A stretch of DNA of 64,000 nucleotides from Bryobacteraceae bacterium (lineage in GTDB: Bacteria > Acidobacteriota > Terriglobia > Bryobacterales > Bryobacteraceae). Made by a program: the position numbers and the translations under genes. The notes under the pieces were generated by a model. That model was not told the DNA's origin, did no database searches, and saw only the letters and a list, made by a program, of their open reading frames with translations. Shown in pieces: positions 1 to 64,000 of this stretch; positions within the stretch are counted from its first letter, which is position 1; the number at the start of each line of letters is the position of its first letter. The DNA lies in the NCBI GenBank assembly GCA_019752335.1, contig JAIEMJ010000011.1, positions 186,001-250,000 on the forward strand, written 5' to 3'.

Positions 1-235
1 TCGAGGGCGATCAGGCCTACGGCGAACCAGGCAACAAGGCTAAGCAAGCGAAGCAACGCCTTCAAGATAACACTCACGCCCCGGCTCGCTCCCTTCTCCG
101 TGAACGAGGAGAAGCCATCGTCGGTCCGCCTCGCCTCAGATCGGGGCCTGGGGAAAAGGTTTGCCGCTGCCGAAACATCCCGCATCTCGGAGCTGGGCGT
201 CGCAGCGGAGGTAAGACTTCGCGAGCTTTTCTCGC

Positions 236-590
236 GATTCGTATCAGTCGGAAGAATCGGGCCGGATAGAGATTTCCATCCAAGGCTTCCCGGACCATCG
301 AGGGAAGTCTGTGGTTTCCTCAGCCGGCGGACGCATCCCCGAATGGCGCGCCCTGGACTGGATCGATCAGGGGGGGCGTAGTGATGGCCGCCACTGTCGA
401 CCTGCAAGCCTCGGCCGTACGGGTTGAGGGTGCCAAGCCGTTGTTCCCGCAGCCCGCTCTTGGCGCCATCACCAGAGTCCAGCCAGCCCGCGATGGCAGC
501 CGCTTTCTGACTTGGGAGCCGGTCGACGGTGCACAGCCCGACCGCCCAATGGTTGTCATCCAGAACTGGGCGGCGGGGCTCGCGAAGTAA
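236..590 (+). pseudogene. Decayed C-terminal tail of a kinase-type TolB-like propeller protein (copy A)
   Basis: Translation from about 243 reads YQSEESGRIEISIQGFP, matching the intact-frame copy B (YRSEESGRPEIYVQGFP at about 1816). The frame breaks near 375-385: the stretch corresponding to 'SDGQELYWVGLDD' of copy B is missing, and homology resumes in another frame at MAATVDLQ (about 384). It then runs to the same terminus, PMVVIQNWAAGLAK. In Acidobacteria such tails normally end Ser/Thr kinases with a TM segment and WD40-like beta-propeller. No kinase domain is present. The first 235 bases of the window show no recognisable gene. VapC ends only 2 bases downstream on the opposite strand. Confidence 0.75.
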
Positions 591-592
591 CG

Positions 593-1006
593 CTACCGTA
601 AGACCGTAAAGGCGCGCTTCCGGCCAGGACCGAAGCGGTAGATGGCGAAGTGGTCGTCCAGCGAAGCCACCGTCTCTAACCCGAGGCGACGCATCACGGC
701 GAAGCTGGTGCGGTCGGCGATCGAAAAGTCCTGGTCCGGGAACGCCAAGCCAATCTCCCAGGCGGCATCGAGATCGGCGAGGCCGACGGTCTCGATGGCG
801 GCAATCCCTTCCCGCAATCCTAACCAAAAGCGCTCCGCGGCTCGGCGGCTCAATCGGTACCGCAGCAGGGTCCAGGTCTCAAGCAGGACATGATCCGTGG
901 TCACCAGCCGCTCACCGCGGGAGAGAATCTCCTTGGCGGTTTTGTTGCTGAGATCGGACTTGTCCGCCGCGGCATACCAAACGGAGGTGTCGACGAAGAG
1001 GCTCAT
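593..1006 (-). CDS. vapC: VapC-like PIN-domain toxin ribonuclease
   Basis: This 137-aa protein has the PIN-domain layout: N-terminal LFVDTSVW with Asp6, Glu43 in the VLLETWTLL helix, Asp98 in SIADRTSFAVM, and Asp117/Asp118 near the C-terminus. These acidic residues bind the Mg2+/Mn2+ used for RNA cleavage in the family. The start overlaps the stop of the upstream ribbon-helix-helix gene by 4 bases (ATGA), the usual antitoxin-first arrangement with translational coupling. Length is normal for VapC. The toxin role is inferred from family and context; the RNA target is unknown. Confidence 0.9.
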   Translation of the reverse strand: MSLFVDTSVWYAAADKSDLSNKTAKEILSRGERLVTTDHVLLETWTLLRYRLSRRAAERFWLGLREGIAAIETVGLADLDAAWEIGLAFPDQDFSIADRTSFAVMRRLGLETVASLDDHFAIYRFGPGRKRAFTVLR

Positions 1007-1248
1007 TTTGAGTGCCGTTTGGCGAAGGCCTGCCCGAGCATCAGGCGCTTGTCCTTGGCGATATCCGATTTCCCCGATTCGCCCAGGTCGAAAATGGCCG
1101 ACGGGTTTGCCGTGGACGCGGGGTTGCCGAGATCCCGCGCAACGACTCGGCGGATGTACTCGGCCAGCGAGACACCCATCTCGCCCGCCCTTTGGCGAAC
1201 GCGGCGGTGCAGTTCCGGCTCGAGCGTGATTTGGGTCCGCGCCATCAT
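1003..1248 (-). CDS. vapB: Ribbon-helix-helix antitoxin of the VapBC pair
   Basis: This 81-aa protein has an N-terminal ribbon-helix-helix DNA-binding fold: the strand ARTQITLEPELHRRV is followed by helices containing MGVSLAEYIRRVVARDL. The charged C-terminal tail is where such antitoxins bind their toxin. It directly precedes vapC with a 4-base overlap. Two adjacent ATG codons (1248 and 1245) could start it. A TATGAT hexamer (1258-1263, minus strand) ends 9 bases before the first ATG, so the mRNA should have almost no leader. Autoregulation is expected from the family but no operator was identified. Confidence 0.85.
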   Translation of the reverse strand: MMARTQITLEPELHRRVRQRAGEMGVSLAEYIRRVVARDLGNPASTANPSAIFDLGESGKSDIAKDKRLMLGQAFAKRHSK

Positions 1249-1257
1249 GATGTCACC

Positions 1258-1263
1258 ATCATA
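1258..1263 (-). promoter_or_regulatory. -10 hexamer TATGAT of vapBC
   Basis: TATGAT on the minus strand, 9 bases before the vapB ATG. No convincing -35 at 16-18 bases. One of the leaderless-type promoters described in the findings. Confidence 0.5.
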
Positions 1264-1304
1264 GCGCGACTGGTTTCGCTAGACTGAACTGAAGTCATGC
1301 AAAC

Positions 1305-2168
1305 TTGCCGAGAGCACCAACCGAAACCAGCCGCTGGCCCTGGGCGATTGCCGCCGCGCTGCTCCTCATGACAGTTGCCGGATGGGGCGCTTTCCTACGC
1401 AAGCCGAACCAGCCGGCACCGCTCCTGAGACTTGAGGTGAATCCGCCCGTCGGCGGCCGGTTCCCTGAATTTGGTCCTTTTTCCGGGGCTCGGCCATCTC
1501 GCCCGACGGGCAAACGCTGGCTTTGTCTCCACCAATGGTCACCCGATGGAAAGCAACTCTCCTACCGGAAGGGATCCGGAGTCTTCCGGAAATCGGCGGA
1601 CGGGTTGGGAGAGGAGGAATCCGTGATCGATGCAAAGACGTCCGACCGGGGCGCGCCGCAGTCCGTGTCGCCGGATGGCAAGGTCCTGCTCTTTGGGCTG
1701 GGCGACATCTTCGCTTTCCCGTTGACTGGGGAACGGGAGCCCACGCCCTATCTGCAGACTCCGGGGGCCGAGGACGACGCGGCGTTCTCGCCCGATGGCC
1801 GGTGGGTCGCGTATCGGTCGGAAGAATCGGGACGGCCGGAGATTTACGTCCAAGGCTTCCCGGAGCGCCGAGGCGAGTGGTTGGTCTCGTCCGCCGGAGG
1901 CCGCAGTCCTCGCTGGCGCTCCGATGGCCAGGAGTTGTACTGGGTAGGGCTGGACGATACGTCGATGGCGGCGAGCGTGCAACTGCAGACGGACGGAGTC
2001 CGAGTGGGCCGGACTGAGCCGTTGTTTCGTTTGCCTGCCCCCGGTCTCGTTGCTGCCTTCCAGCCCTCCTGTGACGGCCGCTTTCTGGCCCGGGAGCCCG
2101 AAGGCGGCCAGCCGCCGGACCGTCCCATGGTTGTCATCCAGAACTGGGCGGCGGGGCTGGCGAAGTAG
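1305..2168 (+). pseudogene. Truncated kinase-type TolB-like propeller protein without kinase domain (copy B)
   Basis: The reading frame encodes a membrane segment (WPWAIAAALLLMTVAGWGAF, about residues 11-30) followed by propeller repeats with WSPDGK, VSPDGK and FSPDGRW blades. This matches the C-terminal half of acidobacterial Ser/Thr kinases, but the kinase domain is absent and the only start is a TTG at 1305. Around 1485-1530 the family-typical 'GSAISPDGQTLA' lies in a different frame from the rest, which indicates a frameshift plus loss of one blade. The C-terminus is near-identical to copy A (236-590). It could still give a membrane-anchored propeller, but decay is more likely. A MazEF-like pair begins 34 bases downstream. 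Confidence 0.65.
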
Positions 2169-2202
2169 TGCCTTACCTCTAATATGGCACAATGGTGGTG
2201 TC

Positions 2203-2448
2203 ATGAGGCTGGAAAAACGTACTTACACATTACCTCCCGATCTACTGCAGAAGTTCGAGCGCCGGCTGCCTCCGGGCGAACGGAGCAGTTCGCTAGCTCA
2301 GATCATGGAGGCTTGGCTGGCCGAACGGGAACGCGAGGAACTCCGGCAACTCGTCGTGGAAGGATGCCAGGCGATGAAGGACGATTACGAGCGGATCGAG
2401 CGCGAGTGGGCTCCGGCGTCCGACGAGGTCTGGCGCGATCATGGCTGA
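2203..2448 (+). CDS. Antitoxin of a MazEF/PemIK-type pair
   Basis: This 81-aa protein begins MRLEKRTYTLPPDLLQKFE at the ATG at 2203; a longer frame upstream would read through the preceding pseudogene. The N-terminus looks like a ribbon-helix-helix strand. The helix that follows is rich in Glu/Arg, and the acidic C-terminus is typical of a labile antitoxin. Its last 8 bases overlap the toxin start, so the two are translationally coupled. The antitoxin assignment rests mainly on position before a clear MazF-family toxin. A CACAAT hexamer lies 9 bases before the ATG. Confidence 0.75.
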   Translation: MRLEKRTYTLPPDLLQKFERRLPPGERSSSLAQIMEAWLAEREREELRQLVVEGCQAMKDDYERIEREWAPASDEVWRDHG

Positions 2449-2800
2449 CAGTCTTCGCCGGGGCGATATCGTGCGCGTCCGGCTGGACCCGGTGGCAGGT
2501 TCGGAGCAAGGCGGGGACCGCCCCGGCCTCGTCCTCTCGCCGGATCTGATCAATCAGCACAGCCCCGTCGTCCTGGTCGCGGCCATCACTTCGAAGAAGA
2601 CGGAGAAAGTCTATCCCTTTGAGGCGCTAATCGAGGCCTCTCCTGACGGCTTGCCCCAGCGCTCGAAAGTATTGCTGATGCAACTGCGATCGCTCGACAA
2701 ACGCCGGATCGCCGGGCACTACGGCCGGGTGGATCCGGATACGCTCGAACGGGTCGACGCGGCCCTGCGTATCGCCACTGGGCTAACCCGACTCACCTAA
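2441..2800 (+). CDS. MazF/PemK-family mRNA interferase toxin
   Basis: This 119-aa protein has the CcdB/PemK barrel signature: an early RRGDIVRVRLDPVAGSEQGGDRPGLVLSP segment with the conserved G-x-RP, then VVLVAAITS, and a C-terminal LMQLRSLDKRRI with the conserved Arg. These match MazF sequence-specific endoribonucleases. It follows its antitoxin with an 8-base overlap. It forms the second toxin-antitoxin pair within 2.2 kb, each sitting directly behind a copy of the same decayed kinase tail. Confidence 0.9.
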   Translation: MADSLRRGDIVRVRLDPVAGSEQGGDRPGLVLSPDLINQHSPVVLVAAITSKKTEKVYPFEALIEASPDGLPQRSKVLLMQLRSLDKRRIAGHYGRVDPDTLERVDAALRIATGLTRLT

Positions 2801-2827
2801 GCAGCCGTATTGGCTGGGCTCGATGTC

Positions 2828-4042
2828 TCAGACCCGAATCCGGTAATCGAAAGCGTCACCAGCCCAGCCGGACGCCAGCGGAAACAGCCGCGACATATGC
2901 AGGACGATTTCCCGTGTGACGCGATCTTCGCGGGCATAGAAATTCGACAGCATCAGGGCCTCGTCCTCGCCCGGCTGCCGGTCATCGATCTTCCGCAACG
3001 ACTCCCTCCGCAGCAATCCCGTGGCCCGGTCCACTTCGCCGATCCAGAAGGGGTAGCGGGGCCGGTTGCCGCGGGGGTTCTCGGCGGTGATGTTGCCGAG
3101 CCAGAAGATGCGGCCGGAGGAGTGCTTCAGTAGCTGGGAGCAGGCGCTGGGGCTGAAGAAGGGCTCGCCGGTTGTGTAGGTCCAGGTGGTGGCTTCGCGC
3201 CAGGTTTCGCCACCGTCTTCGGAGAGGCTGTACCAGCGATGGCTGGGGAGTCCGGGTTTCCGGTCGTTGGAGCCGCGCAGCACCATCAGCCAGCGTTGGC
3301 CCGAGAGCTTGACGATAGTGGGTTCGACGAGGCCGCGGGTGGTGCGGGCGGGGTCGCCTTTGAGCGGCTTGGTCATGCGCCACCGGTATCTGCCGCCTTC
3401 AAACGTGCCGATCAACAGCGCAGCGTCGTGATACGTGTAGCCGCCGCCGGGGTTGTAGAGCTTGCCGGCTGCGTCGAAGAGGGTCAGTTCCACGGGCACC
3501 AGCACCCGCTTGCCATCGGTGACCGGCGCGCAGGCCTGGTCGCCCACCATGGCGCAGTTCTTGCCCTGGTAGACCCCCGGCCAGGGGTTGGTGGCGGTGA
3601 AGCCTTCGCCCACGAGTGGCTGCTCCGTGCCGTCGAGGCGGGCATGGATCTGCCATTGCCGCAGACCTTCGAGCGGATCGTCCGTCGGCAGCAGTCCCTC
3701 GTTCCAGAACTCGAGCAAACGGCCCTGATGCGCCACCCCCGCCCGGAGGTGCTTGCGCCACATGCCGTTCGGACGTCGCTCGCCGGTGATGACTTTGGTG
3801 GGCTCCGACCAGGTCCGCCCGTTGTCGACGGAGTCGCGCAGATAGGCCGCGTCAATCGTATCGGAGCGGGTGAGCCGCTGCTCGACGCTGCGCAGCCGCC
3901 CGCCCTTGGCCTCCGTGTAGTAGGCGAAGCTCCACACGGCGACGCCTGGGCCGGGCGAGGCGCGGTGCAGCGTTCGCGTGATGCCGGTTTCGGCTTGGAG
4001 CAAAAAAGGCGCGGCTAAAACATTTCGCCGACTGTATATCAT
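2828..4042 (-). CDS. Secreted BNR-repeat sialidase-like propeller protein
   Basis: The 404-aa product has Asp-box repeats, SVDNGRTW near the N-terminus and SEDGGETW in the second half, which mark the six-bladed sialidase/BNR fold. The N-terminus [18 protein letters not shown] resembles a short Tat-like export signal. The start at 4042 is preferred over 4075 because it carries this signal and a TAGAAT -10 hexamer lies 7 bases upstream. The classic FRIP motif of true sialidases was not seen, so the glycan substrate is unknown. It is divergent from ilvD with 31 bases between start codons. Confidence 0.8.
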
Positions 4043-4049
4043 CTGCTCG

Positions 4050-4062
4050 ATTCTAGTAAAAT
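4050..4062. promoter_or_regulatory. Back-to-back -10 hexamers of the sialidase-like gene and ilvD
   Basis: TAGAAT (minus strand, 4050-4055) ends 7 bases before the sialidase-like ATG. TAAAAT (plus strand, 4057-4062) ends 11 bases before the ilvD ATG. Transcription from one should interfere with the other. Confidence 0.5.
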
Positions 4063-4073
4063 CAAGGCTCCTC

Positions 4074-5756
4074 ATGAAATTGCAGTCTTATACGATCACC
4101 CAAGGCGCGGACCGCGCTCCCGCCCGCTCCATGCTGAAGGCCGTCGGCTTCACCGACGAAGACCTTAAGAAGCCCATCATCGGCATCGCCAACACCTGGA
4201 TTGAGACGATGCCCTGCAACATCCGCTTGCGGGAACTCGCCGGGCCAGTGAAGGAAGGCATCCGCGCCGCGGGCGGTACGCCGATGGAGTTCAACACCAT
4301 CGCCATCTCCGACGGCGTCACCATGGGCACCGAAGGCATGAAGGCCTCACTCGTCAGCCGCGATCTGATCGCCGACTCCATTGAGCTCACCACCCGCGGC
4401 TACATGTTCGACGGCGTGATCGCCATGACCGCTTGCGACAAAACGAATCCCGCCGCCGCCATGGCGCTGCTCCGCCTAAACGTCCCGGGCCTCGTCTTCT
4501 ACGGCGGCTCCATTCTGCCGGGCAAGCACAAAGACAAGTTCATCACCATTCAGGATGTCTTCGAAGCCGTCGGCGCGCACGCGGCCGGCAAGATCGACGC
4601 CGCCGAGTTGCTGGCCATTGAGAACGCCGCCTGCCCCGGCGCCGGCGCCTGCGGTGGCCAGTTCACGGCCAACACGATGGCCACCTTGCTTGAACTGATT
4701 GGCCTTTCGCCCTTCGGCGTGAACTCGATTCCCCAGCCGGACGATCGCAAGCGCGAGGCCGCCTTTGAGTGCGGCAAGCTGATCGTGGAAGCCGTCAAAA
4801 AGGACCTGCGCCCGCGCGCGATCTGCACGCGCGCCGCCTTTGATAACGCCATCGCTTCGGTCGCCGCCAGTGGCGGCTCCACCAACGCCGTGCTGCACCT
4901 GCTGGCGATGGCCAAGGAAGCCGGCGTCAAGCTCAACATCGACGACTTCCAGCGCATCAGCGCCAAGACGCCGCTCTACGTCGACCTGAAGCCGGCCGGC
5001 AAGTACACCGCCGCCGAGATGGACGCCGCGGGCGGCATTCCGGTGCTGGCGCAGCGCCTCGTCGACGGCGGCTACATCAACCCCAAGTGCAAGACAATTA
5101 CCGGCCGGACGATTGGCGAGGAGTCGGCGAAGGTGAAGGAGACCAAGGGGCAGGACGTGATCAAACCGCTGGCGAGCCCGATCAAGAAGTCCGGCGGTCT
5201 GCTGATCCTGAAGGGTAACCTGTGCCCCGAAGGCTCCGTGCTCAAAGTGACCGGCATCGAGAAGAAACTGCACCGCGGCCCGGCCCGCGTCTTCAACAGC
5301 GAGGAACCGGCCATGAAGGCCGTGCTCAAAGGCAAGATCAAGGCTGGCGACGTGATTGTGATCCGCTACGAAGGGCCGAAGGGCGGTCCGGGCATGCGCG
5401 AGATGCTGGGCGTCACCGGCGCCATCGCCGGCTCCGGCTTAGGTGAAACGGTCGCCCTGATGACGGACGGCCGCTTCAGCGGCGCCACCCGCGGCTTCTC
5501 CATCGGCCACATGGCTCCCGAAGCCGTCGACGGCGGCCGCATCGCCATCGTCGAGGAAGGTGACATGATCGCCATCGACCTGGTGAAGCGCACCATTGAC
5601 CTCGAAGTAAGCGAGAAGGAAGTGAAGGCCCGCTTCAAGAAGTGGACCAAGCCCGAGCCCAAGTATCGCGTCGGCGTGTTTGCCAAGTACATCCGTGACG
5701 TCTCCTCGGCGGCGGAAGGCGCGGTAACGGCCTTCGTTTTCCCGAAGACCCGTTAA
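4074..5756 (+). CDS. ilvD: Dihydroxy-acid dehydratase
   Basis: This 560-aa enzyme dehydrates 2,3-dihydroxy-isovalerate and 2,3-dihydroxy-3-methylvalerate in valine/isoleucine synthesis (EC 4.2.1.9). The three iron-sulfur Cys are visible: Cys48 in MPCNIRL, Cys121 in CDKTNPA and Cys193 in [12 protein letters not shown]. The C-terminal half contains [18 protein letters not shown] and GHMAPEA as in IlvD/Edd proteins. Length is typical. The start [20 protein letters not shown] fits the family N-terminus; an upstream in-frame extension overlaps the divergent gene and is unlikely. No other ilv gene is adjacent. Confidence 0.97.
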
Positions 5757-5795
5757 TTCACGGGCCGTAGGGATCCAGTGCTTCGAAGCTTCTAG

Positions 5796-5880
5796 CCCAC
5801 CTCGTAAGAGGTGGGGCACGTTCACGAATGATGCCGTGTCATTGGCGTTTTCTCGGGAAACCTGCTCAGTGCCCCGCCTC
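5796..5880. repeat. GUAA-tetraloop hairpin with a competing long-range arm
   Basis: Between the convergent ends of ilvD and ftsB, CCCACCTC (5796-5803) and GAGGTGGG (5808-5815) form a perfect 8-bp stem with loop GTAA. The right arm, extended as GAGGTGGGGCAC (5808-5819), can instead pair with GTGCCCCGCCTC (5869-5880) at 11 of 12 positions. It could be a REP-like element or a bidirectional terminator, though no T-run follows. Confidence 0.55.
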
Positions 5881-5911
5881 TACGTACGGCAACGAATCAC
5901 GAGAGGAAAAA

Positions 5912-6220
5912 CTAAGGCTTCGGCTTCTCGACTTTGTAAGTCACTTCGCCCTTGCTCTGCTTGCCGAGTTCCTCACGAATCGCGACACGAATTGCTTCCT
6001 GGTCAGTCCGTAGCAGGTAGTTCTTCTCGCGCATCGCCTCAATCTCCTGCTTCAGCGCCGCATTCGACTTCTCCGTCGCCTGTACGTGCGCCCATTTCGC
6101 CTGGAATGCCGGTAAGCCCTGCGGGCCCTTGAAGAAAAGAAGCACGAAGGCGAGCGCGATCAGCGCAAAGGTACTGTAACTGATGCGGCGGATCAAGGCG
6201 GGATTGGGGGAGGACAACAT
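5912..6220 (-). CDS. ftsB: FtsB/DivIC-family septum formation initiator
   Basis: This 102-aa protein has a short cytoplasmic N-terminus, one membrane helix (about residues 15-30, FALIALAFVLLFF) and then a coiled coil (about 45-85, with KSNAALKQEIEAMREKNYLLRTDQEAIR). This is the topology of FtsB/DivIC, which bridges FtsL and FtsQ at the division septum. The C-terminus KPKP is basic and unstructured. The family call is firm; distinguishing FtsB from DivIC is not possible here. A TATAAA hexamer lies 12 bases before the start on the minus strand. Confidence 0.85.
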   Translation of the reverse strand: MLSSPNPALIRRISYSTFALIALAFVLLFFKGPQGLPAFQAKWAHVQATEKSNAALKQEIEAMREKNYLLRTDQEAIRVAIREELGKQSKGEVTYKVEKPKP

Positions 6221-6338
6221 CGCTTCTTACTATTTATACTCAACTTTCCGGCCCTTTGGCGACCAAAAACCAATATTTTTACTTGCCCGTACCAGGGGCA
6301 CTAGTCCGAAAGCCCGCAAAAGCACCTCCGTTTCCTGA

Positions 6339-6344
6339 TATGAT
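6339..6344 (+). promoter_or_regulatory. -10 hexamer TATGAT of the MFS-sulfatase gene run
   Basis: TATGAT ends 9 bases before the ATG at 6354. No Shine-Dalgarno sequence lies between them. Confidence 0.5.
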
Positions 6345-6353
6345 CCTGGGTTC

Positions 6354-7652
6354 ATGACCCTTCCCACGATGAGCCCGCGTGCCACCACTGTCCGCTACTG
6401 GGTCGTAGTCTTTGCGATCACCCTGAGCGTCATCACCTACATTGACCGTGTCTGCATCTCGCTCGCCGCGCCAGCCATCACCAAGGACCTGAACCTGACG
6501 GACAAAGAGATGGGCTGGGCCCTCTCGCTCTTCGGCATCGCCTATGCCGCTTTCGAAATTCCCGGGGGCTGGCTGGGCGACAAGCTGGGCGCCCGCAGCG
6601 TGCTGATGCGCATTGTCGTCTGGTGGAGCTTCTTCACCGCCGCCACGGCCTTCGCCTGGAATGCGATGTCCCTCTGGGTGATCCGCTTTCTGTTCGGCGC
6701 CGGCGAGGCCGGCTGCTTCCCGAATATCACCAAGGCTTACACCACTTGGCTGCCCGCCAATGAACGCGTTCGCGCCCAGGGCATCACCTGGATGAGCGCC
6801 CGTTGGGGCGGCGCGTTCACGCCGCCGCTGCTCGGCGTCATCATGGGCGCGCTGGACTGGCGCATGGCCTTCATCATCTTCGGCGCCTTGGGCGTCGTCT
6901 GGGCCTTCTTCTTTTATCGCTGGTTCCGCGATAACCCCAAAGACAAGCCCGAGGTGAACGCGGGCGAGTTAAAGCTCCTCGAGGAAGCCGCGCAAAATGC
7001 CACCGGCCATGGCTCCGTGCCGTGGGGCAAGCTCGTCACCTCCGGCACCGTCTGGCTCTTGTGGCTGCAATATTTCTGCGTCTCCTATGGCTGGTATTTC
7101 TACATTACCTGGCTTCCGACCTACTTACAGCGGGAACGCGGCATGGACTTCAAGAAAAGCGCCATTTACTCCGGCCTGCCGCTCTTCCTCGGCGGCATCG
7201 GCTGCATGCTCGCCGGTTTCTATCTGATTCCCCGCCTCACCCGCATCCTGGGCAGCGAGAATAAGGCCCGCCGCTACGTGAGCGCCTTCGGCTGCGCCTT
7301 GGCCGGTGGCCTGCTGATCCTCTCCACCAAACTGCAGGACCCCATCACCGCCCTGGTCACCATCAGCTTCGCCAGCTTCGCCAATGACCTCCAGATGCCC
7401 GCCAGTTGGGGCACCTGCATGAGCCTGGGCGGCAAGTACGCCGGCACGCTCTCCGGCTCCATGAACATGATGGGCAACCTCGGCGGCGCCCTGCTCCCCA
7501 TCGCCATCCCCTACATCCTCAAATGGTGTACCGACAATGGCCTGGATGCGCTCAAATGGGACATGACCTTCTACGTCTCCGCCGCCATGTACGCCATCGC
7601 CACCACGGCCTGGCTCCTCATCGACACCACCCGGCCCATCGATCAGCGATAG
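6354..7652 (+). CDS. MFS transporter, anion:cation symporter (hexuronate/aldonate) type
   Basis: The 432-aa protein has the 12-helix MFS pattern. The first helix pair contains ITYIDRVCISLAAPAI and the A-loop motif GGWLGDKLGARSVL. RFLFGAGEAGCFPN in helix 4 is typical of the ACS family, which imports organic acids such as hexuronates, glucarate or galactonate. It opens a same-strand run with DUF1080 hydrolase (17-base gap), sulfatase, cyclase and alpha/beta hydrolase, suggesting it takes up the sugar-acid product of extracellular degradation. The substrate is an inference. Confidence 0.88.
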   Translation: MTLPTMSPRATTVRYWVVVFAITLSVITYIDRVCISLAAPAITKDLNLTDKEMGWALSLFGIAYAAFEIPGGWLGDKLGARSVLMRIVVWWSFFTAATAFAWNAMSLWVIRFLFGAGEAGCFPNITKAYTTWLPANERVRAQGITWMSARWGGAFTPPLLGVIMGALDWRMAFIIFGALGVVWAFFFYRWFRDNPKDKPEVNAGELKLLEEAAQNATGHGSVPWGKLVTSGTVWLLWLQYFCVSYGWYFYITWLPTYLQRERGMDFKKSAIYSGLPLFLGGIGCMLAGFYLIPRLTRILGSENKARRYVSAFGCALAGGLLILSTKLQDPITALVTISFASFANDLQMPASWGTCMSLGGKYAGTLSGSMNMMGNLGGALLPIAIPYILKWCTDNGLDALKWDMTFYVSAAMYAIATTAWLLIDTTRPIDQR

Positions 7653-7669
7653 ACTGACGGGGAAGAATC

Positions 7670-8458
7670 ATGCGACGCCGTAACTTCCTCGCCCTCACCG
7701 CGCTTCCGCTCGCCGGCCAACAAGGTCCGTCCTTTATCCAGGACGGCGAAGCCCATGGCGATCCGCCTTTCCTGCAGGAGCCCGGCTGGACTCCCTTGCT
7801 GAATGGCCGCGACCTCAGCGGCTGGTCACCCGAGGCCGGCAAGCCGAGCGAGTGGTACACCTCGAAAGCCGTGCGCTTTGAACGACTCCTGGGCCCCACG
7901 CGCCTCGGCGGCACGAAGGGCGAATCCGGCGTCATCATGAATGGCCCCGCCGGCCGCACCGCCAACCTGGTTACCAACGCCAAGCACGGCGACATCGAGC
8001 TCTACCTCGAATTCATGCTCGCCAAGGGCTCAAATTCGGGCGTCTATCTGCAAGGCCTGTACGAAATTCAGATCTTCGATTCCTACGCGTCGAGCGAACC
8101 GCTCCAATCCTCTGACGCGGGCGGCATCTACCATCGCTGGATCAACGAGCAAGGCGTGGGCGGTTCGGCCCCGTTGCGCAACGCCGCCCGGCGGCCGGGC
8201 GAGTGGCAGAGTTACCAAGCCTGGTTCCGCGCGCCGCGCTTCGACGCCGCGGGCAAGAAGATCGCCAACGCCAAGTTTCTACGCGTCCTCCACAATGGCT
8301 TGCTGGTGCAGCAGGACGTGGAATGTGAAGGCCCGACGCGCTCCGCGATGAACCACGCCGAAGCCCCCGAAAATCCGCTGATGCTGCAAGGCGACCACGG
8401 ACCCGTCGCCTTCCGTAACCTCCACTGGCGTCCCTTGCGCCCCCTGATTTCCCGGTGA
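7670..8458 (+). CDS. DUF1080 (3-keto-disaccharide hydrolase family) secreted protein
   Basis: The 262-aa protein starts MRRRNFLALTALPLAG, a Tat-like export signal, and then carries the DUF1080 start signature WTPLLNGRDLSGW. It continues with KGSNSGVYLQGLYEIQI and ends with a strand-rich LamG-like fold (GPVAFRNLHWRPL). Family members are concanavalin-like glycoside hydrolases or glycan-binding proteins; some cleave 3-keto-glycosides. It sits 6 bases before the sulfatase, so both are probably co-translated. GGGGAAG upstream serves as ribosome-binding site. Confidence 0.87.
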   Translation: MRRRNFLALTALPLAGQQGPSFIQDGEAHGDPPFLQEPGWTPLLNGRDLSGWSPEAGKPSEWYTSKAVRFERLLGPTRLGGTKGESGVIMNGPAGRTANLVTNAKHGDIELYLEFMLAKGSNSGVYLQGLYEIQIFDSYASSEPLQSSDAGGIYHRWINEQGVGGSAPLRNAARRPGEWQSYQAWFRAPRFDAAGKKIANAKFLRVLHNGLLVQQDVECEGPTRSAMNHAEAPENPLMLQGDHGPVAFRNLHWRPLRPLISR

Positions 8459-8464
8459 TTCTCA

Positions 8465-9799
8465 ATGCTTAGACGAACCTTCCTCAGCCTCTCCGCCAGC
8501 GCCCTGGCCCAGCGGACCGCGCGCCCCAATACGCTCTTCATCCTGATCGACGACCTGCGCTACGACGCGCTCGGCTGCCTGGGCCACCCTTGGTTGAAGA
8601 CCCCCAATATCGACCGTTTGGCCAAGGAAGGCGCCATCTTCCGCAACGCCTTCGTCACCACGCCACTCTGCTCGCCCAGCCGCGCCAGCTTCATGTCCGG
8701 CCGTTGGGTGAACTCGCACGGCATCAAGAGCAACGGCGACAACGCCGCCCTCAGCCACCAGTTGGTTACCTTCTCCGCGCTGCAACAGAAGGCCGGCTAC
8801 GAAACCGCCTACGTCGGCAAACTGCACATGGGCAACGACGATTCACCGCGCCCCGGCTTTGACCATTGGGTGAGCTTCAAGGGCCAAGGCGTCTACCAGA
8901 ATCCGGCCATCAACGTGAACGGCAAAAGCGAAGCACAGACCGGCTTCATGACCGACATTCTGAATGAGCACGCGCTCAAGTTTTTGCGGCAGCCCCGGAC
9001 CAAGCCCTTCTCGCTGTACCTCGCGCACAAGGCCGTCCACGGCCCGTTCACCCCGCCCGAACGCCACCGCGACCTCTACACCGACGCGCCCATCACCCGC
9101 CATCCCAACGCGCAAGACGACCTGAACGGCAAGCCGGCCTTGCAGCGTGAGATTCCGCAGAAGAAAAACCAGCAGCCGCGCGGCGGGCCCTCTGACGAAA
9201 TGGTGCGCAACCAACTGCGGCTGATTCAAGCGGTGGACGAAGGCGTCGGCGAAATTCTGAAGGTGCTGGAGGAGACTAAACAACTCGACCAGACGCTCAT
9301 CATCTTCACTTCGGACAACGGCTACTTCCACGGCGACCACGGCCTGGGCGACAAGCGCGCCGCTTACGAAGAGTCGCTGCGGATTCCTTTTCTGGCGCGC
9401 TACCCGGCGTGGTTCAAGCCGGGCTCCAGCCACCAAGCCGTCATTCTGAACGTCGATATCGCCCCCACCATGATGGAGATCGCCGGCGTGAAGCCGCCGC
9501 CGCAAGTAAAGGGCAAGTCGTTGGTGCCGCTGTTCCGTGGCAAGGCCACGGAAGTGCGTCCGGACTTCTACTGCGAGTATTACGAGGAGCCCGGATTCCC
9601 TCGGATTCCCACTTGGCACGCCGTCCGGTCGCCGCGCTGGAAGTATGTCGAGTACCCGTCCAACCCCGCCTGGACCGAACTCTACGACCTCCAGGCGGAC
9701 CCCTACGAGATGAAGAATCTCATCAACGATCCCGCCCTGGCCAAAGAGCGCAAAAAGCTCCAAGCACGCCTCGCCACGCTAAAGCGCGAAACGCTGTGA
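8465..9799 (+). CDS. Type I sulfatase (Cys-type)
   Basis: The 444-aa protein contains the sulfatase active site LCSPSRASFMSGR. Cys69 would be converted to formylglycine by a maturase not encoded in this window. Metal ligands are visible in FILIDDLRYD near the N-terminus and in TSDNGYFHGDHGLGDK in the middle. The N-terminus (LRRTFLSLSASALAQ) is a short export signal. The likely role is removing sulfate from an extracellular sugar polymer or mucin-like glycan, fitting the adjacent DUF1080 and MFS genes. The substrate class cannot be read from the sequence. Confidence 0.93.
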   Translation: MLRRTFLSLSASALAQRTARPNTLFILIDDLRYDALGCLGHPWLKTPNIDRLAKEGAIFRNAFVTTPLCSPSRASFMSGRWVNSHGIKSNGDNAALSHQLVTFSALQQKAGYETAYVGKLHMGNDDSPRPGFDHWVSFKGQGVYQNPAINVNGKSEAQTGFMTDILNEHALKFLRQPRTKPFSLYLAHKAVHGPFTPPERHRDLYTDAPITRHPNAQDDLNGKPALQREIPQKKNQQPRGGPSDEMVRNQLRLIQAVDEGVGEILKVLEETKQLDQTLIIFTSDNGYFHGDHGLGDKRAAYEESLRIPFLARYPAWFKPGSSHQAVILNVDIAPTMMEIAGVKPPPQVKGKSLVPLFRGKATEVRPDFYCEYYEEPGFPRIPTWHAVRSPRWKYVEYPSNPAWTELYDLQADPYEMKNLINDPALAKERKKLQARLATLKRETL

Positions 9800-10401
9800 T
9801 CGACCTCTCCATTCCGGTCGCGCGCGGCATGATCCAATGGCCCGGCGACGCCGCCGTCGCAGTCAACACCGTCTGGGACGCGCCCTATCATCTAACGTCG
9901 CTGCGCCTCAGCGTCCACACCGGCACGCACATGGACGCGCCCTTTCACGCCATCCCCGCCGGCCTCACGATGGAGCAAATGCCGCTCGACGCCACCATCG
10001 GGCCCTGCCGTGTGATCGCCATTGCGGACCCCGCCCGCATCACCCGCGCTGAACTCCAGCGTCATACGCCGCAAGCCGGCGAACGGCTGCTCTTCCGCAC
10101 CGCCAACTCCCGCCACGCCTGGTGGGAGCAACCCTTCGACGAACACTTCGTCCACCTCGCCAACGACGCCGCCGCGTATCTGGTGGAGTGCGGCGTCCGC
10201 ACCGTCGGCATCGACTATCTCTCCGTCGGCGGCTATCATCACGAAGGCTACGAAACGCATTGCACCTTGCTGGGCGCGGGCATCTGGGTGATCGAAGGTC
10301 TGAATCTCGGCCCCGTGACACCAGGGCCGTACGAACTCCTCTGCCTGCCCCTCAAGGTCCCCGGCGCCGACGGCGCCCCGTGCCGCGCCGTGCTGCGCTA
10401 A
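9796..10401 (+). CDS. Cyclase-family (kynurenine-formamidase-like) hydrolase
   Basis: This 201-aa enzyme starts at GTG 9796, overlapping the sulfatase TGA by 4 bases (GTGA), and begins VIDLSIPVARGMIQWPGD as in the family. The metal-binding motif HTGTHMDAPFH is present, followed by GIDYLSVGGYHHEGYETHCTLL. Members are metal-dependent amidases or lactonases. A longer in-frame extension upstream lies inside the sulfatase gene and is rejected. Kynurenine formamidase activity is possible, but no other tryptophan-catabolic gene is near; a lactonase role in sugar-acid use fits the context equally well. Confidence 0.87.
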   Translation: MIDLSIPVARGMIQWPGDAAVAVNTVWDAPYHLTSLRLSVHTGTHMDAPFHAIPAGLTMEQMPLDATIGPCRVIAIADPARITRAELQRHTPQAGERLLFRTANSRHAWWEQPFDEHFVHLANDAAAYLVECGVRTVGIDYLSVGGYHHEGYETHCTLLGAGIWVIEGLNLGPVTPGPYELLCLPLKVPGADGAPCRAVLR

Positions 10402-10407
10402 AGGCGC

Positions 10408-10413
10408 TAAACT
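10408..10413 (+). promoter_or_regulatory. Possible internal -10 hexamer TAAACT
   Basis: TAAACT ends 7 bases before the ATG at 10421, in the 19-base gap after the cyclase gene. It could give the hydrolase its own leaderless mRNA. Confidence 0.35.
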
Positions 10414-10420
10414 TGCCCTC

Positions 10421-11830
10421 ATGCGACCCTTTCTCGTCCTCGCCCTCGCCACCCTGCTGCCCGCGCAGGACGCCGAACTCGTCCTACGCACCGCCGTCGC
10501 CTACACGACGCAGCTCGGGTCGCTCCCGCTCACCGACGCGCAGAAAGCCGAAGCGGCCAAGCTAGGCCAACAAGGCCAGGCCGCCGGCCTCTCCGGCAAG
10601 TTCAAAGAGGCCATGCGCAACTACACCCACGGCATGGCCGTGATGCGCGGCTTCACCTGGACCCCCGCCTTCGAACTCGCCTCCTCCCTACAAGCCAGCG
10701 TCGACGACGCCATCGCCAACCCGGGCCAAACCCTGCAACTCACCTTTGACCGCATCTTCCCCGTCGAGCAGCCTACCGCCGCCGCCCTGAAGCTGATCCT
10801 GCGTCCCGTCCCCAGCGGTGAGCCCATTCCCATCGAGGCTCCCACCGAAGTGAAAAGTACGGACCTGCCGCTAAAGATCGCGCTGACGCTGCCCGAGAAC
10901 GCCACCGGCAACTACAACCTCATCGCTGACCTCGGCGACACCACACCCAATGCCGCTCATCTCCAGAAGACCGTGCCCATCACCATCGCGCCCGTCGCTA
11001 CCGAAGCGCAGAAGCTCGCCGCGCGCCTGAAGAAGCAGCCCCTCCCCGCCGCCGAGTACACGCTGGTGCTCTATGACCACGCCGAGCATGGCCGCGCCAA
11101 TCCTCACCGCTTCGACTTCGCGAAGGAGTTCGCCCAGGCCAACCATTTGCTCGACACCGCCGCCACCGGGAAGGACCCCTTCGCGGGCCGCCAAGGCGAG
11201 TTGCACCAAGCCTACCGTTCCACCGTCGACAACACGCTACAGCCCTATCGCGTCTATGTGCCGAAGGCCTACCAAGGGAAGCCCTTGCCGCTGGTGGTCG
11301 CGCTCCACGGCATGGGCGGCGATGAGACGTCGATGATGGAAGGCTACGGCGGTACTTTGCCACGCGTCGCCGAACGCCTCGGCTTCTTCCTCGTCACGCC
11401 GAAGGGCCGCGGCACGGCGTCGATGTACCGCGACGCCGCCGAGAAAGACGTGATGGACGTGCTCGCCGAAGTGGAACGCACCTATCGCATTGACCCGAAG
11501 CGCATCTACCTGATGGGCCACTCCATGGGCGGCTACGGCACCTGGAGCATCGCCATGAACCATCCGGACCGCTTCGCCGCGCTCGGCCCCATCTCCGGTG
11601 GCGGCAATGCGCAAGGCATGGAGAAGATCAAACACATTCCCCAGTACGTGGTCCACGGCGATAACGACAAGACCGTAGCCGTCAGCCAGTCGCGCAACAT
11701 GGTAGAGGCGGGCAAGAAGGCCGGCGCGAAGATCGAATACATCGAAGTCCCCGGCGGCAGCCACACCGATATCGCCGTCCCCAATTTCGGCCCGATGCTG
11801 GAGTTCTTCGCCAAACAGTCGCGCGAGTAA
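10421..11830 (+). CDS. Secreted alpha/beta hydrolase (PHB-depolymerase/prolyl-oligopeptidase-like esterase)
   Basis: The 469-aa protein has a signal peptide (MRPFLVLALATLLPAQ), an N-terminal all-beta/helical region of about 270 residues, and a C-terminal alpha/beta hydrolase domain. The nucleophile elbow is GHSMGGYGTW with Ser368. The acid is likely the Asp in VHGDNDKTV and the base the His in GGSHTD. YRVYVPKAYQGKPLPLVVALHGMGG precedes the elbow as in feruloyl-esterase-like and PHB depolymerase families. It ends the same-strand run and abuts the convergent PPK2 gene with no gap. Confidence 0.85.
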   Translation: MRPFLVLALATLLPAQDAELVLRTAVAYTTQLGSLPLTDAQKAEAAKLGQQGQAAGLSGKFKEAMRNYTHGMAVMRGFTWTPAFELASSLQASVDDAIANPGQTLQLTFDRIFPVEQPTAAALKLILRPVPSGEPIPIEAPTEVKSTDLPLKIALTLPENATGNYNLIADLGDTTPNAAHLQKTVPITIAPVATEAQKLAARLKKQPLPAAEYTLVLYDHAEHGRANPHRFDFAKEFAQANHLLDTAATGKDPFAGRQGELHQAYRSTVDNTLQPYRVYVPKAYQGKPLPLVVALHGMGGDETSMMEGYGGTLPRVAERLGFFLVTPKGRGTASMYRDAAEKDVMDVLAEVERTYRIDPKRIYLMGHSMGGYGTWSIAMNHPDRFAALGPISGGGNAQGMEKIKHIPQYVVHGDNDKTVAVSQSRNMVEAGKKAGAKIEYIEVPGGSHTDIAVPNFGPMLEFFAKQSRE

Positions 11831-12592
11831 CTAAACGCGCGCTTTCCGCTTCTTCTTTTCTGACTCCAGGGGGTCCGCCGGTTGATACTTTAGCTCGCGC
11901 GACAATCCTTCCACCAGCCGCGACAGCACCTGCACCCGCGCCCAATGCTTGTCGTTCCCTTCGATGAGGTGCCACGGAGCCCCGCGCGTGCTGGTGCGCA
12001 GTAACATCTCTTCCACAGCCGCTTCATATTGGGGCCACTTCTCGCGATTGCGCCAGTCTTCGCTCGTTAACTTCCAGGCTTTATAGCCGATCTGCTGCCG
12101 GTGCTCAAATCTGGCTAATTGCTCGTCGCGCGAAATGTGCAGCCAGAACTTAAAGACGATCACTCCGGCGTCGCGTAACTGCGCCTCAAAGGTATTGATC
12201 TCGCGATAAGCCCGGCGCCATTCCATCTCGCTGGCAAAGCCTTCCACGCGCTCCACCAGCACCCGGCCGTACCAGGAGCGGTCGAAGATCGCGATCTGCC
12301 CGTTCTCGGGCAGCCGTTTCCAAAAGCGATATAGATAATGCTTCGTTTTCTCGTCACCTTGCGGGGCGGAAATCGGATACACGCTATACGCGCGCGGATC
12401 CAACCGCTCCGTAATCCGCTTAATGGCTCCACCCTTGCCCGCCGCGTCCCAACCTTCGAACACCATCACCACGGGACGCTCTTGCAGGAATACTTGATAG
12501 CCCAATTCACGCAACTCAATCTGCCGCCGCGTGAGTTCGCGCACGTAGGTTTCCCGGTCGAGTTTCTTGGTCAGGTCGAGCGTTTCGAGCAC
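11831..12592 (-). CDS. PPK2-family polyphosphate kinase, canonical (active-type) domain
   Basis: The 253-aa protein has a complete PPK2 core: Walker A GWDAAGKGG (residues 47-55), lid-region Arg residues, and FDRSWYGR (103-110), whose Asp and Arg are needed for phosphotransfer between polyphosphate and nucleotide. It begins with GTG at 12592, immediately after the TAA of the upstream PPK2 gene and in the same frame. The GTG-encoded Met aligns with the ATG of that gene, supporting this start. By comparison with two-domain class II PPK2 (such as PA3455, from memory), it corresponds to the catalytic C-terminal domain. Confidence 0.93.
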   Translation of the reverse strand: MLETLDLTKKLDRETYVRELTRRQIELRELGYQVFLQERPVVMVFEGWDAAGKGGAIKRITERLDPRAYSVYPISAPQGDEKTKHYLYRFWKRLPENGQIAIFDRSWYGRVLVERVEGFASEMEWRRAYREINTFEAQLRDAGVIVFKFWLHISRDEQLARFEHRQQIGYKAWKLTSEDWRNREKWPQYEAAVEEMLLRTSTRGAPWHLIEGNDKHWARVQVLSRLVEGLSRELKYQPADPLESEKKKRKARV

Positions 12593-13426
12593 TTACTCTT
12601 CATCTCCATTCGCTTCATCATCCTGCTCCAACTTACTCTCATCCAGTAACTCAGACGCGACACGCAAGTCGAGTTCCCGCTCCGCCCGTTGATGCGCCAC
12701 CTCCGACGGCGGCGCCAGCGCGCCCAGCTTAGCCTCCAAGGCCGCAATAATCGTTTCGAAGACGCGCCGCCGCGCGTGCCAGCGCGACGTGGCCTCCACC
12801 ACCGTCCAAGGCGCGTGCTCACTTTCCGTCAGCTCCAGCATGTCCTCCATCGCCGCCAGATACTCGTCGTAACGGCGATGCCGCTCCCAGTCCGCCGGCG
12901 TCACCCGCCAACTCTCCAGCGGATCCCGCTCAATCGCGCGCAGACGCTTCTTCTGATCCTTCTTGCCGATGTGCAGGAAGAGCTTGATGATCACGACGCC
13001 GCTATCGGCCAACATACGCTCAAACTCAATGATGTCGCGGTAGCCCTGCTGCCACTCCACTTCGCTGGTCTCCTGCTCCACCCGGGCATCCAGCACCCGG
13101 TAGTACCAGGAATGGTTAAAGATCACCAGATCGCCCCGGTCCGGCACCTTCATCCAAAACCGCCACAACCAGGGCCGCCGGCGCTCTTCCGGGCTGGGCT
13201 TGGTAATCGGGTAGAGCTTGAAGCCGCGCGGATCCATGCGCTGCGTCAGCGCCGCAATCGCCGCGCCTTTGCCCGCGCCGTCCCAACCCTCCACCACCAC
13301 CACGGCGGAAACACCGTTGTCCCAGCAGGCTTTCTCCAGGCCAAAGACGCGCTGCTGCCAGTCCGGCAGCAGCCGCTTGTATTCATCGCGCGTAAGTTTT
13401 CTTTTTAAGTTGACGTTTTGGAGCAT
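12593..13426 (-). CDS. PPK2-family protein with altered catalytic motif
   Basis: The 277-aa protein aligns without gaps to the downstream PPK2 over the first 110 residues (MLQNVNLKRKLTRDEY against MLETLDLTKKLDRETY). Walker A GWDGAGKGA is kept. The downstream motif FDRSWYGR reads FNHSWYYR (103-110), so the catalytic Asp and Arg are Asn and His. The C-terminal tail is acidic (DDEANGDEE). It overlaps the ppk1 end by 22 bases and abuts the active PPK2 with no spacing. It resembles the degenerate N-terminal domain of class II PPK2 enzymes and may be regulatory or structural. Confidence 0.88.
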   Translation of the reverse strand: MLQNVNLKRKLTRDEYKRLLPDWQQRVFGLEKACWDNGVSAVVVVEGWDGAGKGAAIAALTQRMDPRGFKLYPITKPSPEERRRPWLWRFWMKVPDRGDLVIFNHSWYYRVLDARVEQETSEVEWQQGYRDIIEFERMLADSGVVIIKLFLHIGKKDQKKRLRAIERDPLESWRVTPADWERHRRYDEYLAAMEDMLELTESEHAPWTVVEATSRWHARRRVFETIIAALEAKLGALAPPSEVAHQRAERELDLRVASELLDESKLEQDDEANGDEE

Positions 13427-15531
13427 CGGCTCTTTAGCAACACCATCTGGCTGTTCACCGGAAATTCCCCGTCCGGCTTCGGCGTGCGCGAGTACGTTCC
13501 ATCGGCATGCATCTGCCTGGACTTCGCGGAGTCCCCCAGATACCCCTCCAACACCTGCTCCCGCAAATACCGCTTCAGCGACGGGCGCTCAATCGGGAAC
13601 AGAATCTCCACGCGCCGGTTGATATTGCGCGGCATGATATCGGACGAACCAAGATAAACCTCCTCGGCGCCGTTGTTGTGGAAATAGAAAATCCGGCTGT
13701 GTTCCAGAAAACGCCCGACGATACTCACCACGCGAATCCGGTCGCTGATGCCCGGCATTCCCGGGCGCAGGCAGCAGATGCCGCGAATGATCAGGTCGCA
13801 CTGCACGCCGGCCTGCGACGCCTGATAGAGCAACCGGATTACGCGAGGATCCCCTAAGGCGTTCGTCTTGAAGATCAGCCGCGCCGGGCGTCCCGCGCGG
13901 GCGTGTTGAATCTCGCGCTCGATCATGGCTTCGAACTGTTCGCGTAAGTTGATCGGCGCCACGAGTAACTTCTGATAGTCGTCCTTGGCGGAGTAACCGG
14001 TAAGAAAATTGAATAAGTCCGTCGCGTCCGCGCCCACCTTCTCATCGCAGGTAAACAATCCGACGTCCGTATAAAGCTGCGCCGTCAGCGCGTTATAGTT
14101 TCCCGTGGAGAGATGCACGTAGCGGCGCATCACCTCGCCCTCCTGACGCACCACCAAGGCCATCTTGCCGTGGATCTTCAAACCCGGCAAGCCATAAACC
14201 ACGTGGACGCCCTCGCGTTCCAAGGCGCGCGCCCACTCGATGTTACTTTCCTCGTCGAAACGCGCCTTCAACTCCACCAGTACCGCCACCTGCTTGCCTT
14301 CTTCCAAAGCTTCCAGCAGCGCCTCCACCACCGGGGAGTTCCGGCCGACACGATAGAGCGTCATCTTGATGGCCAATACCTGCGGATCCCGCGCCGCCGC
14401 GCGCAGATAATCCACCACCGGGGAAAACGAATCAAACGGGTGATGCAGCAGAATATCGCCGCGCCGGATCTGTCCGAAGATATCGCCATCCTCGGTCCAT
14501 TTTTCGGGCAGGCCGGGCACGAAAACCGGCTCTTTCAATTCTGGCCGGTCAATGCCCGCCACGGCCCGTAACCGGCTCAAGGCCAAGGGGCCATCCACCC
14601 GGAAGATATCGGAGTCTTCGATTTCGAGATTCGTCTGCAAGATGCGCAAGGCGTGTTCAGGCATGCGGGAATCCACCTTCAGCCGCACCACCTCACCAAA
14701 CCGCCGCTGCCGGACGCCCTCTTCCACCGTCTCCAGTAAGTCGCCGCCTTCCAGCTCTTGAATATCGAGATCCGCATCACGCGTCACGTGAAACAAGTGC
14801 GACTCCAACACCTCCATGCCCGGAAATAACTGGTGTAAGTTCGCCTGCACCACCTGCTCAATCCACACGTAACTCAGCGGCCGTCCGTTGCGCTTCGTCG
14901 CGCTTTGCACCGGCACTAACTGCGGCAAGCTATCCGGCACCTTCAGCCGCGCGAATTGCTCCCGCCCCTTCGGATCCCGAATCAAAATCGAAAGGTTCAA
15001 GCTCAAATTCGAAATATGCGGAAACGGACGGCTGATATCCACCGCAAGCGGTGTCAACACCGGGTAGACGGTTTCGCGAAAGTAAGTATCGGCGTGCTCG
15101 CGTTGGCCGTTCGCCAGTTCGCTATAGTCCAGCAGGCGGATCCCATGCCGCTGCAGGTCCACAAAGAGGCGGCGGCGGCAGGCATGCGCCTCAATCAGCA
15201 TTTGGGCGAACTCTGCCCGGATGGCCTCGAGCTGTTGGCGCGGCGTCAGTCCGTCCGGCCCTGGCTCCTGAATGCCCGCATCGATCTGCTGCTTCAGGCC
15301 CGCCACGCGCACCATGAAGAACTCGTCCAGGTTAGAGCCGAGAATGCCAAGAAACTTTACCCGCTCCAGCAGCGGATTGCTCTCGTCCAGCGCCTCTTCC
15401 AGCACGCGGCGCTGAAACGCCAGCAGGCTCAGTTCCCGGTTCACATACAAATTCGGGTTGTCGAGAAACAACTCCGGCGTGGTAGCTTTGCGCCGGCGGA
15501 GGTGTTTTTTCTTGAGAGCTGGCGATGTCAT
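13405..15531 (-). CDS. ppk1: Polyphosphate kinase 1
   Basis: The 708-aa enzyme makes polyphosphate from ATP (EC 2.7.4.1). It has the N-terminal NRELSLLAF (about residues 31-39), FFMVRVAGL, the Arg/His-rich core including YVHLSTGNYN (His near residue 472, candidate autophosphorylation site) and HSRIFYFHNNGAEEVYLGSSD. MPRNINRRVEILFPI follows, and all are in family order. Length is normal. It overlaps the siroheme-synthase-like gene by 4 bases and the first PPK2 by 22 bases, so all four are one transcription unit. Three polyphosphate-kinase polypeptides in one operon is notable. Confidence 0.96.
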   Translation of the reverse strand: MTSPALKKKHLRRRKATTPELFLDNPNLYVNRELSLLAFQRRVLEEALDESNPLLERVKFLGILGSNLDEFFMVRVAGLKQQIDAGIQEPGPDGLTPRQQLEAIRAEFAQMLIEAHACRRRLFVDLQRHGIRLLDYSELANGQREHADTYFRETVYPVLTPLAVDISRPFPHISNLSLNLSILIRDPKGREQFARLKVPDSLPQLVPVQSATKRNGRPLSYVWIEQVVQANLHQLFPGMEVLESHLFHVTRDADLDIQELEGGDLLETVEEGVRQRRFGEVVRLKVDSRMPEHALRILQTNLEIEDSDIFRVDGPLALSRLRAVAGIDRPELKEPVFVPGLPEKWTEDGDIFGQIRRGDILLHHPFDSFSPVVDYLRAAARDPQVLAIKMTLYRVGRNSPVVEALLEALEEGKQVAVLVELKARFDEESNIEWARALEREGVHVVYGLPGLKIHGKMALVVRQEGEVMRRYVHLSTGNYNALTAQLYTDVGLFTCDEKVGADATDLFNFLTGYSAKDDYQKLLVAPINLREQFEAMIEREIQHARAGRPARLIFKTNALGDPRVIRLLYQASQAGVQCDLIIRGICCLRPGMPGISDRIRVVSIVGRFLEHSRIFYFHNNGAEEVYLGSSDIMPRNINRRVEILFPIERPSLKRYLREQVLEGYLGDSAKSRQMHADGTYSRTPKPDGEFPVNSQMVLLKSRCSKTST

Positions 15532-16178
15532 TCGGATGGATTCTGATGGGAGCGCCGGATGATCACTTCGAGTTCCGCCTCGGCTTGCGGGCGGTTCCCT
15601 TTCCGAAGGTATTCAATGGCCGGCGAATCCACCAATTGATACCATACCGTTTTCCGGGCCCCAAAATCCGGCACCAGCCGCGCCAACCGGTCCCGGACCT
15701 GGCTGGCCATCTCCAAAAACGTGGCGTACTCCGGCCCCAGTTGCTCCGCCAAGCGCTGCCGCAGGCGCACCGCCAAGGCCGGGCAGCGGCCCGTCGTCGA
15801 CAACGCCACCACCAAATCGCCCTGCCGGTGAATCGACGGGTAGATGTAACGGCAATGCGGCGGATCGTCCAGGCAATTCACGATCACGTTCTCGCGCTGC
15901 CCCTCTTCCCAGATCGCCGCGTTGTACTGGCGATCCCCCGCCGACACCGCCAGAAAGCAGCCGCGCAGATCCCCGGCCTGATAGTCGCGCGCCACCCAAG
16001 TGCAGTGGCCCGTCGCGATCAGCGGCCCAAAGCTGGGGTCGAGTTCGGCCGCGATCACCGTCAGCCGCGCCCCGGCCTCCACCAATCCGCGCGCCTTCTC
16101 CTCGGCCATCCAGTTGCCGCCGAAGACGGTGCAGGGCTGGCCTTCAAGATCGAGAAAGACCGGGTATCCGTAGCGCAT
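15528..16178 (-). CDS. Siroheme-synthase-like (precorrin-2 dehydrogenase/ferrochelatase) protein
   Basis: This 216-aa protein matches the CysG N-terminal/Met8p family. MRYGYPVFLDLEGQPCTVFGG begins the Rossmann part, NCLDDPPHCRYIYPSIHRQGDLVVALSTTG carries the conserved Asp of the active site, and CPALAVRLRQRL follows. The dinucleotide-binding turn is unusual: family GGGxxA appears as GGNWMA, with Asn in place of the third Gly. NAD use may be altered. It leads the polyphosphate operon, overlapping ppk1 by 4 bases. No other siroheme gene is nearby, so true siroheme synthesis is plausible but not certain. Confidence 0.8.
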   Translation of the reverse strand: MRYGYPVFLDLEGQPCTVFGGNWMAEEKARGLVEAGARLTVIAAELDPSFGPLIATGHCTWVARDYQAGDLRGCFLAVSAGDRQYNAAIWEEGQRENVIVNCLDDPPHCRYIYPSIHRQGDLVVALSTTGRCPALAVRLRQRLAEQLGPEYATFLEMASQVRDRLARLVPDFGARKTVWYQLVDSPAIEYLRKGNRPQAEAELEVIIRRSHQNPSE

Positions 16179-16203
16179 GAAATTCCATTGTCGCAGGAAG
16201 GCC

Positions 16204-16209
16204 TATAAT
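16204..16209 (+). promoter_or_regulatory. Consensus -10 TATAAT of the second MFS gene
   Basis: A perfect TATAAT ends 6 bases before the ATG at 16216. The predicted transcription start falls on the start codon. No -35 match at 17 bases. Confidence 0.6.
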
Positions 16210-16215
16210 CACGGG

Positions 16216-17511
16216 ATGACTTCTGTCCGCTGGTGGATGCTCGCTCTCCTCTTCTTCGCCACCACCATCAACTACCTCGACCGCATTGTGCTCTCCGTGC
16301 TCAGCCCCGTCATCCTCGGCGAAATGCACGTCTCCAAGCAACAATACGGCGACATCACCAGCGCCTTTCAGTTGACCTACACGCTCGGCTTCCTCTTCTT
16401 CGGCTGGTTTGTTGACCGCTTCGGCACCCGCGTCGGCTACGCGGTAAGCGCGCTCTGGTGGAGCGTCGCCGCCTCGCTGCATTCGCTCTCCCGCACGGGT
16501 ACGGATCTCGCCATTTGGCGCGCCACGCTCGGCCTCGGCGAAGCTGGCAACTTCCCCACCGCCATCAAGTGCGTCGCCGAGTGGTTCCCCAAGAAGGAGC
16601 GCGCCCTCGCCTGCGGCATCTTCAACTCCGGCGCCAGCGTCGCCGCCATGGTCGGCCCGCCTCTGTTCGTTTGGATGAACGCCGCCTTCGGCTGGCGCAC
16701 CTGCTTCTTTCTCACCGGCGTCAGCGGACTCGTCTGGGCCACCATCTGGTGGCTCACCTATCGGCTGCCGAAGCACGATCCTCGCACCAACGACGCCGAG
16801 CGCGCACACATTTACTCTGACGCCGCCGCCGAGAACCTCGAGCCGAAGGTAAGTTGGCGCCAGGCCATCGGCTACCGGCAGACCTGGGGCTTCGGCGCGG
16901 CCAAATTCTTCTCGGACCCCGTCTGGTGGTTCTACCTCTACTGGCTGCCCTTGTATTTCTACGAGGTCCGCGGCTTCAAGCTCGCCGAAATCGGCTGGGC
17001 CCTGCCTGTCATCTACCTAATGGCCGACCTCGGCAGCGTCTTCGGCGGCTGGCTCTCCGGATCGCTCATCAGCCGAGGTTGGGAGATCGGCCGCGCGCGC
17101 AAGGCCAGCCTCCTGCTCTTCGCGCTCTGCATGCCCATCGGGGCCACCTGCGTTCTCGCCGAGAGCCCCTTGCTCGCCGTGGCCCTCATCAGCCTGGCGA
17201 CCGCCGCGCATCAAGGCTGGTCCGCCAATCTCTTCACCACCGCTTCAGACGTCTTCCCGCGGGGCGCCGTCGCCAGCGTCACCAGCATCGGCGGTTGCCT
17301 CGGCGGTTTCGGCGGCTTTCTATTCACCGGACAGATGGCCGGCTACGTCAGCCAGCATTACGGCTTCACGCCGATTTTCCTCATCATGGGCGCCTTCCAC
17401 CTCACCGGCTTCGCCCTGCTGCATTGGGGCATGGGCGACATGCGCCCGCTTACTTCGCCAATATCTCCAGCGCCAGCATTCCCCGGTACCGTGGTCCACC
17501 AGTCGTCGTGA
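16216..17511 (+). CDS. MFS transporter, ACS-family type
   Basis: The 431-aa protein begins MTSVRWWMLALLFFATTINYLDRIVLSVLSP, matching helix 1 of hexuronate/aldonate (ExuT-like) symporters. GWFVDRFGTRVGYAVSALWWS is the A-loop, and GLGEAGNFPTAIKCVAEWFPKKERALACG is typical of this subfamily. The start at 16216 rather than 16177 is chosen because it begins at the family N-terminus, and a consensus -10 sits just before it. The last 62 bases overlap the opposite-strand BsuPI gene. Substrate is probably an organic or sugar acid. Confidence 0.88.
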   Translation: MTSVRWWMLALLFFATTINYLDRIVLSVLSPVILGEMHVSKQQYGDITSAFQLTYTLGFLFFGWFVDRFGTRVGYAVSALWWSVAASLHSLSRTGTDLAIWRATLGLGEAGNFPTAIKCVAEWFPKKERALACGIFNSGASVAAMVGPPLFVWMNAAFGWRTCFFLTGVSGLVWATIWWLTYRLPKHDPRTNDAERAHIYSDAAAENLEPKVSWRQAIGYRQTWGFGAAKFFSDPVWWFYLYWLPLYFYEVRGFKLAEIGWALPVIYLMADLGSVFGGWLSGSLISRGWEIGRARKASLLLFALCMPIGATCVLAESPLLAVALISLATAAHQGWSANLFTTASDVFPRGAVASVTSIGGCLGGFGGFLFTGQMAGYVSQHYGFTPIFLIMGAFHLTGFALLHWGMGDMRPLTSPISPAPAFPGTVVHQSS

Positions 17512-18373
17512 TGTAACCATCCAGCGTGTAGCGGCCCGCGGGCAAGGGCTGGCCATTGAAGTTGGTGAGCGGGATGGTGGCCGTCCAATTCTTCTCTCTG
17601 TTGATCCGCAGCGTCTGCAGGGCGGCGAGGAAGGTCCGCGTAGCGCTCCACTGGTAAACCACCTCGCCCGCGCTATCCAGTAAACGATAGTCGAACTCCT
17701 GGCCGCTGCTAAAGTCGAGCACCAGTTCCTCTTCGGTGCGCAGGGTCATCCGCGCCAGCACGGTCGCGCCACTGGGGTAGGCGGTCCGGTCCGTCGTCAC
17801 GGCGAAGGTGGTCTCCGGCGTGGCCACCAGCACCGTACCGTTGATGCGCGCGTAACTCAAGTCATACACCCGCGGACCGGCGATCGTCGTCTCCGTCCGC
17901 CGCAGCAGTCCGAGATACGGCAAGTAGTAGTCCGCGGTAAGGCCGGCGTCGGCGCACGTCAGCCCGGTATAGCGAACTAGGGCGACCGAGGAGAAGTCGC
18001 CCAGCGGAAACGTGCCGGAGAAATTCTTGCTCCCGATTTCCGCGCTGGAGTTACAGGGGTGAACGGAACTGGGAAAGCTACGCCGCTCCTCGGCCGCGAA
18101 GTTCAAGTAAGGCCGCTCCGCTCGCGCATTCTGGTCATAGCTCACCAGGACGCCGTCGGCGCTCTGCCGCAGCCACACCTCGCCCGCAAAACCGTTCAAC
18201 ACGGCATAGGCATTGCCGCCCACCGTCTGCTGGCGCACCACGGAAACTACCTGCGGCGGACCCAGCGCGGTCTTGTAGATCCACTGGTTCCCCACCTGCA
18301 ACGGAAGATACTCCGGCACCTGCGCCATCAGGGCCCCGGAAAATGCCAAGCCGAGCGTAAATAGTCTCATCAT
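17450..18373 (-). CDS. Secreted protein with C-terminal BsuPI-like domain
   Basis: The 307-aa protein has a signal peptide (MMRLFTLGLAFSGALMAQ). Residues about 19-190 form a region with YLPLQVGNQWIYK at its start, common in exported acidobacterial proteins. A C-terminal domain of about 100 residues matches the BsuPI proteinase-inhibitor family (TTDRTAYPSGATV, FDYRLLDSAGEVVYQWS, LPAGRYTLDGYITT). The function is unknown; the domain is often a generic Ig-like fold. Its 3' end overlaps the convergent MFS gene by 62 bases. Start could be 18373 or the adjacent ATG at 18370. Confidence 0.8.
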   Translation of the reverse strand: MMRLFTLGLAFSGALMAQVPEYLPLQVGNQWIYKTALGPPQVVSVVRQQTVGGNAYAVLNGFAGEVWLRQSADGVLVSYDQNARAERPYLNFAAEERRSFPSSVHPCNSSAEIGSKNFSGTFPLGDFSSVALVRYTGLTCADAGLTADYYLPYLGLLRRTETTIAGPRVYDLSYARINGTVLVATPETTFAVTTDRTAYPSGATVLARMTLRTEEELVLDFSSGQEFDYRLLDSAGEVVYQWSATRTFLAALQTLRINREKNWTATIPLTNFNGQPLPAGRYTLDGYITTTGGPRYRGMLALEILAK

Positions 18374-18478
18374 TCAGCTATAGACGCGCAACTCGATCAC
18401 TCGTTGGCTCATGCCATCGAATTGTTTACAACTTTTCCCCTCAAGTGAGCTCCAATAGAAGGACAGGAGAAACTCGCG

Positions 18479-19066
18479 GTGTACTTGGCAGGCGGTTGGT
18501 TGGTGACTCTGGTTTGGATGGCACAGGCCTTAACGGACGCCGAAGTGAAGGCCTATCTGCCGAAACTGTCGCTACCACAGGAGACGACGATCGGCCCGAA
18601 GGATGGGCAGTACCTGCATGACCTCACCGTCAAGCTGAAAGCGAAGCGGGTATTGGAAATCGGCACGGCGCATGGGTACTCCGCACTCTGGCTGGCCATG
18701 GCCTTACGCAAAACAGAGGGCCGCCTGGTGACACTGGAAATTCACGAAGGCCACCACGCCATCGCCCGCGAACACTTCGCGGCCACCGGTTTGGCCCGCC
18801 TCGTCGACGCCCGCCTGGCCGACGCCCTGGAAGAAATACCGCGCCTCGAAGGACCCTTCGAACTAGTCCTCATCGACGCCATCAAGACCGACTATCTCCG
18901 CTACTACGAGCTCGTCCTTCCCAAAGTCCGCAAAGGCGGGGTCATCGCCGCGCACACCGTCGCGTCCAACCCAGACGAATTACGCGAATTTCTCGCCCGG
19001 ATCAAGGCGGACCCCGCCGTCCGCACCGAATTCGCCCACGGCCTTTCGCTCAGTTACAAGAAATAA
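18479..19066 (+). CDS. O-methyltransferase-family protein, probably exported or membrane-attached
   Basis: This 195-aa protein has the SAM-binding motif VLEIGTAHGYSALWLAMAL, followed by LVTLEIHEGHHAIAREHF and FELVLIDAIKTDYLRYYELVLPKVRKGG, as in class I catechol/caffeoyl-CoA O-methyltransferases. The start is GTG at 18479, preceded by AGGAGA at 8-13 bases. The N-terminus MYLAGGWLVTLVWMAQAL looks like a signal sequence, unusual for a methyltransferase; a later start would remove it. The substrate is unknown. Confidence 0.83.
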   Translation: MYLAGGWLVTLVWMAQALTDAEVKAYLPKLSLPQETTIGPKDGQYLHDLTVKLKAKRVLEIGTAHGYSALWLAMALRKTEGRLVTLEIHEGHHAIAREHFAATGLARLVDARLADALEEIPRLEGPFELVLIDAIKTDYLRYYELVLPKVRKGGVIAAHTVASNPDELREFLARIKADPAVRTEFAHGLSLSYKK

Positions 19067-19747
19067 TCAGCGCGGATAGCTTCCGTTATTCACATCCAGC
19101 GTCGTACCGTTCACGTAAGCCGGCGACGCGCTTCCCAGCCACAGAATCGCCGCGGCCACTTCTGCCGGCAGGCAAGGCCGCCCCGAATAAACCGCCGCCA
19201 TCACGGAATCCTTCCGCGCTTGCGGCAATTGCTCATACATATCGGTCAAGGTCGGCCCTGGAGCCACGGCATTCACCAATCCGCCGTGCGGTCCCAGTTC
19301 CCTGGCCCAGGACTTCGTCAGATTCAACAATCCCGCTTTGCTCACGCCGTACCAAAGGTCAGGATGGCCCGTGAACGCCGACACCGAAGAAACATTCACC
19401 ACCCGCCCCGCGCCTCGGGCGCGGATCTGCGGCGCCAACGCGGCAATCAACGCGCAAGGCGCTTCCAGGTTCACCGTCAGAATATCGCGCCGGTGTTGCT
19501 CCGGAATCCGGTCATAGGGATCGCAAAACAAAATCGCCGCGTTATTCACCAAAGTATCGATTTCGCCCAGCCTCTCCACCATCGCCGGAATCTGGTCCAG
19601 CGCCCGTAGGTCAAACACCACCGGCTCGCCGATAGATTCGTCGCTGAACTCCAGGTCCAGCGACAGCACCCGATAGCCCGCCTCGGCAAACGCCTTCGCC
19701 GTCGCCAAGCCGATCCCCCGCGCGGCGCCAGTAATCAACACCGTCAT
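19067..19747 (-). CDS. Short-chain dehydrogenase/reductase
   Basis: The 226-aa enzyme has the SDR cofactor motif TGAARGIG near the N-terminus, NNAAI (NNAG-like), catalytic Ser in VVNVSSVSAF, and the YxxxK pair in WYGVSKAG. PGPTLTDMY and YVNGTTLDVNNG close it. The start at 19747 overlaps the stop of the upstream small gene (ATGA); a longer start would lie inside that gene. It is the last gene of the cupin/PSD1/DUF1501 run, so it may act on a related small molecule. Substrate unknown. Confidence 0.9.
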   Translation of the reverse strand: MTVLITGAARGIGLATAKAFAEAGYRVLSLDLEFSDESIGEPVVFDLRALDQIPAMVERLGEIDTLVNNAAILFCDPYDRIPEQHRRDILTVNLEAPCALIAALAPQIRARGAGRVVNVSSVSAFTGHPDLWYGVSKAGLLNLTKSWARELGPHGGLVNAVAPGPTLTDMYEQLPQARKDSVMAAVYSGRPCLPAEVAAAILWLGSASPAYVNGTTLDVNNGSYPR

Positions 19748-20094
19748 GGTTGCTTCACCTGCCGCGCCGGATTCGCAAGCCACTTCGAAAGCTCAATGTC
19801 CACCGCGCGCATCTCCGGCAAACGATCAAACCGCTCGCTGATCCGCCGCACACAAGTCACCCCCAGCCGAGCCGCTTGCCGCCCCAGTTCCGTGTTCCCT
19901 GCCTCGCGCACCACTTGGCGCAGCAATCGTTGCGCTCGCCACAATTCTTCCTGCTCGTCCTTCAGTTGACGCTCTCGCGCCGAACTACCGGCCCAAAACC
20001 AGAATCCCGCCGCAAAGGAAGTGGGAGGGGCGGCGCTTCGGGCCTGGCAAACACAAAACCAGAAAAAGCCGGCGGTAACGGCGAACCTGCGCAT
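19744..20094 (-). CDS. Small exported hypothetical protein
   Basis: The 116-aa protein has a signal peptide or membrane anchor (MRRFAVTAGFFWFCVCQARSAA), a second aromatic-rich stretch (SFAAGFWFWAG), and a predicted helical basic/acidic region (RERQLKDEQEELWRAQRLLRQVV). I do not recognise the family. It is supported as a real gene by its position: 9 bases after the DUF1501 stop, with a 4-base ATGA overlap with the SDR start. Confidence 0.6.
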   Translation of the reverse strand: MRRFAVTAGFFWFCVCQARSAAPPTSFAAGFWFWAGSSARERQLKDEQEELWRAQRLLRQVVREAGNTELGRQAARLGVTCVRRISERFDRLPEMRAVDIELSKWLANPARQVKQP

Positions 20095-20103
20095 AATTCT
20101 AGC

Positions 20104-21552
20104 TTACGTCAACAGTTCTTTCACCACTACAGCTTTCTCCACCCCCGTCAGGCGCTGATCCAGCCCCTGATGCTTGTAACTAAATCGCGCCGTATCAACT
20201 CCGAACTGATTCAGAATCGTCGCCTGGAAATCGCGCACATGTACCGGATCGCGCACGATATTGTAACTGAACTCATCGGTCTCCCCGTGTACATAGCCGC
20301 CCTTAAAGCCGCCGCCGGCCACCCACAAACTAAACGCGCGCGGATGATGATCCCGGCCGTAAGTATCAGCCGTTAATTTTCCTTGCGAGTAAATCGTGCG
20401 GCCAAATTCGCCGCCCCAAATTACGATCGTATCTTCCAGCAAACCACGTTGCTTCAGATCCTGCACCAACGCGTAACAAGCCTGATCGACATCCTTAGTC
20501 TGGCTCGGCAGAATCTGCGGTAACTCGCCGTGGACATCCCAGCCGCGCATATAAAGCTGCACAAACCGCACGCCGCGCTCCACCAGCCGCCTTGCCATCA
20601 GGCACGAATTCGCAAAAGTGCCACCCTTGCGCGCCTCTTCGCCGTAAAGCGTATAAGTACTTGCCGGCTCCTTCGATAAGTCAGTCAAATCCGGCACCGA
20701 GGACTGCATGCGAAACGCCATCTCATACTGCGCGATGCGCGCCCGCGTCTCCGGATCACCCACCTTCGCATGCTGCAATTGATTCATCTCGCTCAACGCG
20801 TCGAGCATGCGGCGGCGCACCTTGCTATCCACACCGTCGGGATTATTGATGTAGAGCACCGGATCCGCGCCCGAACGCAATGCGACGCCCGCATACTGCG
20901 CCGACAGAAAGCCCGAACTCCACAGCCGCGCCGAAATCGCCTGCACATTGGCCCTGGGATTCGAATGCTGCGCGTTCAGCACGACAAACGTGGGTAAGTC
21001 CTGATTCATGCTGCCCAAACCATAAGCCAGCCACGAACCGAAACAAGGCTTGCCCGGAATCTGATTCCCCGTTTGAATAAATGTAATGGCCGGCTCATGA
21101 TTAATGGCCTCGGTATTCATGGTGCGAATCACCGTGAGATCGTCCGCCATCTTGGCCATATTCGGAATCAACTCCGACATCCATGCCCCGCTACGGCCAT
21201 ACTGGGCAAACTTGAAGACCGAGGGCGCAATCGGAAACCGGGCCTGGCCCGAAGTCATCGTCGTCAGGCGTTGCCCCTGGCGAATGCTCTCCGGCAGATC
21301 CTTGTCGTACCAATCCTTCATCGTGGGCTTATAGTCCAGTAAGTCCATCTGCGGCGGCGCACCCACCATGTGCAGATAAATAATCCGCTTCGCCTTCGGG
21401 GCAAAGTGCGGCAAGTCTGGCAGGCCGCCGGTTACCTTGCCGGCCGTCGTAGCGCCCAGCGCATTCAGCGCCAGCGCGCCGATGCCGTAAGTGGATCGCG
21501 TCAGTAACTGGCGGCGGGTTTCAACGTGGACGGCTTCATCATGCGGATTCAT
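20104..21552 (-). CDS. DUF1501-family secreted protein
   Basis: The 482-aa protein belongs to the DUF1501 family (alkaline-phosphatase-like fold), which in Planctomycetes and Acidobacteria is nearly always encoded beside a PSCyt1/PSD1 protein, as here (12-base gap). The N-terminus contains ETRRQLLTRSTYGIGALALNALG, a Tat-type signal. Recognisable family segments include IIYLHMVGAPPQMDLLDYKP, YMRGWDVHGELP, VIWGGEFGRTIYSQG and GRDHHPRAFSLWVAGGG. The biochemical role is unknown; the pair is thought to act on polymers at the cell surface. Confidence 0.93.
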   Translation of the reverse strand: MNPHDEAVHVETRRQLLTRSTYGIGALALNALGATTAGKVTGGLPDLPHFAPKAKRIIYLHMVGAPPQMDLLDYKPTMKDWYDKDLPESIRQGQRLTTMTSGQARFPIAPSVFKFAQYGRSGAWMSELIPNMAKMADDLTVIRTMNTEAINHEPAITFIQTGNQIPGKPCFGSWLAYGLGSMNQDLPTFVVLNAQHSNPRANVQAISARLWSSGFLSAQYAGVALRSGADPVLYINNPDGVDSKVRRRMLDALSEMNQLQHAKVGDPETRARIAQYEMAFRMQSSVPDLTDLSKEPASTYTLYGEEARKGGTFANSCLMARRLVERGVRFVQLYMRGWDVHGELPQILPSQTKDVDQACYALVQDLKQRGLLEDTIVIWGGEFGRTIYSQGKLTADTYGRDHHPRAFSLWVAGGGFKGGYVHGETDEFSYNIVRDPVHVRDFQATILNQFGVDTARFSYKHQGLDQRLTGVEKAVVVKELLT

Positions 21553-21564
21553 ATTTCCGGGCTC

Positions 21565-24500
21565 CTACTTATTCAGCACTTCGTCAAGATTCAGCACTTG
21601 GTTCGCCACCATTGTCCATGCGGCGAGCTCCGGCGCGGATAACTTCGCGTCCGGCACTGAGGCACCCGTCGCAATCAGCTTCTTCGCTTCCGCGGGATGC
21701 AACTTATAGTGCGCCAGGTAGTCAGCCTGCGCCCGTTGCACAATTAACGTCTCGCGCGCATCGAAAGGACGGCCCAATACCTGCCGCGCCAGAAACTCCG
21801 TTCGCCCAGCCGGCAGACGCAGCAGACGCTCCGCCAAATAGCGCGCCGCTTCCACATACTGCGGATCATTCATCGTCACCAAAGCCTGCAGCGGCGTATT
21901 CGTCCGCTCGCGCCGCACCGTACAGTTCTCGCGGCTCGGCGCATTGAAGATATCCATCGACGCCGGTGGCGCACTACGCTTCCAGAACGTATACATCGAC
22001 CGCCGGTAGAGCTTGTTACCCTCATCTTCCTTGTAATTCCGCGTGTTGCTCTGCAACATCGCCACCGTCTCCCACACGCCCTTCGGCTGATACGGCTTCA
22101 CGCTCGGCCCGCCAATTTCCGGATTCAGCAAACCACTTACCGACAGCGCATAATCACGCACCATTTCCGCATCCATGCGGAACCGCGGACCACGCGACAG
22201 CAGCCGGTTCTCCGCATCTAGCTTGAGTTTCTCCGGCGTCGCCGTCGCCGCTTGCCGGTACGTCGACGACATCACCATCATGCGATAGAACTTCTTCATA
22301 TCCCAGCCGGACTCGCGAAATTCCACCGCCATCCAATCCAACAACTCCGGATGCGACGGCACCTCGCCCTGGCTGCCAAAGTCCTCCGCCGTACGCACCA
22401 GCCCCTTGCCGAATAGCTCCTGCCAGAATCGATTCACCGTCACCCGCGCCATCAGCGGATTGCCTGAATCAATCAGCCACTGCGCCAAACCCAGCCGGTT
22501 GCGCGGTAAGCTCGCCGCCATCGGCGGCAGCGCCGCCGGCACGCCGGGAGTTACTTTGTCTCTCGGCTGATCGTACTGGCCCCGGAAAAGAATATTCGCG
22601 GACGGCATGCTGTCGGTCTTCTCATACATCACATGCGTGATCGCGCCCGCCCGGCGAATTCGCTTCCGTTCCGCCACCAATGCGCTCAGCTTCGTATTCA
22701 ACGCGCCAAAGCCTGGATTCTCCCGATTCACATACTGGCGGCCCAGCACTTCCCTGCCCGCCTCATCCAGCGTCTCGGCAGCCAGCGCCGCTTTCACCTT
22801 GGGCCAATCCGCCAACATCCGGACTTGTTCGTCATTGAGTAAGTTCGTCGAAACCAGGACGTCCTGCAGCTTGCCGCCGGCGAAGTAACGCGTTCCTCCG
22901 TTCCAACCCCAGCGGACCGGCGTGCCGGAATTGATCTCGCCCGCCAGCCGCGCCACACTATCGCCCGTCCCTTCCATCGCCACGGGTAGGCCATTTACAT
23001 AAATCGAAAAAGCCGAATAGTCACGGCCACCGTCGTAAGTCACCGCGACGTGAGTCCACGCCTTCGTCGGCAAACGATTCGCATTGGAGGCGCGCGCCTC
23101 AATGCGATCCTTCTCCGCATCGCCCAGCAACCGGAAAATCAAAACCCGTCCCGTACTCTCCAGCGTCCAGCCGTGGCCCTTCGCTTCCTGGCTAAGTAGA
23201 GTGAAATTGTCCTCCGCCACGGGCAAATAAACCCATGCGGCCACCGAAAATGGCTTGTCCGCGCTCAACGCGGGCCCCGGCATCTCTAGCTTGCCCTTCT
23301 CTGTAAAGGCCAACGCCCGCGAACCCGGCGCCGTACCCTCCGCCCACGTCACTCCCGCTTCCAGCGTAGCGGGCTCTGCCAGAGTCTCTCCCGGCAGCGG
23401 CGAAGTGATCCGCGGACGCGCATGCACCCAAGCCTCGAAATTCTTGAGCGATGCCGCCCGTTCGCTCGCGATCTTCGCGCGCGTCTCCTTCTCTTCGTTC
23501 TGCACCTGCAACCAACGCTCGCGATCCTCCAGCCTCGGCACAATAATCGTCGGCGGCGTATCCGAAATATTCCCGTCCATCGGCTTCTGCGTGGTGTTCT
23601 TGAAAAACGCCACCATCTGGTAGAACTCTTTCTGAGCCAACGGATCAAACTTATGGTCGTGACAAACCGCGCAGCCGAGCGTCAGCCCCAGAAACACCGT
23701 CGACGTAGTCTCCACGCGATCCTTCTGGTAAATGGCATCCACCTCCTCCGGAATCGCCCCACCTTCATTCGTGGTGATGTTACAACGGTTAAACCCGGAA
23801 GCAATCTGCTGATCCATCGTCGCGTTCTGCAGTAAGTCGCCCGCCAGTTGCTCCAGCGTGAATTGATCAAAAGGCATATTCCGATTCAGCGCTTGAATCA
23901 CCCAATTGCGATACGGCCAAATCTCCCGGTAGTTATCGATATGCAGTCCGTGTGTATCGGCGTAGCGCGCGGCATCCAGCCAATATCGCCCCCGATGCTC
24001 TCCCCACTGCGGACGCGCCATCAGCCGGTCCACTAAGTTGCCATAGGCGTTGGGCGACTTGTCATTCACAAACGCCTCCACCTCCGCCGGGCTCGGTGGC
24101 AAGCCGTTCAGATCCAACGACACCCGGCGAATCAGGGTCCGGCGATCCGCTTCCGGCGCCGGCTGTAAGTTCGCGCTCTGTAACTTAGCGAGAATAAATT
24201 GGTCAATCGGATTCTTCACCCACTTCGCCGGATCCACCACCGCCGGCGGCGTGGCGCGCTTCGGCGCCACAAAGGACCAGTGCTCTTCCCACGGCGCGCC
24301 CTGTGTGATCCAATCCTTGAGTAACTGCTTTTGCGCGGCGGTCAGCTTGCGATGCGACGCCGGCGGCGGCATCACGCGCGCTTCGCGCGTCTCATTCACC
24401 CGCAGCCACAGGCGGCTCGCCTCCGGTTGCCCCGCCACCAGCGCCGGCCCCGGCTTGCGCTCCGCGAACGCGCCTTCGCGCGTATCCAGCCGCAAACCCG

Positions 24501-24654
24501 CCATCCGCGTCCCCGCGTCCGGCCCGTGGCAATGGAAGCAATTCTCCGAGAGCAACGGCCGGATCTGCCGTTGAAAACTAACCTTGGCCGGGTTGGAGAC
24601 GGGAGCAGCGATAGCCACCCCGGTAAAAAAAACGACGAGCAGGCATACACGCAT
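21565..24654 (-). CDS. PSCyt1-DUF1549-LamG-DUF1553 (PSD1) multidomain cytochrome-like protein
   Basis: The 1029-aa exported protein has a signal peptide (MRVCLLVVFFTGVAIAA), then a PSCyt1 haem motif CFHCH near residue 40. DUF1549 follows with a second CxxCH (CAVCHDHKFDPLAQKEFYQ, about residue 310), then a LamG-like sugar-binding domain in the middle (VAAWVYLPVAEDNFTLL, THVAVTYDGG). The C-terminal DUF1553 domain contains RVTVNRFWQELFGKGLVRTAEDFG and PLQALVTMNDPQYVEAARYLAER. This architecture is characteristic of Planctomycetes and Acidobacteria and is linked to periplasmic polymer degradation, with two possible c-type haems. Confidence 0.93.
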   Translation of the reverse strand: MRVCLLVVFFTGVAIAAPVSNPAKVSFQRQIRPLLSENCFHCHGPDAGTRMAGLRLDTREGAFAERKPGPALVAGQPEASRLWLRVNETREARVMPPPASHRKLTAAQKQLLKDWITQGAPWEEHWSFVAPKRATPPAVVDPAKWVKNPIDQFILAKLQSANLQPAPEADRRTLIRRVSLDLNGLPPSPAEVEAFVNDKSPNAYGNLVDRLMARPQWGEHRGRYWLDAARYADTHGLHIDNYREIWPYRNWVIQALNRNMPFDQFTLEQLAGDLLQNATMDQQIASGFNRCNITTNEGGAIPEEVDAIYQKDRVETTSTVFLGLTLGCAVCHDHKFDPLAQKEFYQMVAFFKNTTQKPMDGNISDTPPTIIVPRLEDRERWLQVQNEEKETRAKIASERAASLKNFEAWVHARPRITSPLPGETLAEPATLEAGVTWAEGTAPGSRALAFTEKGKLEMPGPALSADKPFSVAAWVYLPVAEDNFTLLSQEAKGHGWTLESTGRVLIFRLLGDAEKDRIEARASNANRLPTKAWTHVAVTYDGGRDYSAFSIYVNGLPVAMEGTGDSVARLAGEINSGTPVRWGWNGGTRYFAGGKLQDVLVSTNLLNDEQVRMLADWPKVKAALAAETLDEAGREVLGRQYVNRENPGFGALNTKLSALVAERKRIRRAGAITHVMYEKTDSMPSANILFRGQYDQPRDKVTPGVPAALPPMAASLPRNRLGLAQWLIDSGNPLMARVTVNRFWQELFGKGLVRTAEDFGSQGEVPSHPELLDWMAVEFRESGWDMKKFYRMMVMSSTYRQAATATPEKLKLDAENRLLSRGPRFRMDAEMVRDYALSVSGLLNPEIGGPSVKPYQPKGVWETVAMLQSNTRNYKEDEGNKLYRRSMYTFWKRSAPPASMDIFNAPSRENCTVRRERTNTPLQALVTMNDPQYVEAARYLAERLLRLPAGRTEFLARQVLGRPFDARETLIVQRAQADYLAHYKLHPAEAKKLIATGASVPDAKLSAPELAAWTMVANQVLNLDEVLNK

Positions 24655-24679
24655 GGCTGCCCTGCATTTTATCGCGCTT

Positions 24680-25450
24680 TTACTCGATTGACCGGACCTT
24701 CACCACAAAGTAGTCCAGCGGTCCGCGCACGTCGACAAATTGATGCGACACCGTGTTCGGCACCACCACGGCGTCGCCCGGCTGGATCGCCTGCCGCACG
24801 CCGCCCTCCACCATCGCCCCGCGCACCTCTTCCGGCCCCGTGGTCTTCCGCTCCGTAATCGTCCCGCCGGTCACCAACGTCGCCGTGCCCCGCACAAAGT
24901 ACATGATGTCCGTGTCGCGCGCGTGCCACTCCGCAATGCCGTCCTTGTCGCGATGGCTCGCCGACACCTTGTAGCCGTCGCCGCTCGCCAGGGCGCCACC
25001 CTTCATCAGTGCGGTCAACACAGAAGGCTTGCCCGCGTCCCGCGTGCGGATCTTCACCAGAAAGTAGCGGCAAGGTCCTTGAATATTGACGAAACGGTGC
25101 GACATCCCGTTCGGAATCGTCACGACATCGCCCGCCTTCAACTCGCGCCGCTCGCCGCCCTCCAGGCTCGGGCCGCGCGTTTCGCCCGGCGCCGTCACCT
25201 TCGGATGCTTCAGCTCACCACCCGTAACGAGCGTCGCCGCACCCGCCACGAAGTACAGCACGTCGCTGTCCGCCGCGTGGATCTCCGCTTGCCCCTCCTG
25301 TTCCCGCCCAATCGCCATCAGGCGGAAATGGCCTCGGTCCAGCACGATACCGTGCTTCGGGTAGGCCGCATCGAGTTTGGCCCCCGGCACAAAAATGGCT
25401 TGGCCGAGCAGCAGTGGCGTCACGCAGAGGGGAACAATGAATCTAAGCAT
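24680..25450 (-). CDS. Secreted bicupin protein
   Basis: The 256-aa protein has a signal peptide (MLRFIVPLCVTPLLLGQ) and two tandem cupin domains of about 110 residues. Each repeats the same pattern: DSDVLYFVAGAATLVTGG and DTDIMYFVRGTATLVTGG, then KAGDVVTIPNGMSHRFVNIQGP and QPGDAVVVPNTVSHQFVDVRGP. The metal-binding His set is reduced: each domain retains the HxF/HQF His of motif 2, but motif 1 lacks the usual HxH. It precedes the PSD1 gene by 25 bases. TAGGAT ends 9 bases before its ATG. Ligand unknown. Confidence 0.83.
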   Translation of the reverse strand: MLRFIVPLCVTPLLLGQAIFVPGAKLDAAYPKHGIVLDRGHFRLMAIGREQEGQAEIHAADSDVLYFVAGAATLVTGGELKHPKVTAPGETRGPSLEGGERRELKAGDVVTIPNGMSHRFVNIQGPCRYFLVKIRTRDAGKPSVLTALMKGGALASGDGYKVSASHRDKDGIAEWHARDTDIMYFVRGTATLVTGGTITERKTTGPEEVRGAMVEGGVRQAIQPGDAVVVPNTVSHQFVDVRGPLDYFVVKVRSIE

Positions 25451-25459
25451 CCGCCTGGA

Positions 25460-25465
25460 ATCCTA
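25460..25465 (-). promoter_or_regulatory. -10 hexamer TAGGAT of the bicupin-PSD1 gene run
   Basis: TAGGAT on the minus strand ends 9 bases before the bicupin ATG (25450). Confidence 0.4.
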
Positions 25466-25577
25466 TCAGGTTTGGCCAGGGCATTGCTTTCTGGGCCGCA
25501 TCCGCGTTAAGCTGCAAACGATTACATAGGCCAATTTCATGCAGATGAAACGTGGTTTCGCTAAGGTGGAGAGAGTT

Positions 25578-28500
25578 ATGAAAAAAGCGCTTCTGGTTTT
25601 GTGGGCCCTGCCCGTCTTGTGTCTGGCTCAGTACGACACGTCAACGATTCTCGGCACGGTGAAGGACTCCACCGGCTCCCAGGTGGCCAACGCCAAAGTC
25701 ACCCTCGAAAACACTCAGACCGGCGTCAAGCAGACGTCGGCCTCGGACACGGCCGGCAACTACCTGTTTCTCAATCTACGCATTGGCTCCTACCGCGTCA
25801 TCGCCGAACTCAGTGGCTTCAAGCGAGCCCAGTCCGATCCGTTTACGCTCGTCGTCAACGCCCGGCAGCGCGTCGACCTCACGCTTGAAATCGGCAACAT
25901 CACCGAAAGCGTCACGGTCAGCGGCGCCGCCAACCAGTTGGAGACCGATAGCAGCGACCGTGGCCAGGTGATCACCCGCGAAGCGATTGTGAATCTGCCG
26001 CTCAACGGCCGCGCCTACGCTGACTTGGCCCTCCTCGCTCCCGGCGTCCGCAAAAGTAACATCGCGAACCGCGATGCATCCTTCAACGTCAACGGACTCC
26101 GCAGCGCCCTCAACAACTTCATGGTGGACGGCGTCGACAACAACGCCTATGGCACCTCCAATCAAGGCTTCTCCAACCAGATCGTCCAGCTGAATCCCGA
26201 CGCGGTCCAGGAGTTCAAAGTCCAAACGAATAACTTCTCTGCCGAATACGGCCGCGCCGGGGGCGCGGTCATCAACGCCTCTGTCCGCAGCGGCACCAAC
26301 GAATTTCACGGCTCGGCGTGGGAGTATCTGCGCAATACGAAACTGAATGCCGTCGGCTTCTTTAAGCCCAGCACGGGCAAGCCGGTCCTCGTCCAAAATC
26401 AGTTCGGTGGCACCTTTGGCGGACCCATTCAGAAAAACAAGATGTTCGTCTTCGGCGACTACGAGGGCTTCCGCCGCGTCGAACGCACGCTGCAATTCGC
26501 CACCATGCCTTCCGCGCAGCAGCGCGCGGGCAATTTCGGCATCCCGGTCCGCAATCCTTTCACCGGCGACATCTACTCCGACGGTGTCATTCCTCCTAGC
26601 GCCATCACCCCTTTCGCCCGGCGCGTCCTGGGTGATCTGCCGGCGGCGATTCGCCCCAGCGCCCTGGGCGCCCTGCCTTCGAATAACTGGGACTACTTGA
26701 CACCCACTACCTGGCAGGACGACAAGGGCGACATCCGGTATGACCATTACATCTCCTCCAAGCTGAACGCCTTCGCCCGCTACAGTCACCGCCTCCTCAA
26801 CCGCGTGGAAAACAGCGTCATTCCTGGCCTCTCCGGCGGAGACGCCAATGGCTACGTCCGCGTGTTAAACCAACAAATGGCCACGGGCTTCAACTACAAC
26901 TTGTCGCCGACTTCACTGATCGATTTCCGCATCGCCTTCTCTAAGTTCGATGGCGGCAAAAGCGCCTTGGGCGGCGAACGCAAGAACATGCTGGCGGAGT
27001 ACGGCATTCCTGGCTTGCCCGATAAACCCGAAATCGGTGGCGGACTCACCAATCAAAGCATCGCCGGCTTCACGGCGTTAGGCCGCCAAAGTTCGAATCC
27101 TCAATTTCAGAATCCCTATACCGTGAATCCGAAAGTAAACTTCTCCAAAGTACTTCGCCGCCACTCCCTGAAAGCAGGTTACGAATACCAGGCTATCGAT
27201 ACCGATATTCTCGACTTTAATCCGCAGTACGGCCAGGATAACTACAACGGCCAGTTCTCCCGCCCCACCACCTCGCCCGCCACAAACATCTACAACCTCG
27301 CTGACTTCATGTTCGGCGCCCGTTCCGCCTATAGTCTAAACAACGCCGTCGTGCTGAACTATCGCCAGCGCATGCATTTCGCCTACCTGCAGGACGACTT
27401 TAAGGTAAGCTCGAAACTCACTTTGAATCTCGGTGTCCGCTATGAGTTTGCCACGCCACAGTATGAGGCCAAAAACCGGCTCGCCAATTTCGACCCCCAG
27501 ACGAATTCTCTCATCCAAGCCAAACCAGGCAGCCTCTACAATCGCGCCCTCGTCAATCCGGACTTCAATAACTGGGCCCCCCGTCTGGGCGCCGCTTATC
27601 AACTCACCCGTCGCACGGTGGTCCGCGGTGGCTACGGCTTGGCCTACATTCACTTCAATCGCATGGGTGGTGAGAACCTGCTGGGCTACAACGGACCCAG
27701 CATCGTCAATCTCACCATCAATCAATTGCCGACGTCGCCCGCCTGCGTCGCGGACCAATTCCGCAATTGCTTCCGCACCACCCAACAGGGTTATCCGGCC
27801 GGGCTGGTTGAGCCGTCCAGCTTTTCCACCGCGCTCACCCGCACTAACTACACCCCCGCCGATTACCGCACCAGCTACGTGCAAAGCTATCACTTCACCG
27901 TGCAGCGGGAACTGGCGAACAATCTCGTGCTCGACGTCGCCTACGTCGGCAACCGCTCCACCGGCCTGATGATTCTCGGCGACTTCAATCAGGCCCGCCC
28001 GAACGCCGTCGGCGAGAATACGGTGCTCATCAACCGCCGCCCCATCACCGGTTACGACTATATTCAGATCTCCTACGGCGGCGGCTTCGCCAACTATAAT
28101 TCTCTCCAGGCGAAGATCGAAAAACGATACGCGAATGGCTTGTATCTGTTGAATAGCTTCACTTGGTCCAAGGCCATCGATAATGCCAGCGGCCACTTAG
28201 AAGCCTTTAATGGAGATAATTCGCGCATTAACTATCGCAACCTGGCTAGCGAAAAAGGCCAGGGCAGTTACAATCAGCCCTTGAATAACACCACGTCCTT
28301 TGTCTACGAAGTCCCCTTTGGCAAAGGCCGTCGCTTCGCCTCAAACATGGGCGGTGCGCTCGATGCGGTGTTAGGCGGTTGGCGATTGAATGGCATCCAC
28401 ATCATGCAAAGCGGCCAGCCGGTAAATATCAGTTACACCGCGCCCGCGGCGTTCCAGGTCTCCGGCGCCCCCACTTACCGTCCGAACTACCTCGGTGGCG

Positions 28501-28853
28501 ACATTTATGCCCCGGAGCGCAATAATCAGCGTTTTCTGAACGCCGCCGCCTTCGGCGCACCCAACGCCCAGAACGTCAACGACCCCACCCGGCCGTTTGG
28601 CAACCTGGGCCGCAACGTCGGCCGCAGCGAAGCCATCTATCAGTTTGACCTCGGGCTCCACAAGTCCTTCTCGCTGCGCCCGGAGCGGCTGCGCCTCGAG
28701 TTCCGCTCAGAACTCTTTAACCTCTTCAACACCACGAACTGGGGTGCGCCGAACGCCAACGTCTCGAACGCCAACTTCGGCACCATCACCGGCTACGCCT
28801 ATCCGGCGATTCCCGCCCGGCAGATTCAGTTCGCCCTGCGGCTCGCTTTCTAA
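25578..28853 (+). CDS. Oar-like TonB-dependent outer-membrane receptor (first of three)
   Basis: The 1091-aa protein starts at ATG 25578, with GGAGAG 7 bases upstream and a signal peptide [19 protein letters not shown] carboxypeptidase-regulatory-like Ig domain follows ([29 protein letters not shown]). The plug domain has [18 protein letters not shown] and [13 protein letters not shown], and a long beta-barrel ends in an aromatic strand ([11 protein letters not shown]). No TonB box was recognised. Such receptors are expanded in Acidobacteria and probably import glycan or peptide fragments. It precedes an enolase-superfamily gene by 22 bases. Confidence 0.93.
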
Positions 28854-28859
28854 GGTTGA

Positions 28860-28865
28860 TATAGT
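28860..28865 (+). promoter_or_regulatory. -10 hexamer TATAGT of the enolase-superfamily gene
   Basis: TATAGT lies in the 22-base gap after the receptor gene and ends 10 bases before the ATG at 28876. Confidence 0.4.
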
Positions 28866-28875
28866 AAGGCTGCTC

Positions 28876-30129
28876 ATGAAACGTCGCAGCTTTCTTAACA
28901 CCGCGCTGGCCGGCCTGGCCAGCGCGGAATTACCCCTGCATCGCTTGGCCGCCGCGCAACGCCGCAAGGTGAAGATCACCGCCGTTAAATGCATGATCGT
29001 GCGCGGCACCTGGGATTGGAACCTGATCAAAGTCGAAACCGACTCCGGCCTCTACGGCATCGGTGAGGCCTACTGGGGCCCTGGCGTGAAGGACCTCGTC
29101 CTCAACCAGCTCGCCCAGCACCTCATCGGCGAGGACCCGCTCAACGTCGACAAGCTCTATCACAAAATGCTGATGCTCAGCGCCGGAGCCGGCGCGCAAT
29201 CCGGCGTCACCGTCACCGCGGCCAGCGGCATCGAAATCGCCCTCTGGGACTTGGCCGGGCGCATTCTCGAGACGCCCACCTGTAACTTGCTCGGCGGACG
29301 CTTCCGGGACCGCGTCCGCTTCTATCGCACCACCCAAACCGTCGAAAATGTCGAGGACATGTCCCAGTGGCGCGACTTAGTCCAACAAACTCAAGCCGAG
29401 AAGTTCGGCTGGACGGCCTATAAATTCCAAGGCGACGGCATCCCGCCCAAAGCCGACCCCACTTACTCCGAGCCCGGCCACGACCGTTACACCCGCTCAC
29501 TCACCCACCGCGATCTACGCCGCATCGAGAAGGCCATGATGACCGTCCGCGAGGCCCTCGGCCCCGACGCCGACTTCGCCATTGAAGCCCACTGGAAATA
29601 CGATGTCCGCGACGCCATCAACATGGCCAAAGTCATCGCCCCCGCCCGCCCCATGTGGCTCGAAGATCCCGTTCCGCCCGGCAATGCCGAAGTGATGGCC
29701 CGTGTCACCCACGCCGTCGACGTGCCGGTGGCTACCGGCGAGAATTTGTACACCCGCAACGAGTTCCGCCGCTTAATCGAGTTACAAGGCTGCGACTTCG
29801 TCCATCTCGACATTCCGAAGTCCGGCGGCTTGCTCGAAAGTAAGCGCATTCACGACTTAGCCGACAATTACTACATCGCCTCGGCCGCCCACAATCCCGC
29901 CAGCCCCGTGGGCACCATCGCGTCCTGCCATGCCGCGGCTTCCATGCGCGATTTCCGCATCCATGAACTCGCCAAATACATTCCCTGGTGGCAGGATTTA
30001 GTCATCCACGATGGGCCCATCATCGAAAAGGGCTACCATCGCATCACCGATAAGCCCGGCCTCGGCATCGAACTCAATCCTGACGTCGCCAAGAAGCATC
30101 TGGCCCCCGGCGAAACTTGGTGGGGCTAA
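28876..30129 (+). CDS. Mandelate racemase/muconate lactonizing enzyme family (sugar-acid dehydratase-like)
   Basis: The 417-aa enzyme starts with a Tat-type leader (MKRRSFLNTALAGLASAELP), so it is probably periplasmic. The N-terminal capping domain is followed by the TIM barrel with metal ligands in DFAIEAHWKYD, WLEDPVPPGN and VATGENLYTRNEF, then HLDIPKSGG and the AAHNPASPVGT His motif. This layout resembles D-galactonate dehydratase-like members that act on aldonic acids. An export leader on this family is unusual but seen in Acidobacteria. The upstream receptor and downstream SelO are 22 and 3 bases away. Confidence 0.88.
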   Translation: MKRRSFLNTALAGLASAELPLHRLAAAQRRKVKITAVKCMIVRGTWDWNLIKVETDSGLYGIGEAYWGPGVKDLVLNQLAQHLIGEDPLNVDKLYHKMLMLSAGAGAQSGVTVTAASGIEIALWDLAGRILETPTCNLLGGRFRDRVRFYRTTQTVENVEDMSQWRDLVQQTQAEKFGWTAYKFQGDGIPPKADPTYSEPGHDRYTRSLTHRDLRRIEKAMMTVREALGPDADFAIEAHWKYDVRDAINMAKVIAPARPMWLEDPVPPGNAEVMARVTHAVDVPVATGENLYTRNEFRRLIELQGCDFVHLDIPKSGGLLESKRIHDLADNYYIASAAHNPASPVGTIASCHAAASMRDFRIHELAKYIPWWQDLVIHDGPIIEKGYHRITDKPGLGIELNPDVAKKHLAPGETWWG

Positions 30130-30132
30130 CGT

Positions 30133-31497
30133 TTGATTTTCGATAATACCTACGCCCGTGAATTAGAAGGCTTCTACACACCTTGCCAGCCCGAAACGGT
30201 TCCAGCTCCTAAGTTACTCCAGTGGAACCAGCCTTTAGCTGACGAACTCGGACTCGCGGACGGCTTACCCGCCGCCGATATCTTCTCCGGCAATCAGATT
30301 CCGCCGGGCGCGATGCCCTTGGCGCAGGCCTACGCCGGCCATCAGTTCGGCGGCTTTGTCCCGCAGTTGGGCGACGGGCGCGCAATCCTCTTGGGCGAAG
30401 TCATTGATCGCCATGGCCAGCGTCGCGATATTCAATTGAAAGGCTCCGGCCGCACGCCCTTTTCGCGCGGCGGCGACGGCAAGGCCGCCGTTGGCCCGGT
30501 GCTGCGCGAGTATGTCATGGGCGAGGCCATGCACGCGTTGGGCATTCCCACCACGCGCGCGCTCGCCGCCGTAGCGACGGGTGAGCCGGTCTACCGCGAG
30601 CGGCCTTTGCCTGGCGCGGTGCTGGCGCGGGTCGCGGCCAGCCACCTCCGCGTCGGCACCTTCCAATTCTTTGCCGCGCGGCGTGAGACGGATAAAGTCC
30701 GCCAACTGGCCGACTACGCCATCGCTCGCCACTATCCCCAGGCCGCCTGCGCCGCCAACCCCTATTTGGCCTTCCTCCAGGCGGTCGTTGCCGCGCAAGC
30801 CAGTCTGCTGGCCCGCTGGATGCTCGCTGGCTTCATCCACGGCGTCATGAATACGGACAACATGTCGATCTCCGGCGAAACCATCGACTATGGGCCCTGC
30901 GCCTTCCTCGACACCTACCACCCCCACACCGTCTTCAGTTCCATCGATCACCAAGGCCGCTACGCCTACGGCAATCAACCGCTCATCGCCCGCTGGAATC
31001 TCGCCCGCCTCGCCGAAACGCTGCTCCCGCTCATCGACCTCGAAAGCGCCACCGCCGCCGTCGAAGCCTTCACGGCATCCTACGATACGCACTGGCTGGC
31101 CGGCATGCGCGATAAACTCGGCCTCGAAGAGCCTGATCTCGCCCTCTCCAACGGCTTTCTCGCCCTCCTCGCCGCCCAGCGCGTCGACTACACTCTCGCC
31201 TTCCGCTACCTGAAGGATCCGCCCCAACTCCGCGCGCTCTTCGCCGACCCCGCGGCCTATGACACCTGGGCCCTCGGCTGGCAGCCCACCCGTCCGCCGC
31301 GCAATCCCACCTACATCCCCCGCAATCATCTGGTAGAGGCCGCCCTCACCGCCGCCGTGGAACGCGCTGATTTAGGCCCTTTTGAGCAACTCTTGTCCGT
31401 TCTGCGAGATCCCTACGGCGAACATCCAGACCGCGAAGCGTATGCCCAGCCGTCGCCAGACGGCAACGCTGGATACCGCACCTTCTGCGGCACCTAA
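30133..31497 (+). CDS. selO: SelO/YdiU-family protein adenylyltransferase (pseudokinase fold)
   Basis: The 454-aa protein has GHQFGGFVPQLGDGRAILLGE, DIQLKGSGRTPFSRGGDGKAAVGPVLREY and FIHGVMNTDNMSISGETIDYGPCAFLD. These carry the inverted ATP-binding and metal sites that let SelO transfer AMP to Ser/Thr/Tyr of redox proteins. It ends in YRTFCGT, the conserved Cys near the terminus. The start is TTG at 30133, 3 bases after the enolase gene stop, reading MIFDNTYARELEGFY as in the family. Length is slightly short of the usual 480 or so. Confidence 0.93.
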   Translation: MIFDNTYARELEGFYTPCQPETVPAPKLLQWNQPLADELGLADGLPAADIFSGNQIPPGAMPLAQAYAGHQFGGFVPQLGDGRAILLGEVIDRHGQRRDIQLKGSGRTPFSRGGDGKAAVGPVLREYVMGEAMHALGIPTTRALAAVATGEPVYRERPLPGAVLARVAASHLRVGTFQFFAARRETDKVRQLADYAIARHYPQAACAANPYLAFLQAVVAAQASLLARWMLAGFIHGVMNTDNMSISGETIDYGPCAFLDTYHPHTVFSSIDHQGRYAYGNQPLIARWNLARLAETLLPLIDLESATAAVEAFTASYDTHWLAGMRDKLGLEEPDLALSNGFLALLAAQRVDYTLAFRYLKDPPQLRALFADPAAYDTWALGWQPTRPPRNPTYIPRNHLVEAALTAAVERADLGPFEQLLSVLRDPYGEHPDREAYAQPSPDGNAGYRTFCGT

Positions 31498-31547
31498 GAT
31501 TAAGTATCGTTCATGGTATCCTAAGAGTGTTCCCTGGAGGTCCCCCC

Positions 31548-32252
31548 ATTCGTTCGTTGAGATTCGTTCTTTTTCTCTCTTCTCTATCTGGAATTGCCTA
31601 CGCTCAGTCCGTTATCATCAGTGCTCCCAGCACGGACATCACACCCAAGGGCGAGGTGATGCTGGCCCATGAAAGCCAATTCAATCGTTTTGCCGGTGGG
31701 AAGAATTACTGGAATAGCTTTACCTTCGGCACCGTCGGTCTGTCGAAGGACACAGAGTTCGCCGCCACTCTCTACGGCCTCGGACGGCCCGCGTCCGGCA
31801 ACGTCTCGCTCGGCATAGGCCTGAAGCATCGCGTGTTGAACAAGCAGACCGCCTCCGGATGGCATTGGGAAGCGACTTCGGGCTTCATGGTGCCCTTTTC
31901 ACTTTCCGGCCGCGGCACCGGTCTCTGGGGCTATGGCAACGTGAGTCTGCGGACGCCCAAGTCCAAGACGCGCCTCACCGCTGGACCGAGCTACGGCTCC
32001 AGCCAAATCTTCGGGCGGCGCGCCTACTCCACCATGGTTGGTGTGGAACAGCCACTCTCGAAACACTTCACGCTCGTCGCGGACTACTTTAGCGGCACCC
32101 ACGAACTGGCGGCTGCCATAGGCGGCTTCGCCTGGCATCCACGCCGGGAGTTAGTCGTCATCTTCGCGTACAAAGTGCCTAACAATGCCATCAGCGGTAA
32201 GCCCGCGCCGCTCGTCGAACTTACTTATACTTTCGGCGCCCGCAAACACTAA
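31548..32252 (+). CDS. Predicted outer-membrane beta-barrel protein, possibly with an ATT start
   Basis: The open frame runs from GTG 31527, but GGAGGT (31536-31541) lies inside that extension. The best-spaced start after it is ATT at 31548, giving a classic signal peptide RSLRFVLFLSSLSGIAYAQS; TTG at 31557 is the alternative with 15-base spacing. The mature part alternates short hydrophobic strands with Gly/Ser loops (SFTFGTVGLSKDTEFAATLYGLG, RLTAGPSYGSS) and ends LVELTYTFGARKH, as in outer-membrane barrels. Family not recognised. Its end overlaps the opposite-strand WD40 gene by 4 bases. Confidence 0.7.
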   Translation: MRSLRFVLFLSSLSGIAYAQSVIISAPSTDITPKGEVMLAHESQFNRFAGGKNYWNSFTFGTVGLSKDTEFAATLYGLGRPASGNVSLGIGLKHRVLNKQTASGWHWEATSGFMVPFSLSGRGTGLWGYGNVSLRTPKSKTRLTAGPSYGSSQIFGRRAYSTMVGVEQPLSKHFTLVADYFSGTHELAAAIGGFAWHPRRELVVIFAYKVPNNAISGKPAPLVELTYTFGARKH

Positions 32253-33160
32253 ACTGGCATCTTCAACAGGCTGACGCTCTTCTGCCCGTCCGCGAAGGCC
32301 GCCCATTTTCCATCGGGCGAAATGGCTATCGAGCTCACTTGGTGCGCGGCGGTTTCCGTCCGCACAATTTTTCCGGAAGCCACCTCATGCAGAATCACGT
32401 CTACCGGATGCTTCACCGTAATCACGTTGAAGCCTCCGGTGAGTAAGTGCTTCCCGCTCGGCGAAAAAGCCAGGGCTGAAATCATCTCCCGGTGGGGCGC
32501 GAATTTTCGGAGTAACTTCCAAGTCTTGGTGTCCCACAGGTAAACGACGCGATCCGCACCGCCCGTGGCCAACCTCGCGCCGTCCGGAGAAAACCCCATC
32601 GCGAACATCGCTACCGGTAACTGCTCAATCAACGCCAGCAATTCACCGTTGCGCGCATTCCAGGCTCGCACATTGGCGTCGTAGCTGGAGGCGACGATGG
32701 TGGAATTGTCCGGCGAAATCGCGAAAGCCGCCGTGCCACCGATCCCGCCCGGCATTGCCACCCGCTCCCGCGCGTCCGTTTCCCAAACATGAATCGTCTC
32801 TTCGCTACCGTTGCCCGCCGCCCCATTGCTGGTGACGAGATAGCGCCGGTCCGGCGAGATCGCTAAATCGCTCGTCTGCGGCGTCGATCCAGGCAACGTA
32901 ATTCCCACTTTACCGGTCTGCAAGTTCCAGGTCTTGATCTGGCCTTCGCGATTCATGGCCGCCACTAAGTCCCGGCCGCTCGGCATGTCCGCCACTCGGT
33001 ACCCCTCATCGAGAGTCACCGTCCGGCTCACGCTACCCTTGGCCATCTCCCAAACGCGGACTTTATGATCGCTGCACGCGCCCGCCAGCGACAAGTTATC
33101 CCCGCAGAATGCCACAGCGTGCACCGTCGCTTCGCAGGCAATCGTGCGATCGATCGCCAC
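32249..33160 (-). CDS. WD40-repeat propeller protein
   Basis: The 303-aa protein is built of about seven WD40 blades: HAVAFCGDNLSLAGACSDHKVRVWE, DLAISPDRRYLVTSN, FAISPDNSTIVASSYDANVRAWN, MGFSPDGARLATGGADRVVYLWD, LAFSPSGKHLLTGG and SIAISPDGKWAAFADG. No signal peptide is seen, so it is probably cytoplasmic. It starts at GTG 33160 directly after the TAA of the intradiol-dioxygenase gene (zero spacing), so translation is likely coupled. Role unknown; such single propellers are protein-interaction platforms. Confidence 0.85.
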   Translation of the reverse strand: MAIDRTIACEATVHAVAFCGDNLSLAGACSDHKVRVWEMAKGSVSRTVTLDEGYRVADMPSGRDLVAAMNREGQIKTWNLQTGKVGITLPGSTPQTSDLAISPDRRYLVTSNGAAGNGSEETIHVWETDARERVAMPGGIGGTAAFAISPDNSTIVASSYDANVRAWNARNGELLALIEQLPVAMFAMGFSPDGARLATGGADRVVYLWDTKTWKLLRKFAPHREMISALAFSPSGKHLLTGGFNVITVKHPVDVILHEVASGKIVRTETAAHQVSSIAISPDGKWAAFADGQKSVSLLKMPV

Positions 33161-33793
33161 TTACACCTTCTCCAGGCAGATATCGAAATTGATCGACGCC
33201 CGCGGCGTCCCCGGCGCTTCCACCAGCGTCACCGTCCGGATCAATTCGCGGGACTTCACAATGCCCCGTTTGCCATAATTCTTATCTGGATTGCCTTCGA
33301 AGAACGGATCCGTCGCGAAGTAAGCTTGCGTGATCAGCGTCCGATGCCCCGGCGCCGAAATCAGATAGTGAATATGCTGCGCCGGTCGGTCATCGTAGTG
33401 GCCGGGCAGAATCGTCTCCACCGCATAGTCAGAGCTTTCGCCAGTCAGGATCGCCGCGCGATAGCGGAAGCCTTCCAGGTCATAGATGCCAGCATGGTCA
33501 GCCTGCCACAATTCGATGCGTGCCCCCGGCACTCTATCGCCGCGCGTATTCATCACCTTGCCCACCACCCGCAACGGGAAGCCCGGCGTCCCCGGTGTAT
33601 GCAACACCCTTTGATTCGGCGCGCCCTTCTTGAAGAAAGGCCCCAGCACATCGCGCGGCGTCGGCGCCCGGTTCCCTTTCGTCTCCCCCTCCTGCCACGC
33701 GGACAGCAGCCCCGCTTGCGTAAGTGGCAGCGCGGACAGCAGCAATCCGCGGCCAATGCAGTTCTCGACGATTTCCCGGCGGGTTAATTTCAT
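33161..33793 (-). CDS. Intradiol ring-cleavage dioxygenase-like secreted protein
   Basis: The 210-aa protein begins with MKLTRREIVENCIGRGLLLSALPLT, a Tat-like leader. The family core follows: LGPFFKKG, ARIELWQADHAGIYDLEGF, then YAVETILPGHYDDRPAQHIHYLISAPG. The Fe ligands Tyr, Tyr, His, His of intradiol enzymes appear represented by YD/FRYR, GHYDD and HIHY. Substrate is probably a catechol-type aromatic, or the fold may serve sugar binding. Start 33793 is preferred over 33811 because it opens the leader. Confidence 0.85.
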   Translation of the reverse strand: MKLTRREIVENCIGRGLLLSALPLTQAGLLSAWQEGETKGNRAPTPRDVLGPFFKKGAPNQRVLHTPGTPGFPLRVVGKVMNTRGDRVPGARIELWQADHAGIYDLEGFRYRAAILTGESSDYAVETILPGHYDDRPAQHIHYLISAPGHRTLITQAYFATDPFFEGNPDKNYGKRGIVKSRELIRTVTLVEAPGTPRASINFDICLEKV

Positions 33794-33834
33794 GCGCACC
33801 ACTCCCGCCAAAGTATAGGGCAGCCCCGCAGGGA

Positions 33835-34221
33835 ATGCAATTGTTGTATCGTAAAGGTTTGCAACGCGCGGTATCCATCCTCTTGTTGGCGTTGTTCAGC
33901 TTCGCGCTGAGCGCACCGGCTTGGCCCACCAACCCGGAAACCAAGTTACCCCCCTGCTGCCGTCGCGACGGGAAACATGGCTGCGGCATGAAGATGAAGC
34001 CGGCCTCGGCCGGCGTTGCTTGGCGCGCCAATTCGGCTTGCGCTCAGTATGGCCAGCCGGGTTCGTTGCCCGCCGCTTCGGAAACTCTCACCCCTCCGGC
34101 GCAAGCGTCGATTTCGCTCCCCAGCCTGCCTTCCGCCGTCGCGGCCCCAGCCGAAGTCCGCGCCCGCATCTCCTTCCATCGCGCCCGTCAGAAGCGCGGC
34201 CCTCCTACCTTTCTCTCCTAA
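33835..34221 (+). CDS. Small exported Cys/His/Met-rich protein (putative metal-binding)
   Basis: The 128-aa protein has a strong signal peptide or TM segment (LQRAVSILLLALFSFALSAPAW, about 9-30). It is followed at once by LPPCCRRDGKHGCGMKM: Cys41, Cys42, His48, Cys50, Met52 and Met54. The rest is low-complexity Ala/Pro/Ser ending in basic residues. The clustered thiol/thioether/imidazole ligands suggest copper or another soft metal. It precedes a TonB receptor by 27 bases. This recalls gammaproteobacterial small Cys/His proteins encoded beside copper receptors, but no homology is claimed. Confidence 0.7.
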   Translation: MQLLYRKGLQRAVSILLLALFSFALSAPAWPTNPETKLPPCCRRDGKHGCGMKMKPASAGVAWRANSACAQYGQPGSLPAASETLTPPAQASISLPSLPSAVAAPAEVRARISFHRARQKRGPPTFLS

Positions 34222-34248
34222 CCCGCCCAACAATTTAAGGAGAGGATT

Positions 34249-37056
34249 ATGTCCCCACAGCGTTGTCTGTTGGTTCTTGCCGCCTGCGCGTTTCTGCGCG
34301 GGCAGGAAACCGTTCATCACGCGAGCGTCAGCGGTCGCGTCCTGGACGAAAGTGGCGCCGTCATCGCCGGCGCCAAGGTCACCGTGCGCGGCACGGAGAC
34401 GAATTTATTGCGCGAAAGCCTCACCGATAGCGAAGGCCGTTTTCGCTTCGCCTATTTGAAGATCGGCCCCAGCGAGATTCGCGTCAGCCGCCCTGGCTTT
34501 GCCGATTCCGCACGCGCCCTGACGCTCAGCGCCGGCGGTGCTTATGAACTTTCGTTTTCGCTGAAGGTCGGCGGCGCCGAAGCCACCGTGACGGTAGAAA
34601 GTGAAGCCTCTTTGCTCCAAGGCGCCCGCAGCCAGGTCGCCGGCACCGTCAGCGAGGCGGAAGTCCGCGCGTTACCGCTGAATGGCCGCAGTTTTTTGGA
34701 CCTGGCCTTGTTAGTTCCCGGCGTCTCCCCCACCAACACCGGCAGTAACCAACTCTTCGCCGAAACCTCCGCTGTCCCCGGCCAAGGCATCTCCGTGGGT
34801 AGCCAACGCAATTTCTCGAATAACTTCGTCGTCGACGGACTCTCCGCCAACGACGACGCCGCCGGACTTAGCGGCGTCTTCTACGGTCTCGACACCGTAC
34901 AGGAGTTTCAAGTCGTCACGTCCGGCGCCCAAGCCGAACTCGGCCGCGCCCTCGGCGGCTTTATCAACGTCGTTACCAAAAGCGGCACCAACTCTCTACG
35001 TGGCGACCTCTACGGCTACTTCCGCAATCAACGCCTCAACGCCGCCAATCCCCTCTCGAATAACAAGCTGCCCTCCACCCAGGCGCAGTACGGAGCCAGC
35101 CTCGGCGGACCCCTGAAACGCGACCGCAACTTCTTCTTCACCAACTTCGAGCAACGGCAACTCAACCAAAGCGGTCTTGTCACCATCACCCCGGCCAACC
35201 TCGCCGCGATCAACTCGCGGCTGGATTCCGTCGGGTTCGCTGGCTTAAGACCCACGACCGGCATTTACCCGAATCCCGTGCATCTCACCAATGTCCTCGC
35301 CAAGGTAGACCACCAATTCAGCGCGCGAGACCAGTTCAGCGTCCGCTATAGCCTCTATAATTCCGGCAGCCGTAACTCCCGCGGCGCTGGCGCCCTCAGC
35401 GCCGCCAGCGCTTCCTCCGGCCTCGACAATACTGACCACACCATCGCCATGAGTAACATCCGCACGCTCTCCGCCCGCACGGTTAACGAAACCCGCGGAC
35501 AATACACCCACAGCGACTTAATCGCCCTCCCGACGGACGTCGCCGGCCCCGCCGTCTCCATCTCGGGCATTGCCACTTTCGGCCGCCTCTCCGGCTCTCC
35601 CGCCGCCCGCCTCAATCACCTGACGGAAATCGTCAATAACCTTTCTCATCAAGCCGGCGGCCACGCCATTCGCGTCGGCGGCAGCTTCCTCTATAACGAC
35701 ACCACCATCACCTTCCCGCGTTCCGTAAAGGGCAGTTACGCATTTTCTTCCCTCGCCAATTTCTTGAGCGGCACTTACAATAACCTCGGCTTCACCCAAA
35801 CCTTCGGCAACACCGTCGTACCCCAAACGAATCCCAACGCCGGCATCTATCTTCAGGACGAATGGAAAGTGCGCCCCTCGCTCACGCTGAACGCCGGCCT
35901 CCGCTACGACTTACAATTCCTCCAGACCATCCGCACGGACCGCAATAACGTTTCGCCCCGCGCCGGCTTCGCCTGGTCGCCCTTCGCTTCGCGCCGCACC
36001 GTAGTTCGTGGCGGCTTCGGCCTTTACTATGACCGTATCCCTCTCCGTGCCCTGGCCAACGCGCTCCTCTCCAGCGGCAACACCACCACCCTGAATAGCC
36101 AAAGCCAAATCAGCCTCAGCCTTTCGCCCACCCAGGCCGGCGCGCCCGTTTTTCCGAACATCCTCACCGCGCCCCTCACCGCTGGCCTGGTCAATTTCAC
36201 CACCATGGATCCGCGCATGCAAAACGCTTACTCCACCCAAGGGAGCCTCGAAATCGAACACCAGCTCGGGGCGCGCAGTTCTTTCACCGTCGGTTATCAG
36301 TACTTACGCGGAATTCGCCTCATCGTTGCGATGAATCAGAACGTCCCCACCTGTGTCGCCGCCGGCGCCAACAACGGCTGCCGTCCAAATCCGAATTACG
36401 CCAACAACAGCCAGTACCGCTCGCAAGCCGACTCCAATTACCACGGCCTACATATTTCTTTCCAGCAGCGCCCCATCCGCTTCGGTAGCTACCGGATCTC
36501 CTACGCTTTTTCTAAGTCGCTCAACAACGTCGGAGAATTCTTCTTCAGCTCTCCCATCGATCCCACAAACCTCTGGCGCGACTATGCCCGCTCGGACGAC
36601 GATCAACGCCATCGGATCACCGTCAACGGCGCCTTGAACTCGCCCACCGGACCGGCCCGCGGAGCCTGGCAACAGTTGACCCACGGCTACCAACTCAGTG
36701 GCTTCCTCCAGTACTACTCCGCGCTTCCCTTAAACCTGACCACCGGCGTAACGACCATCCAAGGCACCGCCGCCCGCCCCCTGCTCAACGGCGACTTCAT
36801 CAGCCGCAACGCGGGCATCGGCAACGACTTCTTCAGCATCAACGCCCGCGCCAGCCGTACCTTCTCCCTCGGCGAGCGAGTCCATTTGGAAGCTCTAGCC
36901 GAAGCCTTCAACTTACTCAACCATCGCAATAACCTCACCCGCAACGGTGTCTTCGGCCCGGGCGCTTACCCGTCGTCGCCGTCACCCACCTTCTCCCAAG
37001 TCACCGCCGTGCAGGATCCGCGCGGCGTACAATTAGCCTTACGCTTCCGCTTCTAA
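34249..37056 (+). CDS. Oar-like TonB-dependent outer-membrane receptor (second)
   Basis: The 935-aa protein starts after an AAGGAGAGG ribosome-binding site at 34249. It has a signal peptide and a regulatory-like Ig domain (HHASVSGRVLDESGAVIAGAKVTVRGTETN). The plug has LPLNGRSFLDLALLVPGV and NFVVDGLSANDDA, and the barrel ends in RGVQLALRFRF. Shorter than the other two Oar-like proteins here. Its position between the small Cys/His/Met protein and a CxCCH propeller (13 bases downstream) makes metal or metallophore uptake a reasonable hypothesis. Confidence 0.93.
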   Translation: MSPQRCLLVLAACAFLRGQETVHHASVSGRVLDESGAVIAGAKVTVRGTETNLLRESLTDSEGRFRFAYLKIGPSEIRVSRPGFADSARALTLSAGGAYELSFSLKVGGAEATVTVESEASLLQGARSQVAGTVSEAEVRALPLNGRSFLDLALLVPGVSPTNTGSNQLFAETSAVPGQGISVGSQRNFSNNFVVDGLSANDDAAGLSGVFYGLDTVQEFQVVTSGAQAELGRALGGFINVVTKSGTNSLRGDLYGYFRNQRLNAANPLSNNKLPSTQAQYGASLGGPLKRDRNFFFTNFEQRQLNQSGLVTITPANLAAINSRLDSVGFAGLRPTTGIYPNPVHLTNVLAKVDHQFSARDQFSVRYSLYNSGSRNSRGAGALSAASASSGLDNTDHTIAMSNIRTLSARTVNETRGQYTHSDLIALPTDVAGPAVSISGIATFGRLSGSPAARLNHLTEIVNNLSHQAGGHAIRVGGSFLYNDTTITFPRSVKGSYAFSSLANFLSGTYNNLGFTQTFGNTVVPQTNPNAGIYLQDEWKVRPSLTLNAGLRYDLQFLQTIRTDRNNVSPRAGFAWSPFASRRTVVRGGFGLYYDRIPLRALANALLSSGNTTTLNSQSQISLSLSPTQAGAPVFPNILTAPLTAGLVNFTTMDPRMQNAYSTQGSLEIEHQLGARSSFTVGYQYLRGIRLIVAMNQNVPTCVAAGANNGCRPNPNYANNSQYRSQADSNYHGLHISFQQRPIRFGSYRISYAFSKSLNNVGEFFFSSPIDPTNLWRDYARSDDDQRHRITVNGALNSPTGPARGAWQQLTHGYQLSGFLQYYSALPLNLTTGVTTIQGTAARPLLNGDFISRNAGIGNDFFSINARASRTFSLGERVHLEALAEAFNLLNHRNNLTRNGVFGPGAYPSSPSPTFSQVTAVQDPRGVQLALRFRF

Positions 37057-37069
37057 AGGTAAACCTCCG

Positions 37070-38113
37070 ATGTTACTTCCCCTACTACTTCTTGCTGCCC
37101 GGCTCGATCCCGCGAACACGGCGATCCCTTACCGTCAACCACAATTAGCCGCCGCGCATGGCCAGGTGGCCATGACCTTCGGCGCCGGCTCCGCCATTTA
37201 CTACGCCGCCTCAAAAGATCAGGGCCGCACGTTCGGTGCCCCAGTGAAAGTGGCCGACGTCGGCGCCGTAGCCCTGGGCCGCCATCGCGGACCCCGCCTC
37301 GCCATCCTCAAACATTCGCTGGTAATCAGCGCCATCGTCGCCGACCGCCCCGCCAACCTGCCCGTCACCGGCAACCTAAAGGCTTGGCGCTCGCAAGACG
37401 GCGGCGCCACCTGGCAAGCCGGACCCGCCATCAACGACGTCCCCGCCGCCGCCCGCGAAGGCCTGCACGCCATGGCCGCCGCCCCCGACGGCACCCTCTT
37501 CGCCGCCTGGCTCGACCTCCGCGACAAAGGCACCCGCCTCTACGGCTCACGCTCCACCGACGGTGGCGCCACTTGGCGTAAGAACGTCCTGCTCTACGAA
37601 TCGCCCGGCGGCACCATCTGCCAGTGCTGCCATCCCTCGCTCGCCTTCGATGAGCGCGGCAAACTCTACGCCATGTGGCGCAACGCCCTCGACGGCTCCC
37701 GCGACCTCTACCTCACCTCTTCCACCGACGGCGAGCACTTTGTCCCCGCCCAAAAGCTCGGCGCCGGTACCTGGAAACTCAATGCCTGCCCCATGGATGG
37801 TGGAGCCTTCTCCGTAAACCAAGGTCAAATCACGTCCGCCTGGCGCCGCGATAAAACAGTTTATCTGGCCACCGGTAATCAACCAGAGCGCGAAATTGGC
37901 CTCGGGAAAGACGTCAGCCTCGCGCAAGGCCAACGCGGCACTTACTTAGCCTGGACCCAAGAATCTTCCCTGCAAGTACTCACTCCCGCCGACAAGGCTC
38001 CCCAAGTCCTTGCCGCCGCCGGCGCCTTTGTCCACTTAGTCAAACTACCCGACGGCGCCGTCCTCGCCGCCTGGGAGTCAAACGGCGCCATCGAGACCAA
38101 ACGGCTCGACTAG
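37070..38113 (+). CDS. Secreted BNR/sialidase-like propeller with CxCCH and CPMD motifs
   Basis: The 347-aa protein starts MLLPLLLLAARLDPAN, a short signal peptide, and carries Asp-box repeats SKDQGRTF, SQDGGATW, STDGGATW and STDGEHF. Between blades it has GTICQCCHPS (Cys184, Cys186, Cys187, His188) and NACPMDGG (Cys240, Met242), unusual for sialidases and well placed to bind a soft metal. It is co-oriented with and 13 bases after the receptor. Ribosome-binding sequence AAAGGTAA is present. Enzyme activity is doubtful; metal binding is an inference from residues and neighbours. Confidence 0.83.
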   Translation: MLLPLLLLAARLDPANTAIPYRQPQLAAAHGQVAMTFGAGSAIYYAASKDQGRTFGAPVKVADVGAVALGRHRGPRLAILKHSLVISAIVADRPANLPVTGNLKAWRSQDGGATWQAGPAINDVPAAAREGLHAMAAAPDGTLFAAWLDLRDKGTRLYGSRSTDGGATWRKNVLLYESPGGTICQCCHPSLAFDERGKLYAMWRNALDGSRDLYLTSSTDGEHFVPAQKLGAGTWKLNACPMDGGAFSVNQGQITSAWRRDKTVYLATGNQPEREIGLGKDVSLAQGQRGTYLAWTQESSLQVLTPADKAPQVLAAAGAFVHLVKLPDGAVLAAWESNGAIETKRLD

Positions 38114-38161
38114 CCCGCCGCGTCAGAGCGCAGAAACAATGAGTCCCGCGCGGTTTCTGGT

Positions 38162-38299
38162 CCCTTAACGAACCCTGACCGTAAGGGAGGGGATGGCCTC
38201 GCAAGCCCCGTCGGTCAAAGAGTCTGATAAATCAGCTGCACACAAAAACATGCTCCCAGGCCAAGCATCCCCTCCCTTACGGTCGGGGTTCGTTAAGGG
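38162..38299. repeat. 138-bp inverted-repeat element (MITE/REP-type)
   Basis: Arms of 34 bases at 38162-38195 and 38266-38299 are reverse complements at 33 of 34 positions, separated by 70 bases. It fills the gap between two convergent genes. A shorter inner pairing (GGCCT at 38195-38199 with AGGCC at 38258-38262) extends the stem imperfectly. No coding capacity. A related fragment (GTCAGGGAGGGGAT) occurs near 55854, suggesting a dispersed family. Confidence 0.8.
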
Positions 38300-38349
38300 C
38301 ACGTCTGCCGATTTTTTCTAAGCCCCTCTGCGGTGGGAAGAGACACTAA

Positions 38350-39564
38350 TTACCAATAACGACGCAAGTCAATCAAGTACATCTGCCGTCCCCCGGCATG
38401 CGGCGAATCAATGCAGACCTTCATCCCGTCGGGCGAAGACCGCGGATGCGTATCGCATCGCCACTCCCCCGTATACTCGGTGGGCGAATGGAAATCGCCC
38501 AACGCGCGCCGCTCGTTCGTTTCCGGGTTGTAGAGATAAACGTGCTGCAAACGGGTGGCATCCGGGTAAGTATCGTTCAGAATCCACTTACCCGGCGCCA
38601 GGTAAGTATTGTGCCCATTCACCGTCATCACGTCCGGCCCGATCGGCGTCACCTGATCGGTTTGATCTTCGTAAAGGTAAAAACGTTGCTTGCCCAACGA
38701 CGGGTGCCAGGCAAACGCCGCGATGTGCTTCGCGTCGCGCCAAATGAAGTGCGACGTCTGCCCGTAAGGATCCAACACATACGGCTGAGTACCGTCGGCG
38801 TTCATCGTGAACAGACGCGTCGCAAAACCTTGCTTCTCCTTGGGCCCCCGCCAGCGATGCAGAAAGATAAAACGGCGATTGTCCGGCGAAATCAGTAAGT
38901 GGTTAAACCAATGCTTGCTCACACTCCACGGTGAGTAACTCCAGTCGCCCTTCGGCTGCGGCACGTCCAGCGCGTCAGCGACAGAAAACAGCAGCTTACT
39001 CTGGCCCGTAGCCAAATCCACCCGCCAGATGCCCGCGTCCTTCGGCGCCGCCTGGTTCACGTTCGGATCCGGCACCCCGGCGTAACCGTAGCCGGGGCGC
39101 GTGTGATTCAAGCGCCGGAAGTCCGTCGTGATCGCCCACGGCGCGCGATTCGCCAAAGCGTAAATCGGCGAATCGAGCACGCGCTCCCGGCCCGTACCCA
39201 CGTGATGAATCACGCTGACGAAGCGGCCCTCGCGCCGGTCGTTCCAAATCACCTCGTCGCGCGACCCCGGCAGCCACTGCAGCATGCACCCCTGCTGCCA
39301 GTTCCACGCCCGCGTCGTGCCAAGTTCGCGCCACTTGTCCTGCCGCTCCGTGTCGATCACGCCCACCCGGATCGTGTCCTCGGCCCGCGGGGACCGGTGT
39401 TCGAAATCCACCTCCATACCCAGGCAATGGCGCGATGTGGAGTCGAATTGCAGTTTGTCGTAATAGCCGAACCAGTGAAACTTGGGGCCGCGCGTAATCG
39501 GCCTGACGGGCGGCAAGGCCTTTCCCTGCAACATCAGGCTGGCTAAAAGCTCTCGTCGGCGCAT
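38350..39564 (-). CDS. Secreted TolB/oligogalacturonide-lyase-like beta-propeller protein
   Basis: The 404-aa protein begins MRRRELLASLMLQGKALPP, a short Tat-like leader. The start at 39564 is supported by TACAAT ending 5 bases upstream. It has propeller segments with GPKFHWFGYYDKLQFD, LLISPDNRRFIFLHRW and HPRSSPDGMKVCIDSPHAGGRQMYLIDL. The layout resembles oligogalacturonide-lyase-type seven-bladed propellers, but catalytic residues were not assigned. It ends 51 bases from the 138-bp inverted repeat. Function uncertain; likely extracytoplasmic glycan processing. Confidence 0.75.
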   Translation of the reverse strand: MRRRELLASLMLQGKALPPVRPITRGPKFHWFGYYDKLQFDSTSRHCLGMEVDFEHRSPRAEDTIRVGVIDTERQDKWRELGTTRAWNWQQGCMLQWLPGSRDEVIWNDRREGRFVSVIHHVGTGRERVLDSPIYALANRAPWAITTDFRRLNHTRPGYGYAGVPDPNVNQAAPKDAGIWRVDLATGQSKLLFSVADALDVPQPKGDWSYSPWSVSKHWFNHLLISPDNRRFIFLHRWRGPKEKQGFATRLFTMNADGTQPYVLDPYGQTSHFIWRDAKHIAAFAWHPSLGKQRFYLYEDQTDQVTPIGPDVMTVNGHNTYLAPGKWILNDTYPDATRLQHVYLYNPETNERRALGDFHSPTEYTGEWRCDTHPRSSPDGMKVCIDSPHAGGRQMYLIDLRRYW

Positions 39565-39569
39565 GCCTG

Positions 39570-39575
39570 ATTGTA
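39570..39575 (-). promoter_or_regulatory. -10 hexamer TACAAT
   Basis: TACAAT on the minus strand ends 5 bases before the ATG at 39564. Confidence 0.5.
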
Positions 39576-39580
39576 GCCGC

Positions 39581-39600
39581 TTCCCCGCCATTGCGGGGGA
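39581..39600. repeat. Hairpin upstream of RAYT 1
   Basis: TTCCCCGC and GCGGGGGA pair over 8 bp (one G-T wobble) around the tetraloop CATT. It lies 22 bases before the conserved RAYT leader and with the 40353 hairpin brackets the transposase. Confidence 0.5.
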
Positions 39601-39622
39601 TCACCCCACATCAGCGACTTAG

Positions 39623-39664
39623 AAATAAATGAGAATAATCGCCCCGAAATCTCACTATTCAGTG
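39623..39664 (+). promoter_or_regulatory. Conserved RAYT leader, copy 1
   Basis: AAATAAATGAGAAT (39623-39636), 16 unconserved bases, then CACTATTCAGTG (39653-39664) touching the ATG of RAYT 1. The same two blocks with the same spacing precede RAYT 2. CACT and AGTG in the second block can pair. Confidence 0.75.
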
Positions 39665-40342
39665 ATGCCTCGCAAAGCTCGTTTCGCCCCACCCGGCTAC
39701 TGGATGCACATTGTCCAGCGCGGTCACCAACAGCAGCCGATCTTCCGCCACGACGATGACCGGTTAGCCTACCTCAACCTGCTCTCCAGCTACGCGCGGG
39801 ATCGCCAGGTTCAAATCCTCGGCTACACCCTCATGCCGGACCACGTCCACCTTGTCGCGCTTGGCAAGTACCCTCACGCCATCGCCGAATGGATGCGTTG
39901 CCTAAACGGCCATTACGGCCAGCGGCTCCAAGGCAAGCTCGGCCACGCCGGCCGCTTCTGGCAGGAGCGCTTCTTTTCCTGCACCGTGGACGAACGCCAC
40001 CTCCGTTCCGTTCTTCGCTACGTCGAGCAGAACCCCGTCCGCGCCGGACTACTGGCTGACGCCGTGCAATACCCCTGGTCCTCCGCGGCGGCACACACCG
40101 GACCGCTACGTTGCCCGGGCCTGCTCAACCATGACGAGTTCGCGCGCCGCTTCACCCCCAGCGAATGGCGACTGGCGCTGATGTATCCGCAGGCGAAGCA
40201 CGAAGTGGAAGCCATCCAGCAAGCCACCCGCAGCGGTATGCCGCTCGGTACGCCGGAATTCCTGGCCCACCTCGAAGCGGAGTTCGACGTCGTCCTGCCC
40301 CGGCAGCCCTCGCCAGCGCGCGCCAGGGCCGCCAGCGCCTAG
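39665..40342 (+). CDS. REP-associated tyrosine transposase (RAYT 1), Y1_Tnp family
   Basis: The 225-aa protein begins MPRKARFAPPGYWMHIVQRG. It has the HUH motif DHVHLVAL (His60, His62) and the catalytic Tyr in LRYVEQNPVRAGLL (about Tyr119), followed by WSSAAAHTG, which is characteristic of RAYTs. These are single-copy, domesticated relatives of IS200/IS605 transposases that act on REP hairpins. The start at 39665 fits the family N-terminus and immediately follows the conserved leader. A REP-like hairpin begins 11 bases after its stop codon. Confidence 0.93.
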   Translation: MPRKARFAPPGYWMHIVQRGHQQQPIFRHDDDRLAYLNLLSSYARDRQVQILGYTLMPDHVHLVALGKYPHAIAEWMRCLNGHYGQRLQGKLGHAGRFWQERFFSCTVDERHLRSVLRYVEQNPVRAGLLADAVQYPWSSAAAHTGPLRCPGLLNHDEFARRFTPSEWRLALMYPQAKHEVEAIQQATRSGMPLGTPEFLAHLEAEFDVVLPRQPSPARARAASA

Positions 40343-40352
40343 AACGCTCGTA

Positions 40353-40374
40353 GGACCGGCCTCCCGGCCTGTCC
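40353..40374. repeat. REP-like hairpin downstream of RAYT 1
   Basis: A 22-base palindrome with 9-base arms GGACCGGCC and GGCCTGTCC (one mismatch) and loop TCCC, preceded by TA. Same length and layout as the hairpins at 44821 and 44860. A direct repeat AGAACGCT flanks it (40341-40348 and 40381-40388). Confidence 0.75.
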
Positions 40375-40411
40375 AAATGCAGAACGCTGGTCCAACCTTT
40401 TCAACGGCCTC

Positions 40412-43400
40412 CTAGAAGTTATACTTCTGGCCAAACTGAATCCGCCGAGGGTCGTCGGCCACCGTAATACGTCCCACCGCCGGCGTACCCAGCCCCGCCG
40501 CCGGTGGGCCGAAGTTCGCGTGGTTCAAAAAGTTGAAGCTCTCAAAGCGGAACTGGAGCGCATGGCCTTCAAACGGCATCCGGAACGTGCGCGAGATCAT
40601 CATGTCGATATTCTGACGCCCCGGCCCGACAATCACGTTGCGGCCGACATTCGCGATCGTCCCCGGCGCCGCGGGCACCGCAAACGTCGTATCGAACCAG
40701 CGGTCAATCGTCCGCTCACTGCTGGGCAAGTTCGGATTCCGCACCCAGTCGCCGCGCACCGCGCCACCCAGGTTCTGATTGTTCACGTTGATCGAATTCG
40801 AAATCGGCAGCCCGGTGAGCAGCGAAACGATGCCGCCAATCTGCCAACCGCCGAGTACCCATTTGGCCGGTCCCGTCATTTTGCCGGTCGGCACTTCATA
40901 AACTCCGGAGAACGCGTAGCCAAACTTGCGATTCAACGTCGAAAGTCCGCGTTCCCGGCGTAAGTCATAGGGCGTCACCGCCCCAGGGCTGCCGTCGAGC
41001 AAGTCCTCATTACCGTAGTCCATATTGCGGGACCAGGTAAACGAGCTCAAGAAAGTAAAGCCCTTCGAAAAACGCTTCTCCGCCTTCACCGTCAACGCGT
41101 GATAGACGGAATTCAGCGAGTTTTCGTGATAATTCACGGCGCTAAACTGCGGCAGGATTAGCCGCTGATTAGCGGCCACCGTCGCCGACGGAGTCATCGG
41201 CTGGTTGATGTTTCGCACGGCGTGTAAGTTGGTGCCCTTCGTTCCCTGATACCCAATCGTCACTAGCGTATCCAGCGGCAGCGTCCGCTGCACGTCGAAG
41301 AACCACTGCGACGCATACAGCGTACCGCGGAAGTCCGGAAACACGAAGACGCTGGCGCCGCGCAGAAGTTGCGTATTGCTGAACGCCGGGAAGCCATCGC
41401 GCACAAAAACATTGGCCTGCTCGAAATTCGTTTGGATCGCAATATCCTGCGAACGCGGCGGACCGGAGCGGAAGTTCGCGCCTTCCGTGGAAAGGCTATT
41501 CGGCTCGCCGTAAAATATGCCCGCGCCCGAGCGAATCACCGTCTTTGCGTTCAGTTGATACGCCAAGCCCAGCCGCGGCGCAAAGTTATTGCGGTCGTTC
41601 TTGCAACCGCAGTCCGAGTCGCTGGTGGGGAAGACGATGCGGTCTTCCGCCAACAAGTACTTGCCCACCGACTGCTTCGCCGCATTCGGGAACGTGCCCT
41701 TCGGGAACATCTCCCAACGCACACCCACATTCAGTGTCAAGCGCGAATTCACCTTCCAATCGTCCTGCACAAACGCTCCGTAGTAGGGCGCAACAATATT
41801 CTCTCCTTGATTGTTGCCATAATTGCCGCCCGACACCCATCCCAGCACCATGTCGGCTAACCCGTTGCCGGAACTGCCGCGGCTCGCGCCGTTATTCGGC
41901 TGCTGCGAAGTAAATTGGCCACTAAAGGAAAACTGTCCCCGCCGGTAGCGCGCGGCGTTACGGAATACGTTCAGCCGGCGATATTCGCCGCCGAATTTCA
42001 CCGTGTGTTTGCCCTTCTGCCACAGCATCGAATTCGTAATCATCCGATTATCGAGATTATTGAAATTTGGCCAAAACGCCCGCGGACCCAACTCCGTGAA
42101 ACCAGCCGGGCTGAACAAACTAAACCCGTAATCTTGGCCGTCGCCAAAACTATCGCCCGGCGCATTCTTGATCCCGAATTTCTTATTCAGGTTCTCCGTA
42201 AACGGAATATCGAACTTCGTGTCGAATTTCGAATAGCCGAAACGCAACTCGTTGAACAGCGTAGTACCCAAGGTGCTGGAAAGGCTCGCGACCAGGTTGT
42301 GCCCCTGTAAGTCGACGGTCTGTCCGCCCCCACCCGTCGCCGGCGCCGGCAGTGAGCCATTTTCGTTGCGGAACTGATCGCGGCGCGAGTACCGCGCAAA
42401 GAAACGCTGATTGGCGGAGAAGTTATGGTCGCCGCGGAAATCGTATTGGTTGGCGTTGTCGGAATCTTTCGGTGAATAGAAGTAATTATTCGGCGCGTTA
42501 TCCAACCCCGCGACATTTGAAGCGGGCGATAGATTCAGAATCTGCCGCGCCACCGGATCCACCCGCGACTCCGGAATCCGATTGCCGGCAAAAGGCAGCC
42601 GCGTAGCGGCGGCGCCCGTGCCCGCCAGCGTCAGCGGGTCGAAGATGTTGCGCCGCACGGCGGGCTGCGCCGAGAAGTCCAGCCGCTCCACGATGTCGCG
42701 GCTGGCCACGGAACTCGTGAAGGTCTGCCCCCGCCGGATCCGCGTGCCCTGATAGCTACCAAAGAAGAAGGTCCGGTTCTTGATGATCCGCCCGCCCAAC
42801 GTCGCACCAAATTGATTCTGCTGGTAAAGCGGCTTCTTCGCCCCATTCCGATTCGCAAAGAAATTGGCGGCGTCCAGCTTCTGGTTGCGCAGAAATTCAT
42901 AGGCCGACCCATGCAGTTCATTGGTCCCGCTCTTCGTATTCACCAGAATCTTCGCCCCGGCGCGATAGCCATATTCCGCGCTCATGTTGTTCGTCACCAC
43001 TTTAAATTCGCTCACCGCGTCCACCGGCGGCTTCACCGCCTGCGCCTCAAAGCCCAGCGGACCGCCCGACGTCCGCGAGCTATTGTCGTTGCCATCCAGC
43101 AGGACGTTGTTCTGCGCGATCTGCATCCCCACGGCTGCAAACGCGCCTTCGTCACGCGCCCGGCTGCCCGCTCCCGCGCCGCCGCCCGGCAGCACGCCGG
43201 CCGTAAACTGCGCCAATTGCAGATAATTCCGGCCGTTCAGCGGCATTTCCAGAATGCGCTTGCCATCGATCACCTGGCCCACCTCCGTGGTCTCCGTGTT
43301 CAACAGCACCGCCGACGCCGACACTTCCACCGCTTCCACCACGGTGCCGGGCTTCAGCGCGAAGTCCAACCGCGCGGTCTGGCCCACTTCGAGCTGTAAG

Positions 43401-43669
43401 CCTTTCAGCGCCTGCGTGGCGAACCCGGTAGCCTGGCATTCCACCTGATAGCGGCCCGCGTTCAACGACGGCGCGATGTACAGGCCCTGTGCATTGGTGG
43501 TGTAGCGCGTCGTCACCCCGGTACTCGTGTTGCTGATGACCACCGTCGCGTTCACCAGCACGGCGCCGGAGCCGTCCGTCACCGTCCCCTGAATTCCGGC
43601 GTTCTGCGCCAGCAATCCACTCGAGAGCAAAAACCAAAGTCCTAACCCATGTATACGCAACATCTTCAT
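40412..43669 (-). CDS. Oar-like TonB-dependent outer-membrane receptor (third)
   Basis: The 1085-aa protein has a signal peptide (MKMLRIHGLGLWFLLSSGLLAQ) and a regulatory-like domain (NAGIQGTVTDGSGAVLVNATVVISNTSTG). The plug has MPLNGRNYLQLAQFTAGVLPGG and NVLLDGNDNSS, and the long barrel ends in RRIQFGQKYNF. Two close ATG codons (43669, 43663) could start it; a CATGAT hexamer lies 7 bases before the first. It is divergent from the secreted protein at 43790 and has no obvious periplasmic partner gene, so the ligand cannot be guessed. Confidence 0.93.
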   Translation of the reverse strand: MKMLRIHGLGLWFLLSSGLLAQNAGIQGTVTDGSGAVLVNATVVISNTSTGVTTRYTTNAQGLYIAPSLNAGRYQVECQATGFATQALKGLQLEVGQTARLDFALKPGTVVEAVEVSASAVLLNTETTEVGQVIDGKRILEMPLNGRNYLQLAQFTAGVLPGGGAGAGSRARDEGAFAAVGMQIAQNNVLLDGNDNSSRTSGGPLGFEAQAVKPPVDAVSEFKVVTNNMSAEYGYRAGAKILVNTKSGTNELHGSAYEFLRNQKLDAANFFANRNGAKKPLYQQNQFGATLGGRIIKNRTFFFGSYQGTRIRRGQTFTSSVASRDIVERLDFSAQPAVRRNIFDPLTLAGTGAAATRLPFAGNRIPESRVDPVARQILNLSPASNVAGLDNAPNNYFYSPKDSDNANQYDFRGDHNFSANQRFFARYSRRDQFRNENGSLPAPATGGGGQTVDLQGHNLVASLSSTLGTTLFNELRFGYSKFDTKFDIPFTENLNKKFGIKNAPGDSFGDGQDYGFSLFSPAGFTELGPRAFWPNFNNLDNRMITNSMLWQKGKHTVKFGGEYRRLNVFRNAARYRRGQFSFSGQFTSQQPNNGASRGSSGNGLADMVLGWVSGGNYGNNQGENIVAPYYGAFVQDDWKVNSRLTLNVGVRWEMFPKGTFPNAAKQSVGKYLLAEDRIVFPTSDSDCGCKNDRNNFAPRLGLAYQLNAKTVIRSGAGIFYGEPNSLSTEGANFRSGPPRSQDIAIQTNFEQANVFVRDGFPAFSNTQLLRGASVFVFPDFRGTLYASQWFFDVQRTLPLDTLVTIGYQGTKGTNLHAVRNINQPMTPSATVAANQRLILPQFSAVNYHENSLNSVYHALTVKAEKRFSKGFTFLSSFTWSRNMDYGNEDLLDGSPGAVTPYDLRRERGLSTLNRKFGYAFSGVYEVPTGKMTGPAKWVLGGWQIGGIVSLLTGLPISNSINVNNQNLGGAVRGDWVRNPNLPSSERTIDRWFDTTFAVPAAPGTIANVGRNVIVGPGRQNIDMMISRTFRMPFEGHALQFRFESFNFLNHANFGPPAAGLGTPAVGRITVADDPRRIQFGQKYNF

Positions 43670-43710
43670 AGCTGTATCATGAATTTACTTCTTGCGGGGA
43701 AACTCTGGCC

Positions 43711-43716
43711 TAGAAT
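43711..43716 (+). promoter_or_regulatory. -10 hexamer TAGAAT of the DUF4412-like gene
   Basis: TAGAAT precedes a conventional leader of about 65 bases that contains AAGGAGG (43773-43779), in contrast to the leaderless promoters elsewhere in the window. Confidence 0.4.
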
Positions 43717-43789
43717 ACCGTTAGAGAAGCAGGGGCCCGGCGCCGTACGGGTTCCACGTTCGTCAACCACTCAAGGAGGAGTGCTTCCC

Positions 43790-44821
43790 ATGCTTTTGAA
43801 ACCCCTCGCCACCGCCGTGCTCGCCTGCACGCCACTGTGTATGCCCTTGCACGCTGACTTCAGCTACCAGGAAACCACCAAGATCACCGGAGGCAGCCTC
43901 ACCAGGATGATGCGTTTCATCCCCGGCGCCGGCAAGGCCCTCGACGCGAAGTCCAGCGCCGTCTACCTCAAGGGTGACCGCCTGGTCCACGCCTTCCCCG
44001 ACACCATGTCCATCATTGACCTCTCCGCCGAAACCATCACCGAGGTCAATCTCGAAAAGAAGACCTACGCCACCATCACTTTTACCGAAATGCGCGAAGC
44101 CATGGAGAGAATGGCCGCGAAGATGCAAGAAGCGATGAGCAAGCAGAAGAGCGAACCCATGCCGCAAATGGACCTGCAGGTCTCCGTCAAGCGCACCGGG
44201 CAAACCCGCTCCATCAGCGGCCTCGACACCCGCGAGTACCTCATGCAACTCGCCATGTCCGCGCAAGCGCAACCCGGCGCCCCGCCCGCCGGCGTCTCCG
44301 ACATGGAGATGGCCATGTGGATGACCACCAAGATTCCGGGTTACGACGAAGTGCAAGCCTTCCACCTGCGCATGGCCCAGAAGATGAAATTCACCCCGAA
44401 CCTGAACCCGCTCCTCATGCAGCAACGCGGCTCCGCCGACGGCCTCAAGAAAATGGCCGAAGAGATGGCCAAGCTCGACGGCACCCCCGTCATGACCGTC
44501 ACCCGCATCAAGGGCACCGGCGCGATGCCGGGCATGCCCCCCGGGAACGCCAGCGCGCAGGATAACAGCGACAAGTCGCCCCGTCTCGGCGGCGGACTAG
44601 CCGGCTTAGCCGCCGGCGGCATCATGGGTGGTCTGCGCCGCAAGAACAAAGACGCCCCTAAGCCCGAAGACTCCGCCGCCCCCGCCGCCAAGACCGCCGA
44701 CGACGTCATGATAGAAATGCAAACCGAATCCTCCAATTTTTCCAACGCCCCCATCGACGCCTCCAAGCTAAGCGTCCCCGCCGGCTTCCAAGCCGTAGAC
44801 CACCCCATGAAAAAACGGTAG
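43790..44821 (+). CDS. Secreted protein, DUF4412-like, with glycine-zipper segment
   Basis: The 343-aa protein starts at ATG 43790, 10 bases after a perfect AAGGAGG; the longer upstream frame is rejected. It has a signal peptide (LLKPLATAVLACTPLCMPLHA) and a strand-rich domain (FSYQETTKITGGSLTRMMRF, SSAVYLKGDRLVH, TEVNLEKKTYATITF). Met-rich helices (MREAMERMAAKMQEAM) and a Gly zipper (GGGLAGLAAGGIMGGL, about 265-280) follow. The fold resembles LolA/DUF4412-like proteins. Its stop codon is the first part of a REP-like hairpin that may also end transcription. Confidence 0.75.
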   Translation: MLLKPLATAVLACTPLCMPLHADFSYQETTKITGGSLTRMMRFIPGAGKALDAKSSAVYLKGDRLVHAFPDTMSIIDLSAETITEVNLEKKTYATITFTEMREAMERMAAKMQEAMSKQKSEPMPQMDLQVSVKRTGQTRSISGLDTREYLMQLAMSAQAQPGAPPAGVSDMEMAMWMTTKIPGYDEVQAFHLRMAQKMKFTPNLNPLLMQQRGSADGLKKMAEEMAKLDGTPVMTVTRIKGTGAMPGMPPGNASAQDNSDKSPRLGGGLAGLAAGGIMGGLRRKNKDAPKPEDSAAPAAKTADDVMIEMQTESSNFSNAPIDASKLSVPAGFQAVDHPMKKR

Positions 44822-44842
44822 GGCGGGCCCCCCGGCCCGCCC
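44821..44842. repeat. REP-like hairpin 1 upstream of RAYT 2
   Basis: A 22-base perfect palindrome with 9-base arms GGGCGGGCC and GGCCCGCCC and loop CCCC. Its first base is the last base of the preceding TAG stop. Same TA-start and 9-4-9 layout as 40353. Confidence 0.8.
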
Positions 44843-44859
44843 ACTAACGCTTTGTGATA

Positions 44860-44881
44860 GGACGGGCCCCCCGCTCCGTCC
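44860..44881. repeat. REP-like hairpin 2 upstream of RAYT 2
   Basis: A 22-base imperfect palindrome with arms GGACGGGCC and GCTCCGTCC and loop CCCC, preceded by TA. It lies 17 bases after hairpin 1 in tandem, the arrangement known from BIMEs. Confidence 0.65.
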
Positions 44882-45130
44882 GCTTACCAAAGATGAGCAG
44901 CCAGCCGCCACGCAATCCGACTCGAAGAAATCGCAATATCGGCACGTCCGTCCGCGGGCATGGTCGCGATAACCGGCTGGTGATTCCGACGAGGTTTAAC
45001 GCGCCAATCTACCTTTGGCCGGTCCGACGAGCCAATAAGGCATTTACAATGAGTATCTTCGCCGGATTCGATTTACCGCAAAGGGGCATTGGCGGAGGCT
45101 TTGGGGGCGAGCTTTTCACATTTTGTTCGA
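44882..45130. other. Gene-free stretch between REP hairpins and RAYT 2 leader
   Basis: No supported gene; open frames here lack family features. It contains no further palindrome that I could recognise. Confidence 0.5.
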
Positions 45131-45172
45131 AAATAAGTGAGAATTTTCCTGGCGGAAACACACTATTCAGTG
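45131..45172 (+). promoter_or_regulatory. Conserved RAYT leader, copy 2
   Basis: AAATAAGTGAGAAT (45131-45144), 16 unconserved bases, then CACTATTCAGTG (45161-45172), one base before the ATG of RAYT 2. It differs from copy 1 by one base in the two blocks. Confidence 0.75.
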
Positions 45173-45173
45173 G

Positions 45174-45920
45174 ATGGCGACAAAACCCAAGCCGAAGACT
45201 AGGCTCTCCCCTGCCCCGCCCCGGAAGCGCGACTGGGTGATCGGGCGTTGCTATCACGTCTACCAACGCGGATCCCGGAAGCAAGGCGTGTTTGAGACAC
45301 AGGCGCAGTTAGTCCGCTACCTGAACCACTTCGACCGCCTGGCCCGACGTTGCCAGGTTCGCGTACACGCTTTTTGCCTGATGTCGAACCACGTACACTT
45401 TCTCCTGGAGCCAAGAAAAACATGGGGCATCTCGCACCTGATGCAGCAGTTGCAGTCACATTATGCCCGCACCGTCCATCAGGGCATGAAGCTGACCGGC
45501 CATCTGTGGCGTAATCACTTCCACGCCAAGTGCATCAAGGACGATGCGCAGTATCGCGCAACCCTCATCTACATCGAGCAAAATCCAACTGCGGCTGGAA
45601 TCGTCATGCGTGCTCATCGCTACGAGTACTCAAGCGCCCCGGCCCATACCGCCAATCAATCTGACTATCAGCTCAACTACAAGCATCACCGCGCGACGGT
45701 CCAACTCTACCTCGATTACTGGCGCGAGAAATTCCCCGGCCACGCCGACTGGCCCGCGCATCTCCGCAGCCCTCGCGAAGAAGACTTCACCGACATCGAG
45801 CGCGTCTTAGGACCAGATCGCGTGCAGTTGCTAAACCCCATCGCTTTGCCCGAATGTGCGCCGCTCACGAAAGCGGCCGGATCTCAGACGTCCCCGGCCG
45901 CGCCTGCCGACGATTCTTGA
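45174..45920 (+). CDS. REP-associated tyrosine transposase-like protein (RAYT 2)
   Basis: The 248-aa protein has the Y1_Tnp HUH motif SNHVHFLLEP (His73, His75) and the Tyr motif LIYIEQNPTAAGIV (about Tyr133), followed by YEYSSAPAHT. The N-terminus has a basic extension (MATKPKPKTRLSPAPPRKRDW) before the CYHVYQRG strand. It is clearly diverged from RAYT 1 in protein sequence, yet preceded by the same two-block leader. Two tandem REP-like hairpins lie about 300 bases upstream. No terminal inverted repeats were found, consistent with a domesticated RAYT. Confidence 0.9.
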   Translation: MATKPKPKTRLSPAPPRKRDWVIGRCYHVYQRGSRKQGVFETQAQLVRYLNHFDRLARRCQVRVHAFCLMSNHVHFLLEPRKTWGISHLMQQLQSHYARTVHQGMKLTGHLWRNHFHAKCIKDDAQYRATLIYIEQNPTAAGIVMRAHRYEYSSAPAHTANQSDYQLNYKHHRATVQLYLDYWREKFPGHADWPAHLRSPREEDFTDIERVLGPDRVQLLNPIALPECAPLTKAAGSQTSPAAPADDS

Positions 45921-45926
45921 GATGCG

Positions 45927-46274
45927 CTATCGCTTGATGGCCGTCCAAGTGCCTTCGCCCAGGCTCTCCACCACTAACGATCCGCCCATCGACATCGGGT
46001 TCTTGATCTTACCTTTGTAGACGACCTTCACTTTGTCGCCCTGCGGAGACACTTCGAAGCTGAATTCGATCACGTCGCCTTTCACGGTGCCCGTAAGTTC
46101 GGCGTTGCCGAGGGCTCCCGAATAGCTACCCGTCAGCTTCTCGCCGTCCTGTTTCAAGACGAAGCTGGGTGAGCCGGCGCCCGCGTTGGTTTCCACTTGA
46201 GCCTCCCAGTTTCCAGAGACATCGGCGGCAAAAAGACAGCAGGTGAGCAACGACACGGCCAAAATGATTCTCAT
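45927..46274 (-). CDS. Small secreted beta-rich hypothetical protein
   Basis: The 115-aa protein has a signal peptide (MRIILAVSLLTCCLFA) and a compact strand-rich domain: ADVSGNWEAQVETNAG, FVLKQDGEKLTGSYSG, ELTGTVKGDVIEFSFEV, KVKVVYKGKI, EGTWTAIKR. This pattern is common in exported acidobacterial proteins and resembles a lipocalin-like barrel; function unknown. The start at 46274 is preferred because TACGAT ends 7 bases upstream. Confidence 0.75.
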   Translation of the reverse strand: MRIILAVSLLTCCLFAADVSGNWEAQVETNAGAGSPSFVLKQDGEKLTGSYSGALGNAELTGTVKGDVIEFSFEVSPQGDKVKVVYKGKIKNPMSMGGSLVVESLGEGTWTAIKR

Positions 46275-46281
46275 GCCGATC

Positions 46282-46287
46282 ATCGTA
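46282..46287 (-). promoter_or_regulatory. -10 hexamer TACGAT
   Basis: TACGAT on the minus strand ends 7 bases before the ATG at 46274, predicting a leaderless mRNA. Confidence 0.45.
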
Positions 46288-46329
46288 GCTCAACCGCACC
46301 TCAATGTCATGCTACGCTCAGTGTTCAAG

Positions 46330-46881
46330 ATGGCCGAAACGCGCGAAAAGAAGCAATTGATGTCCGCCTCCGAAATGGACCGCACCCTGGTCCGGCTGGC
46401 ACACGAAATTCTGGAAAACAGCAAGGACCTCAGCAAGCTGGCCTTCATCGGCATTCGCCGTCGCGGCGTCCCGCTTTCTGACCGGTTGGCGAAGAAGATC
46501 ACCGAACTCGAGAAACGCGAGATCCCCGTAGGCACCCTCGACATCAACCTCTACCGCGATGACCTCTCTACCGTCGGCCATCGTCCCGTTCACAATTCCA
46601 CCGCCATCGACTTCGACATCACCGGCAAGGACATCATCCTCACCGATGATGTGCTGTATACCGGCCGCACGGTGCGCGCGGCGCTTGACGCGCTTTTCGA
46701 GCGCGGACGCCCGGCCCGCGTACAGCTCCTCTGCCTGATTGACCGCGGCTGGCGCGAATTGCCCATCGAAGCTCGCTATGTCGGACGCACCGTGCCCACG
46801 GCCGCGAACGAAATCATCGAAGTGAAGTTCCAGGAAATTGACGGGATGGAGAAGGTGCTCCTGGTGGAGCGAGTCGCTTGA
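46330..46881 (+). CDS. pyrR: Bifunctional pyr operon regulator/uracil phosphoribosyltransferase PyrR
   Basis: The 183-aa protein has the PRPP-binding loop DIILTDDVLYTGRTVRAALD, preceded by LAFIGIRRRGVPLSDRLAKKI and followed by LLCLIDRGWRELPIEARYVGRTVPT, as in PyrR. It can bind pyr mRNA when UMP is high and has weak UPRTase activity. The start MAETREKKQLMSASEMDRT is chosen by comparison with family length. Its stop overlaps the pyrC TTG start. No PyrR-binding anti-antiterminator hairpin was recognised upstream, so the regulatory mode here is unclear. Confidence 0.93.
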   Translation: MAETREKKQLMSASEMDRTLVRLAHEILENSKDLSKLAFIGIRRRGVPLSDRLAKKITELEKREIPVGTLDINLYRDDLSTVGHRPVHNSTAIDFDITGKDIILTDDVLYTGRTVRAALDALFERGRPARVQLLCLIDRGWRELPIEARYVGRTVPTAANEIIEVKFQEIDGMEKVLLVERVA

Positions 46882-48152
46882 ACCTGCTGGTGAAGAACGG
46901 ACGGGTCATCGATCCCGCGCAGCAGTTGGACACCATTGCCGATGTCGCTATCGTGGATGGACGCATTGGGCACATCGGGCACCATCTATCATTGATGGGT
47001 GCCCAAGAGTTCGACGCGACGGGCTGCGTGGTCGCGCCGGGCTTCTACGATATCCACGTCCACTTCCGTGAGCCGGGCTTTGAAGAGTCCGAAACGATTG
47101 CCACGGGCGCACAGTGTGCCCTGGCAGGCGGCTTCACGACGGTCTGCTGCATGCCGAATACGAAGCCCTCGAACGATAGCGCCGAGGTCACCCGCTACAT
47201 CGTCGAGCAGGCCAAGCGCGTTACACCTGTCCATGTGCATCCGATTGGGGCGATTTCGGTGGGGTCAGCCGGCGAGAAGCTCGCCGATCTTGCGGGCATG
47301 GTGCAGGCAGGCGCCGTCGCCATCTCAGACGACGGCCGGCCTGTGATGAACTCGCAGTTGATGCGCGACGCCATGGAGTCGGCGAAGCGCTTGGGTATCC
47401 CGGTGATCGACCATTGCGAGGATCTCAACCTCACCGAAGCCGCGACGTTGCACGAGGGGGTGACGTCCATGAAGCTCGGCTTGCGCGGCATGCCCGCCGC
47501 GGCCGAAGACATCATGGTGGCGCGCGATCTGATCCTGGCTGAGCTTACCGGAGCCCGCTACCACGTGGCCCACATTTCGACGCGGTACGCCATGGCCATG
47601 GTGAAGCACGCTAAGTCGCTAGGCCTGCCAGTGACGTGCGAGATTACGCCGCATCACTTTACCCTCAGCGACGAAGACCTCGTCACGCTCGATAGCAATT
47701 ACAAGATGAAGCCGCCCTTGCGCGGCTGCTGCGATATTGACGCCGCCTTCGACGGTATCGTCTCCGGCACCATCGACTCAATCGCCACGGACCACGCACC
47801 CCATGCTCCTGGACTAAAGGCCCAAGCCTTCGAACGCTGCCCATTCGGCATCCTGGGTCTGGAAACCGCGATTCCGCTCACGTTAGAGCGCCTTGTGCAT
47901 CCCGGCAGGATCACCCTGTCGCACATGGTGTCGCTCTTCACCACCGGGGCAGAGCGAACGATGCGCCTGGGACGTGGCCGGCTAACCCAAGGCCTCCCCG
48001 GCGACCTCACGATCTTCGACCTGCACCGGCCATGGACTTACGACTTGTCCAAGTCGCCATCGAAGAGCCGGAACTCTCCATTCCACGGGCGCGCCTTCCA
48101 AGGCGGCCCCGTCGCCACAGTCATCGGCGGCCAAGTCGCCTGGCAAATCTAG
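46878..48152 (+). CDS. pyrC: Dihydroorotase (type I)
   Basis: The 424-aa enzyme closes carbamoyl-aspartate to dihydroorotate (EC 3.5.2.3). Metal ligands are in GFYDIHVHFREPGFE, His in HVAHISTRYA and Asp/His in IATDHAPHAPG; substrate residues include the Asn in MPNTKPSND. Length and LLVKNGRVIDPAQ N-terminus match type I enzymes. The start is TTG at 46878, overlapping the pyrR TGA by 4 bases (TTGA). In many bacteria pyrB lies between pyrR and pyrC; it is absent here. Confidence 0.95.
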   Translation: MNLLVKNGRVIDPAQQLDTIADVAIVDGRIGHIGHHLSLMGAQEFDATGCVVAPGFYDIHVHFREPGFEESETIATGAQCALAGGFTTVCCMPNTKPSNDSAEVTRYIVEQAKRVTPVHVHPIGAISVGSAGEKLADLAGMVQAGAVAISDDGRPVMNSQLMRDAMESAKRLGIPVIDHCEDLNLTEAATLHEGVTSMKLGLRGMPAAAEDIMVARDLILAELTGARYHVAHISTRYAMAMVKHAKSLGLPVTCEITPHHFTLSDEDLVTLDSNYKMKPPLRGCCDIDAAFDGIVSGTIDSIATDHAPHAPGLKAQAFERCPFGILGLETAIPLTLERLVHPGRITLSHMVSLFTTGAERTMRLGRGRLTQGLPGDLTIFDLHRPWTYDLSKSPSKSRNSPFHGRAFQGGPVATVIGGQVAWQI

Positions 48153-48349
48153 TCCCGCTTCAAAAGCGCCCGGCCACCAAAGCGCCTTCTGAAAATCTTG
48201 TCCGACGTCTCTACAACTCTTTTTATATTCATACTTTACCAGGAATGGCTATTTTTTCCGCGACGTCCAAACGAACCCAAAATTCCGTCTATCTGATTGA
48301 TTAACTTAGACTTACTCCGAATCGCCCACCAGTCAGACGAACGCAACAG

Positions 48350-48419
48350 AAAGCAACTACATTTTTATCAATCACTTACGGAAAACAATCTTCGCTTGTC
48401 ATCACAATGTAGTTGCTTT
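48350..48419. repeat. 14-bp perfect inverted repeat overlapping a -35 box
   Basis: AAAGCAACTACATT (48350-48363) and AATGTAGTTGCTTT (48406-48419) are perfect reverse complements with 42 bases between. The right arm contains the -35 TTGCTT of the downstream gene. Confidence 0.75.
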
Positions 48420-48441
48420 GTAACGTAAATGAAACTATACT
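48413..48441 (+). promoter_or_regulatory. Sigma70-type promoter with leaderless spacing
   Basis: TTGCTT (48413-48418), 17-base spacer, TATACT (48436-48441), then 6 bases to the ATG at 48448. The predicted start site is the ATG itself. Confidence 0.7.
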
Positions 48442-48447
48442 CTGCCC

Positions 48448-49734
48448 ATGTGGCGGACCCTTCCCCTGCTCACCGCGCTGGCTGGAGCGCTGTGGGCGGA
48501 ATCCCTGCCGCTCGACCCCGCCGCGCTCGCGGCCCGAGCGGCGACTGCCTACCGCAACGGCCATCTGCGCGAAGCGCGCCAACTCTACGAACAGGCCCTC
48601 ACCCAACAACCCCGTTTCGCGCCTGCTCTAAGCGGACTGGCGCGGCTCGACCAAGCCGAGCACCAACGCCCGGCCGCCGAACGCCGCTGGGCCCAAGCCT
48701 ACCAAGCCAATCCGAACGACCCCGAAATCGTCCGCGAATACGCGAGCGCCGCCGCTGACCCCACACTCGAAGCGACACTTCTTCAGCGCCTCATCCGCCT
48801 ACCCAGCACGCCCTCGGAGACCCGCCTCTACGCCCAATGGCGGATCACCCTGCACCAGAAGCTCGGCGGGCGCATCATCAACCAACTCCGGAGCGCCTAC
48901 CAGCCCTACCGCTTGCGGATGCCACTCGCGCAAACCGACCAATGGCGTCCGCACGGCTGGAGCCTGCGCGTATCCTTCAACGGCCACCGCCCCCTCCGTC
49001 TTCTGCTCGACACCGGCGCCCGAGGAATCCTGCTCTCGACGCGTCTGGCGGCCACCTTAGGACTGGAACCACTCAGCGACGCGCTGGTGGGCGGTTTCGG
49101 CGAAGGCCAGCGCCAGACCGCGACTTCCCTGCTTGCCGCACGGGTAACTATTGATGACCAACTCGAACTCGGCAATGTGATCGTCGAAGCCGCCCCTCAG
49201 CGTTTCGTCCAAGGCATCGACGGCCTGATCAGTCCCGCGCTCTTCTCGCACTTCCTGATTACTTGCCATGGCCGCAAGAAGCAACTGGAGCTAACTCCGT
49301 TCCCCGGGCATCAGGGCCACGAAGGCGCCAGCGACCGTCCTTGGGCCAGCCACCAGCCCCCGGCCCTCGCCGCCGGCTTTACGCCTTACCGGCGTCTCGG
49401 GCATTTGTTGCTGTTAGAAGATGGAAATGAAAAGCAGTTCGTGCTCGACTCCGGCGCCGGCTACAGCATCGTGCATGAAACGCTCCCGAGCTTGAACGCC
49501 CGCACCGTTGCGCTTCAAGGAGCATCAGGAAACTTACTGGCGAACCGCCCTGAGATGCCCGCCCACTTCACCCTACCCGGCCTCGACAGTTGGACCCCCG
49601 AAGTGGTGGCGATGAACCTCACGCCGGTCTCCGAAGCCTTTGGCGTCCGTCTCTCTGGCTTCCTGGGTTTCCCCATCTGGAAGAATCGCGAACTGACGCT
49701 CGACCCGCGCAACGGCTCCTATCGGATTCGCTAA
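48448..49734 (+). CDS. Secreted TPR and tandem retropepsin-like aspartic protease protein
   Basis: The 428-aa protein has a signal peptide (MWRTLPLLTALAGALWAES) and TPR-like helices (about 25-120, AYRNGHLREARQLYEQALTQQPRFAPALSGL). Two retropepsin-like domains follow: RLLLDTGARGILLS (about 185-195) and FVLDSGAGYSIVHE (about 330-340). Each D(T/S)GA supplies one catalytic Asp, so two domains could form an intramolecular pseudo-dimer as in pepsin. GFLGFPIWKNRELTLDPRNGSYRI closes the second domain. Substrate unknown. Confidence 0.83.
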   Translation: MWRTLPLLTALAGALWAESLPLDPAALAARAATAYRNGHLREARQLYEQALTQQPRFAPALSGLARLDQAEHQRPAAERRWAQAYQANPNDPEIVREYASAAADPTLEATLLQRLIRLPSTPSETRLYAQWRITLHQKLGGRIINQLRSAYQPYRLRMPLAQTDQWRPHGWSLRVSFNGHRPLRLLLDTGARGILLSTRLAATLGLEPLSDALVGGFGEGQRQTATSLLAARVTIDDQLELGNVIVEAAPQRFVQGIDGLISPALFSHFLITCHGRKKQLELTPFPGHQGHEGASDRPWASHQPPALAAGFTPYRRLGHLLLLEDGNEKQFVLDSGAGYSIVHETLPSLNARTVALQGASGNLLANRPEMPAHFTLPGLDSWTPEVVAMNLTPVSEAFGVRLSGFLGFPIWKNRELTLDPRNGSYRIR

Positions 49735-49740
49735 CCAGGA

Positions 49741-50112
49741 CTACCGGCGCAGACGGCTCAACGGGATCAGCGAGTTCCGCGGACCGCTATCCGGACCCGG
49801 CACCCGATCCCGCAACTCCACATTCAACTGCGTGACGAACTGCTCGAAGTGCTGCTGCATCGCCGACATCTTCTCACGCATATCGAGGATAATTCCCACA
49901 CCCGCCAGATTCACGCCGAAGTCGCGCGTCAGCTTCAGAATCACTTCCAAACGTTCCAGGTCTTCCTCGGTATACATGCGCGTATTGCCGTCGCTCCGCG
50001 AAGGCTTCAGCAAGCCTTCGCGCTCATACATGCGCAGCGTCTGCGGATGGATTTCATACTGTTCCGCGACCGACGAAATCATGAAGGCCGCTTTTTGCCG
50101 GGCTTTGGCCAT
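49741..50112 (-). CDS. hspR: HspR, MerR-family heat-shock repressor
   Basis: The 123-aa protein carries a MerR-type winged helix: MISSVAEQYEIHPQTLRMYEREGLLKPSRSDGNTRMYTEEDLERLEVI. A short helix follows (LAGVGIILDMREKMSAMQQHFEQFV). This matches HspR, which represses dnaK operons by binding HAIR operators with DnaK as co-repressor. The start at 50112 follows the dnaJ stop by 4 bases, with AAGGTG inside the dnaJ end as ribosome-binding site. A HAIR-like site overlaps the dnaK promoter 3.3 kb upstream in the same operon, consistent with autoregulation. Confidence 0.93.
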   Translation of the reverse strand: MAKARQKAAFMISSVAEQYEIHPQTLRMYEREGLLKPSRSDGNTRMYTEEDLERLEVILKLTRDFGVNLAGVGIILDMREKMSAMQQHFEQFVTQLNVELRDRVPGPDSGPRNSLIPLSRLRR

Positions 50113-50116
50113 GTGC

Positions 50117-51331
50117 TTACACCTTACTCCAGAGCTCTTGCCGCGGATCTTCGTCGGCGTGGAGCTGCGCGAGTTCCCGGAATAGCTCCCGGGTGCGTTC
50201 ATCATTCGCAGGCGGCGACTGGATCTCGACTTCGACAATCTGGTCACCCCGCAGATTCTTGCGCGAGTTGAAGATGCCCTTCTCCCGCAAACGGAACTTC
50301 TGCCCGTTATGCGTGCCCTGCGGCACCTTGAGCAGCGCGCGTCCGTCGATGGTGGGCACTTCGATCTTCGTGCCCAGCACGGCTTCCCAAATGGTTACCG
50401 GCACCTTCACTTCAATGTTGTCGCCTTCGCGATGGAAGAGCGGATGCTGCTCCACGCGGATCGTGATGTAGAGATCGCCCGCCGGACTGCCCCCCTGCCC
50501 CGCGTTTCCCTTGCCCGCCACGCGCAACCGGCTGCCGTCCGCCGCGCCCGCCGGGATGCGGACCTCCACTGGCTCCGGACGCACCATCCGCCCCTCGCCC
50601 TGGCACCGCGGACACGCGTTCGTCAGCCGCCCCTTGCCTTGGCAACGCGCGCAAGGTACGTCAAAGCGCATCGCGCCCGCCATCTGTGTCACTTTGCCCT
50701 TGCCCGTGCAGGTGGAGCAAACGCTGCTGCCGGATCCCGCGCCCGACCCGTGGCAGACCTCGCAGGTCTCATGACGGTTGATCGTGAGCCGCACCTGCGT
50801 CCCTTTGATCGATTGCCCAAAATCAATGTTCAGCGCGTACTCAAGATCCGTTCCCCGCTCCGCTTGCGCTTCCGGTTGCCGGCCACCGAAAAAGGAGGAG
50901 AAAAAGTCCTTAAATGAGCTACCGTTCTCGGCGTCGCCCGGCTGGCCAAAGCCACCGCCACCGCCGCCGCCACGGGGACGGCCGCCTCCTTGCTGGCGTT
51001 GTTGTTCCGCGAAGAGATCGTCGAAGTCGAAGCCCCGAAAGTCGAAGCCAGGGGGGGCCTGTGCGCCGCCGGGTCCACCGGGGCCACCGCCGGAACCCAT
51101 GTTGTCGGCATAAAAACCGTACGTATCGTAAAGCTGACGCTTCTTGCTGTCGTTGAGGACGTCGTACGCCTCTTGGACGCTTTTGAAGCGCTCTTCGGCG
51201 TCCTTGTCCCCAGGGTTGAGGTCAGGGTGGTTCTTCCGCGCCAGCTTCCGGTAAGCCTTGCGGATTTCGTCCTCGTTGGCGCCACGGGCCACGCCAAGCA
51301 GTTCGTAGTAGTCCTTCTTTTTCGTCGCCAT
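50117..51331 (-). CDS. dnaJ: DnaJ co-chaperone
   Basis: The 404-aa protein has the J domain (YYELLGVARGANEDEIRKAYRKLARKNHPDLNPG with the HPD triad) and a long Gly-rich linker (about 85-150). It has four zinc-binding repeats (CEVCHGSG, CSTCTGKG, CARCQGKG, CPRCQGEG) and a C-terminal substrate-binding domain (GDLYITIRVEQHPLFHREGDN). It stimulates DnaK ATPase. It is the middle gene of dnaK-dnaJ-hspR. grpE is not in the cluster, unlike many HspR-type operons. Confidence 0.96.
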   Translation of the reverse strand: MATKKKDYYELLGVARGANEDEIRKAYRKLARKNHPDLNPGDKDAEERFKSVQEAYDVLNDSKKRQLYDTYGFYADNMGSGGGPGGPGGAQAPPGFDFRGFDFDDLFAEQQRQQGGGRPRGGGGGGGFGQPGDAENGSSFKDFFSSFFGGRQPEAQAERGTDLEYALNIDFGQSIKGTQVRLTINRHETCEVCHGSGAGSGSSVCSTCTGKGKVTQMAGAMRFDVPCARCQGKGRLTNACPRCQGEGRMVRPEPVEVRIPAGAADGSRLRVAGKGNAGQGGSPAGDLYITIRVEQHPLFHREGDNIEVKVPVTIWEAVLGTKIEVPTIDGRALLKVPQGTHNGQKFRLREKGIFNSRKNLRGDQIVEVEIQSPPANDERTRELFRELAQLHADEDPRQELWSKV

Positions 51332-51349
51332 GTGGCCCTTTCGGCAAGA

Positions 51350-51377
51350 GGCGCGGACCCATCGAGGAGTCCGCGCC
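51350..51377. terminator. Intercistronic hairpin between dnaK and dnaJ
   Basis: GGCGCGGAC (51350-51358) and GTCCGCGCC (51369-51377) form a perfect 9-bp stem with a 10-base loop in the 60-base gap. No T-run follows on the minus strand, so it is more likely a processing/stability or attenuator element than a full terminator. Confidence 0.5.
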
Positions 51378-51391
51378 CGCGGCGATTGCGC

Positions 51392-53311
51392 TTACTTCTT
51401 GTCGTCGACGTCGACGAACTCGGCGTCCACGACGTTATCCTTCTTCTCGGCTCCGGGAGCGTCAGAAGCACCGGCCCCGGCGGCCGCGCCAGAAGCGGCC
51501 GCATCGGGCGCCGCCTTGCTGTACATCGCCTCGGCTAGCTTGTGGCTCGACGCCGTCAGCTTGTCCTTCGCCGCATTGATCTCTTCCAGGCTGCCGCTGG
51601 CGATGGCCTTCTTCGTCTCTTCGAGCGCCGCCTCGACGTTCTTGGCGTCGTCGTCCGAGATCTTGTCGCGATGCTCCTTCAGCATCTTCTCGACGTTGTA
51701 GACCATGGCGTCGGTCTGGTTGCGTGCTTCAATCACGTCCCGCTGGCGCTTGTCCTCGGCGGAGTTCGCCTCGGCGTCCTTCGCCATCTTGTCCACCTCG
51801 TCCTTCGAAAGGCCGGAGGACGACGTGATGGTGATCTTCTGCTCGTTATTCGTCGCGCGATCCTTCGCCGACACGTTCAGAATGCCGTTCGCGTCAATGT
51901 CGAACGTCACTTCCACCTGCGGGATGCCGCGCGAAGCCGGCGGAATGCCCACCAGTTGGAAAACACCCAGCATGCGGTTGTCGCGGGCCATGGCGCGTTC
52001 GCCCTGATAGACCTTGATCTCCACCGACGTCTGGTTATCGGACGCCGTCGAGAAGACCTCGCTCTTGCGCGTCGGAATGGTCGTGTTACGCTCGATCAGC
52101 TTGGTGAAGACGCCACCCAGGGTCTCAATGCCCAGGGACAGCGGGGTCACGTCCAATAGCAGGACGTCCTTCACTTCGCCACCCAAGACGCCACCCTGTA
52201 CGGCGGCGCCGACGGCGACTACTTCGTCCGGGTTCACGGTCTTATTCGGGTCCTTCCCGAAGAAGTTGCGCACCAGCTCCATCACCTTGGGAATGCGCGT
52301 CGAGCCGCCCACCAGCACCACTTCGTCGATCTTATCGGGCGTCAGTCCGGCATCGGCCAAGGCCTGCTTACAGGGGCCAATCGTGCGCTCCAACAGATCG
52401 GCTACCATCTGCTCAAAGCGCGCGCGCGTCAGCTTCTTCACCATATGCTTCGGACCCGTGCTGGGGTCGCCGTAGATGAACGGCAGATTCAGCTCGGTTT
52501 CGAGCAACGTGGAGAGCTCGATCTTGGCCTTCTCGGCCGCTTCGCGCAGGCGCTGCAACGCCATCTTGTCGCGCGACAGATCGACGCCTTCTTCATTCTT
52601 AAACTCCGCGATCAACCAGTCGACAATGCGCTGGTCGACGTTGTCGCCGCCGAGGTGCGTGTCGCCGTTCGTCGACTTCACTTCCACCACACCGTCGCCC
52701 ACCTCGAGAATCGAGATGTCGAACGTACCGCCGCCCAAGTCGTAAACGGCGATCGTCTCGTCCTTCTTTTTGTCGAGCCCGTAAGCCAACGCCGCCGCCG
52801 TCGGCTCGTTGATGATGCGCATCACCTCCAGGCCGGCAATCGTGCCCGCATCCTTGGTGGACTGGCGCTGGGCGTCGTTAAAGTATGCGGGCACCGTAAT
52901 CACGGCCTTCGACACCTTCTCGCCCAGATAGCTCTCGGCCGCTTCCTTCAGCTTGGTGAGCACCATGGCCGAAATCTCGGGCGGCGACTGCTTCTGGGTG
53001 CCAATCTGCACGCGCGCGTCGCCGTTGTCGCCGCGAATCACCTGGTAAGGGATCAGCTTAGTCTCTTCGCCCACTTCCTCGTAGCGCCGGCCCATAAACC
53101 GCTTGATCGAGTAGATGGTATTCTCAGGGTTGGTCACGGCTTGCCGCTTCGCGACTTGCCCCACCAGGCGCTCCCCGCTCTTGGTGAAACCCACCACAGA
53201 CGGCGTCGTCCGGCCGCCCTCCTGGTTGGGAATGACTACCGGCTGGCCGTTTTCCATCACCGCGACCACGGAATTGGTGGTGCCTAAATCGATACCAATG
53301 ATCTTACTCAT
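51392..53311 (-). CDS. dnaK: Hsp70 chaperone DnaK
   Basis: The 639-aa protein starts [40 protein letters not shown], the canonical Hsp70 N-terminus, at 53311 with GAGGAG upstream. [38 protein letters not shown] and [14 protein letters not shown] mark the ATPase. [14 protein letters not shown] begins the substrate domain, and the C-terminal lid ends in a short Asp/Lys tail. A longer upstream frame is rejected. Its promoter and operator lie within the 5' part of the divergent modA-like gene. Confidence 0.98.
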
Positions 53312-54119
53312 GAAAACTCCTCGCTCTCGCTCACACTCTCTGATCTCGCGACTATTGCTACGGCTACCATTCGGGGTCGCACTTGCTCTTAGTCTGCTTG
53401 TAGTATCGAACTTTAGTGCATCACTGTCAAGTCTTTCGGCCCAGGACCCTCTCCTCGTCGCCGCCGCCTCTGACCTTGCCCCCATCCAAACCCTTTTACA
53501 GCAACAATATCCAGGCCCCGTCACCTTCACCTTCGGCTCCTCCGGCATGCTCGCGCGGCAGATCGAAAATGGGGCCCCTTTTGACCTTTTTCTCTCGGCC
53601 GACGAATATCAGGTCGAGCCGCTGGTGAAAAAGAACAAAGTAGATCCGGACTCACGGCAGATTTATGCCATTGGCCGCGTTGCCCTCTGGTCAAAATCCG
53701 GAGCGTACCGGGAACTGGGCGATCTGGCGAAGGCCAAGACCATCGCCATTGCCAATCCTCTCACCGCGCCCTATGGCCGGGCCGCGAAAGAGGTACTGGA
53801 GCGTTCTGGCCTTTGGCCGCAGGTTCAGGAGCGGGTGGTGCAGGCGGAGACGACGCGGCAAGCCTATCAATTTGCCGAGTCCGGCAACGCCGACGTCTGC
53901 CTGACGGCTTACTCACTCGTCTTCGACCAGGGCGGCCTCCTGGTGAAGGACGAACTCCACCGTCCGCTACGCCAGATCGGCGTCGTCCTGAACAAGTCCA
54001 AGAAGCGGAAAGCTGCGGCCGCGTTTCTGGATTTCCTGCTCAGTCCCGCCGGGCGAAGCCTGCTCGCCACGCACGGTTTCAACCTCATGCCCGGCGCACC
54101 CACGCTGCGCCGCCCTTAG
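53310..54119 (+). CDS. ModA-like periplasmic molybdate (or related oxyanion) binding protein
   Basis: The product (up to 269 aa) has a signal peptide ([31 protein letters not shown]). The ModA-type core follows: [72 protein letters not shown] and [12 protein letters not shown]. No modB or modC is adjacent, so it is an orphan. The ATG at 53310 shares CATG with the divergent dnaK start; a TTG at 53355 would leave room for regulation and still give a signal peptide. Confidence 0.85.
53402..53430 (-). promoter_or_regulatory. Sigma70-type promoter of dnaK-dnaJ-hspR
   Basis: On the minus strand TTGACA (53425-53430), 17-base spacer, GATACT (53402-53407), giving a leader of about 85 bases before the dnaK ATG. 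Confidence 0.7.
53411..53431 (-). promoter_or_regulatory. HAIR-like HspR operator
   Basis: Minus strand CTTGACA, 7 bases, ACTAAAG. The HAIR consensus is CTTGAGT-N7-ACTCAAG; the half-sites match at 5 of 7 and 6 of 7 with exact spacing. It overlaps the -35 TTGACA. Confidence 0.65.
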
Positions 54120-54128
54120 CCATCAACA

Positions 54129-54140
54129 TTTGGCGCCAAA
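54129..54140. promoter_or_regulatory. 12-bp perfect palindrome upstream of the GGT gene
   Basis: TTTGGCGCCAAA, 33 bases before the ATG at 54173 and 10 bases after the modA-like stop. Possible operator; no regulator assigned. Confidence 0.35.
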
Positions 54141-54157
54141 GACTCGCGGGCGCTTGG

Positions 54158-54163
54158 TAGACT
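54158..54163 (+). promoter_or_regulatory. -10 hexamer TAGACT of the GGT gene
   Basis: TAGACT ends 9 bases before the ATG at 54173. Confidence 0.45.
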
Positions 54164-54172
54164 CTGGAAAGC

Positions 54173-55837
54173 ATGCATCGCATACTTTCGGTCCTCCTCT
54201 CGGCCCTGCTCCTTTATTCGCAAGAGCGCTCGCAAAGCGGGCTGGAACTCGTGGCCGCGCGCCCCATGGTCGCGCAGCCGGAGCGGGCGCAGCGCGCCAT
54301 GGTAGCCTCCGTACATCCCCTCGCCACGGAAGCCGGACTGGCCGTGCTGCGCCGGGGCGGCAACGCCGTCGACGCCGCCGTCGCAGTGGGTGCGGCGCTG
54401 GCTGTCGTCCACCCCGAAGCCGGCAATCTGGGCGGCAGCGGCTACCTGCTGGTGGCCATGCGCGACGGCCGCACCGGCGTCATCGACTATAGCGGCATGG
54501 CGCCCGGAGTCTCGAAGCCAGGCATGTTTGCCACTCCGGCGGAGGCAACTTTGGGCCACAAGTCCGTCGCCGTGCCGGGCACACCCGCCGGGCTGGGGCT
54601 CGCGCACGAGAAGTTCGGGCGCCTGGCTTGGAGCGCCGTGCTGGAACCGGCTTACGACCTGGCCAAGAAGGGCTTCCCGGCCTCTCTCCGTATGGAACTC
54701 ATCCTCCGGCTGCAGGTGCCGGTGATGAAAAGGTATCCCGAAGCCGCCAAGCTCTTTTTGCACGGCGGCGACACGCCTCTGAAGCAAGGCGAGCGTCTCG
54801 TGCAGCCGGAACTCGCCGCCACCATCGCGCGGCTGCGCAAGGGCGGCTGGCGCGAGTTCTACCAGGGCGAAACCGCCAAGCGCATCGCCGCCGATATGGC
54901 GGCCAACGGTGGCTTCATCACCGTCGCCGACCTGCGCGGCTACGAAGCCAAACTGCTGGCGCCTTTGCGGACCACCTATCGCGGCTTCCCCGTCCTGACG
55001 GCGCCCCCGAGTTCGTCGGGCGGCGCGGCCCTGGTGGTAGCGCTGAACGTGCTGGAGCAGCACCAACTCCCGCTCGGCAGCGAGGGCTCCGCAAAGGCTC
55101 GCCACCTGCAGATTGAGGCGCTACGGCGCGGCTTTGCCGCGCGTCGGCTGATGATTCAAGAGGGTACGCTCGGCGTGGACGAAGCGATCAGCAAGGCCTA
55201 CGCGGCCAAGTCCGGCGCGAACCTGAGCGAAGAGAAGGCTACTCCGCAACAGCGCGGCCGCGCAACGGACAACGAGAGTACCGATACCACGCATTTCACC
55301 GTCGTCGACGAAGACGGCAATATCGTCTCCAACACCTACACCTTGAGTGGCTTCTACGGCTCGCAGGTGATCGCCAAAGGCACCGGCGTCCTGCTCAACA
55401 ACCACATGAGCGTCTTCTCCAACCGCCCGGGCCGCGCCGATTCCGTGGCCCCCGGCAAGCGTTACGCTTCCACCATGGCGCCGTCCCTCATCGCGAAGCC
55501 GGACGGCACTCCCTGGGTCGCCTTCGGTACGCCCGGCGGCGCCACCATTCCGAGTACGCTGTTTCAGATTGTGACGAACATCGTCGACTTCAAGATGTCC
55601 CTGCGCGACGCTCTCGAATTCCCCCGCATTCACTTTGACCTGATCGCCAATCGCACCGACGCGGAGCCCGCCGCGCTCGTCTACGACGTCGCCGAGCGCT
55701 TGACCCAAATGGGACACACGCTGAATCCAAAGCTACGTTCGCAAGGCGATGTGCAGGCCGTGATGATTGAAGAGGGAACGAATTGGCGGGTCGGTTGGAG
55801 CGACGGCCGCCGCGGCGGATCGGTGAAGGGCTACTAG
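54173..55837 (+). CDS. ggt: Gamma-glutamyltransferase
   Basis: The 554-aa precursor has a short signal peptide (MHRILSVLLSALLLYSQ) and the large-subunit region (VASVHPLATEAGLAVLRRGGNAVDAAVA). It also has the autocleavage site ESTDTTHFTVVDEDGN, where Thr372 (first Thr of TTHF) becomes the N-terminal nucleophile of the small subunit. YASTMAPSLIAKPDG and FGTPGGATIPSTLFQ are as in the family. It hydrolyses glutathione and gamma-glutamyl compounds in the periplasm. It is preceded by a 12-bp palindrome. Confidence 0.96.
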   Translation: MHRILSVLLSALLLYSQERSQSGLELVAARPMVAQPERAQRAMVASVHPLATEAGLAVLRRGGNAVDAAVAVGAALAVVHPEAGNLGGSGYLLVAMRDGRTGVIDYSGMAPGVSKPGMFATPAEATLGHKSVAVPGTPAGLGLAHEKFGRLAWSAVLEPAYDLAKKGFPASLRMELILRLQVPVMKRYPEAAKLFLHGGDTPLKQGERLVQPELAATIARLRKGGWREFYQGETAKRIAADMAANGGFITVADLRGYEAKLLAPLRTTYRGFPVLTAPPSSSGGAALVVALNVLEQHQLPLGSEGSAKARHLQIEALRRGFAARRLMIQEGTLGVDEAISKAYAAKSGANLSEEKATPQQRGRATDNESTDTTHFTVVDEDGNIVSNTYTLSGFYGSQVIAKGTGVLLNNHMSVFSNRPGRADSVAPGKRYASTMAPSLIAKPDGTPWVAFGTPGGATIPSTLFQIVTNIVDFKMSLRDALEFPRIHFDLIANRTDAEPAALVYDVAERLTQMGHTLNPKLRSQGDVQAVMIEEGTNWRVGWSDGRRGGSVKGY

Positions 55838-55920
55838 ATGCTCTCCTCGAACGTCAGGGAGGGGATCTTTGCCCTCCGGGAGCGAAAACCGGAAAGCCCT
55901 TCGCGTAAGCGGCGGGCCCG

Positions 55921-55932
55921 TTTCGCGCGAAA
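55921..55932. repeat. 12-bp palindrome in a convergent intergenic gap
   Basis: TTTCGCGCGAAA lies between the ends of the GGT and M23 genes. Nearby GTCAGGGAGGGGAT (about 55854) resembles the arm of the 38162 repeat. Possibly a terminator or repeat remnant. Confidence 0.35.
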
Positions 55933-55977
55933 AACCCTAGCAAAACAACTTCTAACCGGGCTCGTTTGGGCGAAGCC

Positions 55978-56898
55978 TTAAAACGGGAAGTCGTTCTTGC
56001 GTGGCGCCGCTTGAGCAACGACAGCTTTCAAATAGCGGTAGGGATTCACCGGAGCTCCGCTCACGCGGACCTCATAGTGGAGATGGGGGCCCGTAACGCG
56101 TCCGGTCGCGCCAGAGTAGCCGACCACTTCCCCCCGCCGTACTTCCTGGCCCACCAGGTAGCCCACCTTCGAGAGATGTCCGTATAGCGTCTCAAGGCCA
56201 TTACCGTGATTCACCACCACCGCCAAGCCATAGCCACCGTTCCAGCCCGAAACCGTCACCCGGCCATCTGCCGTGGCGCGGATGGGTGTCCCAGGGTTGA
56301 CGACAATATCCACACCCGGGTGAAATTCTCCCAGCCCGGAGAAGGGATCGCGCCGCATGCCGAAAAAGCTGGTGAGTTGGCCGTTAGCCGGCCAAAGGCC
56401 CGGAACAGAGTCCGGATTCACGAAATTTGAGGCGCCTGGCCGGGACCGGCGTAAAGAGGTAAAGTTGATCGACTTCAGGTAGCTGTATTGTTCGACAGTC
56501 TCGGCGATCGTGGGAACCAGGCGGCCTTCGCTCATCGGGGTACCACCACCGATGCTCGTTGCTTGGCCCATTGAGGAGCCGCGTTTCTGAATCCCGTAGG
56601 CACTCGAAACTTCCATAGCGAACAATTGGAGGGTCGCCATCTGCTGAGACTGCACCGTGTTCTGCTTCTGCAAGGACTGGTATCGGTCCTGGAGCGACTC
56701 GAGCTGCGAGCGCATCACGTTGTAATTGCTGACTTTCCACCACATCCGGGCATAACTGGAAGCCATTCCAGCCAGGGTGACAAAGCCAAACAAGGCCAAG
56801 CCAAACACGCCGTAAAGGACGGTGTAGGGGACGTGGATCCGGCGCAGACGCCCATGTAGGGAATGCGCTAACACCACAATGAAATACGGTTGCTGCAA
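55978..56898 (-). CDS. Membrane-anchored M23 (LytM-type) peptidase
   Basis: The 306-aa protein has a short basic N-terminus, one membrane helix (VLYGVFGLALFGFVTLAGMA, about 27-46), a coiled coil (VMRSQLESLQDRYQSLQKQNTVQSQQMATLQ) and a C-terminal M23 domain. HPGVDIV and GPHLHYEV give the zinc ligands (HxxxD and HxH). ASGFGMRRDP-like TSFFGMRRDPFSG precedes it. It should cut peptidoglycan cross-links or activate amidases in the periplasm. Promoter and a leader of about 150 bases lie upstream. Confidence 0.92.
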   Translation of the reverse strand: MQQPYFIVVLAHSLHGRLRRIHVPYTVLYGVFGLALFGFVTLAGMASSYARMWWKVSNYNVMRSQLESLQDRYQSLQKQNTVQSQQMATLQLFAMEVSSAYGIQKRGSSMGQATSIGGGTPMSEGRLVPTIAETVEQYSYLKSINFTSLRRSRPGASNFVNPDSVPGLWPANGQLTSFFGMRRDPFSGLGEFHPGVDIVVNPGTPIRATADGRVTVSGWNGGYGLAVVVNHGNGLETLYGHLSKVGYLVGQEVRRGEVVGYSGATGRVTGPHLHYEVRVSGAPVNPYRYLKAVVAQAAPRKNDFPF

Positions 56899-57053
56899 AA
56901 AAACTCCCAGCCTAGCCCAGTGGGGCCTGATTCTCTCGAGTAGCCCGTGCAGGCCAAACTCGCTATCCCTTCGCCCGGTCTCTTCCTCCGAGTGACGAAT
57001 TACTAAGAATTGGGATGATGTCTAGTGCCAATTGCTCACTAGCGAATCCCTAG

Positions 57054-57083
57054 ATATTAACAGACTGGAAACAAGTGTGTCAA
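57054..57083 (-). promoter_or_regulatory. Sigma70-type promoter of the M23 peptidase gene
   Basis: Minus strand TTGACA (57078-57083), 18-base spacer, TAATAT (57054-57059). The -35 lies within an inverted repeat, TGTGTC and GACACA with 5 bases between (57076-57092), and another GACACA is at 57101. Possible repressor site. The rest of the 268-base gap (56899-57166) shows no gene. Confidence 0.55.
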
Positions 57084-57166
57084 CCCGACACAGTACTATG
57101 GACACACCTGGGGCAACCACGTGGAAACGCTTGTAAAACATGGGAGTTAATTAACACCGTACGGGG

Positions 57167-57499
57167 TCAATAACGTGGTACTAGACGGTCGATCTGGAGG
57201 CTCCAGGCGTCGATCCCGCCTGTCATGCTCGTTACATTTTCCACACCCTGTTGACGCAGCCAATTGGCCACATTCAAACTGCGCATTCCATGGTGGCAGT
57301 AGACAACCAGTGTTCCGCGATCCGCCAGCCGCTCCACTTCCGCCAGCCGCTGCGGAATGGTATTCATCGGGATCAACTCGGCATTCGCGAGACGACAGAG
57401 ATCGGTTTCAAAGGGCTCGCGGCAGTCCAGCAGCACCAGCGGCTCGCCCGCGTCGAGCTTTTGTTTCACTTCGATGACAGTGGTTTCCAGGCTAGTCAT
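57167..57499 (-). CDS. Single-domain rhodanese-like sulfurtransferase
   Basis: The 110-aa protein has LVLLDCREPFETDLCRLANAELIPMN and the active-site loop VVYCHHGMRS with Cys68, then VANWLRQQGVENVTSMTGGIDAW. This matches single-domain rhodaneses (GlpE/PspE-like) that carry persulfide on the Cys. Start 57499 is preferred over 57520. It is divergent from the S41 peptidase gene, with 26 bases between starts and overlapping -10 elements (TACAATCATA reads TATGAT on the other strand). Confidence 0.92.
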   Translation of the reverse strand: MTSLETTVIEVKQKLDAGEPLVLLDCREPFETDLCRLANAELIPMNTIPQRLAEVERLADRGTLVVYCHHGMRSLNVANWLRQQGVENVTSMTGGIDAWSLQIDRLVPRY

Positions 57500-57511
57500 A
57501 ATCGTCCAAGC

Positions 57512-57521
57512 TACAATCATA
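57512..57521. promoter_or_regulatory. Overlapping divergent -10 elements
   Basis: TACAAT (plus, 57512-57517) ends 8 bases before the S41 peptidase ATG. TATGAT (minus, 57516-57521) ends 16 bases before the rhodanese ATG. Confidence 0.45.
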
Positions 57522-57525
57522 GCGA

Positions 57526-58776
57526 ATGCTCCGTTTCGTCACGATGCTCCTTCTAGGGCTGCCTTTGGCGGCGATCGAACCCGTCTGGCTACTCACCTTC
57601 GACAAGGTCTGGCAGCTCGTCCAGGACAAGCATTGGGATCCGGAAGAGCTCGAGCGCAACGGCTGGACGAGGCTGAAGCCCGAGTACCGCGCGAAGGTGG
57701 AACAAGCCAAGTCCGGCGCGGAGGCACGTGCCTACATCCAGGAGATGATCCAGCGCTTGAAGCTTTCGCACTTCCACATTTCGGGCGGTGAGCCGGTGGA
57801 AGAGTCCGCCAGCTTCGGCGAAGGACGCCCGCCATTTGACGTCGCGATCATCGACGGCCGCGCCTGGATCTGGCATACCGAGCCCGGTGCCGGAGTCGCC
57901 GCCGGTGCCGAGATTTTGGCCGTCGAAGATCAGCCGCTCGCCCCTGGACTGCAACGCCTGGGGAAGGTCCGGCAGGGCGCCATGCTGCTGGCCCGGCAAC
58001 GCGCGCAAGTCCTCGCCAAACTCAGCGGCGACCCCGGCGGCCGCGTGGACCTCACGACGCAAGTCCCCGGCAGCGCTCCGCAAAAACTCACCGTCACGCT
58101 GCTCGCGCCGAAGGGGCAACTCACCCGGTTCGGGTTCTTGCCCCCCATGCCCATCTCGATCGAAACGAAACGCATCGGCGACGTCGGCACCATCGCCTTC
58201 AATCTCTTTCTGGACCCCGTTCGCCTCAGCCCGGCCTTCGAAGCAGCGGTGAAAGGCTGCGCAACCACTTGCCGCGGCTTCATCGTCGATTTGCGCGGCA
58301 ACCCGGGCGGCATCGGCATTCTGGCCATGGGCCTGGCGGGCTTTTTCGTGAATCAACCAGACCAGTTCCTGGGCACCATGGTGCGGCGCGACTCCAAGCT
58401 GAAGTTCACCGTCAATCCGCGCAGCGTAGTCTTTCGGGGTCCGCTCGCGATTCTCATCGATTCGAGCACCGCCTCCACCGCCGAGATCATGGCCGGCGGC
58501 CTCCAGGACCTCGGCCGCGCCCGCATCTTCGGTTCCCGCAGTATGGGCGCTGCCCTGCCGTCCGTGATCGAGCGTCTGCCCAGCGGCGACCTCTTCCAAT
58601 ACCCCGTGGCCAACTACATTTCGCGCAATGGTAAGGCCCTCGAAGGTGAGGGCGTCACGCCGGACCAGATCGTGAATTTAACGCCCGCCTCCCTGGCCGC
58701 GGGTGACCCGGTTTTGGATGCTGCGCTACAGTGGATTCATGCGCAGAAGAGCGTTCTTCCATCTAACCGCCGCTAG
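57526..58776 (+). CDS. S41-family (C-terminal processing) peptidase, secreted
   Basis: The 416-aa protein has a signal peptide (MLRFVTMLLLGLPLAAIEP), an N-terminal helical cap (FDKVWQLVQDKHWDPEELE), a PDZ-like middle (PGAGVAAGAEILAVEDQPL) and the protease core. GFIVDLRGNPGG and SSTASTAEIMAGGLQDLGRA give a candidate nucleophile Ser317; the Lys of the dyad was not assigned with certainty. Such tricorn/Ctp-like enzymes cut misfolded or C-terminal peptides in the periplasm. It overlaps the next gene by 38 bases. Confidence 0.88.
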   Translation: MLRFVTMLLLGLPLAAIEPVWLLTFDKVWQLVQDKHWDPEELERNGWTRLKPEYRAKVEQAKSGAEARAYIQEMIQRLKLSHFHISGGEPVEESASFGEGRPPFDVAIIDGRAWIWHTEPGAGVAAGAEILAVEDQPLAPGLQRLGKVRQGAMLLARQRAQVLAKLSGDPGGRVDLTTQVPGSAPQKLTVTLLAPKGQLTRFGFLPPMPISIETKRIGDVGTIAFNLFLDPVRLSPAFEAAVKGCATTCRGFIVDLRGNPGGIGILAMGLAGFFVNQPDQFLGTMVRRDSKLKFTVNPRSVVFRGPLAILIDSSTASTAEIMAGGLQDLGRARIFGSRSMGAALPSVIERLPSGDLFQYPVANYISRNGKALEGEGVTPDQIVNLTPASLAAGDPVLDAALQWIHAQKSVLPSNRR

Positions 58777-59488
58777 CCTGAGCGCGGCCTACCAAAAGGC
58801 CACCGCGCCCACGGCCGCTTCGATCGTCGACAACTTCGTCACGGTGACGGGCGGCCCAGCCGCTTACGCCAAGATCGTCAGCGAGGTAGCGGAAGGCACC
58901 GTCAACATGGCCGCCCAGAACGTCAGCGGCAAGGTCCGCGTCGTCAAGAAGTCCGGCAACGCTTACACGGTAATCGAGATTCCCACCATCGGCAAGATGG
59001 AAGAAGGCGTAACCAAGGGCGTCGCCTGGGAGAACAACCAGATCACCGGCGCGCGGGTGCGCTCAGGCGAGGAGCGCGAAGTGCACGTGCGCAACGCCGC
59101 GATTGACCTCGATCACCAATGGCGCAAGTACTTCCCCAAGGCCGACCTGGTGGGTAGCGAGTCCGTCGCCGGTGAGGACTGCTACAAAGTGGTACTGACG
59201 CCCAAGTCCGGCGAGCCCGAAACCCGCTACTTCAGCAAGAAGTCCGGACTGATGCTGAAGATGACCGCCACCATGCCGACGCAGATGGGTCCGATGCCAA
59301 TGGAAAGCACGATGGGCGACTATCGCCTCGTGCAGGGCGTGAAGCGTCCGTTCAAGCTGGGCGTGTCCGCGGGTGGCCAAGTCGCCGAGATGCTCTTCAG
59401 CAAATACACCATCAACGGCCCGGTGCCCGACAGCGCCTTCGTGCTTCCGCCTGAGGTGGCGGGCCTGGTGCCCAAGACCGCCAAGTAA
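58739..59488 (+). CDS. Secreted LolA-like outer-membrane lipoprotein-sorting fold protein
   Basis: The 249-aa protein starts MRRRAFFHLTAASLSAAYQ, an export leader, inside the end of the S41 gene. It has ASIVDNFVTVTGGPAAYAKI, MLKMTATMPTQMGPMPMESTMGDYRLVQGVKRPFKL and a C-terminal VPDSAFVLP, as in DUF620/LolA-like proteins that bind lipids in a half-barrel. Co-orientation with the peptidase suggests they are expressed together. It abuts accD tail to tail with no gap. Confidence 0.8.
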   Translation: MRRRAFFHLTAASLSAAYQKATAPTAASIVDNFVTVTGGPAAYAKIVSEVAEGTVNMAAQNVSGKVRVVKKSGNAYTVIEIPTIGKMEEGVTKGVAWENNQITGARVRSGEEREVHVRNAAIDLDHQWRKYFPKADLVGSESVAGEDCYKVVLTPKSGEPETRYFSKKSGLMLKMTATMPTQMGPMPMESTMGDYRLVQGVKRPFKLGVSAGGQVAEMLFSKYTINGPVPDSAFVLPPEVAGLVPKTAK

Positions 59489-60334
59489 TTAGCGGCACAT
59501 GAATTCGAAGGCCTGCGTCAGCGTCGCCTTCATCTCGGTGCGCTTCACAACGGCGTCGAGGAAGCCATGTTGCAGCAGGAATTCGCTGCGTTGGAAGCCT
59601 TCAGGGAGCTTCTGGCGTATGGTCTGCTCGATCACCCGCGGACCCGCGAAACCGATCAGCGCGCCGGGTTCGGCGATATTCAGATCGCCGAGCATGGCGA
59701 AACTGGCGGTGACGCCGCCCGTAGTGGGGTCAGTCAGGATGCTGATGTACGGGATACCGGCGTCATCCAAGCGCATGAGCCCGGAAGAGATTTTGGCCAT
59801 CTGCATCAATGAAATGGCGCCCTCCTGCATGCGCGCGCCGCCTGAAGCGGAGATGACGATGAGGGGGTCGCGCGTCACGATCGAACGGTCAATCGCGCGG
59901 GCGATCTTTTCGCCCATCACCGCGCCCATGCTACCGCCGATGAATTTGAGCTCGAGGGCGCAGACGTTCACCATCCGGCCATTGATCTGGCCACGGGCGG
60001 AGATGATGGCATCGCGGAGGTCCGTAGCCTTCTGCATGCCCGTCAAGCGGACGGTGTACGGCTTGGAGTCGACGAAGCCAATCGGGTCAGTAGAGGTGAG
60101 GGTCTCGTCCAGTTCTTCGTAGTCGCCGTCGAAGAGCAGTTCCAGGCGAGCCCGGGCGTCGATGCGGAAATGGTAGCCGCACTTAGGGCAGAGGTGCAGG
60201 TTCTTTTCGAGCTCCTGGCGGAAGATCACCTGGCGGCAGCCTTCGCACTTTACCCAGAGTCCTTCGGTGAGGACGGTGCGGTCGTCGCCCGGCGACGTCG
60301 TCACGGAGGGCTTGTCTCGTTTCCACCAACTCAT
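59489..60334 (-). CDS. accD: Acetyl-CoA carboxylase carboxyltransferase subunit beta
   Basis: The 281-aa protein carries the N-terminal zinc ribbon CEGCRQVIFRQELEKNLHLCPKCGYHF and the carboxyltransferase core. IISARGQINGRMVNVCALELKFIGGSMGAVMGEKI and LIVISASGGARMQEGAISLMQMAK are visible, then ISILTDPTTGGVTASFAMLGD. It makes malonyl-CoA with AccA and biotin carrier protein (EC 2.1.3.15). Length is typical. TAGACT ends 9 bases before its ATG; GAAGGA also lies just upstream, so initiation may be leaderless or SD-dependent. accA and folC are not adjacent. Confidence 0.97.
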   Translation of the reverse strand: MSWWKRDKPSVTTSPGDDRTVLTEGLWVKCEGCRQVIFRQELEKNLHLCPKCGYHFRIDARARLELLFDGDYEELDETLTSTDPIGFVDSKPYTVRLTGMQKATDLRDAIISARGQINGRMVNVCALELKFIGGSMGAVMGEKIARAIDRSIVTRDPLIVISASGGARMQEGAISLMQMAKISSGLMRLDDAGIPYISILTDPTTGGVTASFAMLGDLNIAEPGALIGFAGPRVIEQTIRQKLPEGFQRSEFLLQHGFLDAVVKRTEMKATLTQAFEFMCR

Positions 60335-60626
60335 GCGTCCTTCAGTCTAGCGTGCGCCGGGCGAAAAGTCGCGCGCCGCAAGCGGAATCGCACTAAGCCT
60401 TTGATAGTAAGAGGTTTCTACCACTTCCCGGCTAAGGCAAGTTCCGATCAAATGCCGTATACCCCTCATTGCAATGGCTTTACGCAACAAAACCCACCGC
60501 CCGCCCGCATGCAGAAAAACAACACACTTAGCGCCAAAACAAAGATAATAAATCCTTTATTCTGGCGTCGGACAAGAGTTTCAAAAGAACATTTCTGCCC
60601 ATCGCCGTTTTTTCCACAAGAATTCC
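60335..60626. other. Gene-free gap between accD and the HAD gene
   Basis: 292 bases. It holds the accD -10 TAGACT (minus, 60344-60349) and a weak AT hairpin AATAAA/TTTATT (near 60547-60562) that could end HAD transcription. Nothing coding seen. Confidence 0.5.
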
Positions 60627-61238
60627 TCAGCCGCCCAAAACGACCCCGCGAGCCCGCAACTGACCCAACAACGACCCCTCATCCGTAAACACTTCCCCGT
60701 CCATCCCCGCCAACCGCGCCGCCTCAATGTTAGCCGCCAAGTCATCCGTAAAGAAGCACTCCGACGCCGCGCAACGCGACGCCTCAATCGCCGCCCGGTA
60801 GATACCCGGCTCGGGCTTCATCAACCCCACCTCATACGACAGCACATACGCATCGAACAGCTCCGCCACCGGGTAATTCCGCCGGATAAAGCGAAAGTGC
60901 AAATCGTTCGTATTCGACAGCAGCACCAGCCGGTAGCGCTGCTTCAGCCCGATCAGCGTTTGCGCGTCCACCAGCGTCGGCACCGCGAAGATGCTGCTCC
61001 AAAGATCCATGAAGCGCGACTCGCTCACCTCAATCCCAAAGAGCCCCTGCATGGCCTCCTGAAAAACCGGCGTCGACATTTCGCCCGCCTCATAGGCCCG
61101 GTAGAGGTCCACCGACGATAGCCTTCGCTGGATCTCGGCGGGCGCCAATCCCGTGGCTTCGCTCCAGGCCTGATATCCTGCCGGAAAGTCCAGGGGCACG
61201 ATAACGTTGCCCAGATCGAAGATGATAGTTTTGAGCAT
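60627..61238 (-). CDS. HAD-family phosphatase, YihX (glucose-1-phosphatase)-like
   Basis: The 203-aa protein begins MLKTIIFDLGNVIVPLDF with nucleophile Asp8 in the DLGNV signature. LLSNTNDLHFRFIRRNYP is motif 2 (Ser/Thr), KPEPGIYRAAIEA supplies the Lys, and FFTDDLAANIEAARLAGM is the metal motif. This order and DLGNVI match YihX-type HAD-IA variants that hydrolyse sugar phosphates. The start at 61238 shares the tetramer CATG with the divergent chromate-transporter start. Confidence 0.88.
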   Translation of the reverse strand: MLKTIIFDLGNVIVPLDFPAGYQAWSEATGLAPAEIQRRLSSVDLYRAYEAGEMSTPVFQEAMQGLFGIEVSESRFMDLWSSIFAVPTLVDAQTLIGLKQRYRLVLLSNTNDLHFRFIRRNYPVAELFDAYVLSYEVGLMKPEPGIYRAAIEASRCAASECFFTDDLAANIEAARLAGMDGEVFTDEGSLLGQLRARGVVLGG

Positions 61239-61782
61239 GGATTCTCCAGTGTATCTAGGCGACCTCGCCCGCGTGATGCTCCGCGCCGCCACCCTCACCT
61301 TCGGCGGCGGCAATCCCACCACCGCCGCGCTCCAGCGCGAAATGGTCGAACGGCGCCACTGGCTCTCCGGCACTGACTTCGCCCTCGCCTACACCCTCAG
61401 CCGCATCACTCCCGGCACCAACCTCTTCGCCTGCTGCTCCGCCCTCGGATACCTCGTGCGCGGCTGGCCGGGCGCCATCGTTTGTCTGCTGATCGCCTCC
61501 GTCCCCAGCTCGATTCTTACCGCCTTGCTCGCCGCTGTCATGGAGCGGCTGCTCGATTGGCCGGCCGCCGTAGCCATGATGCACGGCGCCATCGCGGTCG
61601 CCATCGGACTCAGCCTCGGCAGCCTCTTCACCCTCGCCCAACCCTACCTCACCTCCGCGCCCCTCCTCCGCGGACTCGCCTTCATCGCCGGCGGACTCGC
61701 GCTCGGCTATCTCGTCTCGCCCGTCTGGGTACTCGTCGCCGGCGCCGCCGCCGGTTACTTCTGGCAAGGAGCAGATTCGTGA
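61237..61782 (+). CDS. Chromate transporter (ChrA) half, first of a pair
   Basis: The 181-aa membrane protein has FGGGNPTTAALQREMVERRHWLSGTDFALAYTLSRITPGTNLFACCSALGYLVRGWPGA, which matches the conserved N-terminal part of the CHR domain (FGG and PGT/PGP). About five hydrophobic helices follow. Its stop overlaps the second half by 4 bases (GTGA). Paired short CHR proteins act together in chromate/sulfate antiport. Start 61237 overlaps the divergent HAD start. Confidence 0.87.
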   Translation: MDSPVYLGDLARVMLRAATLTFGGGNPTTAALQREMVERRHWLSGTDFALAYTLSRITPGTNLFACCSALGYLVRGWPGAIVCLLIASVPSSILTALLAAVMERLLDWPAAVAMMHGAIAVAIGLSLGSLFTLAQPYLTSAPLLRGLAFIAGGLALGYLVSPVWVLVAGAAAGYFWQGADS

Positions 61783-62297
61783 CCGAATTCGTCCTGCTCT
61801 ATCTGCTCTTCCTCAAAGCCACCCTCAGTTCCTTCAGCGGCATGACCGCGCTCCCCATCCTGCGACAGGAACTCGTCCTCACCCATCGCCTCACGGACCG
61901 CCAACTCAACACCGCCATCGTCACCGGACGCCTCACACCCGGGCCCAAGGGCGGCTACATCGTCGCCGTCGGGCAAACCATCGGCGGTTGGCGCGGCGCG
62001 ACGGCCGCTTGGCTCGCCATGGTGACGCCCGCGCTTCTGGTGCTGCCCTTGCTGTATTGGCTCGGCCGCCACGCCAAGTCGCCTCCCGTGAAGCGCGCGC
62101 TGGACGCCGTCATGCTCACCAGCGTCGGCCTCTCGCTCACCGCGATCCTGCCCCTCGCCCGCGACGCGATTGACTCGCCCGCTCCCGCGCTGCTCGTCGC
62201 CGGCTCCACCTGGTTCTTCATCCGCGCCAAGGTCGAAACCGTTTGGCTGATCCTGGCCGGCGCCGTACTGATGTTGGGAGTGAAGATGCTAAACTAA
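61779..62297 (+). CDS. Chromate transporter (ChrA) half, second of a pair
   Basis: The 172-aa membrane protein starts at GTG 61779. It has FLKATLSSFSGMTALPILRQELVLTHRLTDRQLNTAIVTGRLTPGPKGGYIVAVGQTIGGWRGA with the PGP motif, then three or four more helices. It is paired with the preceding CHR protein by a GTGA overlap. The pair corresponds to one full-length ChrA split between two genes, a recognised arrangement. Confidence 0.87.
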   Translation: MTEFVLLYLLFLKATLSSFSGMTALPILRQELVLTHRLTDRQLNTAIVTGRLTPGPKGGYIVAVGQTIGGWRGATAAWLAMVTPALLVLPLLYWLGRHAKSPPVKRALDAVMLTSVGLSLTAILPLARDAIDSPAPALLVAGSTWFFIRAKVETVWLILAGAVLMLGVKMLN

Positions 62298-62305
62298 CGC
62301 ATGTC

Positions 62306-62407
62306 AGGCCCCGGGCTTCGTGCAATGGTCTGCCTGCGAACCCCGCCAGGTCCGGAAGGAAGCAACGGTAGTGGGTTCGGCTGTGTGCCGCGGATCACCC
62401 GGGGTTT
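62306..62407 (+). ncRNA. ffs: Small SRP RNA (4.5S)
   Basis: The universally conserved SRP core CCAGGTCCGGAAGGAAGCA is at 62346-62364, with the GGAA tetraloop and the flanking asymmetric loop. The 5' end (GGCCCCGGG near 62308-62316) pairs with the 3' end (CCCGGGG near 62398-62404), closing the hairpin of about 100 bases. It lies between the chromate transporter and dnaX, a common location in bacteria. The ends are estimated from base pairing. Confidence 0.93.
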
Positions 62408-62429
62408 GGCTTATTCGCCTTCCAAACTT

Positions 62430-64000
62430 GTGTCAGAACAAAAAGCTTATCAAGTCATCGCCCGCAAGTACCGGCCGCAAGGCTTCGAGGAACTGATCGG
62501 CCAGGAAGCCGTCCGGACGACGATTGAGAACGCCATTGGGCAGAAGCGCATCGCCCACGGCTACATCTTCGCCGGCCAGCGCGGCACCGGCAAAACCACC
62601 GTCGCCCGCATCCTCGCCCGCTGCCTCAATTGCGAAAAAGGCCCCACCCCGACGCCCTGTAACGTCTGTGCCAGTTGCAAGGAAGTGACCCTCGGCAATT
62701 CGATGGACGTGATCGAGATCGACGCCGCCTCGAATCGCGGCATCAACGAAATGCGCGAGTTGCGGGAGAACGTCCGCTTTCGCCCCGCCCGCGACCGTTA
62801 CAAGGTATTTATCGTCGATGAAGCCCACCAGATTACCTCGGAAGCCTTCAATGCCCTGTTGAAGACCCTGGAAGAGCCGCCCGAGTGGGTCGTGTTCCTG
62901 ATGTGTACCACGGAGTCGCACAAGATTCCCGTCACCATCGCTTCCCGGTGCCAGCAGTTCACTTTCCGCTCGGTGGATTTTGATGACCTCGTCGCCCGCA
63001 TGCGCGACATCTGCCAGCAGGAGAACGTCGAGGCCGACGACGAAGCCCTGGCCGTGCTGGCCCAAGCCGGTGAAGGCAGCGTGCGCGACTCGCTCTCCGC
63101 GCTCGACCAGGCCATTGCCGCCTGTGGACGCGTCATCCGCGGCAGCGAAGTCCGCGCCTTGTTGGGGCGCTTCTCGCTCGATGCGCTCAGCCGCGTCAGC
63201 GACGCCCTCGCCAAAGCTGACTCCGCCGCGATGCTTGAAATTGTCGCCGAACTCGAACGCACCGGGCAAAGCCTGCAACATTTCTGCCGCGAATTGTCGC
63301 GCTACTTCCGCAACCTGCTGGTGACCAAAGTCGCCGGTGCAGACACCCGGCTCATCGGCGCCTCCCCCTCCGAACGCGAACGCTTCGGGGCCGTAGCGGC
63401 CACGTTCTCCGAAGAGGACCTCACCCGCTACCTCCAGCTCACGCTCGATCTCTTCAAGGACCTGCAATACTCGCTGCAGCCCCGCCTCCACATGGAGCTG
63501 GGCTTGATCCGCCTGGTGCAGGCCGGCCGCCTGACCTCGATCGAGCAACTCATCGCAACACTCGGCGGCGGAGGCACTCCCGTAGCTCCCCCCCCACCGC
63601 CCCCTGCGGCCAAAACGCCGCCGCCCCCTCCAGCGCGCATGGCCGCGCCACCGCAGCCTCCACCGGAACCGAAGGCGCCACCGCCCGAGCCAAAAGCCCC
63701 GCCACCGGCCCCGGTGGAAGCAACGCCGCTGCCCAACGACGCCAACCTCCAGCAGCGACTCCACGCCGCCCTCGTCGAAATGGGCTCCCAGTACACGGCC
63801 GACGCCGTCGAAAATTCATCCGTCGAAGAAGTGAACGGCGAATTCGTCTTCGTCACCCCCAAGACCTTCACCCTCAGCATGAAGGGACCCGACCTACCCA
63901 AAGCACTGGCCCAGGTCCTCGGACGCCCGGCTAGGCTGAAGCTGACCGTCGGCGAACCCGCCGTCTCCGCCACCGTCGTCAAGAAAGCCAAACCGGCGGG
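62430..64000 (+). CDS. dnaX: DNA polymerase III subunits tau/gamma (partial, runs off the window)
   Basis: About 523 codons are present. The start is GTG at 62430, reading MSEQKAYQVIARKYRPQGFEELIGQE, the DnaX N-terminus, with no evident Shine-Dalgarno sequence. Walker A is GQRGTGKT (residues 49-56), the zinc Cys cluster is at 65, 68, 77, 80 and 83, and FIVDEAHQIT (about 125-134) is Walker B. DAASNRGINEMRELRE and EEPPEWVVFLMCTTE follow. A proline-rich linker (about 385-430) leads into the C-terminal domain. The frame is open to the window end, so the C-terminus is not visible. It loads the sliding clamp. Confidence 0.96.
   Translation, partial: MSEQKAYQVIARKYRPQGFEELIGQEAVRTTIENAIGQKRIAHGYIFAGQRGTGKTTVARILARCLNCEKGPTPTPCNVCASCKEVTLGNSMDVIEIDAASNRGINEMRELRENVRFRPARDRYKVFIVDEAHQITSEAFNALLKTLEEPPEWVVFLMCTTESHKIPVTIASRCQQFTFRSVDFDDLVARMRDICQQENVEADDEALAVLAQAGEGSVRDSLSALDQAIAACGRVIRGSEVRALLGRFSLDALSRVSDALAKADSAAMLEIVAELERTGQSLQHFCRELSRYFRNLLVTKVAGADTRLIGASPSERERFGAVAATFSEEDLTRYLQLTLDLFKDLQYSLQPRLHMELGLIRLVQAGRLTSIEQLIATLGGGGTPVAPPPPPPAAKTPPPPPARMAAPPQPPPEPKAPPPEPKAPPPAPVEATPLPNDANLQQRLHAALVEMGSQYTADAVENSSVEEVNGEFVFVTPKTFTLSMKGPDLPKALAQVLGRPARLKLTVGEPAVSATVVKKAKPA

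Follow-up and report, generated by a model that had tools for sequence, protein, structure and literature searches.

A probable leaderless promoter common to RAYT-type transposases and a small set of DNA uptake and recombination genes in a genus of Bryobacteraceae

A 42-base leader directly precedes two RAYT-type transposase genes in a Bryobacteraceae genome, and we consider it probable that this leader is a promoter for leaderless mRNAs, common to RAYTs and to a small regulon of DNA uptake and recombination. Its two conserved blocks, TGAGA and CACTAT, would be the -35 and -10 boxes of this promoter, 17-18 bases apart. The leaders were identified in a window of 64,000 nucleotides, the whole stretch of DNA that was analysed (contig JAIEMJ010000011.1 of assembly GCA_019752335.1, positions 186,001 to 250,000), and their coordinates are collected in Table 1.

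Table 1. Leaders, proposed promoter boxes and transposase genes, in window coordinates.
Feature	Position	Strand	Basis
Promoter element (leader) of the first RAYT	39623..39664	+	R2 match G000:C6:225623-225663, E 8.8e-9
Proposed -35 box TGAGA, first RAYT	39630..39634	+	35 bases before the start codon; sequence and comparison with RAYTs of other bacteria
Proposed -10 box CACTAT, first RAYT	39653..39658	+	12 to 7 bases before the start codon; sequence
First Y1/HUH transposase, RAYT type, 225 aa	39665..40342	+	PF01797 E 2.5e-16; HVH and YVEQNP motifs
Promoter element (leader) of the second RAYT	45131..45172	+	R2 match G000:C6:231129-231171, E 4e-10
Proposed -35 box TGAGA, second RAYT	45138..45142	+	Sequence and comparison with RAYTs of other bacteria
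Proposed -10 box CACTAT, second RAYT	45161..45166	+	Sequence
Second Y1/HUH transposase, RAYT type, 248 aa	45174..45920	+	PF01797 E 2e-14; HVH and YIEQNP motifs

An earlier note on this DNA had placed the two leaders immediately ahead of strongly diverged RAYT genes and had described them as conserved beyond background, and all of this is borne out. The first leader abuts its ATG (39665) and the second stops one base short of its own (45174); 32 of their 42 bases are identical. The flanks match far less in ungapped comparison (46/200 bases upstream, 19/60 over the first coding bases), so the conservation is sharply bounded. The two proteins are 34% identical over 137 residues. Both exceed the cut-off of the Y1_Tnp model (PF01797), and the motif columns H, H, Y, E, N and P are invariant in an alignment of six Y1 proteins. 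Both miss the 80-bit cut-off of the NCBIfam model REP_Tyr_transpos (NF047646), with 68.1 and 70.6 bits, and we call them RAYT-type, not certified as REP-associated. Between the two blocks, 16 unconserved bases had been reported: the spacing is indeed nearly fixed, but the bases are not free, with preferred T/A, C/G and AAA columns in the middle of the element. Aligned over 44 columns, 35 copies show AAAATA ahead of TGAGAA; at the -10 block, 34 of them have CACTA or CACTT and one has GACT.

To count copies, we used both a pattern and sequence models. The 7.2-Mb genome contains three exact matches to the pattern TGAGAATN{10,24}CACTATTCAGTG, all upstream of RAYT starts (the third ahead of another RAYT, on contig C10), and none to the reversed control. 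A sequence-only model made from ten leaders gave 36 genome matches at E<=10. Model R2, also restricted to sequence, comprises 35 copies from two species of the genus; 45 loci were read for its training, 39 of them matched the pattern and 35 were used, two off-site matches being left out together with L132 and L166, in which the spacer is one base shorter or longer and which show that the spacing is not quite universal. R2 finds 39 sites in this genome (G000, 7.2 Mb) and 32 in the second species (G001) at E<=5, and 32 and 20 sites, respectively, at E<=0.01. Judged by eye, the leader is present before 11 of the 20 genes with a Y1_Tnp match (PF01797) in this genome and absent from 8, one more being cut by a contig end; R2 recovered all eleven. 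These account, with five truncated Y1 copies and two small genes that are Y1-like by eye only (a Pfam match is absent), for the 18 transposase-linked sites among the 32. Truncated or broken transposase copies (L118, L120, L132, L168 and L169) still carry the leader, some with one or two changes. No transposase gene adjoins the other 14 sites, and at one of these there is no gene at all. The leader is real, but the restriction to RAYT genes that the note had implied is wrong; nor is the element frequent at random sites of this genome. Two matches in CHAT-protein genes (L172 and L185) were set aside as likely false, as they fall inside an open coding frame (by eye). L119 (G000:C45:70-114), near a contig end, has the element immediately ahead of a fragment with an FGE-sulfatase domain, where the only nearby start is TTG; this may reflect a rearrangement.

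The position of the element relative to start codons has the geometry of a promoter. With the start codon taken as +1, TGAGA starts near -35 and CACTAT near -12, with 17-18 bases between the boxes. The start codon follows the CACT block (CGCT in one case) by 7-11 bases at 23 of the 32 sites and by 15-17 bases at four, so that 27 of the 32 copies are within 17 bases of a start codon. Leaderless promoters of the sigma-70 type have -35 and -10 boxes 16-18 bases apart, the latter some 12 bases ahead of the start codon; the element shares this geometry but has CACTAT in the place of TANNNT. TANNNT about 12 bases before the start is the leaderless signal given in the accessible part of one survey (PMC3160421).

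RAYTs of other bacteria carry canonical boxes at the equivalent place. The comparison set consisted of the best 80 of 563 loci from a protein alignment search covering many phyla: 15 were acidobacterial and 55 were others (two of them without a phylum in the title), five Aminicenantes/Holophagales loci were kept apart from both groups, and L079, L087, L092, L099 and L062 were dropped (start codon absent or upstream DNA too short). Many RAYTs of other phyla show TTGACA-N17-TATAAT ending 6 bases before the ATG. At least 9 of the 12 bases of TTGACA/TATAAT were found in the leaderless position in 24 of the 55 non-acidobacterial RAYTs, against 0/220 in control windows shifted 15-30 bases further upstream, and the best match peaks 6 bases before the ATG (20/55). 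Conversely, TGAGA/CACTA was matched at 8 of 10 bases or better by 12/15 acidobacterial RAYTs versus 0/55 of the others. Because canonical boxes occupy the leaderless position before other RAYTs, leaderless transcription of RAYTs seems widespread, the acidobacterial boxes seemingly being of another class. Hand-picked site lists served to show the consensus and not as a test. In many RAYT loci of other phyla (L024-L103), we also saw by eye sequences of the GGGGACAG or AGGGACAG type about 20-50 bases upstream of the start, which resemble the GGGGWSAS TIR motif described in the accessible text of PMC3733652.

Unrelated genes carry the same element. Counting weak sites, ten non-transposase genes have it in both species: comM, yraN, recA, comEC, a glycosyltransferase, a TPR protein, a PEP-CTERM-like protein (by eye) and three uncharacterised proteins. 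The orthologues in these pairs are 50-93% identical and keep the element at an equal or nearly equal distance. Domain matches identify comM/YifB (PF01078, PF13541, PF13335), yraN (PF02021) and recA (PF00154; site E 0.0078 and 0.018 in the two species), and the glycosyltransferase is NfrB-like (it passes the cut-off of NCBIfam PRK14716.1-3 but not that of the NfrB model). The comEC site is weak in this genome (E 0.88; GGAGA for TGAGA) and strong in the second species (E 2.3e-8), while dprA (PF02481) has a weaker site in this genome (E 0.017) and no match in the G001 assembly. The site is shared by dprA, comEC, comM and recA, all four in G000 and three in G001. An NHL-repeat protein, a DUF669 protein and several other genes, some with apparent signal peptides, also bear it; several of the gene assignments were made by eye from translations, and start codons are predicted. 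The recA site is 91 bases upstream of the ATG and is followed by a TATACT box, so the element may be a second promoter there. Together with one shared non-coding place, the overlap of ten genes makes an explanation by mobile repeats hard.

Two of these shared places were noted in more detail. At L130 (G000:C15:198227), which belongs to one of the three uncharacterised pairs, the element is about 150 bases upstream of the gene for a conserved 182-aa protein, with a TTGACA-like promoter in between; the protein at L186 (G001:C227:5400) is 81% identical to it, and the G001 form has no Pfam or NCBIfam match. The sites of this pair have E 2.7e-7 and 0.18, and the protein is a candidate regulator or accessory factor. 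The shared non-coding place consists of L131 (G000:C24:73411-73459) and L187 (G001:C93:15145-15185), both on the minus strand, with element matches of E 2.6e-7 and 0.22. Downstream of these there is no ORF; instead, about 105-112 bases end in a strong terminator-like hairpin with a T-run, and the conserved 5' part of this stretch holds UCCUCCCC, resembling an anti-Shine-Dalgarno sequence. Four loci were compared with Rfam, among them that of the presumed small RNA, and gave no match. L131/L187 is a possible small RNA that could target mRNAs led by a Shine-Dalgarno sequence, not leaderless ones.

Outside the genus, a strict genus model (R1) had no match in 11 genomes from the same family and order, and the wider conclusion therefore rests on a loose pattern derived from the window, not on the model: TGAGA, 17-18 bases, CACTA, and a start codon 5-12 bases after CACT, with a cut-off of 8/10. 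This cut-off is reached by 11 of 32 competence genes (comEC 4/6, comM 3/8, yraN 1/6, dprA 3/12) and by 6 of 20 scorable Y1 genes, versus 0/34 neighbouring ORFs and 3/197 ORFs from 15 stretches of five genomes (Fisher's test against the 197 controls, 2e-8 for the competence genes and 2e-5 for the Y1 genes). By family, all positive competence genes belong to f1 (11/25), with 0/7 in f2 and f3. The first set scored comprised 28 competence genes and 13 of 23 Y1_Tnp genes (11/28 and 6/13 positive); four dprA and seven Y1 genes were added later, none of which reaches 8, several of the seven being short IS200-type genes, a type that is without the pattern outside the genus. One dprA, one yraN, one comEC and two Y1 genes could not be scored because of contig ends, and one more Y1 match had no locus.

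Scrambled boxes served as a further control. Across 183 scrambled versions, a mean of 0.58 of the 28 competence genes (maximum 7, versus 11 with the real boxes) and 0.42 of the 13 Y1 genes (maximum 3, versus 6) reached the cut-off. Varying the spacer over the 28 competence genes gave 11 positives at 17-18 bases, 7 at 19-20, 5 at 21-22 and 4 at 15-16, a blunt optimum that is perhaps due to GAGA runs shifting the match. Read by eye, comEC has the pattern in six of eight genomes, both of this genus included, and ordinary-looking TACAAT/TATACT boxes instead in G002 and G004. When the pattern was searched blind to genes in 12 relatives, 21 matches were obtained versus 10 in the reversed control: six before Y1 genes (three in G001), six before other genes and nine without assignment. 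The six other genes are comEC, comM, yraN, the glycosyltransferase, the NHL protein and one more orthologue; compared with the G000 proteins (yraN outside the comparison), they are 49-71% identical, the last orthologue 29%.

Altogether, the -35/-12 geometry, the canonical TTGACA/TATAAT at the equivalent place elsewhere and the presence of the element before unrelated genes support a shared promoter, one of three options that the earlier note had offered. Transcription would start at or a few bases from the start codon and yield a leaderless mRNA. The same promoter class would drive comEC, comM, dprA, yraN and recA, with functions in DNA uptake and recombination, and the regulon would also include the NfrB-like glycosyltransferase, the TPR protein and several secreted or uncharacterised proteins; it would exist in this genus and, less strictly, in others of the family. 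The usual -10 box has a T at -12 that is missing from CACTAT, so reading the promoter would require either an alternative sigma factor or an activator that assists the main one, and the AAAATA and the T-rich/A-rich spacer added in this genus could provide extra contacts of this regulator. RAYT genes would have joined the regulon, and their transposases would be produced at times when single-stranded DNA, on which Y1/HUH enzymes act, enters the cell or recombines. The sequences themselves show the two-box element, its geometry, the genes that carry it and a position that is kept across species although the surroundings diverge; promoter activity, the transcription start, the regulator, competence as the inducing state and a benefit of the RAYT link we infer. 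More tentatively, and with the balance of judgement against it, Acidobacteria might own a competence regulon defined by leaderless TGAGA-N17/18-CACTAT promoters and a dedicated sigma factor, which divergent, domesticated transposases of single-stranded DNA repeatedly joined and in which they act during transformation, for example by cutting, joining or copying themselves or short repeats on incoming single strands. The host role and timing of RAYTs are questions that a competence link addresses: should RAYTs be co-expressed with comEC, dprA, comM and recA, action on single-stranded DNA during uptake would become the working hypothesis. The element is also a candidate signature of promoters linked to natural competence among Acidobacteria, usable to predict regulon members and to seek the regulator.

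The promoter reading could be right and the inducing state another. It is possible, although we find it rather unlikely, that the regulon responds to DNA damage or single-strand-DNA stress and not to competence: recA has the site in both species, and dprA, comM and yraN would suit DNA recombination as well. However, comEC is the DNA-uptake channel, the glycosyltransferase and the secreted proteins fit a damage response poorly, and neither lexA nor a repair polymerase is among the site-bearing genes read.

It appears improbable that TGAGA/CACTA is no more than the general leaderless promoter in these bacteria, with no regulon behind it. Leaderless genes do average 13.3% in three acidobacterial genomes of one survey (PMC3160421, available part), yet the leaderless signal given there is TANNNT, not CACTAT. 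Moreover, the two RAYTs are the only ones among 50 window genes to score at least 8/10, a score reached by just 3 of the 197 control genes outside the genus, and the whole 7.2 Mb contain only 39 sites at E<=5.

A second option of the earlier note, a translational or autoregulatory RNA element, finds no support, since there is no conserved fold and the transcript is predicted to start at or near the start codon. Under this explanation, the 42 bases would be transcribed from an upstream promoter with GAGAAT as its -10 box, and a fold or a protein would control translation. A promoter-like TTCACA-18-GAGAAT does precede the second RAYT, and at least 5/6 bases of TTGACA occur 16-18 bases before GAGAAT at 3 of 24 genome sites versus 1 of 120 shifted windows (6/24 versus 11/120 at 4/6 or more; the copies are related, not independent). 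There is also a precedent in the ISPpu9 transposase, which is under the control of a 5' UTR structure and small RNAs according to the accessible text of PMC8450116. Against this, 18 of the 24 sites have at most 3/6 TTGACA bases at the required place, RNAalifold found no pair in 10 copies and 0 pairs in 35, and RAYTs of other bacteria have a canonical promoter at this position; we regard such a leader as very doubtful. The inverted repeats AATAAGTG/CACTTATA and TTTT/AAAA, considered as a folding signal, were dropped because RNAalifold paired nothing.

The remaining option, a recognition site of the transposase, is contradicted by genomes that have the element without the enzyme. Y1_Tnp has no match in G003 or G005, in which the loose pattern nonetheless precedes comEC and comM (G003) and comEC, comM, dprA and yraN (G005), and the element is therefore not a transposase site. 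That it is a REP- or TIR-like transposase end, spread before genes by the transposase, is highly improbable: it stands before numerous Y1 genes from divergent groups, truncated Y1 copies retain it and flanking repeats are known for RAYTs (PMC3733652 and PMC6006769, as far as available), but its distance to orthologous genes is the same or nearly the same in two species, and it has no conserved hairpin. Searches of 39300-40700 and 44750-46250 gave no inverted repeat pair of 12 bases or more that encloses either window gene, which leaves no terminal inverted repeats of that length in these stretches of the kind flanking TIRYT/TIRtron genes. The element is also unlike the palindromic, GTAG-tagged REP or BIME repeats with their many intergenic copies: it shows no conserved pairing, and 27 of its 32 copies are within 17 bases of a start codon. 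In four RAYT copies (L006-L009, including the second window RAYT), about 150 bases upstream of the leader are also alike by eye, which looks like common descent of the copies. Some of the four have a hairpin-like TTGGC...GTCCGACG...GCCAA upstream (by eye), and this region is possibly the true end of the element.

A shared leaderless promoter, as preferred here, has partial parallels in known systems. A literature search found no paper on an acidobacterial competence regulon or promoter, which is not proof of absence; among the papers listed for looser terms, none contained the word Acidobacteria, and the listed matches had neither a competence regulon together with a RAYT nor the phrase REP-associated tyrosine transposase. 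The accessible texts on RAYTs and TIRYTs (PMC3733652; PMC6006769; PMC2817692), which describe acidobacterial TIRYTs, make no mention of a shared promoter or a competence link; the words promoter, competence and leaderless are absent from the available part of PMC6006769, and promoter and competence from that of PMC2817692. The window transposases resemble the RAYT/REPtron and TIRYT/TIRtron units of the same three sources in their Y1_Tnp domain and their HUH and Y...NP motifs, and differ from these units, which have flanking repeats, in that no flanking repeat pair was found in the two stretches searched. Like ISPpu9, for which the available text of PMC8450116 reports control through a 5' UTR and two small RNAs, they would be transposases with regulated expression, whereas here there is probably no leader in the mRNA. 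In box positions (-35/-12), spacing (17-18) and a start codon at the expected start site, the element is like the leaderless promoters of the sigma-70 type covered in the accessible part of PMC3160421. It is unlike them in that its -10 box CACTAT has no leading T, its -35 box is TGAGA and only a small gene set carries it. Competence regulons with a dedicated promoter or site include those of pneumococcal ComX and of Sxy/CRP-S. As in these, dprA, comEC, comM and recA would stand under one signal; unlike them, the element has no known sequence relation to their sites, the set includes RAYTs, yraN and an NfrB-like glycosyltransferase, and most of the genes look leaderless.
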